Origin: an uncultured Pseudomonadota bacterium
Lineage (GTDB): Bacteria > Pseudomonadota > Alphaproteobacteria > Rs-D84
NCBI GenBank assembly: GCA_949296475.1
Contig: CASFOK010000010.1
Location: forward strand, 1-58,523
Direction: 5' to 3'
Length of the DNA: 58,523 bases
Part shown: piece after piece, positions 1-58,523 of the stretch
How positions within the stretch are numbered: position 1 is the first letter of the stretch
Layout: every line of letters starts with the position of its first letter
The notes under the pieces: generated by a model
What the model was told of the DNA's origin: nothing
Seen by the model: only the letters and a program-made list of their open reading frames with translations
The model's database searches: none
Made by a program: the position numbers and the translations under genes

Positions 1-60
1 CGGTAAAACTATGTGATAACGGCAGTGATAGACATAATGTGAACCTAACGTTAATTCCAT
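1..60 (-). CDS. tnpA: IS200/IS605-type transposase TnpA, N-terminal fragment (runs off the left edge)
   Basis: The minus strand from the ATG at 58-60 reads MELTLGSHYVYHCRYHIVLP and is then cut by the window edge. An N-terminus with a His, 'VY' and then 'YHIV' is the usual start of IS200/IS605-family Y1 (HUH) transposases, which move single-stranded DNA using hairpins at the element ends. A purine-rich AAAGG sits just before the ATG, and a GC-rich hairpin lies further upstream at 101-118, as expected for the left end of such an element. Only 20 residues are visible, so the catalytic HUH and Tyr motifs cannot be checked, and the copy could be intact or broken. Confidence 0.68.
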   Translation of the reverse strand, partial: MELTLGSHYVYHCRYHIVLP

Positions 61-100
61 ACCTTTATCTTAGAACAAAAGATTTGGGTTGTCTACATCC

Positions 101-118
101 CTCGGGCTTACGCCCGGG
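101..118. repeat. GC-rich hairpin, probable left-end structure of the IS200/IS605 element
   Basis: A 7-bp stem (101-107 with 112-118, one G-T pair) closes a four-base loop. It lies upstream of the tnpA start. IS200/IS605 elements carry subterminal hairpins that the transposase recognises, and the left-end ones can also insulate tnpA from outside transcription. The exact element end cannot be placed without other copies. Confidence 0.5.
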
Positions 119-135
119 GTATTACGTCAGAACAA

Positions 136-166
136 TAAAAAAACCCGCTAACCGCGGGTTTTTATT
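136..166. terminator. Bidirectional intrinsic terminator after dnaK
   Basis: Stem 141-148 / 154-161 (AAACCCGC / GCGGGTTT) is flanked by an A-run on the left and a T-run on the right, so it can stop transcription on either strand. It lies just downstream of the dnaK stop codon at 189 and separates dnaK from the transposon end. Confidence 0.85.
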
Positions 167-188
167 TTAATACTTACAGTGATTATCG

Positions 189-2081
189 TTACTTCTTTTC
201 AGAGAAGTCCGCATCACGCGCACCATCATCTTTTGATTGATTATCACTGTTTTGTGACGCAGCAGATTCTTGTGACGCTTTGTACACTGCTTCTCCAAGT
301 TTCATTGCTTTTTCTGCCAAGGCTTCTGTCTTGTTTTTCAAAGACTCTGCGGTGACATCAGATTTAGCCAATTCATCTGCTAACTCTTTCTTTGCGTCTT
401 CAATGGCTTTCTTTTCATCTTCACTGATTTTATCGCCATGTTCTTTCAAAGATTTTTCAATGCTGAATATTGCGGTTTCCGCGTTATTTTTGGCTTCTGC
501 CAATTCACGTTTTTTCTTATCTGCATCTGCGTTTGCCGCGGCTTCGTCAACCATGCGTTTAATTTCTTCTTCTGACAAACCGCCATCAGATTTAATAGAA
601 ATCGCTTGTTCTTTACCTGTGCCTTTATCTTTTGCAGACACATGTACGATACCATTGGCGTCAATGTCAAAGGAAACCTCTATCTGTGGCATACCGCGCG
701 GTGCAGGGGCAATACCTTCTAAGTTAAACTGACCCAGTAATTTATTGTCGGCCGCCATATCACGTTCACCTTGGAACACACGAATTGTAACAGCAGATTG
801 ATTATCTTCCGCAGTACTAAATACTTGTGACTTCTTAGTAGGTATAGTAGTATTACGGTCAATCAAGCGAGTAAATACACCGCCCAAAGTTTCAATTCCC
901 AAAGACAGTGGCGTAACATCCAACAACAGAACATCTTTTACATCGCCTTTCAAAACTCCACCTTGAATCGCGGCACCTAATGCAACAACTTCATCAGGAT
1001 TGACGCCTTTGTGTGGTTCGCGTCCAAAGAATTCTTTTACGGTTTCAACCACTTTCGGCATACGTGTTTGACCGCCGACCAAAATAACTTCGTTAATTTG
1101 TGATTTATCCAACCCAGCGTCTTTCAAAGCCTTGCGACAAGGTTCAATCGTTTTTTGAATTAAATCATCTACTAACGATTCCAACTTTGCCCGTGTAAGC
1201 GTCGTATTAAAATGCTTTGGACCCGAGGCGTCTGCGGTCAAGAAAGGCAGGTTAATGTCAGCAGACGTTTTTGACGACAATTCTATTTTTGCTTTTTCTG
1301 CCGCTTCTTTCAAACGCTGCAAAGCCAGTTTATCGTTAGACAAATCTATACCGGTTTGAGCTTTGAACTCATCAATCAAGTATTTTAATATACGTGCGTC
1401 AAAATCCGAACCGCCCAGTGCGGTATCGCCGTTTGTTGATTTGACTTCAAAAACGCCGTCAACGATTTCCAATATAGAAATATCAAACGTACCGCCACCA
1501 AGGTCATAAACAGCGATTGTTCCGTTTTTATCTTTATCCAAACCATACGCCAACGCGGCAGCCGTAGGTTCATTAACGATACGCAACACATTCAAGCCAG
1601 CAATACGACCAGCATCTTTTGTGGCCTGACGTTGCGAATCATTAAAATATGCAGGAACAGTAATGACTGCATCTGTTATTTTTTCACCCAAGTATGCTTC
1701 TGCATCTTTCTTTAATTTTGCTAAAATCATCGCTGATATTTGCGAAGGCGCATATTTTTTACCTTCCATTTCAACCCAGGCGTCACCGTTATCGCCTGCA
1801 ACGATTTTATAAGGAACGCGGGCGGCAATTTCTTTTACCGCAGGGCTGTCATAGCGCAACCCCATCAATCGTTTAATTTCATAAATTGTATTTTCTGGAT
1901 TTGTGACAGCTTGGTTTTTTGCGGTGATGCCGACCAACTGTTCACCGTTTGCAGTTAAAGCGACAACAGAAGGCGTAGTTCTTTGTCCTTCTGAATTTTC
2001 AATGATTTTCGGTTCACTGCCATCCATAAACGCCATGGCAGAATTTGTTGTACCTAAGTCAATACCTAATACTTTTCCCAT
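189..2081 (-). CDS. dnaK: Molecular chaperone DnaK (Hsp70)
   Basis: Cytosolic Hsp70 that folds and protects proteins by ATP-driven binding of hydrophobic segments, normally with DnaJ and GrpE. The 630-residue product starts [18 protein letters not shown], the phosphate-1 loop of Hsp70. It carries the second phosphate loop ([12 protein letters not shown]), the adenosine-region [11 protein letters not shown], and a substrate-binding domain followed by an acidic, Lys-rich lid ending in EKK. I chose the ATG at 2081 because AAGGAG lies 8 nt upstream; an in-frame GTG three codons earlier overlaps that site. Alphaproteobacterial dnaK is usually followed by dnaJ. Here a terminator and an IS end follow instead, so dnaJ must be elsewhere or lost. 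Confidence 0.98.
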
Positions 2082-2116
2082 TTGTTTCACTCCTTCAAAC
2101 TCTTTTACTAAGATAC

Positions 2117-2146
2117 CATATAGTTAATACCAAAAACAATTTCAAG
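2117..2146 (-). promoter_or_regulatory. Probable dnaK promoter, heat-shock-like
   Basis: On the minus strand TTGAAA (2140-2145) and TATATG (2117-2122) are 17 bp apart. Read one base over, the boxes are CTTGAA and CTATAT, which resembles the sigma-32 pattern beginning CTTGAA. The choice between housekeeping and heat-shock sigma factor is inference. Confidence 0.5.
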
Positions 2147-2161
2147 ACCACAGGAAAAAAA

Positions 2162-2192
2162 TAACAAAAAACCACCCAAACCAGGGTGGTTA
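2162..2192 (-). terminator. Intrinsic terminator after rplY
   Basis: Stem 2170-2177 / 2184-2191 (AACCACCC / GGGTGGTT). On the minus strand the stem is followed by a run of six T. It sits between rplY and dnaK, so dnaK has its own promoter. Confidence 0.85.
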
Positions 2193-2212
2193 AATTTATA
2201 AAACGAAATTTT

Positions 2213-2836
2213 TTATTTTTTTGCCGCGTCAGCTGCTGCTGGTGCTGCGGCTGCTTTCTTAGCATCTGCTTCTTCCGGCATTTTACCGCCGATTGTTGCA
2301 AACGCCAATTCGGCTTGATGTAATCCTAATTCAACACCCTTTGGCAAAACCAAATCAGTTCCGTGAACAGATTCACCGATGTTTAAATTCGCCAAATCAA
2401 TTGTAATTTTTTCTGGGATATCATTAACCAAACCGCGCAAAGCAACTTTACGTACAGCAAAGTTCAATACACCACCCAGTTTTAATCCCTTGGAAGATTC
2501 TACATTAACGACCTCTACTGGAACGCTTACATTTACAGGCTTTTTAACGTCTATACGTTTAAAGTCCACATGAATTACAGCATCAGATACAGGATGATAT
2601 TGAATGTCCATTAACATCGCGTCTTCTTTACCGTTTGGTGTTGCGATTTGGAATAATTTAGTACGTAAACTTGGCGTTTTTAATAACATTTCAAAATCAC
2701 GCCCATTTAATTCAATTGCGACAGGCGACTTTTTTTCACCGTATATAACGGCTGGAATATTTTTATTATTACGAATGCTACGTGCGGCCCCCTTGCCGGC
2801 AACATTGCGAATTTCTGCTTTTAAATTGATTGCCAT
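2213..2836 (-). CDS. rplY: 50S ribosomal protein L25, long Ctc-type form
   Basis: Binds 5S rRNA in the large ribosomal subunit. The 207 residues match the long (Ctc/TL5) form: an N-terminal L25 beta-barrel (about residues 1-95, beginning MAINLKAEIRNVAGKGAARS) and a C-terminal TL5-type domain (about 100-185). An Ala/Lys-rich tail follows. The ATG at 2836 has GAGG 7 nt upstream. In many bacteria rplY is followed by pth; here it is a single gene with its own promoter and terminator. Confidence 0.96.
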   Translation of the reverse strand: MAINLKAEIRNVAGKGAARSIRNNKNIPAVIYGEKKSPVAIELNGRDFEMLLKTPSLRTKLFQIATPNGKEDAMLMDIQYHPVSDAVIHVDFKRIDVKKPVNVSVPVEVVNVESSKGLKLGGVLNFAVRKVALRGLVNDIPEKITIDLANLNIGESVHGTDLVLPKGVELGLHQAELAFATIGGKMPEEADAKKAAAAPAAADAAKK

Positions 2837-2898
2837 TTTTTATCCTCTTTTTTAAGATTTTTTGTTTACACGACCTCCAAGGGTGCCGTGCGGGGCAT

Positions 2899-2927
2899 AT
2901 TATTTACTAAAAATATTGAAAAATCAA
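2899..2927 (-). promoter_or_regulatory. rplY promoter
   Basis: TTGATT (2922-2927) and AATAAT (2899-2904) on the minus strand, 17 bp apart, directly after the rsmD stop codon and about 60 bp before the rplY start. Confidence 0.55.
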
Positions 2928-2932
2928 GGTTT

Positions 2933-3496
2933 TTATTTGTTTATCAACAGCAAAACCAAAAAACGGGCCCGCCCATATGTTTTATCACGCAAAACAGCCC
3001 AATTATCTGTGGGATTAACGAAACGCGCGTTTTCTTGTTCCCAAACAACGACCGAGCCTTTTTTTGCCACTTTTGCAAAACTTTCTATAAACCTTACCCC
3101 GACATCTGAATCCGCATAGGGCGCATCTACAAAAGCCACGTCTATTTCTGGCGCATATTTATTTACAATATCCAACGCGTCTGCCTGTATAACGCGCGCT
3201 TCGTTACCAAGTTTTAATAACGACAAATTCTTACGAATTGCGTTTACTGATTTATCGGATAAATCTGTAAATAAAACCCTAGAATTTGGATACCGCGATA
3301 AAAACTCTATCCCCAAAGCGCCGCTACCTGCAAACACATCCCATACTTTATAACAACCGTCAACATCCAGTATCCCTGACGTCAGAACGTTAAACAACGC
3401 CGCCCGCGCGCGATTTTGCGTAGGCCTGGCATCGTCGGACAGGTATAATTTGCGTCCATGAAATCTGCCTGAAATTATTTGCAATTTAGAATTCAT
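2933..3496 (-). CDS. rsmD: 16S rRNA (guanine966-N2)-methyltransferase RsmD
   Basis: Methylates G966 of 16S rRNA using S-adenosylmethionine. The 187 residues begin with the typical ISGRFHGRKL segment and contain the SAM-binding motif VFAGSGALGIEFLSR (about 60-75). The catalytic loop is DAPYADS (about 126-132), where most members have DPPY; the Ala substitution is a mild oddity. Family length is normal. It is divergent from tadA with fewer than 20 bp between start codons, so their promoters must overlap or lie inside the opposite gene. Confidence 0.93.
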   Translation of the reverse strand: MNSKLQIISGRFHGRKLYLSDDARPTQNRARAALFNVLTSGILDVDGCYKVWDVFAGSGALGIEFLSRYPNSRVLFTDLSDKSVNAIRKNLSLLKLGNEARVIQADALDIVNKYAPEIDVAFVDAPYADSDVGVRFIESFAKVAKKGSVVVWEQENARFVNPTDNWAVLRDKTYGRARFLVLLLINK

Positions 3497-3513
3497 ATTA
3501 TAAAGTGTATATC

Positions 3514-3972
3514 ATGTCATTTATGAAGCAAGCATTAAATTTAGCAATCCGTGCACAATCACATAACGATGTGCCTATTGGTGCCGTCATCGTTAAAGAC
3601 GGCAAGATAATTGCACGTGGCGAGAACCAAGTACAATTACGCAAAAATCCAACCCTACATGCAGAAATAGTTGCGATAAACAAGGCTTGCAAAAAACTTG
3701 GTGTAAAATTTTTGGATGGTTGTGACATATATGTCAGTCTGGAACCATGCGCGATGTGCGCAACGGCGATTTCTTTTGCACGAATTCGGGCAATTTATTT
3801 TGCAGCCAAAGATGAAAAGGGTGGGGGGCTCTTAAACAACGCAAGGATATACGATACAGACAGACATTTATGGAAACCAGAAATACATCAACAAACGGAA
3901 TACGCAGACGAATCTGCAGAATTATTAAGAAATTTCTTCAAACAATGTAGACAACAGAAAAAAGGCGAATAA
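3514..3972 (+). CDS. tadA: tRNA-specific adenosine deaminase TadA
   Basis: Deaminates A34 to inosine in the anticodon of tRNA-Arg(ACG). The zinc/catalytic motifs are both present: LHAEIVAI (His ligand and proton-shuttle Glu) and PCAMC (two Cys ligands). VPIGAVIV and the overall length of about 150 residues fit TadA. The start is uncertain: GTG 3505, ATG 3514 and ATG 3523 are all in frame and none has a good ribosome-binding site. I prefer ATG 3514, which would give a very short leader if TATAAA at 3499-3504 is the -10 box. The stop codon lies in the terminator stem. Confidence 0.93.
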   Translation: MSFMKQALNLAIRAQSHNDVPIGAVIVKDGKIIARGENQVQLRKNPTLHAEIVAINKACKKLGVKFLDGCDIYVSLEPCAMCATAISFARIRAIYFAAKDEKGGGLLNNARIYDTDRHLWKPEIHQQTEYADESAELLRNFFKQCRQQKKGE

Positions 3973-3992
3973 ATGACATTCGCCTTTTATTC
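3957..3992. terminator. Bidirectional terminator between tadA and gpmI
   Basis: A perfect 10-bp stem (3961-3970 / 3978-3987, AAAGGCGAAT / ATTCGCCTTT) with a 7-base loop lies between two convergent genes. Confidence 0.8.
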
Positions 3993-3993
3993 A

Positions 3994-5466
3994 TTATATC
4001 AAACTTTTACCGGTCATATCGTCTGGCTTTGGCAGCCCCAATAATTTAAGTATTGTTGGCGCGACATCTGCCAATCCGCCGTTTGCGACCGCAACATCTT
4101 CGTTTGAAACAACGATAAAGTTAACCGGATTTGTGGTGTGCGCCGTCCAAGGAGAATTGGTTTTTTCGTCCCACATTTTTTCTGCGTTACCGTGGTCCGC
4201 GGTAATTAACACGCATCCACCCATGTTCAACACAGCAGGAACCAGCCTTGACAATTGCAAATCCAAGAACTCCATCGCGCGAACTGCCGCCACTTCATTT
4301 CCTGTATGACCGACCATATCACCATTTGCATAATTCAAAATAACAACGTCAAACTTTGATAATTCCGGCAATAAAGCATCTGTTATTTCCCCGGCAGACA
4401 TTTCTGGTTTCAAATCAAACGTTGCGACGTCTGGCGAATCTATTAAAATCTTTTTTTCACCTGGCAAGTCAATATTTCTTTCCGCGTCAAAAAAATACGT
4501 AACGTGATTATACTTTTCAGTTTCGGCAATACGTAACTGTGTTTTTCCATTTGCTGCCAACACGTCACCCAAAGTATTTTTTATTTCTACATCTGGTAAC
4601 AGAGCAGGACAAGTATCATCCAAACCTTCGCCATATTGTGAAAAACATAACATATGCGCCCCAGTGTTTAATACAGACCTTACAATTTGTCGCGCCCGAT
4701 CACTGCGATAATTTCCAAAAATAAAGCCGTCTTTATCAGTTATTGGTTTACCGCCGTTTATAACCGTTGGCTTAATAAATTCATCTGTTTCACCGCGAGC
4801 ATAAGCGTTTTGCAGCGCGCTTTCTATAGAATCTGCTTTATAGTCTGCGTTTGCATTTGCAATGGCATCAAAGGCCAACTCTGTTCTATCCATATTTTTA
4901 TTTCTGTCCATTGCATAATAACGACCAGACAAAGTTGTAAAAACCGCCTGCCCAGAACGTAAAAACGCATTCAGTTCTTTTTGTATCGTTTTTATATAAA
5001 TTTCTGCAGACTGTGGTGGCGCATCACGTCCGTCGGCAATAAAGTGAATATATAACTGCAAACCCGCATTTAAGACAAACTTTGCGATTATCATCATATC
5101 ATTTATATCTGAATGAACCCTGCCGTCCGACATCAATCCTGCCATATGAACAACACCGCCGTCATTCTTGACTTCATCTATGAACTTATGCAGTGGTTTA
5201 TTTGTATTCCAATTTTCAATTTGAAATCTGCGCAAAAATTGATTAACCACGCGTCCAGACCCGATTGTTATATGTCCAACCTCTGAATTACCCATTATAC
5301 CATCGGGCAAGCCAACCGCGACGCCACTGGCATTCAAAATAGAATGTGGGTATTTTTCTAATAAAGACTTGAAAAAGGGCATATTTGCCATTTCAACTGC
5401 GTTATGCTGTATATTATCATTGATTCCGACGCCATCCATGATACATAGGACTAAAGGTTTATTCAT
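3994..5466 (-). CDS. gpmI: 2,3-bisphosphoglycerate-independent phosphoglycerate mutase
   Basis: Interconverts 3- and 2-phosphoglycerate in glycolysis with a two-metal alkaline-phosphatase-type active site. The protein starts MNKPLVLCIMDGVGIN with the first metal-binding Asp. MGNSEVGH contains the phosphoryl-accepting Ser, and ADHGNAE near the C-terminus is the metal-binding signature. Length is 490 residues from the ATG at 5466, which has a GGGGG Shine-Dalgarno 4-8 nt upstream; a longer frame to 5508 lacks family similarity. It is a single gene sharing a terminator with convergent tadA. Confidence 0.97.
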   Translation of the reverse strand: MNKPLVLCIMDGVGINDNIQHNAVEMANMPFFKSLLEKYPHSILNASGVAVGLPDGIMGNSEVGHITIGSGRVVNQFLRRFQIENWNTNKPLHKFIDEVKNDGGVVHMAGLMSDGRVHSDINDMMIIAKFVLNAGLQLYIHFIADGRDAPPQSAEIYIKTIQKELNAFLRSGQAVFTTLSGRYYAMDRNKNMDRTELAFDAIANANADYKADSIESALQNAYARGETDEFIKPTVINGGKPITDKDGFIFGNYRSDRARQIVRSVLNTGAHMLCFSQYGEGLDDTCPALLPDVEIKNTLGDVLAANGKTQLRIAETEKYNHVTYFFDAERNIDLPGEKKILIDSPDVATFDLKPEMSAGEITDALLPELSKFDVVILNYANGDMVGHTGNEVAAVRAMEFLDLQLSRLVPAVLNMGGCVLITADHGNAEKMWDEKTNSPWTAHTTNPVNFIVVSNEDVAVANGGLADVAPTILKLLGLPKPDDMTGKSLI

Positions 5467-5519
5467 ATTTCCCCCGTAATGTTTTATAACTATGCAAGAA
5501 TAACACAAGGCTTTTTTGA

Positions 5520-5548
5520 TTGCAAAACAAAAAGAAAAATTGTATAAA
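5520..5548 (+). promoter_or_regulatory. Promoter of the XRE regulator
   Basis: TTGCAA (5520-5525) and TATAAA (5543-5548) are separated by 17 bp, about 50 bp before the ATG at 5600. Confidence 0.55.
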
Positions 5549-5566
5549 TAATTATGTATATAGGAA

Positions 5567-5580
5567 GTATTTCATAATAC
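5567..5580. promoter_or_regulatory. Palindrome downstream of the XRE promoter, candidate operator
   Basis: GTATT (5567-5571) and AATAC (5576-5580) form a palindrome with a 4-bp centre, inside wider ATTATG (5551-5556) / CATAAT (5573-5578) arms. It lies between the -10 box and the start codon, where an XRE protein could repress its own gene. This is inference from position only. Confidence 0.3.
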
Positions 5581-5599
5581 AAAACAAGACGGGAACACT

Positions 5600-6010
5600 A
5601 TGAGTAGCAAAACATTTACTCCGACAGCCGTAGACGAGCATATTGGGCAGCGCGTTCAATTGCGTAGAATAATGATGGGACTGTCACAAAAAGATTTAGC
5701 AAAGATTTGTGGTGTTACATTCCAACAAATTCAAAAATACGAAAGCGCGGGCAATCGCATTTCTGCATCGCGCCTGTTTGAGTTAAGCACGGCACTGGAA
5801 ACCCCCGTATCATTTTTCTTTTTAGGTTTACCGGGCAATATGCCCGAACAGCCAAGGAACGGTAAAATTGCGCGCGTGTCAGAGCAAAATTCCAACGACC
5901 CGCTATCCAAGAACGAATCTTTACAATTAATCAACTTATATTGGAAACTGCCACATGACGACCAAAGAAAAATGGTTATGAAAATGCTTAAAAGTTTAAA
6001 CGGATTATAA
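5600..6010 (+). CDS. XRE-family helix-turn-helix transcriptional regulator
   Basis: A 136-residue DNA-binding protein. The N-terminal Cro/CI-type HTH (about residues 15-75) reads RRIMMGLSQKDLAKICGVT, then FQQIQKYESAGNRIS, the canonical 'gls...la...gv....i..yE.G...' pattern. It continues into SRLFELSTALETPVSFFF. The C-terminal half (about 80-136) has no recognised domain and is mostly helical. Related small XRE proteins are common in Alphaproteobacteria. Its target is not evident. A palindrome between promoter and start suggests self-regulation, and it points away from gpmI and toward the convergent secreted-protein genes. Confidence 0.88.
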   Translation: MSSKTFTPTAVDEHIGQRVQLRRIMMGLSQKDLAKICGVTFQQIQKYESAGNRISASRLFELSTALETPVSFFFLGLPGNMPEQPRNGKIARVSEQNSNDPLSKNESLQLINLYWKLPHDDQRKMVMKMLKSLNGL

Positions 6011-6035
6011 AAAAACCGTTTTTAAACGGTTTTTT
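6010..6035. terminator. Bidirectional terminator after the XRE gene
   Basis: AAAACCGTT / AACGGTTTT stem (6012-6033) flanked by A- and T-runs. It serves both the XRE gene and the convergent gene ending at 6035. Confidence 0.75.
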
Positions 6036-7378
6036 TATTGTTTATTTAACAAATTTACATTTGACAGGTTATTTAATAATTCTTGACTGGCACTTGTGGT
6101 GCGTCTTTGTGAATCAACTTGCAATATATTGCCACCAGTCAAAATGCCCTTTACGCAATTTAGATAATCTTGTAAATCAACCATAGTCCAACATTGGTTT
6201 TTAATATTTGGTACGTTGGATTTTGTTTTACCCTTGCCGTACATCATATCTGTCTTGGAGTAGGCATCAGCGGTTGCGCAGTATCCAGACGACAGGGCGT
6301 TTTCATCAAATATCTGCCCCAGGCCACATTTGATGCACGTACCATCAGCGGGTGAAACGCCGTCCCTGGCATCATTAACACATGGTGCACAACTTCTGTT
6401 AGAAGACGAAACGAACGCAGTACCAGCCTCTAAACACCTATATTGATAGCACAAAGTTTTTTGTGTTGGGCTTTTTGTTCCCACAGTCAAATTACCTGTT
6501 GACAAAGACGCTGACATGGTCGGCACATAAAATCTGTGTATATTTTCATCAAAACCGTCCCAACCGTCACACAATTGTTGCGCATTACATATATTAGAAT
6601 CTATCGCGACGCAATCTGTGTTTGTAGCATTTGGTTTATAACCGTTTTTACACAACAATTTTTCTGTACTGCCGCTAGCAGGATAAATCCACGGGAATGA
6701 TGTAATTTTACGATTTGCGGTTTGTGTTTCTGCCCTGATTATCATAACCCTGGCAAATGCGCCATGTCCACTTGCTGTCCAATTGGTAATCATAACCAAA
6801 CGTACGTGTTCTTGTTCGTTATTTTTAGAACAAGAATCGTTTTCAACAGATTCGGAGTTAAATTCAGGAAAAGTAATATCTGCACCGTTTCTTAACTGTT
6901 TTATTGAAGAATAATTTTCGCGTTTTAACAATGTGATATCACAGCTATCAATTTCTGATTCTTGTTGTAAACAGTTTTCACCTGTATGGCCTTCTTTACA
7001 CAACCAAGTACAACGCGAAGCGTCGCCAGCAGACAAGTCGGCATATGCAATCCATGCCTTATCGTCGTTATCAGAATTTCTGGCTTCTATTTGTGTGGGA
7101 CAAACATATATTCCACCATCTGTATACTTTCTTGCGACAAGCATTTGTATCATATACTCATCACCATTGGCAAAACCGTAACGCCCATACGCCTTATTTG
7201 GTGCACAATTAAGGTTGGCACTTATACCTATACAAGAATCCGTTCCTGTCAATGTATGTGAATTACATTTTTGAAACCCAATTGTGCTATCAGTCCATCC
7301 CCAATTTTCTGCACGAGATATACTGGGCATACATAATGCAACTAATAAAAAAGGTACTATTTTTTTTATCATATACAC
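6035..7378 (-). CDS. Exported Cys-rich protein of unknown function
   Basis: I do not recognise this 447-residue protein. The N-terminus is a typical Sec signal (Lys-Lys, hydrophobic core, then SRA before ENWGW). The mature part has many Cys in small EGF- or TNFR-like clusters, for example CTWLCKEGHTGENC, CKNGYKPNATNTDC and CAPCVNDARDGVSPADGTCIKC. No catalytic motif is visible. The ATG at 7378 is chosen because AGGA lies 7 nt upstream; a second ATG two codons in is possible. It starts 5 nt after the stop of the upstream gene (7384-9870), so the two are probably co-transcribed. Disulfide-rich exported surface or periplasmic protein is the most that can be inferred. Confidence 0.8.
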   Translation of the reverse strand: MYMIKKIVPFLLVALCMPSISRAENWGWTDSTIGFQKCNSHTLTGTDSCIGISANLNCAPNKAYGRYGFANGDEYMIQMLVARKYTDGGIYVCPTQIEARNSDNDDKAWIAYADLSAGDASRCTWLCKEGHTGENCLQQESEIDSCDITLLKRENYSSIKQLRNGADITFPEFNSESVENDSCSKNNEQEHVRLVMITNWTASGHGAFARVMIIRAETQTANRKITSFPWIYPASGSTEKLLCKNGYKPNATNTDCVAIDSNICNAQQLCDGWDGFDENIHRFYVPTMSASLSTGNLTVGTKSPTQKTLCYQYRCLEAGTAFVSSSNRSCAPCVNDARDGVSPADGTCIKCGLGQIFDENALSSGYCATADAYSKTDMMYGKGKTKSNVPNIKNQCWTMVDLQDYLNCVKGILTGGNILQVDSQRRTTSASQELLNNLSNVNLLNKQ

Positions 7379-7383
7379 AAATC

Positions 7384-9870
7384 CTATTTATTACTGTTTA
7401 CATAACAAGTACTATTTTGATAATACCCGCCCAACATACCACATCTTTCTTCGTACCACGCGTCTGTAAACACACATTCATCCCTTGCAGAATCATAACT
7501 TGCGACGGGTTCCGCGCCACTGGAATTATAATTCAAGCATTGTATCATTGTTGTATTTTCCGCGCATTTTCCCCAACTGGTTGCCGACGTGTCACCGCCA
7601 TATACCTGCGTATAAAACGCACTTAACAGTGTATCATTATTTACAGAGAAACTGTCATTATTAACCCAAACACCACCCAATTCTTCACAAGAATCTTTCA
7701 ATACAGCCTCTGTACTTTCTGCCAAGTCGTTCACAGTTTGCTGTACATCTTGTCTGGATTGTGCAGGTACATCATCCCAACTGGTTCCACCAACGGTACA
7801 GTTCGTAATTGCAAATTGTTTTATATTTGATGCCAACGTTGCATTAATACTGCTGTCTGGTTTATCCGTGTTAAAGTCACCCAATTCTTTCAATCTGCAA
7901 TTCCAAGGATAACCCTTGTCACCAGAAGTCGGCGTACATAATTCTTTCAAATAACTGTCTATGGCTGCTGTGCACCCCTCTGATATACGAACGTTATCAA
8001 CAGTATCAACGAACGCCAACAAAGACGTTAAACCGCACATCTGATTGGCATTTGCCCCAGATACATTGTTCCCGGTGGTAAGTTTTCCATTACCGTCAAA
8101 CTTGCAACCTTCTACGTTACCGTATAACGAAGCACAGGCAATAACCTGATCTTGACACATTTCTTTTGCCGCATAAGCACTGATTGCACCGGCGTACTGC
8201 GCGGTTGTATCATCAAAACTTTTCAACGCGCTTGTTTGCGTGTCATAGCAATCTGCCATCGTGCTGACGCAAGACATTTTTACTTCTTCTATCTTTTCAT
8301 CTTGGGCCTGGGCAATTTCTATTAAGGCCTGACGCTTAAATTCTTCCCATACGATATCAGATATATCACGACAAGTATCCAATGCAGATTCCGCAAACAT
8401 ACGTTTAGAATCCAAGAACGAATTAAATTGTGGATTCTGCCCCAATATATTGTCACTGACGCCATCTAATGAAATCAAGTCTTGCAATTGGAACAGGCGG
8501 GGGGAATAAATAGGCTCGCCCGTGGTTTGATTTATATACGCACCGGTATAATCTAAACACTTTTTATAATTAGCACCACATGCAACGTCTGTCGTCATTG
8601 CGTTTTGTACTTTACTAATGCATTCATTAACGTCGGCGGAATTGTGAGAACGATATTCGGCCAGTCTTGCCTCACGCAGATATTTTTCAGCAGTTCTTAC
8701 TGTCTGTTGCACTTTTTCTTTTTGACTATCTATCTTAGTCTCGTACGTATTACAATCCTGGGTAACCAATATTCCATATGCACTTTGCGCCATTTGTAAA
8801 ACTGCATCATTCTCGCAAGAATCTGAAATTACCTCCAGACATTGTTTATGCGCAGCATTATATAAACTTTCACCTTCTAACGCTGCTAAGTCCACGCCGG
8901 TGGACGTGTCAAATATAGAACCGGTACCAGAATTTCCCCATATGTCACCTAAATCCGTTGAAAAATCTATGTCCAATATACCCAGCGAAGTCCCTGTATT
9001 AGTGTTTGTCGTTACCTTTTTATTGCCTGATAATAAATCTGAAATTTCTGACAACATAGACGCAGCAGCACTGGTATCGTTTTTAATTGCGTTTTCCCCC
9101 TCGGTTGCGCTGTACATGGCCGCAACTTCTTCGGCAGATAACTCCACCGCTTCTAAATTATTACTTTCAAACTGTGCCAACAAATTGATTGCTTCGTCTA
9201 ATGCGGCCTCTGTATCGCGAAACTCGGCATACTTAGAACTACAGAAACAACGACGATATGTCTCGTTTGCCTTTGCGCAGAATTGATCCATACATGTTGC
9301 ATACGCCTCGCGACAGGTGGCATATCCACCACCAATTTTTGAAATGTCATCAAAGACTGCCGTAGCGCGTGCAACAGAAGAACGCGATGAATTAACCACA
9401 TTATTTGTCTTTCCGGCCCTTGCGGTAGTTGCTGTCAGCGGCACCGAACCACTGCGCGCCGCACTTGACGTAGCGCTACGCGCCGCAGAAACAGCGGTCG
9501 TTCTGGCACTGTTGGCGCCGACGTTCACCACATTTTGACGTGTAGTGGCACTGCGCCCGCTATTAACGTTCTTTACTGTTGTATTAGAAACCGCATTCCT
9601 TGAAACTGTCGCAGTAGGTCTGCTGGTTGCACTGCGCGAGACAGTATTCGCAGAACGGTCCGCTGTTGCGCGCGCAGACGAATTTGAACTTTGATTACTG
9701 GTCTGAACCACGTTGCGTCCAGCAGCCCGCAGTCCAGATGTATCAGGAACAGAAACCGTATCAGTCGCAGAACGCGGATTAGGCGCCTGCGCAGCAAACG
9801 ACGCAGACGCAAAAAGAATTGCGATTCCAAATACAGAATATTTATAAAAATCACACAAATTCAGTCTCAA
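7384..9870 (-). CDS. Large exported Cys-rich protein, member of a paralogous pair with 45991-48717
   Basis: This 828-residue protein has a signal peptide (hydrophobic stretch ending in ASFAAQA) and then a low-complexity segment of about 130 residues rich in Arg, Thr, Ser, Asn and Ala. A conserved domain beginning near YATCREAYATCMDQFC follows. The blocks TCMDQFC, EGENA, QDCNT, HNS and YKKCLD recur in the same order in the protein at 45991-48717, so the two are paralogues. Stretches between about residues 390 and 560 look coiled-coil. Cys pairs continue to the C-terminus. The start is a TTG at 9870 with GAGAG 9 nt upstream; no ATG exists before the signal peptide. Function unknown. It heads a two-gene unit with 6035-7378. 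Confidence 0.8.
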   Translation of the reverse strand: MRLNLCDFYKYSVFGIAILFASASFAAQAPNPRSATDTVSVPDTSGLRAAGRNVVQTSNQSSNSSARATADRSANTVSRSATSRPTATVSRNAVSNTTVKNVNSGRSATTRQNVVNVGANSARTTAVSAARSATSSAARSGSVPLTATTARAGKTNNVVNSSRSSVARATAVFDDISKIGGGYATCREAYATCMDQFCAKANETYRRCFCSSKYAEFRDTEAALDEAINLLAQFESNNLEAVELSAEEVAAMYSATEGENAIKNDTSAAASMLSEISDLLSGNKKVTTNTNTGTSLGILDIDFSTDLGDIWGNSGTGSIFDTSTGVDLAALEGESLYNAAHKQCLEVISDSCENDAVLQMAQSAYGILVTQDCNTYETKIDSQKEKVQQTVRTAEKYLREARLAEYRSHNSADVNECISKVQNAMTTDVACGANYKKCLDYTGAYINQTTGEPIYSPRLFQLQDLISLDGVSDNILGQNPQFNSFLDSKRMFAESALDTCRDISDIVWEEFKRQALIEIAQAQDEKIEEVKMSCVSTMADCYDTQTSALKSFDDTTAQYAGAISAYAAKEMCQDQVIACASLYGNVEGCKFDGNGKLTTGNNVSGANANQMCGLTSLLAFVDTVDNVRISEGCTAAIDSYLKELCTPTSGDKGYPWNCRLKELGDFNTDKPDSSINATLASNIKQFAITNCTVGGTSWDDVPAQSRQDVQQTVNDLAESTEAVLKDSCEELGGVWVNNDSFSVNNDTLLSAFYTQVYGGDTSATSWGKCAENTTMIQCLNYNSSGAEPVASYDSARDECVFTDAWYEERCGMLGGYYQNSTCYVNSNK

Positions 9871-9891
9871 ATATTTATTCTCTCTTTCTGC

Positions 9892-9921
9892 ATTTTATCA
9901 CATTTTCATAATGTGAATCAA
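9892..9921 (-). promoter_or_regulatory. Promoter of the 7384-9870 gene, with GANTC at the -35 box
   Basis: Minus-strand TTGATT (9916-9921) and TAAAAT (9892-9897) are 18 bp apart. A GANTC site (9915-9919) overlaps the -35 box. A small inverted repeat, CACATT / AATGTG (9900-9916), fills the spacer. Confidence 0.5.
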
Positions 9922-9938
9922 CAGCGATTTTACACTTT

Positions 9939-10550
9939 TTATTCTATGCAACAATTAACAGCGTTTTTAACCCAATTCCCCAACCGCTGGACCGCCGATT
10001 TAGACTTCGCGACATCTTCTGTTTGCTGTTTTTTTCCGGATTTTTTACCTTTTGATTCAATGCCACAAGACATCATTGCTTTTTCATAAACGTCCGGGGC
10101 AACTTTTTTTACGCCCGTCAAATCAATCAAGTCCATGTTAATTCCCCAGAACAAAGAATATAATTCATAAGACTTATTAAACAGTTCATAGGCATCTTTT
10201 TTGTTACCGGCACCCAGCGCTTTCGTTCCAACCTCCATTATACGCATAGACGCCGCCAACAAGTGCTTAGAAATACACCAAACTTCGCCGTTTTCAGCCG
10301 TAGATTTTTTTACTATACGCGCCATTAAATCTTTACGCATATCACGTACTGTATTTATTAAATCATAAAAACCGGTGTTTTGCGTTTTTGCACCGCTGAA
10401 AAAGAAATGTTCTTCCAAAGAAATCAAGTTCATTAACGCGATGGACAAATCTTGGTCAGAAGATAAATCCAAAGGATTTACCTTCTTAGAAGCATCAACC
10501 TTTGCAATCATTTCTTCCATCGTCATTTTTTTATTTTTTACGGTCTTCAT
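9939..10550 (-). CDS. Conserved-looking cytosolic protein of unknown function
   Basis: 203 residues, no signal peptide or membrane segment, largely helical. The central part (about 30-155) contains LISLEEHFFFSGAKT, a helical pair around VRDMRKDLMARI, and SKHLLAASMRIMEVG followed by a TPR-like alternation. The C-terminus is Lys-rich and ends in CCIE. From memory the 'SLEEH.F..GAKT' core resembles hypothetical proteins of candidate-phyla bacteria; I cannot verify this. The ATG at 10550 has AAAGGA upstream. It follows the membrane-protein gene (10569-11078) by 18 nt, so the two form an operon and probably act together. Confidence 0.75.
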   Translation of the reverse strand: MKTVKNKKMTMEEMIAKVDASKKVNPLDLSSDQDLSIALMNLISLEEHFFFSGAKTQNTGFYDLINTVRDMRKDLMARIVKKSTAENGEVWCISKHLLAASMRIMEVGTKALGAGNKKDAYELFNKSYELYSLFWGINMDLIDLTGVKKVAPDVYEKAMMSCGIESKGKKSGKKQQTEDVAKSKSAVQRLGNWVKNAVNCCIE

Positions 10551-10568
10551 ATCGTATTCCTTTTGATA

Positions 10569-11078
10569 TTACATTGTGATTAACCAGAATATAAGCGTTG
10601 CAACCAGCAAGAAAGATAACGGAACAACGACCTTTTGAAAGGCAAACTTTGCGTGCCCGCCGTTTTCACGTTTGATTTTGATGTACCAACGCGCCCCAAG
10701 GTAAAAAGCAACGGTGCCAACAATTGTCCCCAACAAGAATTTATCAATTCCCCAAAGCGTATTAACACCAAAATATACGCCGGGCAGGGCATAAACCAAC
10801 CCCAATAACGCATAATAAAATACAAACGGTACAATAATTTGCCACCAAACACTTTTAACGCCGCGCTTTTTTAACCAACCGGCCGTCCAAAAGAACAAAG
10901 ACAACGTTAAGCCGCCAGCCCAAATCCCTGTTATAACATCATCAACACCCAATAAACGCGCACCTTCCAATCCTGCGCCAACCGCAACGGTACACACAGG
11001 GCACACTGCAAACGCAACCGGCACCATAAAAACAGCCAATAAAAAAGAAAAACTTACTAATTTTACAAGACTTTTCAT
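10569..11078 (-). CDS. Small polytopic membrane protein with an N-terminal CPVC motif
   Basis: 169 residues. A signal-like first helix ends in VAFA and is followed directly by VCPVCTVAVGAGLEGARLLG, a CxxC pair at the membrane surface. Four further hydrophobic segments follow (about residues 47-65, 77-97, 110-130 and 145-168). CPVC could bind metal or undergo thiol exchange, as in thioredoxin-like or cytochrome-handling membrane proteins, but no family is recognised. The ATG at 11078 has AGGAAGG 7 nt upstream. It is the first gene of the pair with 9939-10550, and its promoter sits just beyond the rsmH stop codon. Confidence 0.75.
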   Translation of the reverse strand: MKSLVKLVSFSFLLAVFMVPVAFAVCPVCTVAVGAGLEGARLLGVDDVITGIWAGGLTLSLFFWTAGWLKKRGVKSVWWQIIVPFVFYYALLGLVYALPGVYFGVNTLWGIDKFLLGTIVGTVAFYLGARWYIKIKRENGGHAKFAFQKVVVPLSFLLVATLIFWLITM

Positions 11079-11109
11079 TATTTAACCTTCCTTTCTGTTA
11101 CTTAAGTTC

Positions 11110-11139
11110 ATCGTACAAAAATTCATATGACCAGGTCAA
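11110..11139 (-). promoter_or_regulatory. Promoter of the CPVC membrane-protein operon
   Basis: Minus-strand TTGACC (11134-11139) and TACGAT (11110-11115), 18 bp spacer, overlapping the rsmH stop codon. I see no terminator after rsmH. Confidence 0.45.
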
Positions 11140-11981
11140 TATGATTTTATAACACCGCGCATATGTGCACTGCGCGCTCTTGGATTATTTTGTACCTCCA
11201 TCGCATTTGGCACGATAGTTTTTATCAAAGAAAACTTCGCCTGTTGGGTAACGGGCAACAAAGGATTCCCAGGAACCGTTGTCCAATCGCGAAAAACATT
11301 CTTTACGATTCTGTCTTCTAATGAATGAAACGTTACACATATGCACTTACCACCAACATTTAACAAATCCGGGACATATGACAAAGCGGTTTCAATTTGA
11401 CCCATTTCATCGTTTACCGCAATGCGCAAAGCCTGAAAAACAGGTGCAATATCTTTTGGATTATGAATTAACTTTTTTAATTCCATCGTTGTCTGCGGCA
11501 GGTTTTGTTTTATTGCGTTTGCCAAAATACCCGATTTTTTTACATCGCCGTAATCGCGTAAAATTTTTGCTAATTCTTGGGCAGATTTGCGTTGTATTAA
11601 ATCCATTGCAGACACACCAGTTTGTGACATTCGCATATCCAACGGCCCATCTTCCCGAAAAGAAAAACCGCGTGCAGGAATATCTATTTGCATAGAAGAT
11701 ATACCTAAATCAAAAACGATTGCATCGTATTTATCTTTCAAATTCCCTATGCCAGAAAAAGTATCTGCTACAAATTCAAACCGATTACCAAACTCTGTTT
11801 TTACTTGTGCAACATCTGTAATGACATCGGGGTCTCTATCAAATGCGGTTACGAAAGCCCCCGCTTGCAAAAAAGCCCGCGTATACCCACCGGCGCCAAA
11901 CGTAGCATCAACGATGTGCTTATCACGCACATCGCCCAATGCGTTCATAACATCATTTAATAGCACAGGTACATGTTTCAT
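11136..11981 (-). CDS. rsmH: 16S rRNA (cytosine1402-N4)-methyltransferase RsmH
   Basis: SAM-dependent methylation of C1402 in the ribosomal decoding centre. Family hallmarks are the start MKHVPVLLNDVM, VDATFGAGGYTRAFL (SAM loop), FDLGISSMQID with RGFSFREDGPLDMRM, FQALRIAVNDEM, and the C-terminal NPRARSAHMRG. At 281 residues it is slightly shorter than usual. Most Alphaproteobacteria carry rsmH (mraW) in the division cluster with ftsL and ftsI. Here it instead follows dnaE, with one base between the dnaE stop and its ATG, implying translational coupling. Confidence 0.96.
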   Translation of the reverse strand: MKHVPVLLNDVMNALGDVRDKHIVDATFGAGGYTRAFLQAGAFVTAFDRDPDVITDVAQVKTEFGNRFEFVADTFSGIGNLKDKYDAIVFDLGISSMQIDIPARGFSFREDGPLDMRMSQTGVSAMDLIQRKSAQELAKILRDYGDVKKSGILANAIKQNLPQTTMELKKLIHNPKDIAPVFQALRIAVNDEMGQIETALSYVPDLLNVGGKCICVTFHSLEDRIVKNVFRDWTTVPGNPLLPVTQQAKFSLIKTIVPNAMEVQNNPRARSAHMRGVIKSY

Positions 11982-11982
11982 C

Positions 11983-14900
11983 TTATTCTATTCCAACCCT
12001 TATCCCTAAGTTCACCAAATCATTAGCGGTTGTAGCCCCCAATTCAACACCACCAGGCAAAGCCATTGCAGCAACCTTGTCCGCAGTATGTAAATTTAAC
12101 ACCACCTTTGTCTTGCCTGGTTTTAATGCAACAATTGCTTTTTTTACATCTTGTAAGACAACCTTGTCATATATATCCAAAGTAATTTTGTTTGCCACGG
12201 TTGCCACCCATTTAGTCAACGGTGTAATAGAATCAACGAAAACCGAAACCCTATCATCACGATTAGACACTTTGCCAGACAACAAAACGACCGTATCATT
12301 TGATAATATTTTAGCAAAATCTATGGCGGACTGCCCGAAAGCGATTGCGTCAACGTTTCCCGCACTATCAGACGCATTAATTGTTATCATTTCTTTACCT
12401 GTTTTGGTTCTGCGTCTTGAAAAAGAGTTTACGTTAACTGCAATATTTACGGTTTTTCTATCGCCTAGTTTTTGCAACGTTGCGCTTGTTGCCAATTTTG
12501 TTCTTTCAATCAAATGCTTATACTGATCCAAAGGATGCGCAGATATATAAAAACCAAGGGCGGACAACTCATTTTCCAACTTTTGTCCGAACGTCCATGG
12601 CGTAGTTTTGGTCAAGTTCTTTTTCAATCTATCTTCCGCGACATCGTCTTCAACTGTATTTGCGAACAAAGACAACGTGTTTCCGGACTCTTTTGATTTT
12701 GAAGCATAAGATAAAATAGCGTCGGCATTCATAAATATGGCGGCACGATTTGGTTCCAAAGAATCTAAAACGCCTACTTTTGCAAATGCTTCTAAGATTC
12801 TTTTATTCATAATCGGGGCGCATCGCTTAGCAAAATCGGTTAAATTTTTAAATCTGCCGTTTGCGTTTCTTTCGGCGACGATTGCATCTGTTGCCACAGT
12901 TCCAACGCCTTTGATTGCGGCCAACGCGTATATAATTTTTCCGTTACGTACGGTAAACAAAGATTCACTTTGATTAATATCCGGGGCAACAATTTGTATT
13001 CCGAAATTTGATTTAGCGTCATCAACAAACAACGCCAACTGGTCCGTATCATTTAAGTTACTGGACATAGACGCAGCCAAAAACTCTGGCGTATAATTTG
13101 CCTTTAAATACGCACATTGGTTCGCAACAATAGAATACGCAATTGCATGAGATTTATTAAACGCATACTTAGCAAATTCCTTAAACTTTTCCCATAAATC
13201 TTTTGCTTCTTCGCGGTTCAAGGTTTGCTCTTTTTCACAGCCTTCATAAAACTTACCTTCTAATTCATCCAACATCTTGATGATTTTCTTACCCATGGCC
13301 TTGCGCACGTTATCAGATTGTCCGCGGGTAAACCCAGCCAACGCACGCGTCAACTGCATAACCTGTTCTTGATATACGATGATACCATAAGTTTCTTTTA
13401 AAATAGGTTCTGCACGTGGATGCACATATTCTACTTTTTCATCGCCGTGCATACGCGCAATAAACTGCGGAATAAAGGCAATGGGGCCTGGACGGTTCAA
13501 TGCATTTAAAGCGGATATTTCCAAGAAACTTGTCGGGTGCATTTTGCGCAACGTCTGTTGAACAAAGGGCGCATCAAATTGGAATATGCCTTCTGTTAAT
13601 CCAGATTGCCACAACTTCATAGTTTTTTCATCATCGGTTGGTATTTTATCCAAGTCTATATTAATACCGCGTGTTTGCTGAATTAATTTAATGGCATACT
13701 TTAAAACGGCCAACGTTTCCAAGCCCAAAAAGTCAAATTTTATTAACCCGGCAGATTCCAAATAATGCCCATCAAATTGACAAGACGGCAAAGGGTTCGC
13801 AGGGTCACGATATACGGGCGCAATTTGTGTAGTAGGGCGGTCGCCTATAACCACGCCGCACGCATGCTGTCCTAAGTTTCGCAAAGAGCCCTCCAATTCT
13901 TCGGCCACATGCACGACCTTGTCCATATCTTCGTCGTTTTGCAAAAAGGTTTGAATTTCCGGCGAAGAATCCACCGCCATTTTTAGCGTTTTCGCATCTT
14001 GCGGCACCAGTTTTGACAACCTATCAGACTTAGAATACGGAATACCATAAACGCGTCCGATATCACGAATCGCCCCGCGCGCCTGCAAACTGCCAAAAGT
14101 AATTATTCGGCAAACAGAATCATGCCCATATTTATCGCAAATATACGCCAACACGCGTTCTATACCCGTTGGCTCAAAGTCAACGTCAAAATCAGGCATT
14201 GATATACGGTCAGGATTCAAGAAACGTTCAAACAACAATCCGTACTTTAATGGATTAACGTGCGTTATTCCCAACGCCCACGCCACGATAGATCCCGCCC
14301 CAGAACCACGGCCGGGCCCCGTTAATATATTATTTTTCCTGCACCAATCAATATAATCCGCAACGATCAAGAAATACCCAGGGAATCCCATATTAATAAT
14401 AACGCCTAATTCAAACTCTGCTTGTTCATAATAAGGCGCCGTATCGGTTATACCGTGCTGTTGCAAATTCTTTGCCAGTCCCGTCATTGTATGCTCGCGC
14501 AACATTTTGCACTCTTGCTCTAAATCGTCACCGAAACGTGGCAACAAGGGTTTTTCGTGTACATTTACAAAAAAAGCGCATCTTTGAGATATAACTACGG
14601 TATTTTCAATTGCCTCTGGCAAATCCGAGAACAAATCTATCATTTGTTCTGGCGACTTAAAGAACTGTTCCGAAGACTTCCGCGGTCTATCTGGATCAAT
14701 CACTTTCGTCTGTCCCAACACGCAACTAAGCGCATCTGCAGACTCATAATCATCGGCTGTTGCAAAAGCCACATCATTAGTCGCCACAATTGGAATATTT
14801 AATTCTTGGGCAATGTTTAAAAATGCTGGTTCTGTTTTGATTTCATCTTGCAACCCGTGACGTTGAATTTCAATATAAAATTTATCGCCAAAAATGTCCA

Positions 14901-15393
14901 AGAACTGTTTGGCATACGTCACCGCCTGTTCATTCTGTGCGTTCAGAATCGCCATACCAATTGGTCCAGAGTGCGCGCCGGACAAGCATATCAATCCCCG
15001 ACTTTTTGATTTCAATTCGTCAAATGTGACATAAGGTCCCAGATGATGATTTTCGGTCCGCATATACATTATGCGATTTAATTCGCACAGATTTAAATAC
15101 CCTTCATGGTTTTGCGCCAGCAAGACGATTTTAGACAAAGAATTTTCACGCAAAACTTTTGGGTCTACGTTATGCTGGTTCAAAGAAATTTCTATACCGA
15201 TAATTGGTTGCAGTTTATTTTTTGGCATAACATCAGAAAATTCCGCGCAACCCGACATCAAGTTAGTATCAGTCAACGCGCACGCGGTCATACCAAACGA
15301 CTTGCACAAATCGGGTATGTCTTTCACTTTCAATGTGCTGGCACCGATTGAAAACCTGGAATGCGTACGAAGATGAACAAAAGAAGTTCCCAT
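11983..15393 (-). CDS. dnaE: DNA polymerase III alpha subunit DnaE
   Basis: Replicative polymerase catalytic subunit. Starting at the ATG at 15393 (MGTSFVHLRTHSRFSIGAST) it has 1136 residues, normal for the type. The PHP domain is N-terminal. The catalytic core contains GPGRGSGAGSIVAW and PDFDVDFE with the metal-binding Asp pair; a helix-hairpin-helix region (about 815-850) and an OB fold (about 965-1040) follow. A longer frame upstream has no family similarity. The ATG has no Shine-Dalgarno, and a good promoter places its -10 box 6 nt before it, so the mRNA may be leaderless. The downstream gene rsmH is coupled. Confidence 0.98.
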   Translation of the reverse strand: MGTSFVHLRTHSRFSIGASTLKVKDIPDLCKSFGMTACALTDTNLMSGCAEFSDVMPKNKLQPIIGIEISLNQHNVDPKVLRENSLSKIVLLAQNHEGYLNLCELNRIMYMRTENHHLGPYVTFDELKSKSRGLICLSGAHSGPIGMAILNAQNEQAVTYAKQFLDIFGDKFYIEIQRHGLQDEIKTEPAFLNIAQELNIPIVATNDVAFATADDYESADALSCVLGQTKVIDPDRPRKSSEQFFKSPEQMIDLFSDLPEAIENTVVISQRCAFFVNVHEKPLLPRFGDDLEQECKMLREHTMTGLAKNLQQHGITDTAPYYEQAEFELGVIINMGFPGYFLIVADYIDWCRKNNILTGPGRGSGAGSIVAWALGITHVNPLKYGLLFERFLNPDRISMPDFDVDFEPTGIERVLAYICDKYGHDSVCRIITFGSLQARGAIRDIGRVYGIPYSKSDRLSKLVPQDAKTLKMAVDSSPEIQTFLQNDEDMDKVVHVAEELEGSLRNLGQHACGVVIGDRPTTQIAPVYRDPANPLPSCQFDGHYLESAGLIKFDFLGLETLAVLKYAIKLIQQTRGINIDLDKIPTDDEKTMKLWQSGLTEGIFQFDAPFVQQTLRKMHPTSFLEISALNALNRPGPIAFIPQFIARMHGDEKVEYVHPRAEPILKETYGIIVYQEQVMQLTRALAGFTRGQSDNVRKAMGKKIIKMLDELEGKFYEGCEKEQTLNREEAKDLWEKFKEFAKYAFNKSHAIAYSIVANQCAYLKANYTPEFLAASMSSNLNDTDQLALFVDDAKSNFGIQIVAPDINQSESLFTVRNGKIIYALAAIKGVGTVATDAIVAERNANGRFKNLTDFAKRCAPIMNKRILEAFAKVGVLDSLEPNRAAIFMNADAILSYASKSKESGNTLSLFANTVEDDVAEDRLKKNLTKTTPWTFGQKLENELSALGFYISAHPLDQYKHLIERTKLATSATLQKLGDRKTVNIAVNVNSFSRRRTKTGKEMITINASDSAGNVDAIAFGQSAIDFAKILSNDTVVLLSGKVSNRDDRVSVFVDSITPLTKWVATVANKITLDIYDKVVLQDVKKAIVALKPGKTKVVLNLHTADKVAAMALPGGVELGATTANDLVNLGIRVGIE

Positions 15394-15399
15394 GCCGAC

Positions 15400-15429
15400 A
15401 CAATAGCAAAAAATCGCACTATGTATCAA
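15400..15429 (-). promoter_or_regulatory. dnaE promoter implying a leaderless mRNA
   Basis: Minus-strand TTGATA (15424-15429) and TATTGT (15400-15405), 18 bp spacer. Six bases separate the -10 box from the ATG at 15393, the distance expected between a -10 box and +1. Confidence 0.5.
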
Positions 15430-15477
15430 CCAGTTATTTCACTTTTATAGGATTTTTTTATTGACAACCTTTTTAAA

Positions 15478-15509
15478 GCAAAAAACGGGGACAATCCCCG
15501 TTTTTTAAC
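15478..15509. terminator. Terminator after secA
   Basis: Stem 15481-15490 / 15496-15505 (AAAAACGGGG / CCCCGTTTTT) with a 5-base loop overlaps the secA stop codon and is symmetric. Confidence 0.85.
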
Positions 15510-18114
15510 GCAGTTTTCCGCAACAATGCTTGTACTTCAAACCAGACCCACAGGGGCAGGGCGCATTTCTGCGGGCTTCGCCGGCTTGGTTCAAGGCCGC
15601 ATCGTGCTGTTCGTGTTCTTTTGCGGTTTTATCAACAGATTCGCGCGTTAATTCCATTCTAGAAATATAAGAAATGGAAATTATCTTAAAGTTATTGATT
15701 GTGTTCTTAAACAATTCCAGCGCTTCACGTTTATATTCATACAGCGGATTTTTTTGTGCGTACCCACGTAATCCGATTGAACCTTGCAAATAGTCCATTT
15801 GTTGCAAATGTCTTTTCCATACAGAATCCAACGCGCCCAACATCATCTGTCGGGATGCCATTTGCATTAGTTCCGGACCGTATTTTTCCATTTGATGATT
15901 ATAACGACGCATCGCCAAGTTCATCAAGGAATCAAACGCCTTATGTTCTGTTATCGTTTCATCTGTTTTCCATTTTTCAATATCTGTGATATCCAATGCG
16001 AACGTCCGCAACATTGCGTCATGTATACCTTGTGTATTCCAATCCCCCGGGGTAGTTTTTTCGGGTATATTGTTTTCGCAAATCATTTCAACGACGTCAC
16101 CAATCATTTCCTTGGCCAGCGGTGCCAAGTCATCAGACACCATTAAGTCGTCACGTTGTTTATAAACGACGCCACGTTGTTCGTTCATAACGTCATCGTA
16201 CTTTAACAGTTCTTTACGCGCTTCAAAATACCTTGCTTCTACGCGCTTTTGTGCTTTTTCCAAGGCTTTTGTTATCCAAGGGTGCGTGATTGCCTCGCCG
16301 GGTTTCAATCCCAAGGTTGTCAGCATACCGTTCAAGCGTGCGGCACCAAATATACGCATTAAATCGTCGTCCAGCGCCAAGAAGAATTTTGAATCGCCAG
16401 GATCGCCTTGTCTGCCGCTACGTCCGCGCAACTGATTATCAATACGACGCGATTCGTGTCGTTCCGTTCCTATTACGTACAGCCCGCCGGCATCCAAGAC
16501 CTGTTTTTTATTTTTTTCAATGGTTTCATAAATTTCTTGTTTTTTTGCTTCAAAATCATCTGCGTCTGGATCCAAAGTCGCGATTAATTCTTCGGCATTT
16601 CCCCCCAATTTAATATCAGTACCGCGGCCTGCCATGTTCGTAGCAATTGTGACGGCGCCGGGCGCACCCGCCTGTGCGACAATTTTCGCTTCTGATTCAT
16701 GGTGCTTTGCGTTCAAGACCGCAGGTTGAATGCCCAATTTTTTGCGCACAATTGCAGCCAATTCTTCAGATTTTTCAATGGACACTGTACCGACCAATAC
16801 GGGTTGTTTGCGTTCCATACATTCGCTGATTTGCTTTATAATGGCATCATATTTTTCGTCTTTATTGCGATAAATTTCATCGTGATGGTCCACGCGGGCA
16901 ACAGGGCGGTTCGTAGGTATAGAAACCACGCGCAATTTGTAAATTTCTTCAAACTCTGTCGCTTCGGTCATTGCGGTACCCGTCATACCAGACAATGTCG
17001 GATACAGGCGGAACAAGTTCTGATACGATATACTGGACACAGTCTGATTTTCTGGTTGCACTTTCACGTGTTCTTTGGCTTCTATGGCCTGATGTAAGCC
17101 CTTGCCGAATCTTCTGCCTGTCATAACGCGTCCGGTAAATTCATCAACGATTAAAATTTCACCGTTACGAACGACATAGTTAACATTTTTCTGGAACAAA
17201 TGATGCGCCAACAAAGACTGCTGTATGTGCATAACGACGGGTGCGTTTTCCGAAGCGTACAAATTATCACCGATCAGCAATCCTGCATCTTTCAGTAAAT
17301 TCGTCACATTATCCACGCCGGCATCTGTCAGAGTAACATGACGGTCTTTTTCGTCTTTTTTATAATCGTCGGGATTAAGTTTCGCGACAACGGCGTCTAC
17401 TTTTTCATACAGTTCGCTGGTATCTTCGGACGGGCCGGATATGATTAAAGGCGTTCTGGCTTCGTCAATCAAGATGCTGTCTACTTCGTCAACGATGGCA
17501 AAGAACAAGGGACGTAATACTTGTTGCGACTTAGAGAACTTCATATTATCGCGCAGATAATCAAATCCCAATTCTGAATTAGTAACGTAAGTAATGTCGC
17601 ACGCATACGCGTTTCGTCTTTCGTCATCGGTCATATCGTGCTGAATTATGCCGATTGACATTCCCAAAAAGCGATAGACTTGCCCCATCCAATTAGCGTC
17701 GCGCGACGCCAAATAGTCGTTAACGGTGATCAGGTGTGCGCCTTTACCGTGCAACGCTTTCAAGAACAACGCCAATGTTGCGACCAAGGTTTTACCTTCA
17801 CCGGTTTTCATTTCTGCGATTTGACCGTTTGTCAGCACCATACCGCCAATCATTTGCACATTAAAGTGTCGCAGTCCGATTGTACGAATGGACGCCTCGC
17901 GTACAAGGGCGAACGCATCTGGCAAGATATTTTTTTCTTTTTCCCCGTCGGCCAGTCTTTTGCGCAACACATCTGTCTGTTGGCGCAACTGTTCGTCGGA
18001 CATTGCATGATATTTAGGCTCTAAATCGTTAATCAAAGAAACGGTTTTATCATAAGACTTAACCAAGCGGTCATTTGCGGACCCAATTAATTTACCAATT
18101 ACGTTTTTTAACAT
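15505..18114 (-). CDS. secA: Preprotein translocase ATPase SecA
   Basis: Motor that pushes unfolded preproteins through SecYEG; the many signal-peptide proteins in this window depend on it. The 869 residues include Walker A MKTGEGKT (about 102-109), the DEAD-like DEVDSILIDEARTPL, the second motor domain with TNMAGRGTDI and RGRSGRQGDPG, a helical scaffold, and a C-terminal zinc site CPCGSGLKYKHCCG that contacts SecB or ribosomes. The ATG at 18114 has AGGA upstream. It is a single gene, divergent from 18271-18498. Confidence 0.98.
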   Translation of the reverse strand: MLKNVIGKLIGSANDRLVKSYDKTVSLINDLEPKYHAMSDEQLRQQTDVLRKRLADGEKEKNILPDAFALVREASIRTIGLRHFNVQMIGGMVLTNGQIAEMKTGEGKTLVATLALFLKALHGKGAHLITVNDYLASRDANWMGQVYRFLGMSIGIIQHDMTDDERRNAYACDITYVTNSELGFDYLRDNMKFSKSQQVLRPLFFAIVDEVDSILIDEARTPLIISGPSEDTSELYEKVDAVVAKLNPDDYKKDEKDRHVTLTDAGVDNVTNLLKDAGLLIGDNLYASENAPVVMHIQQSLLAHHLFQKNVNYVVRNGEILIVDEFTGRVMTGRRFGKGLHQAIEAKEHVKVQPENQTVSSISYQNLFRLYPTLSGMTGTAMTEATEFEEIYKLRVVSIPTNRPVARVDHHDEIYRNKDEKYDAIIKQISECMERKQPVLVGTVSIEKSEELAAIVRKKLGIQPAVLNAKHHESEAKIVAQAGAPGAVTIATNMAGRGTDIKLGGNAEELIATLDPDADDFEAKKQEIYETIEKNKKQVLDAGGLYVIGTERHESRRIDNQLRGRSGRQGDPGDSKFFLALDDDLMRIFGAARLNGMLTTLGLKPGEAITHPWITKALEKAQKRVEARYFEARKELLKYDDVMNEQRGVVYKQRDDLMVSDDLAPLAKEMIGDVVEMICENNIPEKTTPGDWNTQGIHDAMLRTFALDITDIEKWKTDETITEHKAFDSLMNLAMRRYNHQMEKYGPELMQMASRQMMLGALDSVWKRHLQQMDYLQGSIGLRGYAQKNPLYEYKREALELFKNTINNFKIISISYISRMELTRESVDKTAKEHEQHDAALNQAGEARRNAPCPCGSGLKYKHCCGKLR

Positions 18115-18139
18115 CTTTTTTCCTTATCTTATCCAGAAT

Positions 18140-18168
18140 GGTATAGCAATTTTGTGACTTGCGGTCAA
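18140..18168 (-). promoter_or_regulatory. secA promoter
   Basis: Minus-strand TTGACC (18163-18168) and TATACC (18140-18145) with a 17-bp spacer. Its -35 box overlaps that of the divergent gene, so the two promoters may compete. Confidence 0.55.
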
Positions 18169-18186
18169 GATACTTTATGATATAAT
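18159..18186 (+). promoter_or_regulatory. Promoter of the small gene 18271-18498
   Basis: TTGCGG (18159-18164) and TATAAT (18181-18186) with a 16-bp spacer, giving an 80-nt leader. Confidence 0.5.
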
Positions 18187-18270
18187 GCAAGCGAGCGAAC
18201 AAACAAGTGGTAAAACGGAACAAAAACGAAAAAAAATATAAACGGTTCCGAAAAAACGGGGGTTTTGAAT

Positions 18271-18498
18271 ATGAGAGAAATCAAGGAAAACGTATATCAC
18301 CTTAATCCGTCAAACATAACCAGCGAAGTTTTTGTAATTGCGCCGACGCAGATTGAATATATTGCCCAGATATTTGGGGACAGTGTTGCGGACGCGATGA
18401 ACATGCGAACGTTTGCACAAAAGATACGTCAAATTGCAGAGCAGTCATTACGCACAGCCCTGCAAGGTGCAAAACACCAAGGCGAAAAGAAAAGTTAA
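18271..18498 (+). CDS. Small protein of unknown function
   Basis: 75 residues, beginning MREIKENVYHLNPSNITSEV. No signal peptide, membrane segment or known motif. The C-terminal half (IEYIAQIFGDSVADAMNMRT onward) is an amphipathic helix with a basic tail. The ATG at 18271 has GGGGG 8 nt upstream; a TTG two codons earlier is less likely. It has its own promoter and a strong terminator, which supports a real gene. Confidence 0.6.
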   Translation: MREIKENVYHLNPSNITSEVFVIAPTQIEYIAQIFGDSVADAMNMRTFAQKIRQIAEQSLRTALQGAKHQGEKKS

Positions 18499-18516
18499 TA
18501 TAATAAAAAACATTCA

Positions 18517-18553
18517 CATAAAAAATCCCGCAAGATACGCGGGATTTTTATTT
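18517..18553. terminator. Bidirectional terminator
   Basis: Stem 18521-18531 / 18539-18549 (AAAAATCCCGC / GCGGGATTTTT) between two convergent genes. Confidence 0.85.
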
Positions 18554-20778
18554 TATTGATATTGCGGTATTTGTAAGCGAATTGCAAGCCCCATATCCGA
18601 TCTCAGAGACTCTTGATAATCATCTAATGCCATGATTGACCCGATAGAATACTCCGGCGAAGTCACATATGGAATGTTATACAAACGCCATAACCCCTCA
18701 TTATCATGGGTCATATATTTTTCATCCCAAACCAAATCCAGATAGTAATACCTGTTATCAATTTCAAACTTCAGGGTAGGATAGGAACGTTGTTCCGTTC
18801 GCAAATAATATTTTGTTTGTATACCGTTCCCATTAACATAGTCTGTCCATAATATGCGTCCACAATCTGCCAATTCATTTGCCCCGATACCAAAGCCAGG
18901 CGTTGTTAACCCCTCTGGGCATGGGTTACGTGGCAATGCCGCCGGAACATCTTCTGGCCACATAAAATCATTCTGTGTTTTTCCGGCACCACCTGGTCCC
19001 CAATATCCCGCGCCCACATCATGACAACCGGGATTATTAGGATATGAATAATATTGACCAGGGCCACACCTTAAAAAACACTTATCAACACTATCACGAC
19101 AACCCGGTTCTTCACTAGCATTACCAGCATAACAGAGGCCATTGTAAAAGTCCGGCCAACAAGGTTCTGGGTCACTGGTATCGCCCCAATTAACGTAATG
19201 TATATCCTTGTACCAATGTCCCTGATTTTTCGGCATAATACAGGTTTCATGTGGATTCATTACATAACTGCCCCTGCAATCAATTCTGCAATCGTATAAT
19301 TCATCATGATTTGTTGGTTCAGTTGTATCTGGCGTTTCATAAACATTCGTAGTGTCCACCCACGCATCACCAGTATACTGCACGGGTTCTGGTGCAGGGC
19401 AAGATTTTACGTTTTCCCCAGACGTTTCACCTGCAGGAACGTTGTGCGCACTGGTGTACCAACTGCCCGCCGGTGTTGTGCATTTTTCGCCCGGGTTAAC
19501 AACCTGTGTTCCTGCCGGACAACCAATTCCACAATCTGTAATAGAATCATGGTCTTTATATGTTGTACCTTTTATTACATATCCTGTTGGACAATCTTTA
19601 GTATCTGGCGACAAATTACCATACGAAACGTCATGCGTTTCAATATAAATGTTGCCAGACGTTATTTCTTCACACTTTTTCTTAGCTGTAATAACGTGCG
19701 TTCCACCAATACATGTTTGTACGCATTGCGAAGCAGACGTTTTTTTATCTGTTAAATCATCTTCATAATATGTTGGGCAATCATACTTTACACCACCTGT
19801 ACAATACGTTGCACCCGTACAAGGCGACTGTCCAGTATGCGTTGTGGTTGTACCGCCGGTGGTATAATACCCGCCTGATACACTATATCTTATACCGCCG
19901 GTACAATAATACGTATTACCGCCACATGCAGATTGTCCTGTACACCTGTTACCGCTGGTATTACAGCCCGTCGTATAATACCCAGACGACACCGTACTGC
20001 ACGCCGCCGCACCAGCGGCACTGAACTTTGTACGACCAATACAATCCGAGCAAGAATTGCCCGTAAACTTATCAACGCCTTGATATGTTCCCGCCGAACA
20101 TCTGGTACAACTTTTACCGGAACTGGCAACATACGCACCTGTTTTTGCCGTTACAGACGCAACAGTCTGCTGGCAAGAATCGTTATTTGATGTACACCCA
20201 ACAACCCGACCGTCATAATATGTTCTTTTTGTGCAAGAACTGATTGAACAAGGCGCACAAGTAACCGTTGCGCAATATGTCGGCAAAGAGCACGACGTTT
20301 GCGAGCCTGTCCACGGTATCGTTTCCTCTTTATAGCAATCATTCATAGATGTTGCACCCTCATCAGAATTTGGATGGGTAGGCGGACATTCCTTAACCGG
20401 ACAATCATATGAATTGTTTAACGGGCAAAAACCTTCCACTGGGCAATAATACCCAGATCTACATGCAACACATTTCGTGCCACCGACCGGCAAATATGTT
20501 CCAACAGTACAAGTAAGACCAGGACAAGACGTTGAGCCCGGACACGTTAACCCAGATACCTGTGGTGAAAAGGCCGAGCAGGGACGACATGCATTTCCAA
20601 CCTGTTGCGTTGTATTACATGCCGTTGATGACGAACTGGCCGTCATATAATACCCCTCTTTACAACTGGTATAGGTCTTATATGTCGGACATGAAAAGGT
20701 GGCAGCCAAGGCGTTGCCTATGAAAAACAGCATACATAAACATAACAAATATCGCAGAAAACGCGCTGTCCTTCCCAT
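18553..20778 (-). CDS. Very Cys-rich exported repeat protein
   Basis: 741 residues of unknown function. A basic and hydrophobic signal peptide ends in GNALA before ATFSC. The rest is dominated by Cys in repeated 20-40-residue units with Gly/Tyr/Thr, such as SCSDCIGRTKFSAAGAAACS, SSGYYTTGCNTSG, CTGQSACGGNTYYCTGG and SGGYYTTGG. These recall TNFR- or furin-like Cys-rich repeats of eukaryotic-type surface proteins. The last ~150 residues are less Cys-rich and end in a probable beta-rich domain. There is no C-terminal anchor. The ATG at 20778 has only a weak AGAG upstream. It is divergent from rnpB and is probably a secreted or surface protein. Confidence 0.8.
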   Translation of the reverse strand: MGRTARFLRYLLCLCMLFFIGNALAATFSCPTYKTYTSCKEGYYMTASSSSTACNTTQQVGNACRPCSAFSPQVSGLTCPGSTSCPGLTCTVGTYLPVGGTKCVACRSGYYCPVEGFCPLNNSYDCPVKECPPTHPNSDEGATSMNDCYKEETIPWTGSQTSCSLPTYCATVTCAPCSISSCTKRTYYDGRVVGCTSNNDSCQQTVASVTAKTGAYVASSGKSCTRCSAGTYQGVDKFTGNSCSDCIGRTKFSAAGAAACSTVSSGYYTTGCNTSGNRCTGQSACGGNTYYCTGGIRYSVSGGYYTTGGTTTTHTGQSPCTGATYCTGGVKYDCPTYYEDDLTDKKTSASQCVQTCIGGTHVITAKKKCEEITSGNIYIETHDVSYGNLSPDTKDCPTGYVIKGTTYKDHDSITDCGIGCPAGTQVVNPGEKCTTPAGSWYTSAHNVPAGETSGENVKSCPAPEPVQYTGDAWVDTTNVYETPDTTEPTNHDELYDCRIDCRGSYVMNPHETCIMPKNQGHWYKDIHYVNWGDTSDPEPCWPDFYNGLCYAGNASEEPGCRDSVDKCFLRCGPGQYYSYPNNPGCHDVGAGYWGPGGAGKTQNDFMWPEDVPAALPRNPCPEGLTTPGFGIGANELADCGRILWTDYVNGNGIQTKYYLRTEQRSYPTLKFEIDNRYYYLDLVWDEKYMTHDNEGLWRLYNIPYVTSPEYSIGSIMALDDYQESLRSDMGLAIRLQIPQYQ

Positions 20779-20801
20779 TTACATTTCTCTTGTACCTTTG
20801 C

Positions 20802-20831
20802 ATTCTATGAAAAATACCATATGTCTTGCAA
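20802..20831 (-). promoter_or_regulatory. Promoter of the Cys-rich repeat protein
   Basis: Minus-strand TTGCAA (20826-20831) and TAGAAT (20802-20807), 18-bp spacer, about 25 bp before the start codon. Confidence 0.45.
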
Positions 20832-20870
20832 GCAAAAAATTTATAAAAAATATCCGTGTCATAAAAACAA

Positions 20871-20898
20871 TTGAAATTCTATCAAATATAACTACAAT
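20871..20898 (+). promoter_or_regulatory. rnpB promoter
   Basis: TTGAAA (20871-20876) and TACAAT (20893-20898), 16-bp spacer. Transcription would begin at about 20905-20908, matching the first base of the closing P1 helix. Confidence 0.6.
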
Positions 20899-20907
20899 AC
20901 CATTATA

Positions 20908-21229
20908 CAGATGCACAGGGCATAGCCGTCATATATTTGGCGGAGGAAAGTCCGGACTGCTTGGGACAGCATATCGGCTAATTTACCGAGCGGAGCAATC
21001 CGACGATTAGAGCAACAGTGACGAACCGATTCAGTTCGGGTGAAACGGGCAATCTCTATGCGCAGCAACTTCAAATAGGTTCCCTATACACAGTCCCTTG
21101 TCTGGGAACGGGTAGAAGGCTTGACATCTTGTGGTAACACATTATGCAGATTAATTATGCCCACTACCTTGGTTTGGTTTAAGTAAACTGGGCCTTGGCA
21201 GAACAGAATCCGGCTTATCGTGCATCTGT
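20908..21229 (+). ncRNA. rnpB: RNase P RNA (type A)
   Basis: Catalytic RNA that trims tRNA 5' ends. The universal segments are present: GGAGGAAAGTCCGGAC near the 5' end (20941-20956) and ACAGAATCCGGCTTA near the 3' end (21203-21217). The closing helix P1 is visible as CAGATGCAC (20908-20916) pairing with GTGCATCTG (21220-21228). Internal conserved pieces GGGTGAAACGG and CAAATAGG, and a length of about 320 nt, fit a bacterial type A molecule. It has its own promoter and a strong terminator. Ends are placed from P1 and could be off by a few bases. Confidence 0.95.
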
Positions 21230-21257
21230 AAAAAAACGCCACAACGGCGTTTTTTTA
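21230..21257. terminator. Bidirectional terminator of rnpB and the tol operon
   Basis: 10-bp stem 21231-21240 / 21246-21255 (AAAAAACGCC / GGCGTTTTTT) with a 5-base loop. The tolA stop codon overlaps it. Confidence 0.85.
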
Positions 21258-22019
21258 CATAACTTTCCCTTGGCTGGGATAAAAAGTTAACTGTATTTTT
21301 TCCCACTTTTCAAATTCATTCGGCGGCAACATCTTTAACGGCTGACAAACCTCTATGGCGCGACGAATTGTCTGCAATACATACGCGAAATCAGGGTCGG
21401 TCTGCTCACGCGCGGCGGATTCAAACCATAAATCGCGCACAGTCCCGTTCTTGCGCATGGTTAAGTGCGCAACCGCACGAATGTCACTTATCCCCGGTCT
21501 GTTTGTATCAATTACCCAACAACGCGTCATCGCAACGCGCAACGCATCTATGACAGATATTGTCAGGGTTCTGTCCAAGGACACAACCTCGCGGTTTACA
21601 CGAACAACCGTTTTCTTTTTCTTTGGTTGTTCCACGTCTTTTTTATCCGCACTGGGTTCCTTTGATTCTGTAACAGGCACAGGTTTATCCTCTATCAAAC
21701 TGGGGGTTTCAATTGGTTGTTCTTCAACGACGGGTTCTGGTTCAGGTTCGGGCAGGGGGGCGGGTTCAACTTTTTGTTCTTGTTCTGCGGTTGATTCTTC
21801 TGGTTCTTGGTCTGCGTTCACATTGTATAAAATTGATTCATCGCCGCTGACACGGACGGCGTTTAAGTCAATCTCCATAATCTCTATCCGGTCAGACGCG
21901 ACCAATCCAGCCCTGTCAACAACAACCGCAATTGACGTTATCATTATGGCAATCAATAACAAGTGCCCGCAAACGGACATCAATACATTTTCTGTAGAAA
22001 ACCTATTTGCCATATTCAT
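21255..22019 (-). CDS. tolA: TolA-like energy-transducing envelope protein
   Basis: 254 residues. One N-terminal membrane helix (about 14-36) is followed by a Glu/Pro-rich then Lys-rich linker that would span the periplasm (about 70-140). The C-terminal domain (about 145-254) contains a two-Cys pattern (RCWVID and VCQPLK) and an MRKNGTVRDLWF segment typical of TolA/TonB-type domains. It couples TolQ-TolR proton flux to the outer membrane. The position directly after tolQ-tolR supports TolA. The linker is much shorter than in E. coli. No tolB or pal follows, because the next feature is the rnpB terminator. The ATG at 22019 is used; another lies two codons in. Confidence 0.85.
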   Translation of the reverse strand: MNMANRFSTENVLMSVCGHLLLIAIMITSIAVVVDRAGLVASDRIEIMEIDLNAVRVSGDESILYNVNADQEPEESTAEQEQKVEPAPLPEPEPEPVVEEQPIETPSLIEDKPVPVTESKEPSADKKDVEQPKKKKTVVRVNREVVSLDRTLTISVIDALRVAMTRCWVIDTNRPGISDIRAVAHLTMRKNGTVRDLWFESAAREQTDPDFAYVLQTIRRAIEVCQPLKMLPPNEFEKWEKIQLTFYPSQGKVM

Positions 22020-22024
22020 ATCTT

Positions 22025-22426
22025 TTAATCATCCAATTGTGTGCGCAACCCTACGCGCTGGAAACCGGCGTCTTTTAATTTACCCATAACCGCCATAACA
22101 GCGCCATAGTCCGCCTTGGTATCACCGTTTATCATTATAGTCAGTTGTGAATTTTCGCCGCGCATTGCAACAACGCGCTTTACCACATCGTTCAAACTTA
22201 ATTGACTTTGCCCAACGTAATAACGTCCAGCGGAATCAACGCTTATCTGTATTGCGTGGTCGTTACCCGACAGCGCAGAATGACCTGCACGCGGCAAATT
22301 TAAATCAATACCCGTCGTCATCATAGGTGTCGTAACCATAAACACCGCCAATAACACCGTCATGACATCAATCATCGGCGTTAAAGAAATACTTGCATCA
22401 GAATTTCGTAGTCTTCTACGCGACAT
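22025..22426 (-). CDS. tolR: TolR/ExbD biopolymer transport protein
   Basis: Inner-membrane partner of TolQ in the proton channel that powers TolA. The 133 residues begin MSRRRLRNSDASISLTPMID, with the conserved cytosolic 'I.LTPMIDV' and the channel Asp at the start of the single membrane helix (about 22-40). The periplasmic domain (about 55-133) includes INGDTKADYG. The ATG at 22426 has AAAGG 8 nt upstream; the longer frame to 22468 runs back into tolQ. It starts 11 nt after tolQ and is followed 5 nt later by tolA. Confidence 0.92.
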   Translation of the reverse strand: MSRRRLRNSDASISLTPMIDVMTVLLAVFMVTTPMMTTGIDLNLPRAGHSALSGNDHAIQISVDSAGRYYVGQSQLSLNDVVKRVVAMRGENSQLTIMINGDTKADYGAVMAVMGKLKDAGFQRVGLRTQLDD

Positions 22427-22437
22427 AATTTCTACCT

Positions 22438-22932
22438 TTATTTGTGTTTGCACTTCATTTCTTGGCACTTTTCAGACAAAGTATCGTACAAGTCATCGGC
22501 CTTTTTTATAAAGTACTGATACGCAATCGCCGCTGGGACAGCCGCAATCAACCCCAACGCCGTCGTCCCCAGCGCAGTCGCCAACCCAGGCGCAATAACG
22601 CCGATACTTACCGACTGGTTTACACCAATAGATGCAAACGAATCCATTACACCCCAAATAGTACCAAACAAACCTATAAACGGCGCAACATAAGAAACCA
22701 TTGATAAAAACCACAAGTTTTTATCAAACGGCTTGATTAACTTATCGGCAATCAACGATAAATCATCGGTGTCTTTTACTCTTACTGGATTCGTCTTTTG
22801 ATAACGCCATAAACGAATTTTTTCAATTATTATCGCCCATGAAATCACGCTGCCCAAAACCAAAACCAGCGATATAAATAAAGTCATTAAATCGCCTGTA
22901 AATAAAGTCGCTAATGAAAAAGTATTTGTCAT
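22438..22932 (-). CDS. tolQ: TolQ/ExbB proton-channel protein, short form
   Basis: Three-helix membrane protein that forms the pentameric channel around TolR. At 164 residues it is clearly shorter than the usual 220-240, and the cytosolic stretch between helices 1 and 2 is reduced. The core signature is intact: YVAPFIGLFGTIWGVMDSF (helix 2) and GVIAPGLATALGTTALGL (helix 3). The ATG at 22932 has AAAGGGG upstream. It lies between ybgC and tolR in the classical ybgC-tolQ-tolR-tolA order. Confidence 0.92.
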   Translation of the reverse strand: MTNTFSLATLFTGDLMTLFISLVLVLGSVISWAIIIEKIRLWRYQKTNPVRVKDTDDLSLIADKLIKPFDKNLWFLSMVSYVAPFIGLFGTIWGVMDSFASIGVNQSVSIGVIAPGLATALGTTALGLIAAVPAAIAYQYFIKKADDLYDTLSEKCQEMKCKHK

Positions 22933-22954
22933 TTTTTCCCCTTTTGTATTGTAT

Positions 22955-23332
22955 TTATGACAGTTTTTGAATTATGTTATCCGGTATGCGCTTTGGATGC
23001 AAGTCCGAACCAAGATACGCAATTGTAATATTCATTATAGCACAAATATTGCCATCTTTCACGAACTTTTGTTCCGCCCCCAGCGACGCACCACCAATTT
23101 TGTTAATCACGCTTTCAACCGTAAAATCTTCGCCCAGTTTCAAGGGACGTAGATATTTTATGCTTAATTCGCGCACAACAAAGCCGATATCACCGTCCGG
23201 CAAGTTTATACCGCGCAACCACTGCATGCGCGCACGCTCTGCAAACTCTATATATCGCCCATGATACACAATGCCACCCGCATCTGTATCAGCATAAGCA
23301 ACTGAAAAAGGGAAATGGTGTATTTTGTTCAT
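22955..23332 (-). CDS. ybgC: Acyl-CoA thioesterase YbgC (hotdog fold)
   Basis: 125 residues. The N-terminal YADTDAGGIVYHGRYIEFAE contains the catalytic Asp and the YHxxY helix of the 4-hydroxybenzoyl-CoA thioesterase/YbgC family. It hydrolyses short acyl-CoAs or acyl-ACPs and is linked to phospholipid metabolism in many Gram-negatives. Its start overlaps the stop of the upstream HD gene (TGATG) and it is followed 22 nt later by tolQ. Confidence 0.92.
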   Translation of the reverse strand: MNKIHHFPFSVAYADTDAGGIVYHGRYIEFAERARMQWLRGINLPDGDIGFVVRELSIKYLRPLKLGEDFTVESVINKIGGASLGAEQKFVKDGNICAIMNITIAYLGSDLHPKRIPDNIIQKLS

Positions 23333-23952
23333 CAGTTTAGCCCCTTGTATACATCCGGATTTATATTTAATTCTGCTTTTAGACGCGCCTCTATATTTTT
23401 CCTTATCTGCAAAAAGAACGCCATCAAAACGGGTTCGTCTTCAAAAGGTTTAGCGCGATTTTCTGAAAAATAAATCTTCCAATATATGCCGTTATCATAC
23501 TCTGCAACATACGTTAATGATGCCGAACACATTATTTGTAAATCCACTTCTAGCAAATCTAACTGTTTTACAAATTTTGCTTCTGGCGTTTGGCGACTTT
23601 CATATTCCTGCCACAGACTAATTAATTCTTTATTACCCGATAAATTGGCCAAATCAACAATAGCACGCTTTTCACAATCATGCTTTGTTTTACATAATTC
23701 TGTATTTTTCATCTGTTGATGCAAAGGAATATCGTGCACAACCGATTCCGCCAAATCGTGCACCGTACATAATTCTAAAACCTTTGTTAAATCAAGCCGC
23801 GCTTTTAACTTTGGCAGAAAAACAATTGCCATCAAAGACAGCATCCAAGAATGTGAAGATACAGATTCCTTGCCCCCGCTGGATAATTCGGTTGTACGCG
23901 CTTCGGAATGCAACTTTTCCGCATTCTTAAAAAACTCTATTAAACCGTTCAT
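23332..23952 (-). CDS. HD-domain phosphohydrolase, YfbR/HDDC2-like
   Basis: 206 residues. The metal-binding pattern of HD hydrolases is visible as [11 protein letters not shown] (first His), then [12 protein letters not shown] (the His-Asp pair) and [12 protein letters not shown] (distal Asp) around residues 33-150. Relatives such as YfbR and HDDC2 are 5'-deoxynucleotidases; the exact substrate cannot be read from sequence. It is coupled on both sides: its ATG overlaps the ruvB stop (ATGA) and its stop overlaps the ybgC start. Confidence 0.83.
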
Positions 23953-24938
23953 TTGACCAGCCCCAGATGTGCATATCCCGCCTCTGTAACGACACGACCG
24001 CGTGGCGTACGCTGAACGAACCCCAGTTGCATCAAATAAGGTTCTATAACATCCTCTATGGTATCGGCGGGTTCAGATAAAGTTGCCGCCAAATTTTCAA
24101 TTCCGACGGGACCACCGGCATAATTTTTTATAATTGCGCTAATATATTCACGGTCAATTTCGTCCAGACCGCACGCGTCTATGTGTAACTGATACAAAGT
24201 AGTTTTTATTGTATCGCCCGATATGCTGTCACGTCCCAACGCAGTTGCAAAATCGCGTGCACGTTTTAACAATCTGTTGGCTATACGCGGTGTTCCGCGT
24301 GCGCTTTGCGCCAGCATAACGGCACCGTCTTCATCAATTGGCACCCCAAGGATATTTGCGCTGCGCGAAATTATTTTTGCTAAATCAGCGGTTGAATAAA
24401 AAGACAAACGTAAATCAATACCAAACCTGTCGCGCAATGGGTTAGACAACAGCCCCGTACGTGTAGTCGCGCCAACCAAAGTAAACGGGGGCAGGTCAAT
24501 TCTTACGCTTTTCGCGCTGGGACCTTCGCCCAGCATAATATCTAACTTAAAGTCTTCCATAGCGGAATAAAGAACTTCTTCTATCGCGGTTGGCAACCTG
24601 TGTATTTCATCTATGAACAACACATCCATAGGTTCCAAGGACGTTAATATGGCGGCCAAATCGCCTTGCTTGGTAAGCATAGGCGCAGCAGTTGCCCTAA
24701 AATTAGTCCCCAGTTCGTTTGCAACGATATGTGCCAAAGTAGTTTTACCCAACCCCGGAGGACCATACAACAAAACATGATCCATTGCTTCGCCGCGATT
24801 TTTCGCGCCCGATATAAATACGGACAAGTTTTGTTTTAAACTCTTGTGACCTATGAAATCAGACAACACTCTTGGTCTGATAGAAGCGGCCATTTCGTCT
24901 GGTATATTTGGGTTAAAAAATCTATCGTTTGTTTCCAC
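23949..24938 (-). CDS. ruvB: Holliday junction branch-migration ATPase RuvB
   Basis: AAA+ motor that drives branch migration with RuvA before RuvC cleavage. The 329 residues have Walker [17 protein letters not shown] (about 58-73), Walker [12 protein letters not shown], sensor 1 [12 protein letters not shown] with the following PLRDRFGI, and the C-terminal winged helix ending in [15 protein letters not shown]. The start is GTG at 24938, with AAGG upstream. ruvA and ruvC are not adjacent. Its stop overlaps the HD gene. Confidence 0.97.
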
Positions 24939-24957
24939 GACACAAGCCTTTTATAAT

Positions 24958-25617
24958 TTATAGCAATTTACTGTCTTCGTTTTCCCGTCCGACATAAGCC
25001 TTTAAGTCATTATACATCTGGCGCAAGTCTGCCGGCTGAGAATACATAGCATCTGAATTTTTTATTCGTATGGTTTCCAAATCTATCTGTGCTTGCTTTT
25101 TCAATATCTGCGTCAAGTGCGTTGCGAACGCCTTGGCGTCTTCGGATTCTGCGCCGCCCTGCAACAGCAAGCCCCGATTTGGGCGCGGCGACAAAAACGC
25201 AAAGTCAGAAACAGAAGGATCCGGAGATACCAAAGCAAACCCAGAAATTTCCGGTCTGCGCATCATCATTTGCAACACATACCAAGCGCCCAGTTGATTG
25301 CCAGCCAACCAAATTTTATCGCTATCTTCGTTACGATTTTGAATCCAATCTATGACAGTTGCGATATCCAACATGTTTTCCGAAGTCGTTCCGATTGCCC
25401 CTTCGGAATCGTTAACCCCACGATAATTAAAGCGCAACACGGAAAAGCCGATATCCATAAACGCCCTGAACATTGCATAAGAAACCCTATCATTCATATG
25501 GTATTTCTGACGTGGGTTACCTGATAACACAACCGCCAAAGGCGCCGACGGTGTGTTTGCCTTATGATATACAGCGTGTAATTTACCTGCTTCGCCTGGT
25601 ATAACTATATCTATCAT
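24958..25617 (-). CDS. Alpha/beta-hydrolase-fold protein, probably catalytically dead
   Basis: 219 residues with the fold of small COG2945-type hydrolases: LAVVLSGNP, the strand-turn VLRFNYRGVNDSEG, and a helix after the nucleophile elbow, WYVLQMMMRRPEISGFALV. The nucleophile elbow, normally GxSxG (GFSFGAW in relatives as I remember them), reads GNQLGAW, so the catalytic Ser is Gln. The later Asp/His region also lacks the usual HGxxD. I infer a non-enzymatic or altered role. The ATG at 25617 has GAGG 6 nt upstream. It is the first gene of a probable operon, with ruvB starting 19 nt after its stop. Confidence 0.82.
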   Translation of the reverse strand: MIDIVIPGEAGKLHAVYHKANTPSAPLAVVLSGNPRQKYHMNDRVSYAMFRAFMDIGFSVLRFNYRGVNDSEGAIGTTSENMLDIATVIDWIQNRNEDSDKIWLAGNQLGAWYVLQMMMRRPEISGFALVSPDPSVSDFAFLSPRPNRGLLLQGGAESEDAKAFATHLTQILKKQAQIDLETIRIKNSDAMYSQPADLRQMYNDLKAYVGRENEDSKLL

Positions 25618-25698
25618 TTTATGCCTCTATGCTTTATGACCTTGTTGATATGTTTATAGAACAAATGAGATACATTTTTCAATAAAAATATTTTTGTT

Positions 25699-25728
25699 TT
25701 GACATAATGGGTCATAATGTTCTAAGAT
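25699..25728 (+). promoter_or_regulatory. Promoter of the secreted protein 25756-26661
   Basis: Consensus TTGACA (25699-25704) and TAAGAT (25723-25728), 18-bp spacer. A GANTC site (25726-25730) overlaps the -10 box. Confidence 0.55.
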
Positions 25729-25755
25729 TCGTGCAGAGAGGAAAGGATTTTAGGC

Positions 25756-26661
25756 ATGAACAGATTTATTTTGTCTATGTTTTGCGGGCTTTTTGTAAGC
25801 GTTGGGGCGTTTGCCGCAACCGAGGATATTGTGTACACAGACTTTCAAACGGTTTATACCGAGACGCCGGTACAGTCTTATTATGCATATCCCGACGACC
25901 CGAACTTTATTCCAGAAACAGAGTTTATGGAAAGGGCAGATAGTCTGGACTATGACCAAAACATAATTGATATGCGCAACAAGGAAACCGCTTTACACCC
26001 AGGCGTAATGTTTGCGGACAGACCTATGATAATTTGCAGAAATTTCGGTTGCACTAAACTGAACGACAGAATAACAAGAACATTTTTATTTAACAGTCTG
26101 ACGAACATGTTCAACATGAATCAACATTCCAGACTGTACATTTGCGAAGCGGATCCGTTTTCGCGCGATTGCCTGCAATCTGGTATATCGTTTCCTGTAC
26201 GCAGTGGAATTGCAAATGCGCTGGTAAAAATTCCAAAAGCAACTATTTCCAGCGTTACCGTATCAACGGGTTTATCCAAGGCCACCGTTGGTATGACTTA
26301 TGAATTTTTAGTAAACGGCATAGACCGTCAATGCGAACCAACCGTCATGGACATAATGGTCCCCATTAATTCCCAAGCGACGTTGTCAAATCGTGAATTT
26401 GCTTGTAACATAACAAGCGACGGCCTAAGTAACGTTTCTTTGTTGGTCAGCATTGATTATATTGACCTAGACTATGGAATTCTGGGTGGTTATTATTCTC
26501 TTGGCATGCAGGGGCCGACGACTGGTGGTGGTACGGGATACGCGTTATTTAAAACGGAATTTTCAACCAGCGGTATGAAGTTTCGTGCTGCGATGGACAT
26601 TGACGTAACGGACAGCACGATACAACCGGGCGAATACGCAGTAGAACCATTAAAGAAATAA
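25756..26661 (+). CDS. Exported protein of unknown function next to a two-component system
   Basis: 301 residues; I recognise no family. A signal peptide ends in VGAFA before ATEDIVY. The mature part begins with a Tyr/Asp/Glu-rich region (about 25-85), then a Cys-containing segment (ICRNFGCTKLNDRITRTFLF, YICEADPFSRDC) and a probable beta-rich domain (about 150-290) with VDIMVP-like strands. There is no C-terminal anchor. The ATG at 25756 is preceded by AAGGA. It lies 39 bp before the response regulator on the same strand and could be a periplasmic input or target of that system, but that is only context. Confidence 0.75.
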   Translation: MNRFILSMFCGLFVSVGAFAATEDIVYTDFQTVYTETPVQSYYAYPDDPNFIPETEFMERADSLDYDQNIIDMRNKETALHPGVMFADRPMIICRNFGCTKLNDRITRTFLFNSLTNMFNMNQHSRLYICEADPFSRDCLQSGISFPVRSGIANALVKIPKATISSVTVSTGLSKATVGMTYEFLVNGIDRQCEPTVMDIMVPINSQATLSNREFACNITSDGLSNVSLLVSIDYIDLDYGILGGYYSLGMQGPTTGGGTGYALFKTEFSTSGMKFRAAMDIDVTDSTIQPGEYAVEPLKK

Positions 26662-26665
26662 AAAG

Positions 26666-26695
26666 TTGCTGTTCTTATTTTATGGTTTATATTAT
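26666..26695 (+). promoter_or_regulatory. Response-regulator promoter implying a leaderless mRNA
   Basis: TTGCTG (26666-26671) and TATTAT (26690-26695), 18-bp spacer, with only 5 bases from the -10 box to the ATG at 26701. There is no Shine-Dalgarno. Confidence 0.5.
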
Positions 26696-26700
26696 AGATT

Positions 26701-27339
26701 ATGAACAAGACGGTTTTAATTATTGACGACGATGACATGTTGCGCAAAACCTTGGCCAACGGATTAAGGAACGAAGGTTTTAACGTTATCACCGCAGAGT
26801 CTGCCGAATATGCTTTACAAGTAAAATCAAGAATATCTGTTGATGCGATTGTTCTGGACCGCATGATGACGGGCATGGACGGTTTGTCTTTTTTAAAGCA
26901 GATTCGCAATTCCGGCGACGCGACGCCTGTTATAATGCTTACGGCGATGACCGGGGCGGAAAACGCCATAGATGGCTTATCCGGCGGGGCAGACGATTAT
27001 TTATCAAAACCGTTTCAGTTAAAAGAACTTGTGCTAAGACTGCATAACATCATAAGAAAGAATGTAACAGCAACAGAAAGCAAAATGCCCGACGGGTTAA
27101 TTTTCTTGGATAACGAGTTTTTTATAAATTCTGCTGGTTCTTCTTCGTCCAAATTACTGGTGTTATCGGGCGAAGAAAAGAAATTGCTTATAAATCTGAC
27201 GTCGCCGGTGGGGAATATTTCGCCTGCATCGCCGATGGTTGCAAAACGCTTGCGCAATAAATTAAATAGTGTATTATCAAACATAGACATAATAACAATC
27301 AGGGGGCAAGGTTACAAACTTATAACCAACGATACCTGA
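26701..27339 (+). CDS. Response regulator, OmpR-like with a shortened output domain
   Basis: 212 residues. The receiver domain (1-120) has the acidic cluster IIDDDDML, the phospho-acceptor Asp in AIVLDRMMTGMDG, Thr in MLTAMTG, and Lys in YLSKPFQ. The C-terminal part (about 130-212) keeps the last elements of an OmpR-type winged helix (VAKRLRNKLNSVL and IITIRGQGYKL). It is about 20 residues shorter than a normal OmpR output domain and has a Ser-rich start, so DNA binding may be altered. The histidine kinase follows 24 bp downstream and is its likely partner. Confidence 0.88.
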   Translation: MNKTVLIIDDDDMLRKTLANGLRNEGFNVITAESAEYALQVKSRISVDAIVLDRMMTGMDGLSFLKQIRNSGDATPVIMLTAMTGAENAIDGLSGGADDYLSKPFQLKELVLRLHNIIRKNVTATESKMPDGLIFLDNEFFINSAGSSSSKLLVLSGEEKKLLINLTSPVGNISPASPMVAKRLRNKLNSVLSNIDIITIRGQGYKLITNDT

Positions 27340-27363
27340 TGATAACCGAACAAGGAAACTAAA

Positions 27364-28644
27364 ATGAGATTAATTCCACGCAGTTTTCTATGGCGTACTA
27401 TATTAATGATATTGATACCGCTTATTGTTGCGCAGGTAATAATTGCCAATGTTTTTTTTGGTAATCACTGGACGCGCGTTCATGCGACTTTGGCGCGCAG
27501 TTTATCTGGTGAAATTGTAACGATGATGAATTTCATGGACCGGGGCGAGCAAGGGGCCGTTCAATCCATGGCGCGTGACATTGGCATAAACGTAACGATA
27601 AATTCAAAACTTAATCGTCCGCGTCATAACGACAACGAATCGCGCGAAGCGGGGATGTTGGCATCGGAATTATCTAATCGCCTTAAACGACCGGCCCAGA
27701 TATACATAGACAAGGGGAAACGCCTTGTATTCATAGACGTACCCACAAACGACGGTCAAATTGCAACATTTGGGACATCTTTGTACCGCATATATTCAAC
27801 AAGTACAGAGGTATTTATAATCTGGTTAATTGGTTCAATATTAATAGTATCAATATTGATTACGCCGTTTATCATAATGCACACGCGCAGCATACGTAGA
27901 ATTGCCAAAGCGGCGGGTCGTTTTGGTCGCGGACTAGATGCACCGGGCTTTCAACCGACCGGTTCAAAAGAAATCCGCGAAGCGGCAACCGCAATGATAA
28001 CTATGAAAGAGCGTTTAAATCGTTACAACCGCACCAGAACGGATATGTTAAACGCGGTCAGCCACGATTTAAAAGCTCCGTTGACCCGTATGCGTTTATC
28101 GCTTGAAACGGATTCTGCGTCAAAGCAAGATTTACTACACGACATTGATCGTATGACAGAAATGGTAAACGGTTATTTGTCTTTTGCCCGCGGCGAGATG
28201 CCGGAAATAGAGCAAGCGACCGAATTACCTGCAATGCTATTACGTATTGCGCGTGATTCTGCACCGGACAAAAAAATAGAAACGGAATTTCCAGAAGAAC
28301 CCGCACAATTTTACGCGCGTCCGATGGCGTTGGCGCGCGCATTCAGTAACATAATAGAAAACGCGGCGCGTTATTCAAAAACTAAAATAAAAATTACCGA
28401 ACAAGACTCGCCCGAACAAGTAGAGGTTATCATAGAAGACGACGGTCCGGGTATCCCAGACGACAAAAAGCAAGATGCGTTACGTCCCTTTGTTCGTTTA
28501 GACGAAGCGCGCGGCGACAAAACCGGTGGCACAGGCTTGGGACTGTCTATTGCGCAAACGGCCATTGAAAACCATGGCGGACAAATGTTCTTGGAAAACA
28601 GCGAACTGGGCGGATTAAAAGTCAGGGTTGTTTTACCAATATAA
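27364..28644 (+). CDS. Sensor histidine kinase, EnvZ-like
   Basis: 426 residues. It has two membrane helices (about 10-30 and 155-180) with a periplasmic domain between them, then HAMP (about 180-230). The H-box is AVSHDLKAPLTRMRL (phosphorylated His), followed by the N-box NIIENAARYS, G1 DDGPGIPDD and G2 GTGLGLSIAQ. The layout matches EnvZ-type kinases that pair with OmpR-like regulators; the signal is unknown. The ATG at 27364 has AAGGA upstream. It is co-transcribed with the response regulator and ends at a strong terminator. Confidence 0.93.
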   Translation: MRLIPRSFLWRTILMILIPLIVAQVIIANVFFGNHWTRVHATLARSLSGEIVTMMNFMDRGEQGAVQSMARDIGINVTINSKLNRPRHNDNESREAGMLASELSNRLKRPAQIYIDKGKRLVFIDVPTNDGQIATFGTSLYRIYSTSTEVFIIWLIGSILIVSILITPFIIMHTRSIRRIAKAAGRFGRGLDAPGFQPTGSKEIREAATAMITMKERLNRYNRTRTDMLNAVSHDLKAPLTRMRLSLETDSASKQDLLHDIDRMTEMVNGYLSFARGEMPEIEQATELPAMLLRIARDSAPDKKIETEFPEEPAQFYARPMALARAFSNIIENAARYSKTKIKITEQDSPEQVEVIIEDDGPGIPDDKKQDALRPFVRLDEARGDKTGGTGLGLSIAQTAIENHGGQMFLENSELGGLKVRVVLPI

Positions 28645-28650
28645 ACCAGT

Positions 28651-28684
28651 TATAAAAAAATGTCCGGTGGGACATTTTTTTTGT
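28651..28684 (+). terminator. Terminator of the two-component operon
   Basis: AAAAAATGTCC / GGACATTTTTT hairpin with a small loop, followed by T-rich sequence. Confidence 0.8.
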
Positions 28685-28775
28685 TGCTATCGTTTTTACA
28701 AATTTCTATGATAACATTAAATATTAAACAGGTATTTTATCTTACTGATAATACAAGTATGTGTTGGGGGGATAT

Positions 28776-29804
28776 ATGATAGCGGCTTTATTGGCTTTGA
28801 CTTTACACGTGGGCGACGTTGAACTGGTTGCACGCGAACAACAAATAACCAGTCCCGCAATACATGTCAAGACACATTCTGGGGATATTTATCACGTACC
28901 GATTATGCCGTTGGACGGCGGGATATTTGACGGTACCGAACACTTGGTATACGAAGAAAACACAATAAACACATGCCAAACATTTGAATTACCTGCGGGT
29001 ATATATCGCGCCGAGCTCCGCGGTGGCAGTGGTGGTAAACCATACAGATGCGCTGCTGGAACAGGTACAATGAAGGCACCTGGCGAGTATGTATCAAGTG
29101 TATTTAAATTAAATGACGCAACAATGGCATACGCATTACGTGGTGGCGACGGTAACAACTCCCCAACGGTTACAATACATCAAATTCCAGGCGGTGGTGC
29201 ATCTGGTGTTGATAGTATATTGGTTATCGGCGACCGTACAATACGCGCAAACGGTGGTCCGGGTGCCAGATGTATGAACGACTCTATAAACTCTTATTAC
29301 AAAGGAGGACAAGGTATCGCATCAAAATGTAGTGGTGGGGGTGGGGGCAATTATTCCCAAGAAACTATTAATAATGCCGGTGACACTTTCGCACAATCTT
29401 TTGTCGGTTGCGCCGGTGGGGGCGGGGGTGCTAACGCTTATGGCGGCGGATCCCAAGGAAACGCAAAATCTAATACAAAACTAGAATTTACTTCTGGCAC
29501 ACCAGGCACAACCACAGGTGGTGGTAATGGTGGCAATGCAACAAATCTGTTGGGTACATCTATGACCAAAAACAACGCCGTTGGCGGCACGGGCGGTAAA
29601 AACGTAACATATTCTTGTGGCGGAAAAAACGCCGTATCATATGGCGGTGGTGGTGGTGGCGCATCTTGTGCATTACGCCTTGAATCATCTTGTACAACTG
29701 GTGGCTCGTGGTGTGAATCTGATTGTGCAGACGGTGGTGCGGGCGCATCTGGCAGTACCGGGACATCTGAAACCAGTTTTATAAAAATTTATAAGATAGG
29801 ATAA
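28776..29804 (+). CDS. Glycine-rich exported protein, tandem paralogue 1
   Basis: 342 residues from the ATG at 28776, which follows a GGGGGG run; frames reaching further upstream are not needed. A short hydrophobic N-terminus (MIAALLALTLHVG) is followed by a region with CQTFELPAGIYRAELRGG. A long Gly-rich body includes GGGASGVDSILVIGDR with RANGGPG, several runs of 4-6 Gly, CGGKNAVSYGGGGGGAS, and the ending GTSETSFIKIYKIG. The same blocks recur in the next gene. The sequence recalls Gly-rich surface or adhesive proteins. The short N-terminus is a weak signal peptide. Function unknown. Confidence 0.72.
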   Translation: MIAALLALTLHVGDVELVAREQQITSPAIHVKTHSGDIYHVPIMPLDGGIFDGTEHLVYEENTINTCQTFELPAGIYRAELRGGSGGKPYRCAAGTGTMKAPGEYVSSVFKLNDATMAYALRGGDGNNSPTVTIHQIPGGGASGVDSILVIGDRTIRANGGPGARCMNDSINSYYKGGQGIASKCSGGGGGNYSQETINNAGDTFAQSFVGCAGGGGGANAYGGGSQGNAKSNTKLEFTSGTPGTTTGGGNGGNATNLLGTSMTKNNAVGGTGGKNVTYSCGGKNAVSYGGGGGGASCALRLESSCTTGGSWCESDCADGGAGASGSTGTSETSFIKIYKIG

Positions 29805-29809
29805 TCATT

Positions 29810-30787
29810 ATGTTTTTTACAACACTGCTTTTGGCACAAACTTTATTTGTAAAAACGCCTGATGGTAATGTGTACAAGGCGGTAAACGATGTACCAGTGG
29901 GGCAGTGTATTTTAACAGGCGAAGAAGAACTGGTGTTTGAGGCATCTAATTTCAACACATGTAACGAGATTGTTTTACAACCCGGCTGTTATCGTGCAGA
30001 GATGCGTGGCGGAATTGGTACAGCAAATGAAAACTGCCTGGACCATATCGCTTTTGATGAAAACACAACAATGTCTGCGGTATTCAGTATATCGCAACCC
30101 ACAACAGTATACGCATTACGTGGTGGCGACGGTAACCCAGGCGAAGCGATAATATCAGGTAGTTATATCAGTTCATTTGGTGGTGGTGCGTCTGGTGTTG
30201 ACAGTATATTGGTTATTGGCGACCGTGTATGGCGTGCAAATGGCGGCGCGGGTAAAACCTGTATAACAGGCGAAGATTTTACTTCCACTAATACAGCCGA
30301 TTCAGCCACCACCATTGCAGTTGGCAATGGGTTTGGTGGTGGAACAAATTTACCCGATGATACAAATGGTGCACGCGCCTTTTACAACGTATTAAACAAA
30401 GTAATGTATTCTATTGGCGGTGGCGGCGGTGGCGCCCCAAATGGTGTTGGTGGTGCAAACTGGCAATATAAATCCACATTTCCCGCAGATGATATAATTA
30501 TAAACCCTGGTGAAAACGGAACCAGTTTATCTGGCGGGGACGGTGGCAGTGTAACATCTTGCATAGATCTTGACTGTACAGAAATGCGAACAATTAATGG
30601 TGGCAAGGGTGGTACCACAATGTCATATATATGTGGTGGACAATATGCGTACTCTTATGGTGGTGGTGGTGGCGGTGCCGCAATTCGTGCATACTCTACA
30701 TATTTTCTAACACGCGTTGGCGGTGATGGTGGTTCTGGTTCAACCGGCACCAGCAACGTATCATTTGTACGCATTTACAAAATGTAG
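29810..30787 (+). CDS. Glycine-rich exported protein, tandem paralogue 2
   Basis: 325 residues, starting 5 nt after its paralogue. The aligned blocks are CNEIVLQPGCYRAEMRGG, TTVYALRGGDGNPG, GGGASGVDSILVIGDR with RANGGAGK, GGKGGTTMSYICGGQYAYSY, a poly-Gly run, and GTSNVSFVRIYKM at the end. The N-terminus MFFTTLLLAQTLFVKTPDG is short and hydrophobic. Cys are few but conserved with the paralogue. A duplicated pair suggests an expanding surface-protein family. No enzyme motif is visible. Confidence 0.72.
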   Translation: MFFTTLLLAQTLFVKTPDGNVYKAVNDVPVGQCILTGEEELVFEASNFNTCNEIVLQPGCYRAEMRGGIGTANENCLDHIAFDENTTMSAVFSISQPTTVYALRGGDGNPGEAIISGSYISSFGGGASGVDSILVIGDRVWRANGGAGKTCITGEDFTSTNTADSATTIAVGNGFGGGTNLPDDTNGARAFYNVLNKVMYSIGGGGGGAPNGVGGANWQYKSTFPADDIIINPGENGTSLSGGDGGSVTSCIDLDCTEMRTINGGKGGTTMSYICGGQYAYSYGGGGGGAAIRAYSTYFLTRVGGDGGSGSTGTSNVSFVRIYKM

Positions 30788-30821
30788 ACAGTATGGTAAT
30801 ATAATACCGTATGATTTTTTC

Positions 30822-30850
30822 TTGACTTTTCTGGCGTTGCGGGGCATAAT
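30822..30850 (+). promoter_or_regulatory. rplM-rpsI promoter
   Basis: TTGACT (30822-30827) and CATAAT (30845-30850) with a 17-bp spacer, about 30 bp before the rplM start. Confidence 0.65.
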
Positions 30851-30881
30851 TGTCCCGCTAAATAATTAAAAAAGGTAAAAA

Positions 30882-31355
30882 ATGGCAGCGACAAAATCGT
30901 TAAAAAAATGCGAATTAGAGGCCAAATGGTATCTGATTGACGCAACAGACTGCACACTGGGTCGTCTGGCGGCATATACCGCAAACATCCTGCGTGGCAA
31001 ACATAAACCTACTTGGACACCTAATATGGACTGCGGTGACCACGTAATCATTATAAACGCCGACAAAATTGCATTGTCTGGTAAAAAAGCAGATAAAACA
31101 AAATTCTTTTGGCATTCTTTGTGGACGGGTGGTTTGAAAGAACGCACACTGGGTCAAATGCGCCAAGAAAAACCTGAAACATTGGTTACAAACGCTGTAA
31201 AACGTATGATGGGTCGCCGTACCGCCGTGGCACTGGCCAACAAACGCTTGACTAAACTGCACGTTTATGCGGGTGCGGAACACAAACACACAGCACAAAA
31301 ACCAATCGTTATTGACTTTGCTGGCTTGAACCGTAAAAACAAAAGGGGTGAATAA
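30882..31355 (+). CDS. rplM: 50S ribosomal protein L13
   Basis: 157 residues. [20 protein letters not shown] near the N-terminus and the central [18 protein letters not shown] are L13 signatures, followed by VKRMMGRR and the C-terminal [11 protein letters not shown]. It assembles early into the 50S subunit. The start has AAAGG 5 nt upstream. Its stop codon overlaps the rpsI start (TAATG), the usual L13-S9 operon. Confidence 0.98.
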
Positions 31356-31834
31356 TGACAGAAGCAAAGAAAACTGCAACCAAGGCAGTAAAAACAACTA
31401 AAAAAGCCGCCCCTGCGACAAAGAAGGCTGCCAGCGACATTAAATTGAATGACGCAATATATGCAACAGGTAAACGTAAAGATTCTGTCGCACGCGTTTA
31501 TTTAAAAGCGGGCAAGGGCAACATAATCGTTAACGATAAACCTATCGCTGAATACTTCCGTCGCCCAGTGTTGCAAATGATAATCGCACAACCTTTTGGC
31601 GTCACAAAACGCGAAGGCGCATACGACGTATTTGCAATCGTTATGGGCGGTGGTCTGTCAGGTCAAGCGGGCGCAGTAAAACACGGCATTTCCAAAGCAT
31701 TGGAAAAAGCCGAACCAGAATTGCGCAAAGCGTTGAAGGCTGCGGGCTTCTTGACACGCGACAGCCGCGTCGTAGAACGTAAGCACTTTGGTCATCACAA
31801 GGCGCGTCGTTCAACACAATTCAGCAAACGTTAA
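31355..31834 (+). CDS. rpsI: 30S ribosomal protein S9 with a Lys/Ala-rich N-terminal extension
   Basis: 159 residues. The S9 core starts near [20 protein letters not shown] (residue ~36) and ends in the invariant [11 protein letters not shown], whose tail reaches the P-site tRNA. Ahead of the core is an extension of about 30 residues made largely of Lys, Ala and Thr, resembling histone-H1-like tails and not needed for the S9 fold. It is translationally coupled to rplM. Confidence 0.98.
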
Positions 31835-31844
31835 TGCCGAATTT

Positions 31845-31886
31845 TTCACAGAAAACCGCCTGTGGCGGTTTTCTGTGAATCTTTTT
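31845..31886 (+). terminator. Terminator of rplM-rpsI
   Basis: Long 16-bp stem 31845-31860 / 31864-31879 with a three-base loop, followed by TCTTTTT. Confidence 0.9.
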
Positions 31887-31905
31887 ACAGCAACCCAACT
31901 TTGTG

Positions 31906-31933
31906 TTGCGTTTATAAAAAAAGCGTGTATAAT
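31906..31933 (+). promoter_or_regulatory. tig promoter
   Basis: TTGCGT (31906-31911) and TATAAT (31928-31933), 16-bp spacer; the leader carries AGGGG ahead of the ATG. Confidence 0.6.
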
Positions 31934-31963
31934 CATTCCGCAATTTACTCTTAGGGGAAAAAC

Positions 31964-33259
31964 ATGTTTAAAAAAGAAAAAATCAAAGATTTACACTATT
32001 CTGTCACAGGGCTTATTTCAGCCGCAGATTTGCAGGCAACCGCCGACGAAATCCTGACGGAATACGGGAAAACAGCAAAAATGGCGGGCTTTCGTCCGGG
32101 ACATATTCCTTTGTCCGTATTGCGTCAAAAATATAATGCGTCTGCCTATGGCGAAGCCGTTGATAAACTGATGAACAAAGACTTAAATGATTATATAACG
32201 GAAAAGAAAATTCGCTTGGCGGGATCTCCAAAAGCCGACTTGGCGGGTTGGGAAATCGGTAAAGACGTTGAATACTCTATGGATTTTGATATATTACCGA
32301 CTTTACCGGCAATTGATTTAGAAAAAATCACACTTGTAAAGAAAACAACCACGCTTGATGAGGCAGAAGTTGAAAAATCTTTAGAGAACCTGCGCAAAAG
32401 CCGCAGTACCGCCGAAAAACAAGCAGCTGATTATGCCGCACAAAACGGCGATACCGCAGTCATTGATTTCACAGGCTTTTTGGGCGACAAACAATTTGAA
32501 GGCGGCACCGCAACAAAGCATCATTTGATTTTAGGCTCTGGCGCATTCATACCTGGTTTTGAAGACCAGGTCATCGGGCACAAAGCAGGTGAAGAATTTG
32601 ATGTAAAAGTCAAGTTCCCAAAAGACTATCACGCGTCTGAATTGGCCGGAAAAGATGCGCGCTTTGCGGTCAAAGTTCACGAAGTTCGCAAGCATATCTT
32701 GCCAGAACTAAATGACGAGTTTGCAAAAACAATCGGTCAAGAATCTGTAAAAGACTTGCGCGAACACATTCGCAAAATCTTAAACGAACAATATGATGAA
32801 GCATCTAAACAAGAAATGCGCAACGAATTGTTGGACGTATTGGCTGATAAGGTTAAATTGGATTTGCCAGAAATCTTGGTTGAACAAGAATACAACATGG
32901 CAAAACAAGAACACGACAGAATGCATGCAAATGACAAAGAACATAAATGGGACGATAAAAAAGAACGTAAAGAAGCAGAACGTCGTGTAAAACTTGGATT
33001 GATATTGGCAGAATGGGGAACCCAAAATAAGGTAGAGGTAACCCGTGACGACCTGCAACACGCCATCTGGGCCGAGGCTTCACGCTATCCAGACCCAAAA
33101 CAAGTGTTTGAATTCTATAACAAAAATCAAAACGCTTTGGCCATGTTGCGCGGTATGATTTTTGAACGCAAGGCTTTGGACGCAATGTTGACACACGTAA
33201 AAACAAAAGAAAAAAGCGTCAAGCCCGAAGAACTTTTCAAACAAGCAACAGTTAAATAA
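31964..33259 (+). CDS. tig: Trigger factor
   Basis: Ribosome-bound chaperone and peptidyl-prolyl isomerase. The 431 residues have an N-terminal ribosome-binding domain with the signature GFRPGHIPLSVLRQKY (about 43-58). The FKBP-type PPIase domain (about 150-240) includes GDTAVIDFTGFLG and GSGAFIPGFEDQVIGHKAGE. A long helical C-terminal chaperone domain follows. The ATG at 31964 has AGGGG upstream. In many bacteria tig precedes clpP-clpX-lon; here a terminator follows and those genes are absent. Confidence 0.96.
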   Translation: MFKKEKIKDLHYSVTGLISAADLQATADEILTEYGKTAKMAGFRPGHIPLSVLRQKYNASAYGEAVDKLMNKDLNDYITEKKIRLAGSPKADLAGWEIGKDVEYSMDFDILPTLPAIDLEKITLVKKTTTLDEAEVEKSLENLRKSRSTAEKQAADYAAQNGDTAVIDFTGFLGDKQFEGGTATKHHLILGSGAFIPGFEDQVIGHKAGEEFDVKVKFPKDYHASELAGKDARFAVKVHEVRKHILPELNDEFAKTIGQESVKDLREHIRKILNEQYDEASKQEMRNELLDVLADKVKLDLPEILVEQEYNMAKQEHDRMHANDKEHKWDDKKERKEAERRVKLGLILAEWGTQNKVEVTRDDLQHAIWAEASRYPDPKQVFEFYNKNQNALAMLRGMIFERKALDAMLTHVKTKEKSVKPEELFKQATVK

Positions 33260-33288
33260 AAAAACGCCCGTTTGGGCGTTTTTATCTT
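33257..33288. terminator. Bidirectional terminator after tig
   Basis: AAAACGCCC / GGGCGTTTT stem (33261-33269 / 33274-33282) shared with the convergent small gene. Confidence 0.8.
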
Positions 33289-33617
33289 GAACGAAAATTT
33301 TGCTTCATGTTAGTAAGCGTTTTTTCCCTTGTTGATATAAGACCGCTAGCGCCAAAGCCCGCGCCCAACAGCGCCCCCACCATGGCTGAATAACCTATTA
33401 CAAAATAAGTATTTTTTGGTGCCGGATAATATTTTATCTGTAATTCACCGGCATGACCGTTATGATAAGGCACTTCATAATAATACTTATGTTCTTCTGG
33501 TGTATTTAAACAATATGCGGTTTCAAAGCGATTTTTTAAAGAAAGCCCTATTAAATCACTGTCTTTTTTATCCTGTGTATTTAAATGTTGATTAATTATG
33601 CGCAAATTCACAAACAT
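33282..33617 (-). CDS. Small membrane-anchored protein of unknown function
   Basis: 111 residues. A polar N-terminal domain of about 70 residues (containing HKYYYEVPYHNGHAGELQIK) precedes one Gly/Ala-rich hydrophobic segment (YFVIGYSAMVGALLGAGFGA, about 71-90) and a short basic tail. No family is recognised. The ATG at 33617 is preceded by AAGG. It has its own promoter and shares a terminator with tig, which supports a real gene. Confidence 0.6.
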   Translation of the reverse strand: MFVNLRIINQHLNTQDKKDSDLIGLSLKNRFETAYCLNTPEEHKYYYEVPYHNGHAGELQIKYYPAPKNTYFVIGYSAMVGALLGAGFGASGLISTREKTLTNMKQNFRSR

Positions 33618-33634
33618 CGCCTTATTTTATGGAT

Positions 33635-33663
33635 ATAATACATATATGACGAATTTCTATCAA
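33635..33663 (-). promoter_or_regulatory. Promoter of the small membrane-anchored protein
   Basis: Minus-strand TTGATA (33658-33663) and TATTAT (33635-33640), 17-bp spacer. Confidence 0.5.
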
Positions 33664-33698
33664 ACATTTTTATACACGCGTTAAAATTTTATAAACTC

Positions 33699-33727
33699 TT
33701 GCTTTTTCAAAAAAAATCTTTTATAAT
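33699..33727 (+). promoter_or_regulatory. rpsA promoter
   Basis: TTGCTT (33699-33704) and TATAAT (33722-33727), 17-bp spacer, giving a leader of about 100 nt. Confidence 0.6.
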
Positions 33728-33780
33728 CCGTCTGATTTTGCGGGTGGGCGCATTATCAATCCGATTAACCCCACAAGACC

Positions 33781-33837
33781 TCGCTAGTCTAAAACATAAT
33801 TAGCGATGGCAAACTTTGTATGAAACTTCTCTTATGA
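33781..33837 (+). promoter_or_regulatory. rpsA leader: hairpin plus two overlapping five-codon ORFs
   Basis: A hairpin TCGCTA / TAGCGA (33781-33786 / 33801-33806) is followed by a mini-ORF ATG-GCA-AAC-TTT-GTA-TGA (33806-33823). Its stop overlaps (ATGA) a second mini-ORF encoding MKLLL (33820-33837). The stop of that one overlaps (ATGA) the rpsA start at 33834. No Shine-Dalgarno precedes rpsA. This could be a translational relay or coincidence. Confidence 0.4.
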
Positions 33838-35522
33838 AAGATTTATCCAAAGATTTATTTAATCCTGTATCTGGCGAAGATTTTGTCCAGATGTTTAATC
33901 AAAACTATGGCAACCAAGAAACTTTGCAGGGTTATGCCACCAAAGGTACCGTGAAAGATATCCGCGGTGATTTCGCGTTGGTTGACGTCGGTCTGAAATC
34001 AGAAGGGCGCGTTCCGCTAAAAGAATTTGGCGCATCCGTTCCATCTGTTGGCGACATCATTGATGTATTCGTAGAAAGATATGAATCTCGCGAAGGGACA
34101 GCGGTTTTGTCTTATACCAAGGCACGCGCTGAAAAGGCATGGAAAGAACTTGAAAAAACTGTTGCCGAAGGTGTTGACCCAGAAGGAACAATCATTGACG
34201 TTGTTCGTGGCGGCTACACAGTTGATATCAACGGTGTATTTGCGTTTATGCCTTCTTCACAAGTTGACCATAAACCAGTACGCGACGCAAAGTCTTTAAT
34301 CGGTTTAAAGGACAAATTCCGCGTATTAAAAATGGACGCATTGCGCACTAACGCGATTGTTTCTCGTCGTGCTATACAGGCGGACACAATTGCAGCAGCA
34401 CAAAAAGAAGCAATGAAAAACATTGAATTGGGCGCTGTCATAGAAGGTACAGTCAAAAACATCACAGACTATGGTGTGTTCATTGATTTAGGCGGCATTG
34501 ACGGTTTGTTACACGTAACAGATTTGTCTTGGAAACGCGTAAACCACCCACGTGAATTAGTACACGTTGGCCAGAAAATCAAAGTCAAAGTCATACAATT
34601 TGACCCAGAATCTCATCGTATTTCACTGGGCGCGAAGCAATTGGAAGAAGACCCATGGGAAAACGCGTCGCGTGCATTCAACGTTGGCGATACAGTAACC
34701 GGTAAAGTATCTTCTTTGACCGATTACGGCGCATTTGTTGACTTGGGCAACAATGTAGAAGGTTTGGTACATATGTCTGAATTGTCTTGGACGAACAAAA
34801 ACATTCACCCAAGCAAAGTTCTGCAAACCGGCCAAGAAATTAACGTTGTTGTATTGGGCATTGACCAAGACAAACGTCGCATTTCATTGGGCTATAAACA
34901 ATTGCAACCAAACCCATGGAAACAATTCGCCGAAACGCATAACGTTGGCGACGTTGTAACGGGTCCAATCAAGAACACAACAGAATTTGGCTTATTCGTT
35001 GCATTAACGCCAGATTTAGACGGTATGGTTCATATTTCCGACTTGTCTTGGAACAAACTGGACGAAGAAGAATTAAAGAAATTCGTTCGCGGCCAAGAAG
35101 TCACGGCAAAGATTTTGGATATCAATCCTGAAAAAGAACGTATCACTTTGGGCATTAAACAATTAACCGAAGGTGCAGACAATAACGCGGCATCTATTAA
35201 AAAAGGCGCCGTTGTTTCAGGAACAGTATCTGAAATCACACCAGATGAATTGATTTTGGACTTGCCAAACGACATCAAGGGCATCATTCGTCGTACAGAC
35301 TTGTCTCGTGAAAAATCTGAACAAGACACAAGCAAGTTCAACGTAGGTGATACCGTAGAAGCATCTGTTGTTTCTGTTGACAACAATACTGTAAAACTTT
35401 CAATTCGTGCTTTGCAGGTAACACTTGAAAAGCAAGCAGTCAAAGAATACTCAAACCAGGCCGACAGCGGCTCTGTCTTGGGCGACATTTTGGGTGCTGC
35501 AATTGAAAACAGCAAAAAATAA
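33834..35522 (+). CDS. rpsA: 30S ribosomal protein S1
   Basis: mRNA-binding ribosomal protein needed to start translation of most mRNAs. The 562 residues hold six S1 (OB-fold) repeats; well-preserved ones begin near GAVIEGTVKNITDYGVFIDL, GDTVTGKVSSLTDYGAFVDL and GDVVTGPIKNTTEFGLFVAL. The first two repeats are divergent, as in other S1 proteins. The ATG at 33834 matches the family start; a TTG six codons earlier is in frame but unneeded. No Shine-Dalgarno is visible, and S1 often regulates its own translation. Confidence 0.97.
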   Translation: MKDLSKDLFNPVSGEDFVQMFNQNYGNQETLQGYATKGTVKDIRGDFALVDVGLKSEGRVPLKEFGASVPSVGDIIDVFVERYESREGTAVLSYTKARAEKAWKELEKTVAEGVDPEGTIIDVVRGGYTVDINGVFAFMPSSQVDHKPVRDAKSLIGLKDKFRVLKMDALRTNAIVSRRAIQADTIAAAQKEAMKNIELGAVIEGTVKNITDYGVFIDLGGIDGLLHVTDLSWKRVNHPRELVHVGQKIKVKVIQFDPESHRISLGAKQLEEDPWENASRAFNVGDTVTGKVSSLTDYGAFVDLGNNVEGLVHMSELSWTNKNIHPSKVLQTGQEINVVVLGIDQDKRRISLGYKQLQPNPWKQFAETHNVGDVVTGPIKNTTEFGLFVALTPDLDGMVHISDLSWNKLDEEELKKFVRGQEVTAKILDINPEKERITLGIKQLTEGADNNAASIKKGAVVSGTVSEITPDELILDLPNDIKGIIRRTDLSREKSEQDTSKFNVGDTVEASVVSVDNNTVKLSIRALQVTLEKQAVKEYSNQADSGSVLGDILGAAIENSKK

Positions 35523-35545
35523 GATGTTTCTTAGATTTGCATACC

Positions 35546-35582
35546 AAACACAATCCGGCAGACTTGCTGGATTGTGTTTTTT
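35546..35582 (+). terminator. rpsA terminator
   Basis: ACACAATCC ... GGATTGTGT hairpin (35549-35575) with a T-run. The -35 box of the next promoter lies inside it. Confidence 0.75.
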
Positions 35583-35592
35583 ATGATATAAT
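35564..35592 (+). promoter_or_regulatory. adk promoter, overlapping the rpsA terminator
   Basis: TTGCTG (35564-35569) and TATAAT (35587-35592) with a 17-bp spacer; the ATG at 35603 is 10 nt after the -10 box. Confidence 0.55.
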
Positions 35593-35602
35593 ATAAATCA
35601 TA

Positions 35603-36151
35603 ATGAAAAGAATGATTGTTCTTATGGGCGGGCAGGGCGTTGGCAAAGGAACTTTTGCCCGTATGCTATGCGAAAAATACGACTTCAATTACATTGAAAC
35701 CGGTGCTATTTTGCGCAACGCAGCCAAAACAAACCCGGTCATTGACAACATAATCAAACAAGGTACGTTGGTCCCGTTTGAAACCTTGATACAAATAATT
35801 GCGAATAACATTTCTGCTGACAAAGATGTAGTATTAGATGGATTTCCAAGAACGCTGGAACAGGCAAAATGGCTGATAAACACATATTCAAAAGAATTCC
35901 AAATACACGTTATTTTTCTTTCCGTACCCAAAGATATACTAATTAAACGAATACAAAAACGTATACGCGAAGGGGGCGGGCGCACAGACGACGCCAGCGA
36001 CGCAATAATTAATAAAAGATTGCAGATATTTGAACAAGAAACTTTGCCGGCAATAAAGTGGTTATCCACAATATCAAACATCCAGTTTTCAGAAGTATCC
36101 GTTCCCGGCGACGTTCAAGATAATTTTGCAAAAATTCTTGCCGTTTTATAA
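35603..36151 (+). CDS. adk: Adenylate kinase, short form
   Basis: Converts ATP + AMP to 2 ADP. The 182 residues carry the P-loop GGQGVGKGT (about 9-17; most members read GxPGxGKGT, so Pro is Gln here), the AMP-binding YIETGAILR, the signature LDGFPRTLEQA, and RIREGGGRTDDAS near the lid. The lid is the short form without zinc Cys. The promoter places transcription start only a few bases before the ATG and there is no Shine-Dalgarno. Another nucleoside-monophosphate kinase is possible, but the DGFPRT signature favours adenylate kinase. Confidence 0.85.
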   Translation: MKRMIVLMGGQGVGKGTFARMLCEKYDFNYIETGAILRNAAKTNPVIDNIIKQGTLVPFETLIQIIANNISADKDVVLDGFPRTLEQAKWLINTYSKEFQIHVIFLSVPKDILIKRIQKRIREGGGRTDDASDAIINKRLQIFEQETLPAIKWLSTISNIQFSEVSVPGDVQDNFAKILAVL

Positions 36152-36159
36152 AAAGTTAT

Positions 36160-37044
36160 TTATACGATTCTACGTCTTATTAAACTGAACATAGCAAACC
36201 CCAACAACAAAACCATTATCAGCACAAAAATTGCAACGGCAGTTTGTTCGTTTTCTGCAAAAGGCAACTTCATATTCATGCCGTAATAACCAACGACCAC
36301 CGTCGGCACCACAAGTATTATGTTCCACATAGTTAGTCTGTTAATGTAAGTATTGGAATCCATATTAATGACGCTTTCAAACGTTTCTTTGATTGATTTC
36401 AACATCTTACTGTACGACGTAACAACCTCTATCCCTTGGGACAATTCTATTCTGGTATCTTCGGTTAGTTCTTTTGTTTCTTCGGTTTTTACGAAACCGC
36501 GCACTTTTTCTAACTTGTCCAGCACCGCCAGATTTCCTTTCAGGCCGGCCATGTATAAAGTATAACTATTTTGAACCTCTAACAACGCCAACAGCTCTTT
36601 TTTACGAATGCGTTCTAATAATATCTTTTTTGATTCTATGACGCGCCTATTCAACTCTTTCACAGACCGTAAATACGATTCCGCAATATAATAAATTATG
36701 TTCAGAATAAATTCTTCTCTGGATGTTTTTTCATCCTTTTTGATTTTATCCAGCAAGTCGCAACGTTTACGGCAAACCGTTATGACGCGATTAGCAGAAT
36801 AAATAATAGACAACGGTTCTGTATGCCATAAAGTGTCTATTTCACGATTAATGATGGGGAAACGAACGATGATGACCTTGTAGTCGTCTTCTACCTCAAA
36901 CCTTGGTTGTTCGTCCGCGTCCAGAATGTCTGATATGGTATCTTCATCTATTTTATATTCGTTTTGCAATTTTTCAAAATCTTCGTGATCTGGGTTACCT
37001 ACATTTACCCAAGAAAACGTTTTTAATTTTTCTGTAACGAACAT
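36160..37044 (-). CDS. corA: CorA-family Mg2+/divalent cation channel
   Basis: 294 residues. A large cytosolic N-terminal domain includes the acidic DTISDILDADEQPRFE and a long helix region (about 130-220). Two C-terminal membrane helices surround the signature YYGMNMKLPF (GMN selectivity loop, about 257-266). The C-terminus is basic (RRRIV), as in CorA pentamers. It takes up Mg2+ and sometimes Co2+ or Ni2+. The ATG at 37044 has AAAGG upstream. It is convergent with adk with 8 bp between stop codons, and I see no clear terminator there. Confidence 0.93.
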   Translation of the reverse strand: MFVTEKLKTFSWVNVGNPDHEDFEKLQNEYKIDEDTISDILDADEQPRFEVEDDYKVIIVRFPIINREIDTLWHTEPLSIIYSANRVITVCRKRCDLLDKIKKDEKTSREEFILNIIYYIAESYLRSVKELNRRVIESKKILLERIRKKELLALLEVQNSYTLYMAGLKGNLAVLDKLEKVRGFVKTEETKELTEDTRIELSQGIEVVTSYSKMLKSIKETFESVINMDSNTYINRLTMWNIILVVPTVVVGYYGMNMKLPFAENEQTAVAIFVLIMVLLLGFAMFSLIRRRIV

Positions 37045-37191
37045 ATGACGACCTTTTATAATGTGATTAAAAATTTCAAGAAAATCTTAATGCAAATTCA
37101 TCAAGAAATCAATTTTTTTAGGAATAAAAACGAATACTTTTTATTATCATCGTGTGATAAAATACAAAAAACACAGTCAAGGGGACAAAGA

Positions 37192-37359
37192 TTGTCAAAA
37201 CAAATTACATCTTTTAAAATCGCCCAAATTATACTATTTACTCTTATAGTTCTTATTTGCATTTGGCTAGGTATTTATTTGACTGTATCCAACCGCCAAG
37301 AAGATTCTGCGCCAACGGGTTCTGACCCTAAAATACAAATAGTAAACTCAACCTATTAA
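37192..37359 (+). CDS. Small single-span membrane protein
   Basis: 55 residues if started at TTG 37192, which has AAGGGG 7 nt upstream. The frame is open from 37045, but no start upstream has a comparable site. The sequence MSKQITSFKIAQ leads into one strongly hydrophobic helix (about 12-32, IILFTLIVLICIWLGIYL) and a polar C-terminal tail. No family is recognised. A weak promoter (TACTTT 37135-37140, TAAAAT 37158-37163, 17-bp spacer) fits this start. It is divergent from corA. Confidence 0.5.
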   Translation: MSKQITSFKIAQIILFTLIVLICIWLGIYLTVSNRQEDSAPTGSDPKIQIVNSTY

Positions 37360-37367
37360 AACTTGGT

Positions 37368-37691
37368 TTATATTTTAATTTTTATTCCGACGACACCTTT
37401 TTCCAGTTGTCTTTTGACAGGGTAAAAAGTCTCCATAACATTCAAAGCGTCTGCGACAGAGGAAAAACCAGCGTCGCTTACAGGTATAATTGTAAACAAA
37501 TTTTTAAACGTATCAGACAACACAAACCCCGTAACTGTTGCTATAAATTTTTCATCACGGTTTATAAATTGAATTTTATCCCCAATTTTTATTTGCTGAA
37601 ATGGGCGAGTATACAATCTAAGTTCAACAGTTTTTACGCCAGATTTAATAAGTTTGAAATATTTTTCTTTGATATTAATTGTATGTATCAT
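37368..37691 (-). CDS. ASCH/PUA-like domain protein
   Basis: 107 residues from the ATG at 37691. The segment YFKLIKSGVKTVELRLYTRP, followed by IKIGDKIQFIN, is typical of ASCH domains, small beta-barrels related to PUA that bind RNA or modified nucleosides. The frame extends upstream through the tRNA-Pro gene, but those codons are a translation of the tRNA and were excluded. Its cellular role is unknown. It lies directly after tRNA-Pro on the same strand and could share its transcript. Confidence 0.72.
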   Translation of the reverse strand: MIHTINIKEKYFKLIKSGVKTVELRLYTRPFQQIKIGDKIQFINRDEKFIATVTGFVLSDTFKNLFTIIPVSDAGFSSVADALNVMETFYPVKRQLEKGVVGIKIKI

Positions 37692-37724
37692 AATGATAAT
37701 ATTATCCACGGCTTTTCTTATTTC

Positions 37725-37801
37725 TGGTCGGGGCGACAGGAATCGAACCTGCGACCCCTTGCACCCCATGCAAGTACTCTACCAGGCTGAGCTACGCCCC
37801 G
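37725..37801 (-). tRNA. tRNA-Pro (GGG)
   Basis: Full cloverleaf on the minus strand: acceptor CGGGGCG / CGCCCCG, D-arm GCTC...GAGT, anticodon stem CTTGC / GCAAG with loop ATGGGGT (anticodon GGG), T-loop TTCGATT, discriminator A and encoded CCA. Confidence 0.95.
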
Positions 37802-37812
37802 ACATAGTCCTA

Positions 37813-37841
37813 TTTATACAATTACCAAATAATAAATGCAA
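37813..37841 (-). promoter_or_regulatory. tRNA-Pro promoter
   Basis: Minus-strand TTGCAT (37836-37841) and TATAAA (37813-37818), 17-bp spacer, 11 bp before the mature 5' end. Confidence 0.6.
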
Positions 37842-37856
37842 GAATATATTTTGTGC

Positions 37857-37886
37857 TTGCACGAATCGGTTAAAAGTGTCTAGTAT
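37857..37886 (+). promoter_or_regulatory. acpS promoter
   Basis: TTGCAC (37857-37862) and TAGTAT (37881-37886), 18-bp spacer. Confidence 0.5.
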
Positions 37887-37928
37887 GACGCATATCGTTT
37901 AACCAAAAGTCTAGGGGAGGAAATATCC

Positions 37929-38306
37929 GTGATACTTGGTATTGGCATTGATCTTGTAGAATGTGACCGATTTCTTGATTGGTCTGCGTTCAAAAAACAA
38001 CGCATATTTACAAAAAAAGAATTGGAATATGCGGATACTGATAACTCTAACGCTGAAAAACATCTTGCTAATTTCTGGGCCGCGCGCGAGGCTTGCTTAA
38101 AAGCTTTGGGTACGGGCTTTGGTGATGAAATTGCTTTTTCCGATGTTTCAGTCATACACGACGAAAAAGGAAAGCCGGAACTGTTATTAGCAGGCGGGGC
38201 AAAAACGGCATTAAAAAACCTAACCGCCGAAAAAACAAAAATACATCTGTCGCTGACAGACCAAGGCGATTATTGTGTCGCAATGGTAGTAATAGAACAA
38301 TTATAA
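37929..38306 (+). CDS. acpS: Holo-[acyl-carrier-protein] synthase
   Basis: Transfers phosphopantetheine from CoA to the Ser of ACP, activating fatty-acid synthesis. The 125 residues have the two AcpS signatures: GIGIDLVECDRF (metal-binding Asp) and FWAAREACLKALGTGF (the catalytic Glu/Lys helix). The start is GTG at 37929, supported by GGGGAGG 7-9 nt upstream. In many Alphaproteobacteria acpS lies with lepB and rnc; here it is alone with its own terminator. Confidence 0.95.
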   Translation: MILGIGIDLVECDRFLDWSAFKKQRIFTKKELEYADTDNSNAEKHLANFWAAREACLKALGTGFGDEIAFSDVSVIHDEKGKPELLLAGGAKTALKNLTAEKTKIHLSLTDQGDYCVAMVVIEQL

Positions 38307-38334
38307 AAAATCCGCGTTATGCGGATTTTTTATT
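38304..38334. terminator. Bidirectional terminator after acpS
   Basis: AAAAATCCGC / GCGGATTTTT stem (38306-38315 / 38321-38330) with a 5-base loop, between convergent genes. Confidence 0.85.
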
Positions 38335-38354
38335 TTACTTATGTATACCGCACC

Positions 38355-40472
38355 TTAAAACAAGGGCGCGAAACAATCGCCACCGGTACTTGGGCAACAA
38401 TTGAATCCGGCACTGCCCATATCCGTATAAACTTCGCCCGTACAACAACCGTTAACGTCTGGGCTTGTACCATCAGGACATAATGGTCCTTCGTTTACCA
38501 CCTGTTCGTCGGCATAAAACTGTTCGTCGGTTTCATAGGCTTCATCCGCAACAAACATGTTCTCGTTCTGAGAAACGTTATAAGCAGGCTTGCTTGCGAT
38601 TACCTCATCTTCTGTAGGAACAACCGGGGCAGGCGCAGTATATTCTGGTGCCACAGTGGGTTGTATTGTATCAGATTCTGGCACATTAACAGACGTGTCT
38701 TCTACTGGGGCCATAACTTCTTGTTCCTGCACAACAGTTTCTTCTTCAACAACAGTTACTTGTTCAGGCATTTGCATTGGCTGTTCTGGTTGCACAATTT
38801 CTTGCTGTACAGCAGGTTGTTGTTCATCTACTTGCTGATTTGGTTGCGCGACCGGTTGGATAAAAGGACTTTCCATTTCGTCTGTCCCCGATTGTTCCGC
38901 AACAATTTCAGGTTCTGTTTGTTGAACGGTTGGTGCCAAATCGGGCACTTCGCTTTTAACGCTTTTCTGTTGATACAACCACAACGTAAATATAGACAGG
39001 GCTATCAACAAGATTAACAAAATGTAATATGCCAAGGTCGGTTTCCTGGGCACCGGCGTCACGGGCGTACCAGAACCTGTTATGGGGGACACAGGCCGCC
39101 CGCCGCCGCCAGCAACGCTTGGCGCTTGCGGTCTTGCCGCTGGCGCAACACCAGAAACAGGTGCAACCGGTGCAGGATTTGATGATACAGGTGAAACAGA
39201 AACAGTCGCATCTTTCACAGATGGTGTAACTTGAAAATTATCATCTGGCGTTTCCGGCATAGTATTAATATTCGGCATTTCTACCGGTTTAATAGAATCC
39301 AACACTGGTGCTGGTCTATCCTCTGGCACAACATTATCTGTCCTTTGGCTGTTTTGCTGCGACGTAGAATTATTTGCATCCGTACCGACAGACGAAACAG
39401 GCGGTGTAAATGCCAACGGGGCCGAATCCAAAGGCACATCATTATTATGCGCCGGTTGCCCGTTAGTCATGTTTGTCGTTGGCGCCACAGACTGCGCACC
39501 ATTTCCAGCCCCCGAACCAAAATCTATTGGTTTAAACGCCAGTTCATCATCTAATATATCTGGGTCTTTATCAAATAGAGGTTTTACTTCTTCGTCTGCC
39601 ATTTGTTCTGCCTTTGTTTCTTTTACTATATTGTTACTTATTTTAACATTTTTTTCAATATGTTCGTTTTGTTTTGCTGGTACGGGTGCGTCTTTTTTTA
39701 TAACCACATCGCCATATTCTTGTTTTACCGGCAAGTTCACGCTCTGTTCATGATTTTTTAATTCCGCGGACCCCAAGGAATCTAACAACATTAAAATTCC
39801 GCGCGCAGTTTCAGCGTCTTCGTCTGCTGCAACAAGTCTTTTTTGTGCGTTCGCCAAACGTTTTTTTGCGCGACCTAACTTTTCGTTTATTGCATCAATT
39901 TGCGCCTCGGTCCTTAATATTTTAGAAGCAGATTGTTTTGTTGGTTCTTTTCCCACTTGTTTTTTCTGCTGCGTCAACTTTACCCGCAATTGCCTTGATT
40001 TTAATTGTAATTCAGAAATTGTTTGATTTGTCTTTTCTATCGTTTCACGCGATTTTTCAGCGTTGCTTTCGGCTGTAGCCAATCTTTCTGTTGCGGAACG
40101 CCGCATCGCAACGCTACGAAAATACTGTAACTGTTCCAGCGCATCAGTTAAATCCGCATTGTTCGCAAACGCATTAATTAAATTTTCATAAGCCGCCAAT
40201 CCGCTGTATTCAACATCTAACTTTTGATACTTATTATCTTTTTTAGGTCTGACGGTTTCCAAATCAACATTATAATCATTAGAAAGTATATCGTCCCACT
40301 TTCTGTCAGCAACGGGGTTCATTATCAACATAACGTTAGGTTTTATGTCTGTAATTGTATTATCAATAACAAAAACCAAATTATTCGCATTGTCATAAAA
40401 AGCGCGCAAAAAGTTATTATCAATTTGGTAATCTTTTGAATGAAGGTAAGAATGTTCTCTCTCTCTTATCAT
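38355..40472 (-). CDS. Membrane-anchored coiled-coil protein with a Cys-rich C-terminus, downstream of gcrA
   Basis: 705 residues, no recognised family. Residues about 1-115 form an acidic globular domain. About 120-225 is a long coiled coil (ERLATAESNAEKSRETIEKT onward). About 260-470 is Pro/Val/Ser-rich and disordered. One membrane helix follows (about 478-500, LAYYILLILLIALSIFTLWL), then a Glu/Gln/Val/Pro-rich stretch. The end is a compact Cys motif, CPDGTSPDVNGCC then GFNCCPSTGGDC. The single helix without a signal peptide suggests a cytosolic N-terminus and an outside C-terminus. It starts 13 nt after the gcrA stop with AGGGG upstream, so it is probably in the gcrA operon. Confidence 0.75.
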   Translation of the reverse strand: MIREREHSYLHSKDYQIDNNFLRAFYDNANNLVFVIDNTITDIKPNVMLIMNPVADRKWDDILSNDYNVDLETVRPKKDNKYQKLDVEYSGLAAYENLINAFANNADLTDALEQLQYFRSVAMRRSATERLATAESNAEKSRETIEKTNQTISELQLKSRQLRVKLTQQKKQVGKEPTKQSASKILRTEAQIDAINEKLGRAKKRLANAQKRLVAADEDAETARGILMLLDSLGSAELKNHEQSVNLPVKQEYGDVVIKKDAPVPAKQNEHIEKNVKISNNIVKETKAEQMADEEVKPLFDKDPDILDDELAFKPIDFGSGAGNGAQSVAPTTNMTNGQPAHNNDVPLDSAPLAFTPPVSSVGTDANNSTSQQNSQRTDNVVPEDRPAPVLDSIKPVEMPNINTMPETPDDNFQVTPSVKDATVSVSPVSSNPAPVAPVSGVAPAARPQAPSVAGGGGRPVSPITGSGTPVTPVPRKPTLAYYILLILLIALSIFTLWLYQQKSVKSEVPDLAPTVQQTEPEIVAEQSGTDEMESPFIQPVAQPNQQVDEQQPAVQQEIVQPEQPMQMPEQVTVVEEETVVQEQEVMAPVEDTSVNVPESDTIQPTVAPEYTAPAPVVPTEDEVIASKPAYNVSQNENMFVADEAYETDEQFYADEQVVNEGPLCPDGTSPDVNGCCTGEVYTDMGSAGFNCCPSTGGDCFAPLF

Positions 40473-40485
40473 TTATGTATAACCC

Positions 40486-41061
40486 CTATTTATTTTTTTT
40501 TGGTGGGTTAAACTGATATGCTTGCTTGCAATGCTCGTAACAATAAGGCTTGCCAACAAACACCTGTTCACCACAGAAATGAAAGTTTTCAGAATCGGGG
40601 TCACCAATTGGCCAACGACACTGATTCGGTTTAAGATTAGCCATTTCCAAAGAATGTTGAATTATTCGCTGGTGCATCGCCAAGTTTTTATTTAACGCCT
40701 TGGTGCTTTTATCCGCGCCTTTTTTATCCGCAACCGTTACGTTCTTCTTTTTTGCGTTATCGGGTGTTTTTTTCCCGGCTGTTTTTTTAGCACCTTTGAT
40801 AACCGAAATTATGCTGGGCTTTTTTTGATTTTTTCCGTTTGCCGCAACAACCGTTTTTTTAGACGTGGTCTTCTTTTGGGTTTTGGCGCCACTTGTATTG
40901 GTCACGCCACCGGCCTTGGAATTCCACCCCAATCTATTTAACTTACCTACAACGGCATTCTTTGACATTCCCAGCCGTTTACCTATTTCTGATGTTGACA
41001 AGCCTTTACCAGTCAAGGCCTTTAATTTTTTCAACATCACACTATCCCAACCCTTGCTCAT
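40486..41061 (-). CDS. gcrA: GcrA cell-cycle regulator
   Basis: 191 residues. The N-terminal DNA-binding region begins MSKGWDSVMLKKLKALTGKG and includes SEIGKRLGMSKNAVVGKLNRLGW, the hallmark of GcrA. A Lys/Ala/Thr-rich linker (about 50-125) follows. The C-terminal RNA-polymerase-binding part has CRWPIGDPDSENFHFCG and KPYCYEHC. In Caulobacter, GcrA works with sigma-70 and CcrM-methylated GANTC sites to drive cell-cycle genes. Its presence is the best marker here for Alphaproteobacteria. The ATG at 41061 has AAGGG upstream. ccrM is not in the window. Confidence 0.95.
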   Translation of the reverse strand: MSKGWDSVMLKKLKALTGKGLSTSEIGKRLGMSKNAVVGKLNRLGWNSKAGGVTNTSGAKTQKKTTSKKTVVAANGKNQKKPSIISVIKGAKKTAGKKTPDNAKKKNVTVADKKGADKSTKALNKNLAMHQRIIQHSLEMANLKPNQCRWPIGDPDSENFHFCGEQVFVGKPYCYEHCKQAYQFNPPKKNK

Positions 41062-41130
41062 AAAAAACCCTTTTATAAATTACAATATAAGTGTAGCATA
41101 GTTTCGAATCGAAAGGCAAGGGGGAAAAAT

Positions 41131-41604
41131 ATGATTTCGCATATATTTTTTATCGGCTTATTAGCGGGGGCGTTGTTTTGCGCATGGAAGATATCTGTGG
41201 CTGATTTACGTAGAAGAATTATACCCGATGCTTATTTATTTCCGCTGTTATTAATCGGACTGCTTATCGTCGCCTTGTTCCCATGGTGGCACATTGGTCC
41301 GCGTGAAAGCGCACTGGCTGGCTCATTCGGATACATTTTGGCGACAATCATAGGACTGATATTCAGCAATATAAAAAACAAAGGCAAATATAAATATGAC
41401 AATCCCATTGGTATGGGTGACATAAAATTAATCGGTGTTGGTGGGATATGGCTTGGCTTTACAGGACTGTCCATAGCGTTGGTATTATCATGCCTTTTGG
41501 GTGGCGTATGGGGATTGCGGGAAAAACAAAAATTCATACCTTTTGCACCATTCTTTATCGCTGGTGGATTTTTGGCTTTAATAATAACAAGTTTTTTGAT
41601 ATAA
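41131..41604 (+). CDS. Type IV prepilin peptidase (A24 family, CpaA/TadV-like)
   Basis: 157 residues with several membrane helices. The two catalytic Asp of A24 peptidases are present: VADLRRRIIPD after the first helix, and GMGDIKLIG (the GxGD motif). The short form without the N-methylating Cys domain is like CpaA of Tad/Flp pili. It would cleave leader peptides of pilin-like proteins in the inner membrane. No obvious pilin gene is in the window. The ATG at 41131 has AGGGGG upstream. It begins a three-gene run with 41635-42966 and 42971-44821. Confidence 0.88.
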   Translation: MISHIFFIGLLAGALFCAWKISVADLRRRIIPDAYLFPLLLIGLLIVALFPWWHIGPRESALAGSFGYILATIIGLIFSNIKNKGKYKYDNPIGMGDIKLIGVGGIWLGFTGLSIALVLSCLLGGVWGLREKQKFIPFAPFFIAGGFLALIITSFLI

Positions 41605-41634
41605 TGTTAAACAAACGAGGAAAATGGATAGAGA

Positions 41635-42966
41635 ATGAAAATTCGGTTTTGTTTCATTTTGTTAGGAATTTATTTTCTGATTCCTTGCAGGTTGGGTGCG
41701 ACGACATTTCCGACGCCGAATCAGCCTTTTTCTAAATACGGTCAAATTCAGAACGTACAAAACTATTCATCCAATCCATTTTGGACGCCGGACAGTCCGT
41801 ATAATCAGCGCATGCCCGTACCAGTATATGTACAGGGTCCTGACGTTACAACGGCTGATTGTCAACGGGTTGTCAGCGCATTGATAGAATCATATTGTGC
41901 AAGCAGAAACAATTGTATGGATATCAGTTTAACGGATATAAACCCAACCATTACCGTTCAATTGGCCAGTTTACCGGGACATAATTTTGTAACGCCGTGT
42001 GCGGCTTATATACAACCGACGTTTGAAACCTACAAGAAAAACAATTCCAACGCCGCGCCAACAGGGCAGGCGGTTGCTTTTCCAGAAGCACTTGTTCCAA
42101 ATCCTGATGTAACGAACCAACAAACAAATAATGTAGGTACCGCATCGCCACCGCAGAAATCAAATTGGCAGACCGAGATGCGTGCCCGTGAACAAGAACT
42201 TGAACGATTGCAGGCACAAAACTCTGCGGGTTCTAATCAAGTAATAAAAACAGATTTTCCCGCGACTTTCGCGGATTTATCATTTGAACAAAAACAACAG
42301 GTCTTAGCGTCTGGTTATGCACCGTACAAAGATAAATCGGCCTATAAACCCATTAACATAATTGACGACGACACTACATCCGCACAAACTGACGAATCGT
42401 CTGAAAAGAAAGAACAAAATAAAGCAAATAAAGATAACAAAAATTCCACGAACTCTTCTTCAACAAGCGATACCGCTTCTGATTCATCACAAGAGAAAAA
42501 ACCAATTATAGTAACCCCAAGCAAAATTCCTACTGTCTGTGGCACAACATCTATATACTTAGCACTATTCCAAGATGTTGATGACAATGAATTTTTATAC
42601 AGCGATGAAAAGACTTATAATAATGCCAAACTTTCAGTCCTAAAGTATATTTTCAATTTACCAGGCAATGTATTTGAATGCGATGATACATATTGCACAC
42701 AAGGTACAGTTATTTATGCGCCTGCGGGAACTGTATTTGAAGGGACACCCTTACAAGAACCAAAAATGTTTGTATGCCTGACAAATACACGCGACTATTG
42801 GCAACCATTAGCTATAAATAAATGTAATATAAATACAATTAATGCAAATAGTAAAAAACTAGATATAAATGATGACAACAAAGTGTATTTTCAACCGAAT
42901 ATCAGCCCTATTCACTATTGTTATTTAACCAAAGAAGAATACGCAACTATACAAAATAAAAAATAA
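41635..42966 (+). CDS. Exported protein of unknown function
   Basis: 443 residues. A signal peptide (MKIRFCFILLGIYFLIPC) is followed by LGATTFPTP; a lipobox is not convincing. The mature part has a Pro/Tyr/Asn-rich start, a Cys-containing domain (about 75-125), and a low-complexity Lys/Asn/Ser/Thr/Glu linker (about 245-290). The C-terminal domain has TVCGTTSIYLALFQDVDDNE and several Cys. The start has GGA 6 nt upstream. It lies 30 bp after the prepilin peptidase and 4 nt before the next gene, so the three are likely co-expressed. There is no prepilin-type cleavage site, so it is not an obvious substrate. Confidence 0.72.
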   Translation: MKIRFCFILLGIYFLIPCRLGATTFPTPNQPFSKYGQIQNVQNYSSNPFWTPDSPYNQRMPVPVYVQGPDVTTADCQRVVSALIESYCASRNNCMDISLTDINPTITVQLASLPGHNFVTPCAAYIQPTFETYKKNNSNAAPTGQAVAFPEALVPNPDVTNQQTNNVGTASPPQKSNWQTEMRAREQELERLQAQNSAGSNQVIKTDFPATFADLSFEQKQQVLASGYAPYKDKSAYKPINIIDDDTTSAQTDESSEKKEQNKANKDNKNSTNSSSTSDTASDSSQEKKPIIVTPSKIPTVCGTTSIYLALFQDVDDNEFLYSDEKTYNNAKLSVLKYIFNLPGNVFECDDTYCTQGTVIYAPAGTVFEGTPLQEPKMFVCLTNTRDYWQPLAINKCNINTINANSKKLDINDDNKVYFQPNISPIHYCYLTKEEYATIQNKK

Positions 42967-42970
42967 ATTT

Positions 42971-44821
42971 ATGTTTAAATATTTGATTATTTTACTTTTA
43001 ACAATTGTTTCAACTCCTGCGTTTTCGGCAGATATTACGCCCGATATTACAACAGGCAATATACCATACGATGATACACAATGTGCGACTCAGGTTCTTG
43101 AAAATGCGCTTTATGCCTCTGCGGGACAGGTTTCAGAAACGTCGCCAGAAACAGAAATTAGACAATGGATTTATTCTACGTTCCAAGACAAAACAGTTTT
43201 GCAAAACGTATTAAACTGCCCAGAACTACAAAATATACCAGAAGATGAATCAATAAAATTCTTGCCAATTGTGTATAATTTCCCTGGTGGAAGGCAGGTT
43301 ATAGTTAACTATGAAACGCAACCAAAAATACTTAAACAACATTTAATGTTAACTGAAAAGCGAACCATAACAGAAACCACACCAAGTCCCAGAATAGGCG
43401 ACATTAATGATGCGTCAATCTGGACAAACACCGACCCAGCATGGTACGCGATAATGGTCGTACAGGCAGGTACGTTGGACGAATTTGTTGGTCCAGACAA
43501 AAACAACACTATATCAATGAAATGGATTAATGATAATATTGATTCTATTTATCCAAAAGGTTATAACTGTACAAGTAAAAGCGCACTTGCGTCTGACGAT
43601 GATATCATAAATGTGGCAATGCACGAAACCGTAAATATAGAAGACGATTCAAACGACTATTATGTTGCGGGCGATGCAAATCTTTCTTGGATAGGCTATG
43701 CCGAGGTTGGTCTGGATGTAGTAATAACAGTTGCAACCGCTGGTGGCGGGGCAGTTTTAACGGGGATAACAAAAGCGGCACGTGCATCCAGGACATTAAA
43801 AAACCTGAGTGCATCACTAAAAACATTGCGGCAATCCGAATCCGTTGTTAAATATATTAAACTTGGCGGCGATGTATCAAAAGCCACCAAAGAACTGGAA
43901 TCTATTAATAAAGCACGCGATGCATACCGTCAAATAAATACTATCAGGGACAGCATGAAAAGTGCCAACGCATCCAGAACTGCACGATTGACCGAAGATT
44001 TAAAGACAGCAGAAAAAACATATTCTGACGAATTAATGAAACTTGGTAAGAATGCGGACGACTTTAAAAGCCTTGATGATTTTGATAAATTGCGCACTGC
44101 AAAAAGCGACGAACTGTCTAAGCTACAAAAGACACAACAAGAACTGGCGAAAACCGATGATGTCAAAAAATATCAAGAACAGTCAAAAACGTTTTCTGAA
44201 TTAAACAAATACAGGAACGCTTTGCGCGGTATACGCATTAAACAAAGGGGAAACATAATTGCCAGAACATGGCGTGCATTCAAAGCGGCAAATACCGGCG
44301 GAAGATTATTACGCAGCAGCGCATCGGTTGCGCGCAGCAGTATGAAATCGGGGCGTATACGCGACTGGCTGTTTCAATCAACAATGAGCAACCTAGGTAA
44401 ACTGACAAAGATGGAAGAAATGGGCGGTTTTTTATATGGTGCGCTTGTATTCTTGGGTGATATGTACGACTTTACAGAAACAAGTACAGGTACTTTTACA
44501 AACGATATTGATTTTAAACCGTTAACTCTACTTTCCGCCGACGACCTGCAAGGGCAAGAAAATGTTGTCAATTATGGTATGTGGTTGATGTGGCAGGGTG
44601 ATTCTGTTAATCCGGAAGACGACGATGCGGCTTATTTACAAGCAATGGATTTTGCGAATAAATTTCATTTTTACTTACAACAAACCCAAGAAGACAAAAA
44701 CACACATCCTTGCAATGTTGACATTTATGTCGTAAGACCGGTAATAAGAAATCCCGACATGCCAGATGCATCTTTGTATTATTTGATAATGAACGACCAA
44801 CCTTGGACCACGTCTGAATAA
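42971..44821 (+). CDS. Exported protein with a hydrophobic patch and coiled coil, unknown function
   Basis: 616 residues. A signal peptide ends in TPAFS before ADITPD. A globular region (about 25-235) is followed by a Gly/Ala/Val-rich hydrophobic stretch (about 242-270, including VITVATAGGGAVLTGITKAA), then a long coiled-coil region (about 270-420) and a basic segment, and finally a C-terminal domain ending in NDQPWTTSE. The hydrophobic patch before helices recalls membrane-inserting exported proteins or toxins, but no family is recognised. The start codon is only 4 nt after the previous stop and has no Shine-Dalgarno, so translation is probably coupled. Confidence 0.72.
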   Translation: MFKYLIILLLTIVSTPAFSADITPDITTGNIPYDDTQCATQVLENALYASAGQVSETSPETEIRQWIYSTFQDKTVLQNVLNCPELQNIPEDESIKFLPIVYNFPGGRQVIVNYETQPKILKQHLMLTEKRTITETTPSPRIGDINDASIWTNTDPAWYAIMVVQAGTLDEFVGPDKNNTISMKWINDNIDSIYPKGYNCTSKSALASDDDIINVAMHETVNIEDDSNDYYVAGDANLSWIGYAEVGLDVVITVATAGGGAVLTGITKAARASRTLKNLSASLKTLRQSESVVKYIKLGGDVSKATKELESINKARDAYRQINTIRDSMKSANASRTARLTEDLKTAEKTYSDELMKLGKNADDFKSLDDFDKLRTAKSDELSKLQKTQQELAKTDDVKKYQEQSKTFSELNKYRNALRGIRIKQRGNIIARTWRAFKAANTGGRLLRSSASVARSSMKSGRIRDWLFQSTMSNLGKLTKMEEMGGFLYGALVFLGDMYDFTETSTGTFTNDIDFKPLTLLSADDLQGQENVVNYGMWLMWQGDSVNPEDDDAAYLQAMDFANKFHFYLQQTQEDKNTHPCNVDIYVVRPVIRNPDMPDASLYYLIMNDQPWTTSE

Positions 44822-44846
44822 AAAAAACAAGCCGAACATTTACCCA

Positions 44847-44875
44847 TTGTTTTTTAATTTAAAAATTTTTATAAT
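44847..44875 (+). promoter_or_regulatory. Promoter of the small Cys-rich protein
   Basis: TTGTTT (44847-44852) and TATAAT (44870-44875), 17-bp spacer. The -35 box is inside a weak terminator hairpin (AAAAAACAA ... TTGTTTTTT) after the previous gene. Confidence 0.55.
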
Positions 44876-44897
44876 CTAATTATACAAGGGGAAAGAT

Positions 44898-45215
44898 ATG
44901 AAACGTTTATTATTATTTATATCAGCAATATTCTTAACAATCAGCAGTGCTAATGCATATCAATTATTATCATCAAAAGAATTGGGCAAAAATGACGCAC
45001 GCAATCAAAATGTTGTCGTAAAATGCACAACCGATACGGGCAAGATTTCTGATCAAACGTGTTCTTTGCGCCGTTACGTAAAATGTACGGGTACAGGTGA
45101 AAACAAGAAATGTAACGGCTGGCAGCCGTGGCAAGATTTGCGTACCCCCGGGAAACAATATTCAGATTGGCGCAGTGCCGCGTCGGCGTGCTGCCGCTCA
45201 AAAGGCCTAAGATAG
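44898..45215 (+). CDS. Small exported Cys-rich protein
   Basis: 105 residues. A signal peptide ends in SSANA before YQLLSSKELG. The mature protein of about 85 residues is basic and has seven Cys (VVKCTTDTG, QTCSLRRYVKC, KKCNGW, SACCRSKGLR). Trp-Gln-Pro-Trp and the basic Cys-rich build resemble small secreted disulfide proteins. No family is recognised. The ATG at 44898 has AAGGGG upstream, and the gene has its own promoter and terminator. Confidence 0.72.
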   Translation: MKRLLLFISAIFLTISSANAYQLLSSKELGKNDARNQNVVVKCTTDTGKISDQTCSLRRYVKCTGTGENKKCNGWQPWQDLRTPGKQYSDWRSAASACCRSKGLR

Positions 45216-45241
45216 AAACGCCCAACCGGGCGTTTTTATCT
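45214..45241 (+). terminator. Terminator of the small Cys-rich gene
   Basis: AAACGCCC / GGGCGTTT stem (45216-45223 / 45228-45235) with a 4-base loop and a T-run. The following stretch to 45459 holds nothing I can identify. Confidence 0.8.
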
Positions 45242-45459
45242 TAGAATGCAAACTTTATAAAAGACAAGACAGCAATTATAAACAAATAAAATCTCTACAA
45301 AGATTTCTCGTTTATCACTTTATATTGAACGAATAACCTGTGTTTCTAAACAAGTCATATATAAAATATCAAAATCAGGAATATCGCGCGGATTTAGTTC
45401 CCGAATATCGGCTGGGTAATTCATAAATCCAAGGAAAAATCAAGCATATAAAATTTTTG

Positions 45460-45536
45460 TGGTGGATGTGATTGGACTCGGACCAACGACCTCTTCGATG
45501 TGAACGAAGCGCTCTAACCAACTGAGCTACACATCC
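45460..45536 (-). tRNA. tRNA-Val (CAC)
   Basis: Minus-strand cloverleaf: acceptor GGATGTG / CACATCC, anticodon stem CTTCG / CGAAG with loop TTCACAT (CAC), T-arm GTTGG...CCAAT, discriminator A and encoded CCA. Last gene of a four-tRNA cluster. Confidence 0.95.
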
Positions 45537-45572
45537 CGAAATATAAAAAACCGCATAAGGCGGTTAAATAGT

Positions 45573-45659
45573 TGGTGGGGATAGTGGGACTTGAACCCAC
45601 ACGGTTGCAATAACCAAAGGATTTTAAGTCCTCAGCGTCTACCATTCCGCCATATCCCC
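45573..45659 (-). tRNA. tRNA-Leu (TAA)
   Basis: Class II tRNA with a long variable arm. Acceptor GGGGATA / TATCCCC, anticodon loop CTTAAAA (TAA), T-arm GTGGG...CCCAC, encoded CCA. Confidence 0.95.
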
Positions 45660-45674
45660 TGCAACCTTTAAAAC

Positions 45675-45750
45675 TGGTGGAGCTGATGGGACTCAAACCC
45701 ACGACCTCTACGATGCGAACGTAGCGCTCTATCAACTGAGCTACAACCCC
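45675..45750 (-). tRNA. tRNA-Ala (CGC)
   Basis: Anticodon stem CTACG / CGTAG with loop TTCGCAT (CGC). The acceptor GGGGTTG / CAGCTCC contains the G3-U70 wobble that marks alanine tRNAs. CCA is encoded. Confidence 0.94.
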
Positions 45751-45757
45751 ACTCTTA

Positions 45758-45844
45758 TGGTGGGCATAAGAAGACTCGAACTTCCAAGGTATCGCTACCA
45801 CTAGTACCTGAAACTAGCGCGTCTACCAATTCCGCCATATGCCC
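45758..45844 (-). tRNA. tRNA-Leu (CAG)
   Basis: Class II tRNA. Acceptor GGGCATA / TATGCCC, anticodon stem CTAGT / ACTAG with loop TTCAGGT (CAG), long variable arm, encoded CCA. First gene of the cluster. Confidence 0.95.
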
Positions 45845-45858
45845 ACAAAACTTTGTGT

Positions 45859-45887
45859 ATAATAACGCAACTTATCGCATTTTGCAA
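45859..45887 (-). promoter_or_regulatory. Promoter of the four-tRNA cluster
   Basis: Minus-strand TTGCAA (45882-45887) and TATTAT (45859-45864), 17-bp spacer, 14 bp before the first tRNA. Confidence 0.6.
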
Positions 45888-45950
45888 CAAGAAAATCGCA
45901 TCAGAAATATTTTTTCAGTTTTCGTCATAAAAATTTTTATTAATTTGTGC

Positions 45951-45980
45951 TTGCTCTAAATTTCTGTATTTTGCTAAGAT
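45951..45980 (+). promoter_or_regulatory. Promoter of the 45991-48717 gene
   Basis: TTGCTC (45951-45956) and TAAGAT (45975-45980), 18-bp spacer. The ATG at 45991 is 10 nt after the -10 box, so the leader is only a few bases. Confidence 0.5.
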
Positions 45981-45990
45981 AAAATAAGAG

Positions 45991-48717
45991 ATGAAAAAAA
46001 TTCTGTTTTTTGTATTTTCAACTTTGATTTGCGCGACCGATGCAACGGCTGCCGTGCGTGATGAAAACGCGACCAATCGTCAAACAAACGTTGCAGAACG
46101 CGGAACGAACACAGCCGCCAATGTAACAGCACGAACAGCAACGACCAACAGAACAAATAATACAAATCTGTCTACACGAAACGCTACGAATACCATACCT
46201 GCCAGTGCCGGTCGTACTGCAATACGCACAACAACCCAAAGACAAACTGTTTCCACAAAAACAAATGCAGCCAATGCATCGCGCAGTGCATCTACAACTG
46301 TTTCACGTTCTGCAATTACGTCTAAAAGCAACAATGTTACATCGCGCCCGCAAACGCAAAACGTATCCAGGGCTGCAATAGACCAAACAGCCGACGTAAT
46401 CACAGAAACGCGTACGGGCGCTGCATACGAACAATGTAAAAACGCTTATTTCACATGTATGGATCAATTTTGCAGTTTAAAAAACGATGATTACAGACGT
46501 TGTTCTTGCAGTAACCGCGTGTTTGAACTGACCGAGGTACGCAATGTCATGCAAGACGCAGCCAACCAACTGACGGAATTTACAGAAAATCTTGATGTGG
46601 TCGGTATGACGGCGGCACAAGCCTTGGCCATGAAAACGGCATCCGAAGGTGAAAACGCTTTAACGTCTGACACGTCTGCATCAAAGGCGTTATTACAAGC
46701 AATCATGAATTCTATTCGGGGCGAGGATACTTTTGTCGGTGGCAAATATTCGGACTTAAATAGCATTAATTTATCGTTTGATGCGGTTAACGCGTTTGGG
46801 ACCGCCGATTCCGGTCAAATCATCGCCACTTATAACGGTCAAAACTTATATGATGCTGTTTATCCGCAATGTCGTCAAGCCGTCAAATCTGATTGTACAG
46901 ACGCGCAATTACAGCGCGCAATAACCGCTTACTTAATGGCCATTGAACAAGACTGTAACACCGTTGAATCCGCCATAGAACAACAACAAAAAGAAATGAA
47001 ATCGGCGGTCCGCGAAAGCAGCGCGCTGTTGGACTTGGCACGCGTAGAAAACAGACAAAACCATAATTCTGACGACATTACCACTTGCATAAATAATGTA
47101 GAGGCCGCAATACTTAGCGAAGAAGTTTGCGGGTCAGGTTACCATAAATGTCTGGACAACGGTGAATTCATAGACGTATCAACAGGCAAACCCATCGCTG
47201 GCGTTGAAAAGTTCTATGAACTTGGAAATTTATTAAAATTTGCAGACGGCGTTGATGCCGCGCAACAAAAATTATCCAAGGTTACATCTAATAAATCTTT
47301 TGTGCAAAACTTTGAAAAACGCGTAAAAAAATTCGCCGAACCCGCATTGGACAAATGTACAGAACAGGCTGATGTGGTCTGGGAAGAATATCTGGATAAA
47401 GCCTTGCTGGCAATATACTATGCCCAGCAATCAAAGGTTGAAGAAATCAAACAAGGTTGCTTTGACTTTGTGTCTGCGTGTTATGTCAACAGTGACGCCG
47501 CACTGACTGATGCGATGAAGGAGTTAACTGGTGACGACAGCAGCATTTTGTTACAGCCTGATAAAGTTGCTTTAACCACTGAAATTTGCCGTGATTATAT
47601 TGACTCTTGCAACATGATGTTTTATGAAAATTCTGGCGACATAGTTGCAGACTATATCAACAACAGAAAAGATACCGACACCTTGACGGCGTGCAGGGCG
47701 GTTGTTAAACAGTGCTTTGACAGTTTCGGCGGTTCAAATTATGAAAACCTTTATTATCCATATAGTGGCGTATTTAAAAAGGGTCAGGCTTTACAATGGT
47801 TTACTTTATACGAATACGACGAAAACGGTAACCGTGACACCAGCAAACCGGTATCCGAATGCGCAAAACAATTACAGAGTATTGACTCTTGCAGTTCGCC
47901 CGAGATGATGGAAAAAGCATTCGGTGGTTTTGACGTAATAACCGCCAGCAAGGGCAAACAGAGTAACGAAACCGTTTATTACTTAGATCCTAACGGTATA
48001 TATAACGATAAAAACGGAAAGTATAAGAAATATGGTATATTAAGTGCCACGAAAACACACCTTGATACCGGTGATGAAGTAAATATATTAGCACATCATA
48101 CCCCGCGTCCAACAGGCGTAGCAACAGAAATTTATAACCAAGTAGTAGATATATTAAATACACAATGCATTAACTTGCAGGGCAGATTTGTAGAACTGCA
48201 ATTTATCAAAGATGGACTATATAAAGAAGACGAATTATGCGCAGCGAACTTTGCCAATTCAACCGAATACGGTGGTGGCAACGGTATGCCTGATTTAACA
48301 ACCATCTATTCTATTGGTAATAACGAAAATATGTGCCCACGCGATTATGACTTGAATGTAGACACGCAATCTTGGGGTGCTTGTTTATGTTGGGAAAACG
48401 GCGGTCGCAGAAGTAAATATGGTCAAAGTCCTAAATGTGTATCGTCGCTACCAATTGCACCAAAGCAAACAACAAGTGCATCAGATGCAAACGACCAAAA
48501 TTGTGACACTTTGGCACTGACTAATAATTATGAACCTTGGACAAGCACTACGACACAACCAACAACGAAACAGTGGTGCACAAAGCCTGTAAGCTCACAA
48601 AACCAAGTATGCCCATTTAATGGTATTGCCAACGCCGACGGACAATGTGAAACCATAGACCAACAAACTGGCACATCTACCGTATTGACAAATCTACCCG
48701 AAGGTTTGGGCATATAA
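45991..48717 (+). CDS. Large exported Cys-rich protein, paralogue of 7384-9870
   Basis: 908 residues. A signal peptide is followed by about 120 residues of Thr/Asn/Arg/Ala-rich low complexity. The conserved domain begins YEQCKNAYFTCMDQFC and continues through YRRCSCSN, EGENALTSDTSASKALL, LYDAVYPQCRQAVKSDC, EQDCNTVESAIEQQQKE, NHNSDDITTC and YHKCLD. Each block matches the other paralogue in order. The C-terminal third diverges and carries further Cys pairs and a Gln/Thr-rich end. It is probably disulfide-rich, located outside the inner membrane, possibly surface-exposed. Function unknown. It stands alone, divergent from the tRNA cluster, with its own promoter and terminator. Confidence 0.82.
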   Translation: MKKILFFVFSTLICATDATAAVRDENATNRQTNVAERGTNTAANVTARTATTNRTNNTNLSTRNATNTIPASAGRTAIRTTTQRQTVSTKTNAANASRSASTTVSRSAITSKSNNVTSRPQTQNVSRAAIDQTADVITETRTGAAYEQCKNAYFTCMDQFCSLKNDDYRRCSCSNRVFELTEVRNVMQDAANQLTEFTENLDVVGMTAAQALAMKTASEGENALTSDTSASKALLQAIMNSIRGEDTFVGGKYSDLNSINLSFDAVNAFGTADSGQIIATYNGQNLYDAVYPQCRQAVKSDCTDAQLQRAITAYLMAIEQDCNTVESAIEQQQKEMKSAVRESSALLDLARVENRQNHNSDDITTCINNVEAAILSEEVCGSGYHKCLDNGEFIDVSTGKPIAGVEKFYELGNLLKFADGVDAAQQKLSKVTSNKSFVQNFEKRVKKFAEPALDKCTEQADVVWEEYLDKALLAIYYAQQSKVEEIKQGCFDFVSACYVNSDAALTDAMKELTGDDSSILLQPDKVALTTEICRDYIDSCNMMFYENSGDIVADYINNRKDTDTLTACRAVVKQCFDSFGGSNYENLYYPYSGVFKKGQALQWFTLYEYDENGNRDTSKPVSECAKQLQSIDSCSSPEMMEKAFGGFDVITASKGKQSNETVYYLDPNGIYNDKNGKYKKYGILSATKTHLDTGDEVNILAHHTPRPTGVATEIYNQVVDILNTQCINLQGRFVELQFIKDGLYKEDELCAANFANSTEYGGGNGMPDLTTIYSIGNNENMCPRDYDLNVDTQSWGACLCWENGGRRSKYGQSPKCVSSLPIAPKQTTSASDANDQNCDTLALTNNYEPWTSTTTQPTTKQWCTKPVSSQNQVCPFNGIANADGQCETIDQQTGTSTVLTNLPEGLGI

Positions 48718-48723
48718 TCCGAA

Positions 48724-48758
48724 ATAAAAAAAACGCCAAACTAATGGCGTTTTTTTAT
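48724..48758. terminator. Bidirectional terminator between 45991-48717 and lpxB
   Basis: AAAAAACGCCA / TGGCGTTTTTT stem (48727-48737 / 48745-48755) flanked by A- and T-runs. Confidence 0.85.
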
Positions 48759-48759
48759 T

Positions 48760-49899
48760 TTATCCGACAACATGTGCAGCAATTAATGCGCTTGGTGCAC
48801 CATCAGGTTTTCGCCATAATGCATCTGCACTTTTTAAATCCTTGATTATTTTTTCCCTTACGCTTGGGATCGTTAATTGTTGAAAGGCATCTAAAATTCT
48901 TTCCGCGGTTACATCTGAACCAAGTATTTCTGGGTATACTGTTTTATTCAATAAAATATTAACCAACGATACCCACTTTACTTTTATCAGTCTTTTACCT
49001 ATCCATGTTGTAATAGGATTCATCTTATATACGACAACCGTTGGAATATGCAACATTGCCAATTCCGCAGAGACAGTGCCACTGGCAACAATCGCGATAT
49101 AAGACTTTGAATACGCTTCATATCTTTCACTGCTGGATATCAAAGTCGGTTTAACTTTCCACTGTTTAATATGATTTTTAACGTATTCTGCTGTGGTTTC
49201 AACTGTTGGGATAACAAACTTGTACCCAGAATACCCATTTGCAATCAGCATTTCCGCAACAGACTGAAAAACAGGCATTAATCTTTTTACCTCTGACATT
49301 CTGCTGCCGGGGACCAAGGTAACAATTTTCTCCTTTTCTGATTGTATTCTTTTTGTTTTTCTTTCAATCAAACCATCTGAAATTGGATGTCCAACAGCAA
49401 CTGTATCCAATCCGTGCCGAGTAAAATAAGGAACTTCAAAGTCAAAAAAAGCATATAACTTATCAAAAATTTGTGCGTATGTTTTTGCACGTCCTTCGCG
49501 CCAAGCCCACACCTGCGGGGCAACGACATGATGAAAACGTAATCCCTTATTAATTAACTCTTTCCCTTTTTCAGATTGTTTAACTGTTTTAATAACATTT
49601 TTAGCAAAACCTGGGGCGTCAATTGTTAATACGACGTCCGGCTTTTCTGAAAAGATTGCGTTTGCGGTTTCTTTTATTCTTTTTTTCAGGGTCTTTGCAT
49701 GCGCCAACACCTCTACAATCCCCATAACAGCCAAATCAGACATAGGGAACAAAGACCGCAAGCCGATAGACGTCATATTTTCACCGCCAACACCGACAAA
49801 TTCTGCATCAGGCATTTCGCGCATTATGCGGGCACCCAATACATCACCGGATACTTCGCCGGCGATAATAAAAACTTTTATTTTTTTCTTATTCTGCAT
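48760..49899 (-). CDS. lpxB: Lipid-A-disaccharide synthase
   Basis: Joins UDP-2,3-diacylglucosamine and lipid X to make the lipid A disaccharide. The 379 residues begin MQNKKKIKVFIIAGEVSGDV, the LpxB N-terminal GE.SGD motif. They include PDVVLTIDAPGFAKNV, VAPQVWAWREGRAK, LVPGSRMSEV and VASGTVSAELAMLHIPTVVVYK. I use the ATG at 49899, which overlaps the lpxA end by 11 nt; a GTG at 49920 is in frame but would add non-conserved residues. It is co-transcribed with lpxA. Confidence 0.95.
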   Translation of the reverse strand: MQNKKKIKVFIIAGEVSGDVLGARIMREMPDAEFVGVGGENMTSIGLRSLFPMSDLAVMGIVEVLAHAKTLKKRIKETANAIFSEKPDVVLTIDAPGFAKNVIKTVKQSEKGKELINKGLRFHHVVAPQVWAWREGRAKTYAQIFDKLYAFFDFEVPYFTRHGLDTVAVGHPISDGLIERKTKRIQSEKEKIVTLVPGSRMSEVKRLMPVFQSVAEMLIANGYSGYKFVIPTVETTAEYVKNHIKQWKVKPTLISSSERYEAYSKSYIAIVASGTVSAELAMLHIPTVVVYKMNPITTWIGKRLIKVKWVSLVNILLNKTVYPEILGSDVTAERILDAFQQLTIPSVREKIIKDLKSADALWRKPDGAPSALIAAHVVG

Positions 49900-50686
49900 T
49901 TTTAGAAGTTCCAATTCCACGTTTAGAACGATTTTCTATAAAATCAATTGCATCCATTGCATACTTATTATTTTTTACTTCCTTGCGTACTTTTGCCAAT
50001 CTGTCTGAAACGGTACCTTCTGTACCATGAAAAACCGCGGAATATACAGAGTGTATAGCATGCATATCTTCGTTAGTAAAACCGTGCCGCATTAAACCAA
50101 CACGATTGATTGTGCGATATACGGCGCGTGGATTACCGTCATAAATTGCATAAGGTAAAACGTCATTACCAACACCTGACATGCCACCAATAAACGCATT
50201 CCTACCAATACGCGCGAATTGCAACACCATCGTCCCACCAGATAAGATAGCAAAATCTTCAATTTCTACATGTCCCGCGATTTGAACCAAGTTAGACATA
50301 ACAACACTGTTACCGACCTTGCAATCATGCCCCACATGCGCGTTAACCATAATCTGACAATCATCACCGATAACGGTACCATCCGATGCGGGCGTGCCAG
50401 AGTGTATTGTTACATATTCGCGTATTTTACACCTTTTCCCGATACGCAAGCCCGTCATAGTAGATTCATCTTGCCATTTTAAATCCTGACTCATTACGCC
50501 AAGAACAGCAAAAGGGTAAACAATAGAATCATCACCAATGGTGGTTTTCCCTTCAATCACAACGTTTGAAATCAATTCTACGCGATCGCCCAAAACAACG
50601 TTTGGCCCCACAATGCAAAACGGACCGATTTTACAGTCTGCCCCTATGACAGCGCCCTCTTTAATAATTGCAGTTGGATGTATCAT
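49889..50686 (-). CDS. lpxA: UDP-N-acetylglucosamine acyltransferase LpxA
   Basis: First step of lipid A synthesis. The 265 residues contain many left-handed beta-helix hexapeptides (IIKEGAVIGADCKIGPFCIV and similar), then NAHVGHDCKVGN with the catalytic His near residue 120, and a helical C-terminal domain. AGGA lies only two bases from the ATG at 50686, so the start is slightly uncertain. The usual neighbours lpxD and fabZ are not here; the lpxA-lpxB pair stands alone. Confidence 0.96.
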   Translation of the reverse strand: MIHPTAIIKEGAVIGADCKIGPFCIVGPNVVLGDRVELISNVVIEGKTTIGDDSIVYPFAVLGVMSQDLKWQDESTMTGLRIGKRCKIREYVTIHSGTPASDGTVIGDDCQIMVNAHVGHDCKVGNSVVMSNLVQIAGHVEIEDFAILSGGTMVLQFARIGRNAFIGGMSGVGNDVLPYAIYDGNPRAVYRTINRVGLMRHGFTNEDMHAIHSVYSAVFHGTEGTVSDRLAKVRKEVKNNKYAMDAIDFIENRSKRGIGTSKNAE

Positions 50687-50778
50687 TTCCTAATGACCTA
50701 TTGTTCTTATTACTAATTACTAACAAGCCTGATGATACACCATAAAAAAGCCGATTGGTATTCAAGAAATATAACAAA

Positions 50779-51786
50779 TTATAACAAGAATTTTATCTGC
50801 TTCCAGAAATTGATTTTTGGTGTATTTATCCAATACAATACCCCTAACGAAGTTATTACGGGCATTACCGTCACCGTACCGAAAGTCATTAATAACAAAG
50901 CCAAAGTTTTATCTGATACATGTGGCGACACATCTTCGGCATGCCATATTGACATCGCAAACAAAAGCCCAACCATAACCAAAGTCCCCAAAAACACAGG
51001 CACAGATTCAGTAAACAAAAACAAAGCAATACACAGAACCGTCATCAAACGTGCCAACCACTTTAATTTAACATATGCGCTTTTTCTTATGCGTTTTTTT
51101 GGACTTACATTACGCAAAGCCATCGTAGCGACCGCAAACACACCTATAAAGAGTAAAAACAACAGATGTAACGGCGTCAAACTGCCTAATTGACCGAATC
51201 TGAAATATTCTGGTTGCATTAATATAGCGATTGTTGTTGCCAACATTATAATCAATACGCCCGGCACCAAGCCTATTTCATACTTAGATTTTCTTCCAAA
51301 CATTCCGCCTGCTGCCAAAGCACCAATTTGCAACATCGGTCCCCACCAAGCATGTACGTCAGACAATCCCACAAACAATAAAACAAGCAAAACAAACGAT
51401 GCACGTTTTATTTTATTTCCGCGCGACAAACCGCGCCAAGGTGAAATCATAACACGTTTTGTATAAGAACCTATAAAAAACGCTGACATAAAAGTAATGA
51501 CAGCAACAACAAAAGGCAACAGAGTTATATTATCGCGCAAAACAGCATAATTTCCCCCGAACAAAATAATCCACACCAATGTAAAACCAACCGCGGTTAA
51601 CGCAAAAGGCTTTAATAAATTATTTGTTTTCCAACCAATGCGTTCCAGGAACATATTGCCACAAAAATAAACGAACGCGAACAAGGGCAGGGTCAATATC
51701 GCCCACCACAAAAAAGCAGGTGCCACCAATGCCGCATTATTAAATGCGCTTACAGCACTTTGCACAACAACTACATTTTCAAACAT
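50779..51786 (-). CDS. Polytopic membrane protein of unknown function
   Basis: 335 residues from the ATG at 51786, which has AAAGG 7 nt upstream. About nine hydrophobic segments run through the protein, separated by short basic loops such as KKRIRKSAYVKLKW. A Trp pair in DVHAWWGPMLQIGALAAGG is distinctive. No transporter signature is recognised. A 92-bp gap and no overlap separate it from lpxA downstream. It is divergent from the trmN6 operon, with their start codons 38 bp apart. Confidence 0.72.
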   Translation of the reverse strand: MFENVVVVQSAVSAFNNAALVAPAFLWWAILTLPLFAFVYFCGNMFLERIGWKTNNLLKPFALTAVGFTLVWIILFGGNYAVLRDNITLLPFVVAVITFMSAFFIGSYTKRVMISPWRGLSRGNKIKRASFVLLVLLFVGLSDVHAWWGPMLQIGALAAGGMFGRKSKYEIGLVPGVLIIMLATTIAILMQPEYFRFGQLGSLTPLHLLFLLFIGVFAVATMALRNVSPKKRIRKSAYVKLKWLARLMTVLCIALFLFTESVPVFLGTLVMVGLLFAMSIWHAEDVSPHVSDKTLALLLMTFGTVTVMPVITSLGVLYWINTPKINFWKQIKFLL

Positions 51787-51790
51787 AAAC

Positions 51791-51818
51791 TTGCCTTTTA
51801 TTTTTGTTGAATTATTAT
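51791..51818 (+). promoter_or_regulatory. trmN6 operon promoter implying a leaderless mRNA
   Basis: TTGCCT (51791-51796) and TATTAT (51813-51818), 16-bp spacer. Six bases separate the -10 box from the ATG at 51825. Confidence 0.5.
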
Positions 51819-51824
51819 ATAGGT

Positions 51825-52508
51825 ATGACACAAAAACAAGAAGTTTTTACTTTGTTGGGCGGAAAAGTAAAAATGCGTCGCGGTTTATACAACCCAACAT
51901 CTGACGCCGTTTGGTTGGCGGCTTTCGCACCGACCAAGGCAAAAACGGCATTAGACGTTGGTATCGGTACAGGCGGCGTTTCATTATGTATGTTGAACCA
52001 CAACCCAAAAATCCGCATACAAGGACTGGACGTTTCCCAAGAAATGTTATCACTATGTACCGATAATATACAGTTAAACAACGCCAATATATCGTTATTA
52101 AAAGAAAATATACTTACTTGGAAAACCCAAAAAACGTTTGATATCGTTATTACAAACCCTCCTTATTTTCAGGGCACCCCCGCCAAACACAACGCACACC
52201 ATAATGCCGACCTGGTAAAGTGGACTCAACAGTGCATCGCACGCGTAAAACCTGGCGGATATTTTTGCACGATAGTTGACGCGAAAGTGTGCCATAAAAT
52301 CATTATGGAAATGGGACATACTTTTGGTGACATAACGATTTTACCTCTATTTGGCTCAAAAGACTTTGCAGAAAGGGTATTAATTCGCGGTCGCTTGGGC
52401 AGCAAGGGGGGGACGATTATATACCGCGGACTGCCGATGAATTACGAGCCTGTTTTACGCGACGGCTTGACTATTGACTTTGTATTGTCTAGACTAAACA
52501 AGATATGA
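51825..52508 (+). CDS. trmN6: N6-adenine methyltransferase, TrmN6-like (tRNA1Val A37)
   Basis: 227 residues. The SAM motif is ALDVGIGTGGVSLCML (about 42-57) and the catalytic motif is ITNPPYFQG (NPPY, about 109-117), as in amino methyltransferases that modify A37 of tRNA-Val. PTSDAVWLAAFAP near the N-terminus fits this subgroup (COG4123). A related N6-methyltransferase with another target cannot be excluded. The start is the ATG at 51825; longer frames lack similarity. Its stop overlaps the next start (ATGA). Confidence 0.83.
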   Translation: MTQKQEVFTLLGGKVKMRRGLYNPTSDAVWLAAFAPTKAKTALDVGIGTGGVSLCMLNHNPKIRIQGLDVSQEMLSLCTDNIQLNNANISLLKENILTWKTQKTFDIVITNPPYFQGTPAKHNAHHNADLVKWTQQCIARVKPGGYFCTIVDAKVCHKIIMEMGHTFGDITILPLFGSKDFAERVLIRGRLGSKGGTIIYRGLPMNYEPVLRDGLTIDFVLSRLNKI

Positions 52509-53782
52509 TTAATTTTATAACAAGACATTTTACATCTTTATGGGCGTTGATAACGGCGCCATTTCGTGCTATTTGGCGCGCGATAAGCAAAATTTTTCCT
52601 CCGCGTGAATTTACAGTAATGGATACACCGCGCGGCAACGTTTATACTTTTAAGCAAAGCAGTTTCTGGCGTTTTACTAAATTCTGCGGAAAATTTGGTC
52701 TGATTATATGGGCATCTTGGTCCACATACGTTTTTGTATACCACAGACCGATGTTGCAAAAACGCACCCAGCAACTGGAAGAAGCGCGTGCTTTGCATGC
52801 AAGACAAATGACCGATTTGCAAACGTACTTAAAAAAGTATAACGAACTTACCAGGAACCTGAACGTCATAGACGATAAGATTTTGAACACGAAAAATCTG
52901 ACCGAATCTGATAAAGAAAATTTGATGAACAGTCGTGTAAAGACTTGGGGCGAATTGGACTTCCTGCGCACACGTATAACAGAGATGTTCACTAACGAAG
53001 ATTATATAGCAGAATATACAAAACTATCCGAACTTTCAACAGAGTTTGAATTAACGCGCGCCGAGAATGAAGAACTAAAAAAACGCAATTTACAGATGAT
53101 GGAAAACATGCAAAAAATCAGTCAAGCAGACAACCAAATCGTTGACATGGTATCAAAACTAACCTCAGAAAACACAGAGGTTTTGCGTGACAACATCAAG
53201 AATATAAACAGCACGCTTGCATCGCTTGGCATCAGTCAGAATACATTGATAAACAACGCAAATAAATATTCTAATCCGCTTGTTGGTGCGGCATTCAGCC
53301 CGCTAAATTTTGATAAAGACCTTGATCCAAAATACAAAAAATTGGCCAAAGATTTAGAATTATGGTACGGTCTATCAAAATTAAATAACATTTTGCCAAT
53401 TGGCGCCCCTGTTGATAACGTCAGGATAACTTCTGCATACGGCGTACGCAACGACCCCTTCACTGGCGAACCTAAACGTCACCGCGGAATTGACTTTGCC
53501 GGAAAGATTGGTACAGAATTGATGGCTGTTGCACCTGGTCGCGTGGTTTCTGCCGGCGAACGCGTAGGATACGGCACAACCGTTGAAATTGATCATGGCC
53601 TGGGCTTTACAACTTTATACGCGCACTTATCACAAGTAATGGTGGCGCGTGGCGATTGGGTCAGACCAGGCACTGTTGTTGGTCTTGGTGGCTCTACGGG
53701 GCGTTCTACAGGACCACATTTGCACTATGAAATTCGCTACAAAGGCGTTCCGTTTGACCCGTCAAAATTTGTAAAGGAATAA
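52505..53782 (+). CDS. M23-family peptidoglycan endopeptidase with coiled coil
   Basis: 425 residues. It has a basic cytosolic N-terminus, one membrane helix (about 62-82), a periplasmic coiled coil (about 85-245) and a C-terminal LytM/M23 domain (about 300-420). The zinc ligands are present in RHRGIDFA, LYAHLS and GPHLHYEI, so it is probably active. Such proteins cleave cross-links in peptidoglycan. The next gene encodes a bactofilin, and M23-bactofilin pairs are a known arrangement in which the filament positions the hydrolase. It is translationally coupled to trmN6. Confidence 0.9.
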   Translation: MINFITRHFTSLWALITAPFRAIWRAISKIFPPREFTVMDTPRGNVYTFKQSSFWRFTKFCGKFGLIIWASWSTYVFVYHRPMLQKRTQQLEEARALHARQMTDLQTYLKKYNELTRNLNVIDDKILNTKNLTESDKENLMNSRVKTWGELDFLRTRITEMFTNEDYIAEYTKLSELSTEFELTRAENEELKKRNLQMMENMQKISQADNQIVDMVSKLTSENTEVLRDNIKNINSTLASLGISQNTLINNANKYSNPLVGAAFSPLNFDKDLDPKYKKLAKDLELWYGLSKLNNILPIGAPVDNVRITSAYGVRNDPFTGEPKRHRGIDFAGKIGTELMAVAPGRVVSAGERVGYGTTVEIDHGLGFTTLYAHLSQVMVARGDWVRPGTVVGLGGSTGRSTGPHLHYEIRYKGVPFDPSKFVKE

Positions 53783-53785
53783 AAA

Positions 53786-54142
53786 ATGTTAGCATTTACA
53801 AACGCAAAAGAAAAGACATCACCAACAATAATCGGGGCAGGTTGTAAATTAACCGGCGACATAAAAACAGACCACACTGTTCAAATTCACGGTAATGTTA
53901 TCGGCAACGTAATTGCCGATACAGTAGTTATCGGTCGCGGCGGCAAGGTCGTTGGCAAAGTACACGCAAACAATCTGTTTTTACACGGCATGCTTGACGG
54001 TCCGGCAACAGTAAATATTGCAAACGTATTCAGCAACGCACAAATGACCGGAACGCTTTCTTATTATACATTAAACATCACTGGCAATACCGGTCTGGAA
54101 TGCAAACTTGCCAAAAGAAAGGAAAAGGAAAAAAAAGAATGA
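53786..54142 (+). CDS. bacA: Bactofilin cytoskeletal protein
   Basis: 118 residues. The central right-handed beta-helix domain (about 14-100) has regular repeats such as TIIGAGCKLTGDIKTDHTVQ and IHGNVIGNVIADTVVIGRGG. The short flexible N-terminus may touch the membrane, and the C-terminal tail is Lys/Glu-rich. Bactofilins polymerise without nucleotides and localise wall enzymes, here most likely the M23 peptidase encoded 3 nt upstream. The stop overlaps the rpiB start (ATGA). Confidence 0.92.
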   Translation: MLAFTNAKEKTSPTIIGAGCKLTGDIKTDHTVQIHGNVIGNVIADTVVIGRGGKVVGKVHANNLFLHGMLDGPATVNIANVFSNAQMTGTLSYYTLNITGNTGLECKLAKRKEKEKKE

Positions 54143-54585
54143 ATAAAACAATTTCAAAAGTATATATCGGTTCAGACCACAGAGGCGTGGGATTAAAACT
54201 ATATTTAATAGAAATGTTAACTGCTGCGGGATATTCTGTTGTAAACCTCGGCGTTGACAACCCAAATAAAATCGTAGATTTCCCAGACATAGCACAAAAC
54301 CTTGCCGACGCGATGCAAAGCGATGCGAAATCTCGTGGTATATTAATATGTGGGACGGGGGCAGGGATGGAAATCGCAGCCAACCGCTATCGTCATTTGC
54401 GCGCATCCAGATGTAACCGGCCAGACCAAGCACGCGACGACAGATTTCACGATGATATAAACGTACTGGCGCTGTCTGCCGACGATATAGACATAGAAAT
54501 CGCATTTCTTTGCGCACAGGCTTTCTTGGAAAGCCCGTTTGACGAAATAGAAAGGCGCGTTCGTAGAATACAAAAAATCTCGTAA
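54139..54585 (+). CDS. rpiB: Ribose-5-phosphate isomerase B
   Basis: Interconverts ribose-5-phosphate and ribulose-5-phosphate. The 148 residues begin MNKTISKVYIGSDHRGVGLK, with the substrate-binding Asp-His. GILICGTGAGMEIAANRYRH carries the catalytic Cys, and NVLALSADDID matches the RpiB C-terminal part. The start at 54139 overlaps the bactofilin stop; the longer frame would read through bactofilin codons. Last gene of the four-gene operon. Confidence 0.92.
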   Translation: MNKTISKVYIGSDHRGVGLKLYLIEMLTAAGYSVVNLGVDNPNKIVDFPDIAQNLADAMQSDAKSRGILICGTGAGMEIAANRYRHLRASRCNRPDQARDDRFHDDINVLALSADDIDIEIAFLCAQAFLESPFDEIERRVRRIQKIS

Positions 54586-54591
54586 AAACAA

Positions 54592-54623
54592 CGATAAAAA
54601 CGCCTCTTTCCGGGCGTTTTTTA
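54592..54623 (+). terminator. Terminator of the trmN6-rpiB operon
   Basis: AAAACGCC / GGCGTTTT hairpin around 54597-54620, followed by a T-run. Confidence 0.75.
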
Positions 54624-55387
54624 CATAAGCAAACACTCAGCAAGAAACAAACAATCTTTGCACACCCGGCGGCATTCTCACCAAGACAACGAAAATTACT
54701 TTTGCAAAAGACTTATCACGGATTTATGTATACCATACGCATTTGAAAAAAACCAACCTTATACAAATAATCAGCCAAGACATATTTATGGAACGCATGA
54801 AATTTATAAAATAGAAAAATAATAGTAAAAACAAACAATAATAAAAAGAATAGGGCACTTTTTTGCGCCCAAAAACGAATATATATAACTGCAACAAATA
54901 AACTTAATTGAACCACGAAGAAACAAGTCAGATCTTAAACGAAAATACAAAGTTGCACGTCCTTTTAAGTTTGCAACCAAAATTTGTGTTGTTATTGCGA
55001 CCAGATATTATATAAAAAGAGGGCGAACGGATTATAATTATACAGTCTTTGTTACACCAATAAAAACCGTATTCATACCACAACAACGATGAAATTTCCT
55101 GTATTCTCAAATAATTGTAATTTTTTTATTGATTATTTGTCTTCATCGTCGTACGCCTGTATACATTTTTATATTCGCTTGATTACAAACTCATGTTTCT
55201 TTCGTGACCACCAATGAAACGACATATGTTTTAGATATTTTTTAAATGCGTAAGTTTACACGAAACATTCTGTCCGTTTGTTTGAGAAGACATTTTTATC
55301 AACATTTCTGAAACAACCGATTTAATCATTAGAAATTTTCCAACAAGGAACACCGGCAAGCATACTTAACGCAAAAAATCAACTTAA
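54624..55387. other. 765-bp stretch without a recognisable gene
   Basis: AT-rich DNA between the rpiB terminator and tlyA. The only open frames are short, biased and without a ribosome-binding site. I see no tRNA, repeat array or strong hairpin. It may be a decayed gene or a regulatory spacer. Confidence 0.5.
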
Positions 55388-56101
55388 CTACTTATCTTTT
55401 TCAAGATACATTAAAAATTCTATATTTCCACTGCCACCACGAACAGGTGATTCAATCACGCCACCACATACTAAACCCAATTTCTCAAAACAATTTCTTA
55501 CTTTATCTACACTTTGCCTTCTGTCAGATTCGGATTTTATAACGCCGTTATTTTTTGCAGCGATTGCCCTGTCTACCTCAAACTGAGGCTTTACAAGCAA
55601 TATCATCTTATCCGCGCCCCAACGTAGCAAACTTTCTGCAATATTAACCAAAGAAATAAAAGAAACATCAACAACAACCAAATCAATCTTTTCAAAAGGT
55701 ACCAATTTACGAATATCGGTTTTTTCCAGTGCCACCACTTTCGGATTATTATACAATTCTGGCACCAATTGCCCCGTCCCAACATCAACAGCAATCACTT
55801 TTTTAGCACCACGCTTTAACAAAACTTCTGTGAAACCACCCGTGCTTGCCCCAACATCCAAACAAACATAACCATTTGGATTTACATTAAAAAATTCCAA
55901 AGCATGTTTCAACTTTAAACTGCCACGCCCAGAGACATACGGCAAGCTGATTCCAACCACATTGTCTTTATCCGAAACATTTTGGCTTGCCTTACTGGCG
56001 ACAACACCATTCACCCGCACCAAGCCACTTTTAATTCCCGCTACGGCTTTGGCACGGGTTGGATATATACCTCTATTAACCAATTCTTGATCAAGTCTCA
56101 T
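55388..56101 (-). CDS. tlyA: TlyA-family rRNA methyltransferase / haemolysin-like protein
   Basis: 237 residues. The N-terminal S4 RNA-binding domain (about 1-60, MRLDQELVNRGIYPTRAKAV) joins an FtsJ-like Rossmann domain with CLDVGASTGGFTEVLLKRGA (SAM loop, about 78-97), VDVSFISL and LVKPQFEV. TlyA proteins 2'-O-methylate rRNA and are named haemolysin for historical reasons. Length and order are normal. It is the last clear housekeeping gene before the unusual right end. No terminator is visible on either side. Confidence 0.93.
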   Translation of the reverse strand: MRLDQELVNRGIYPTRAKAVAGIKSGLVRVNGVVASKASQNVSDKDNVVGISLPYVSGRGSLKLKHALEFFNVNPNGYVCLDVGASTGGFTEVLLKRGAKKVIAVDVGTGQLVPELYNNPKVVALEKTDIRKLVPFEKIDLVVVDVSFISLVNIAESLLRWGADKMILLVKPQFEVDRAIAAKNNGVIKSESDRRQSVDKVRNCFEKLGLVCGGVIESPVRGGSGNIEFLMYLEKDK

Positions 56102-56421
56102 GTTTAATATTTTAACCTAAAAAACATCCATTTTCAAGGGCGCAAACAAAAACACTAAAAAAACAAAAACCATAAAAAAACTAAAAATATAAAAACTTTT
56201 CAAATTATTATTTTATTATATTAATAATACACTTTAATTGAATATGAGTTTAAATACACACCGTCTTTCAGACACACCATAAACCTCAAAAAATAAACCC
56301 TAAAACGACGCCAATCCCCAAAAACCGTAAAAACATACAGTTTCTAAACTGACACACAAAGTCAAAACAACCAAAATCTGCAAAACATACAAGAACACCT
56401 TTACAAAAAAAGAGAAAAAAT

Positions 56422-56463
56422 ACGCAAAAACGCCCGAAAATCCAGCTTTTTTTTAACAAAAAA
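56422..56463 (+). repeat. 42-bp direct repeat, copy 1
   Basis: Begins ACGCAAAAACGCCCG and ends TTTTAACAAAAAA. About 39 of 42 positions match the copy at 56565-56606, with 143 bp from start to start. Confidence 0.7.
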
Positions 56464-56564
56464 GTACTTATTTGCATCATGACGACAAAGCCACGGATAT
56501 CTAATGGTTACAAATACCTCCCAATAAACACTTTTTCTATCCCAAAACAAAAAGGACCAGAAAC

Positions 56565-56606
56565 ACGCAAAAACGCCCGGAAATCCGGCTTTTTTAACAA
56601 AAAAAA
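56565..56606 (+). repeat. 42-bp direct repeat, copy 2
   Basis: Second copy; the differences are G for A at two sites (in CCCGG and CCGGC) plus one T-run length change. Could be a dispersed genomic repeat or a duplication in a mobile element. Confidence 0.7.
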
Positions 56607-56894
56607 CAAGCAAAAACACAAAAATAGGGCGCAAGCACCACAAAACACACCAAAGAAAAGCGACCGCACCATAACCACACAAACAAAAAATCGTTGGATA
56701 AAAATTAAACCATTTTATATTTGTATAAACAAAATAATATTTTATGTATTAAATAAAAATTATTAATAAAAAAATAAATTAAAAACAAGCGCACCAATCA
56801 CAAAAAAATACTAATCAGACCACAAAAATAAAAAAAATAGAAAAAACATAAAAACACGCAAAACACCCCAAACACAACAACATAAGTATACATA

Positions 56895-57250
56895 ATAACG
56901 CGTTATGCGCAGCAGGCGGTTATGCGTAGCAGGTTGTTGTTGCGTTGTTCGTTTGCCAACCGCAAAGAAAGCAAACAACAACATAAGATATGTCTTAAAA
57001 CACAACCGGTCATTGCGTGTTGTAAGTGTTATATATGCGAGCCACGCGAGCATATATTACACGCACAAACAAAATGACGCAGGTTGTTGTGTTTTACACA
57101 TAGCGTTGTGTTGTTTGCGTGCGGTTGGCACGTGATACCACACAAAACAATCATTGGAGCATGCACGACAGTTTGCATGCGACCCGCAGCCCGCGGGCGG
57201 GCGTTGCGATTTTCTTTCTGCCGATTGTTATTGCCGCAGGCAATAACACA
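56895..57250 (+). other. Hairpin-dense intergenic region: candidate structured RNA or control region
   Basis: At least five stems occur in about 350 bp. A 12-bp stem with one bulged C: 56944-56956 / 56971-56982. A 13-bp stem with one mismatch: 57026-57038 / 57050-57062. CGTGC / GCACG: 57118-57132. GCATGCA / TGCATGC: 57159-57180. A perfect 9-bp stem GTTATTGCC / GGCAATAAC: 57227-57247. The 12-mer GCAGGTTGTTGT occurs twice (56929 and 57079). Composition is visibly richer in G and C than the flanks. No stem is followed by a T-run. It lies directly upstream of the four small genes. Confidence 0.5.
56902..56933 (+). repeat. Tandem 15-bp iteron-like repeat
   Basis: GTTATGCGCAGCAGG (56902-56916) and GTTATGCGTAGCAGG (56919-56933) differ at one base and are spaced 17 bp apart, so they fall near the same face of the helix. 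The perfect palindrome ATAACGCGTTAT (56895-56906) overlaps the first copy. Confidence 0.75.
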
Positions 57251-57279
57251 ATCAAACAACAAAACAGAAAGGAAAACAA

Positions 57280-57579
57280 ATGACAGACAGACAAATAATG
57301 GAAACAGAACACATTGTTTTTAAGTATTTTTCACACATTAAAATTGCAAAATATTTCTTAAAAAAAACAACACCCACAAGACATTTGAACGATTATGAAA
57401 TTTTAGATATTTCAACAATCTTGAATAATTGCAACTTATCACATTATGAACAACAAACAGTTATATTTTACGGTTATAAATTATGCCGCCCACCATACCG
57501 CGGCATACATCGTGACGCATGGAACAGCGCAATTAACACAATAAAAAACGAATTTATAAAAAGGGGCATAATATCATGA
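57280..57579 (+). CDS. Small protein of unknown function, gene 1 of a four-gene cluster
   Basis: 99 residues, beginning MTDRQIMETEHIVFKYFSHI. No signal peptide or membrane helix; mixed helical, basic (LKKTTPTRHLNDYEILDIS), with GYKLCRPPYRGIHRDAWN near the C-terminus. No family is recognised. The ATG at 57280 has AGAAAGGA 6 nt upstream, a strong site that supports translation. The stop overlaps the next start (ATGA). Size, packing and position next to unusual intergenic DNA suggest a phage or mobile-element gene. Confidence 0.62.
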   Translation: MTDRQIMETEHIVFKYFSHIKIAKYFLKKTTPTRHLNDYEILDISTILNNCNLSHYEQQTVIFYGYKLCRPPYRGIHRDAWNSAINTIKNEFIKRGIIS

Positions 57580-57908
57580 TTTTAGCCGAATTATTAGAAT
57601 CATTAAATCGTGTAAATGATTATACCAAATTGGGGCATATAATAAAAGACCCTGCAACATTTACACCAGAAAATGACAATGAATATCTTGCAAAATTAGC
57701 GTGGCAAAAATTCTTAAATAATTTTTTCCAAAACCGTTATAGCGCGTACATAACAGCAGACACAATTAAATCAATCATGGATGCAAGCGGTGAAATATAT
57801 AACCCCGAAAAATTAGAAAGATGTGCCGCATTTATACGAAACAAATTGAAACCCGCACAACTTATTACCGATAAATGGTTAGTGTATTTTGTGCGCAAAT
57901 TTAGATAA
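57576..57908 (+). CDS. Small protein of unknown function, gene 2 of the cluster
   Basis: 110 residues, beginning MILAELLESLNRVNDYTKLG. Largely helical and soluble, with a basic C-terminus (LVYFVRKFR). No catalytic or DNA-binding motif is recognised. The ATG overlaps the previous stop (ATGA) and AAGGGG lies 9 nt upstream. Composition is like its neighbours: A-rich on the coding strand. Confidence 0.6.
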   Translation: MILAELLESLNRVNDYTKLGHIIKDPATFTPENDNEYLAKLAWQKFLNNFFQNRYSAYITADTIKSIMDASGEIYNPEKLERCAAFIRNKLKPAQLITDKWLVYFVRKFR

Positions 57909-57931
57909 ACACAAAAAAAAGGAAATACAAC

Positions 57932-58219
57932 ATGATAAAAATGACACAAAAGATGCACAAAAAATCAATTAAAATGGCAATACGGATGTTTTGCGACCTT
58001 GGCGGCTATCAAATGGAACACAATCTTGGACTGCGCCGACACAGCCAACACAGACTTGTTTTTAGTGGCATTGATTTGTTAAAATTACAAAGTGAAATTT
58101 TAGAACTGCCAGACAGAGCATTAGAAGCAGCCAGTCAATACGGACACAATGAACCGTACAACCGTACAGATTTAGATGTTGCATTAACAATACTATCTGC
58201 TAAAATCGGCAAGATATGA
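57932..58219 (+). CDS. Small basic protein of unknown function, gene 3 of the cluster
   Basis: 95 residues. The N-terminus MIKMTQKMHKKSIKMAIRMF is very basic, followed by CDLGGYQMEHNLGLRRHSQH and a leucine-rich helix (LLKLQSEILELPDRALEA). It could bind nucleic acid, but no family is recognised. AAGGA lies 9 nt upstream of the ATG at 57932. The stop overlaps the next start (ATGA). Confidence 0.6.
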   Translation: MIKMTQKMHKKSIKMAIRMFCDLGGYQMEHNLGLRRHSQHRLVFSGIDLLKLQSEILELPDRALEAASQYGHNEPYNRTDLDVALTILSAKIGKI

Positions 58220-58470
58220 CACACAACGAACTATGCGATAAATACATAGAAATATCACAACAAATATCTGCCGCCCACACCCAACTGCGGGCGGCAGGTG
58301 ACATGCACAAAATACAACAAACCGCACAAACAGAACAAAACATCAAAGAAATACAAGAACACATTGCCGCATTACAAGAACAACGTGCAAAATTAGAAAA
58401 ATTATTAAACATAACCATTGCCGAGCCGCGGCAAAGCCGCAATACCATAAGCACAAAAGCCCAAGAATAG
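58216..58470 (+). CDS. Small coiled-coil protein, gene 4 of the cluster
   Basis: 84 residues. After MTHNELCDKYIEISQQISAA the chain is one long Gln/Glu/Ala-rich helix (about 10-70) with heptad-like spacing, so a coiled coil is likely. A polar tail ends in ISTKAQE. Coding near the end includes a GCGGC / GCCGC hairpin (58428-58440). It is coupled to gene 3 by ATGA. The cluster may continue beyond the window. Confidence 0.58.
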   Translation: MTHNELCDKYIEISQQISAAHTQLRAAGDMHKIQQTAQTEQNIKEIQEHIAALQEQRAKLEKLLNITIAEPRQSRNTISTKAQE

Positions 58471-58487
58471 GGCAACGTATTTTTTTA

Positions 58488-58523
58488 TTTATTTTATTTA
58501 TTTATAAATAAATAATATAAATA
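58488..58523. other. AT-only tract at the right edge
   Basis: The last ~35 bases are almost pure A and T and include a self-complementary stretch around TATTTATTTATAAATAAATA. This could be an easily melted site or a spacer; it is cut by the window edge. Confidence 0.4.

Follow-up and report, generated by a model that had tools for sequence, protein, structure and literature searches.

What is the hairpin-dense stretch of DNA that precedes a run of small genes of no known family at the end of a contig from an uncultured alphaproteobacterium? A sequence-only reading of the window (the whole stretch of 58,523 nucleotides analysed here) had placed it at 56895-57250 and had proposed a structured non-coding RNA of a mobile element, or a control region for replication, partition or a phage, with no matching family.

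The hairpin region and the chromosomal dif site

All the features listed in that reading are in the sequence. The palindrome ATAACGCGTTAT spans 12 bp at 56895-56906, the tandem 15-mers (GTTATGCGCAGCAGG at 56902 and GTTATGCGTAGCAGG at 56919) are spaced by 17 bp, the 12-mer GCAGGTTGTTGT occurs at 56929 and again at 57079, and the G+C content (45%) departs from that of both flanks (29% to the left, 35% to the right). The interval was real but slightly short at its bounds, since the feature extends from 56886 to the first gene at 57280. Folded as single-stranded DNA, 56884-57279 (396 nt) reached -85.5 kcal/mol on the plus strand and -86.5 kcal/mol on the minus strand (z of -5.3 and -6.1, respectively). 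None of 100 dinucleotide-preserving shuffles was equally stable, and the segment ranked first among 294 segments of the window. The dominant structure is a single long imperfect hairpin at 56954-57130, with outer arms of 26 nt that are 77% complementary and a self-complementarity of 72% across 177 bp. The stems noted previously are present, but this largest structure had been caught only in part.

A structured non-coding RNA or a riboswitch-like leader would suit the strong folding on both strands and the position immediately 5' of the genes. Yet the Rfam search, which had been proposed as a check, returned at gathering scores only tRNAs and RNase P across the window, and nothing in the hairpin region (the best sub-threshold match, COG2908 at 57059-57111, was disregarded, with 26.3 bits against a gathering score of 58.7). 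The fold is about equally stable on both strands, as inverted-repeat DNA would give, and the features at its edge, the palindrome and the tandem repeat, are accounted for as arms of XerC/XerD sites. The RNA is thus unsupported, and we regard it as very improbable. The hairpin region is a real and significant feature, and it is the attachment end of a mobile element, not an RNA. The other half of the proposal, a control region belonging to a phage or other mobile DNA, was borne out: the region is the attachment and leader end of an element integrated at dif.

Genomes of this genus have a conserved site, AAAAGGCGCATAATGTATATTATGTATAG(TTT), whose core, with up to three mismatches allowed, was detected in 130 of 141 genomes and almost always a single time per genome; a reversed control pattern gave 0 matches in the same search. 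The site lies between mscL/aroK and tlyA wherever these genes were in reach. We call it dif because it closely resembles the dif sequence of E. coli. In a genome available as a 1.0-Mb single contig (G104), it lies about 60-90 kb from the switch in GC skew, a position that is compatible with dif but only roughly at the switch. The genome of the window encodes XerD-like and XerC-like recombinases. A third tyrosine recombinase (354 aa, G000:C1:86199-86681, L157) is by score neither XerC nor XerD, and is likely a prophage or island integrase.

Only two sites with the XerC-N-XerD pattern were found in the genome of the window: dif itself, on contig C21, and a site at 56886-56910 (pattern match at 56887-56908) in the window, which by chance would be expected to hold 0.01 such sites. 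The latter has an odd 7-bp centre and includes most of the 12-bp palindrome. Judged by its sequence, this XerC/XerD site derives from the dif of the host. The alignment with a close relative (G131) covers 55328-56897 at 79% and ends inside this site, at the XerD boundary. Since homology stops there, whatever lies rightward of about 56897 has been inserted. These observations point to the right-hand attachment site and leader of an Xer-exploiting integrative element (IMEX) of about 2 kb, hereafter element B, inserted at the chromosomal dif; we give this reading a probability of about 0.85. The features of this end of the window are as follows.

55388-56101, minus strand: tlyA-like rRNA methyltransferase gene, which flanks dif on this side across the genus and was matched beside dif in many relatives
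56102-56885, no strand: native tlyA-dif intergenic DNA, outside the element (from the alignment to G131)
56886-56910, minus strand: putative right attachment site of element B, GCGCATAA (XerC arm)-CGCGTTA-TTATGTATAC (XerD arm, chromosomal), from the XerC-N-XerD pattern
56902-56933, no strand: two tandem XerC-arm-like 15-mers (GTTATGCGyAGCAGG), which in a modelled circular single strand pair with the opposite end of the element
56954-57130, no strand: long imperfect hairpin in the leader of element B, from folding and self-complementarity; putative single-strand origin or packaging structure
57159-57180, no strand: GCATGC...GCATGC hairpin of the leader, from folding
57178-57207, no strand: GC-rich hairpin of the leader, from folding; element A has a GC-rich run, GCGGGCGGGGCGGGG, at a comparable place
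57221-57256, no strand: leader hairpin directly before gene 1, from folding
57280-57579, plus strand: gene 1, 99 aa, of no known family, 34-42% identical to gene 1 of element A
57576-57908, plus strand: gene 2, 110 aa, of no known family, 52-53% identical to gene 2 of element A; helical model with pLDDT 69.5
57932-58219, plus strand: gene 3, 95 aa, of no known family, 62% identical to gene 3 of element A; model with pLDDT 70
58216-58470, plus strand: gene 4, 84 aa, coiled-coil-like by weak matches, with no counterpart in element A
58471-58523, plus strand: A/T-rich 3' end of element B up to the end of the contig; 58478-58523 shares homology with the 3' region of element A

The left part of the hairpin region is thus well supported, by its sequence pattern, as a putative attachment site with accessory XerC-like arms. 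For the long hairpin and the three smaller ones before gene 1, we propose, by analogy, a role as a single-strand origin or packaging structure. When the leader DNA was sought in relatives, as had also been suggested, only short pieces were recovered, and the ones located at dif in G020 and G027 turned out to be attachment sites; the search of a phage collection with the leader gave no match.

The surroundings of dif show further repeats. Two similar copies of ACGCAAAAACGCCCGRAAATCCRGCTTTTTT lie in the tlyA-dif intergenic DNA of the window (56421-56456 and 56566-56603), and similar pieces occupy the same place in relatives, possibly as a genus-wide repeat. In many genomes a short hairpin directly downstream of dif (L042, L063, L043, L044, L105:3830-3896 and others) repeats the XerD arm in inverted orientation (TATTATGTATAGTTTAAT...ATTAAACTATACATAATA); it may be an accessory feature native to these genomes or a scar left by earlier insertions. 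A solo XerCD site with the centre CGCGGTA lies about 600 bp from dif in G020 (L067:5707-5731), with no element genes, and is likely the remnant of an insertion like that of element B. A second pair of XerCD-like sites, on contig C15 of G152, was dropped because it lies inside long open reading frames, away from dif.

Gene content and spread of elements A and B

Searches of Pfam, PHROGs and NCBIfam with genes 1-4 gave only weak, coiled-coil-type or chance matches, and the structure models of genes 2 and 3 (pLDDT about 70) had no clear fold match. We found no recognisable integrase, capsid or Rep gene in the sequenced part of B or in the whole of element A. The two families by which an element would be assigned to the Microviridae, the Phage_F capsid and Rep, had no match in genes 1-4, and element B is not placed there. 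It does have the traits of an IMEX: it lies at the chromosomal dif, it has a dif-like attachment site with no integrase found, and the host encodes XerC and XerD. The earlier remark that no family matches needs qualifying: the site itself derives from dif, and elements that exploit Xer form a class already known.

Element B probably continues beyond the window. Contigs C10, which holds the window, and C21 are unjoined in the assembly. We infer that they adjoin because each stops on the side of dif where it would be expected, because their ends have a 16-bp A/T-rich match in common (which is not an exact end overlap), and because the 3' region of element A contains a homologue of 58478-58523. 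The rest of B, about 0.37 kb up to dif, would then be C21:31459-31829, for a total of about 2.0 kb, and the predicted gene order is mscL - A - dif - B - tlyA.

Element A is a three-gene element of 1.5 kb at the end of contig C21, beside the putative rest of B. It occurs at dif in four genomes (G000, G022, G087 and G131), always between aroK and tlyA. Clear copies of the element gene families were found in 4 genomes among those searched, weak matches in G125, G143, G010, G011, G029 and G032, and none outside the genus; genes 1-3 had no copy in the viral collection, and no circular or packaged form was encountered.

The copies of element A in G000 and G087 are 96.8% identical in nucleotide sequence, whereas aroK, prfA and tlyA of the same two genomes are 72%, 77% and 67% identical, with largely saturated synonymous sites. 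Such identity between species with flanking genes so diverged indicates that element A moves horizontally. In its genes dN is far below dS. From these comparisons, element A is a horizontally transferred, selected unit with genes under purifying selection. Recent transfer between hosts was found for element A; element B is single-copy.

The small size of A and B, together with the apparent solo attachment site left at dif in G020, could also be expected if both elements had shrunk from microvirus proviruses, or from other phages at dif, and were now domesticated and immobile. The recent spread of A across diverged hosts and the purifying selection on its genes argue against such relics, as does the lack of detectable similarity between genes 1-3 and microvirus families, and we find this origin improbable.

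Foldable attachment sites and two proposed modes of integration

At the left end of element A, the XerCD sites GCGCATAATGTGGCGACATTATGTTGA and TGAACATAATGTGCATTATGCGC lie in inverted orientation on either side of a short loop and fold to one dif-like duplex with an unpaired centre. The attachment hairpins of this type have z values of -4.8 to -8.7 (six sequences). In an alignment of seven sequences (the copies of element A in four species, two microviruses that are proviral and one from IMG/VR), 98% of the cells were paired and both partners had changed in four pairs; slid controls gave 0-1 such pairs. The relatedness of the sequences inflates counts of this kind. The loop stem, GTTGC/GCAAC or TTTAC/GTAAA, is a clear compensatory set. 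Compensatory changes, another of the checks proposed from the sequence, were found in the hairpin that serves element A and the microviruses as the equivalent attachment structure; the 56954-57130 hairpin is present in a single copy, with no homologue for such a comparison. The hairpin pattern of element A matched 6 of the 141 genomes, five of which carry element A or a microvirus at dif; the match in G107 looks like chance.

The end of element B on the dif side, on contig C21, also has two inverted sites, about 80 nt apart, and folds with a z of -5.2. In the modelled circular single strand of B, the attachment stem is lengthened by the tandem 15-mers of the window (56902-56933), which explains this repeat. 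The pattern of B was matched by 14 IMG/VR contigs.

The insertions fall into two arrangements. Element A and the microviruses of G123 and G101 match dif beside the XerC arm (TGT) and leave the intact dif on the tlyA side. Element B and the microviruses of G027 and G124 have the intact dif on the mscL side, and the far site, clear in B, in G027 and in the G020 remnant, matches beside the XerD arm. From the sequence of the junctions, these two modes would fit an exchange at the XerC boundary for the type of A and at the XerD boundary for the type of B.

This architecture is close to that of CTXphi, an IMEX whose attP has inverted sites about 90 bp apart and in which homology beside the XerC site decides integration (PMC4246890). 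Like A and B, CTXphi resides at dif, and its attP(+) has two inverted dif-like sites that fold to one duplex; use of the host XerC/XerD route by A and B is suggested by their sequence. Compared with attP(+), the site centres measure about 10 and 6 bp in A and about 7 and 7 bp in B. The match to dif beside the XerC arm is shared by CTXphi and element A, whereas B matches on the XerD side, with its intact dif on the opposite flank. A further difference is that CTXphi makes up a complete filamentous phage; A and B hold 3-4 small genes of no known family in 1.5-2 kb.

Double-stranded cassettes mobilised by Xer offer another comparison. The pdif modules of Acinetobacter plasmids are, like A and B, short gene modules between XerC/XerD sites, but are mainly plasmid-borne, whereas the genes described here lie at a chromosomal dif. 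Such modules use plain double-stranded sites, not folded paired ones. If A and B were of this kind, they would have no single-stranded stage and their hairpins would be incidental or regulatory. The homology of B to dif beside the XerD arm makes a XerD-first route, as described for TLCphi, conceivable (PMC4246890). Nevertheless, the single-stranded attP of CTXphi has just this architecture of inverted paired sites with unpaired centres and, here, stems that covary, and a purely double-stranded cassette appears rather unlikely.

Our preferred reading is that B is a minimal Xer-exploiting element, probably with a single-stranded form in transit. The element would excise as a circle, and in the single-stranded circle the two inverted XerCD sites would fold to one dif-like duplex with an unpaired centre, which XerC and XerD are predicted to join to dif. 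The long hairpin of the leader may serve as a single-strand origin or packaging signal. Having no recognisable Rep or capsid of its own, the element probably has to be copied and transferred by the host or by a helper. The IMEX class has been described before, but relative to the limited literature searched A and B appear to be new in their size, in their gene content and in an attachment like that of microviruses. The Charybdis elements (PMC12324425) are about 4.6 kb, marine and of an archaeal host, and were set apart on that basis.

Microviruses at the same site

Four sister genomes (G027, G124, G123 and G101) have microviruses with a Phage_F capsid and Rep at the same dif. In G124 two identical-looking copies lie there in tandem (L104:2964-12365). 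In G027 a second element begins after the provirus at dif (L070:5820-10830, L030:1-86), and both contig ends share a terminal sequence in inverted orientation (CGGCGACGTCTATATGCCAT...), which suggests either an inverted terminal repeat or the insertion of two elements. A 5.6-kb microvirus contig from beyond this set of genomes, IMGVR_UViG_3300013902_000158 (L110:2199-2261), has the same attachment hairpin, likewise foldable, and its host probably has a similar dif.

Microvirus proviruses at dif were described previously as enterogokushoviruses of Enterobacteria (PMC7062461) and as BMVs of Bacteroidetes (PMC3091885), of which BMV4-6 have an extra dif-like sequence near one end (PMC3091885). Like A and B, they target dif, lack an integrase, and have an intact dif on one side and a variant site on the other. 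Unlike them, A and B have no capsid, pilot or Rep genes. A and B share the dif target and the attachment architecture of the microviruses but none of their genes.

As a special case of the preferred reading, A and B might be satellites of microviruses, i.e., helper-dependent single-stranded DNAs that a microvirus copies with its Rep and packages in its capsid, while the genes of A and B would steer helper or host. The use of the same dif, the same two attachment modes and the same foldable hairpin as the microvirus proviruses of the genus and the IMG/VR microvirus argues in this direction, as do the near-confinement of the hairpin of element A to genomes with A or a microvirus at dif, the lack of a capsid or Rep in A and B, and the lack of a Phage_F protein in the genome of the window. 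There is also a precedent at dif, in satellites of filamentous phages such as TLCphi (PMC4246890). TLCphi, a satellite phage at the dif of V. cholerae, has no virion genes, like A and B, and B may be a XerD-first integrant as TLCphi is. It differs by its own replication module, its filamentous-phage helpers and its degenerate XerD site, whereas in A and B no replication gene could be recognised and the neighbouring phages are microviruses.

Other observations count against satellites. An exact-word comparison of A and B with the microviruses revealed no convincing common sequence of at least 12 bases outside the attachment sites, and thus no shared replication or packaging signal. The genome of the window has no helper capsid gene, A and B were absent from the viral contigs searched, and such an attachment site could be used by any single-stranded-DNA element. 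A satellite relation is therefore attractive but unproven, and we advance it only as a tentative possibility. The length of element A (1,516 bp, L023:9968-11483) is close to one third of that of the G123 microvirus (about 4.53 kb, L105:3873-8406), a ratio that could matter if multimers were packaged.

If A and B were such satellites, they would be single-stranded-DNA parasites of 1.5-2 kb that enter dif through a folded attP by means of the host XerC/XerD and borrow the Rep and capsid of microviruses, with up to four new protein families. Phage satellites are known for filamentous and tailed phages, and microviruses are among the most abundant phage families of the gut. A limited search of the open-access literature found no description of satellites of microviruses, and phage parasitism would then extend to an abundant family of gut phages. 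The folded attachment sites make the integration of microvirus-like elements as single strands, in the manner of CTXphi, directly testable, and dif emerges as a recurrent spot of integration in a lineage of Alphaproteobacteria with small genomes.
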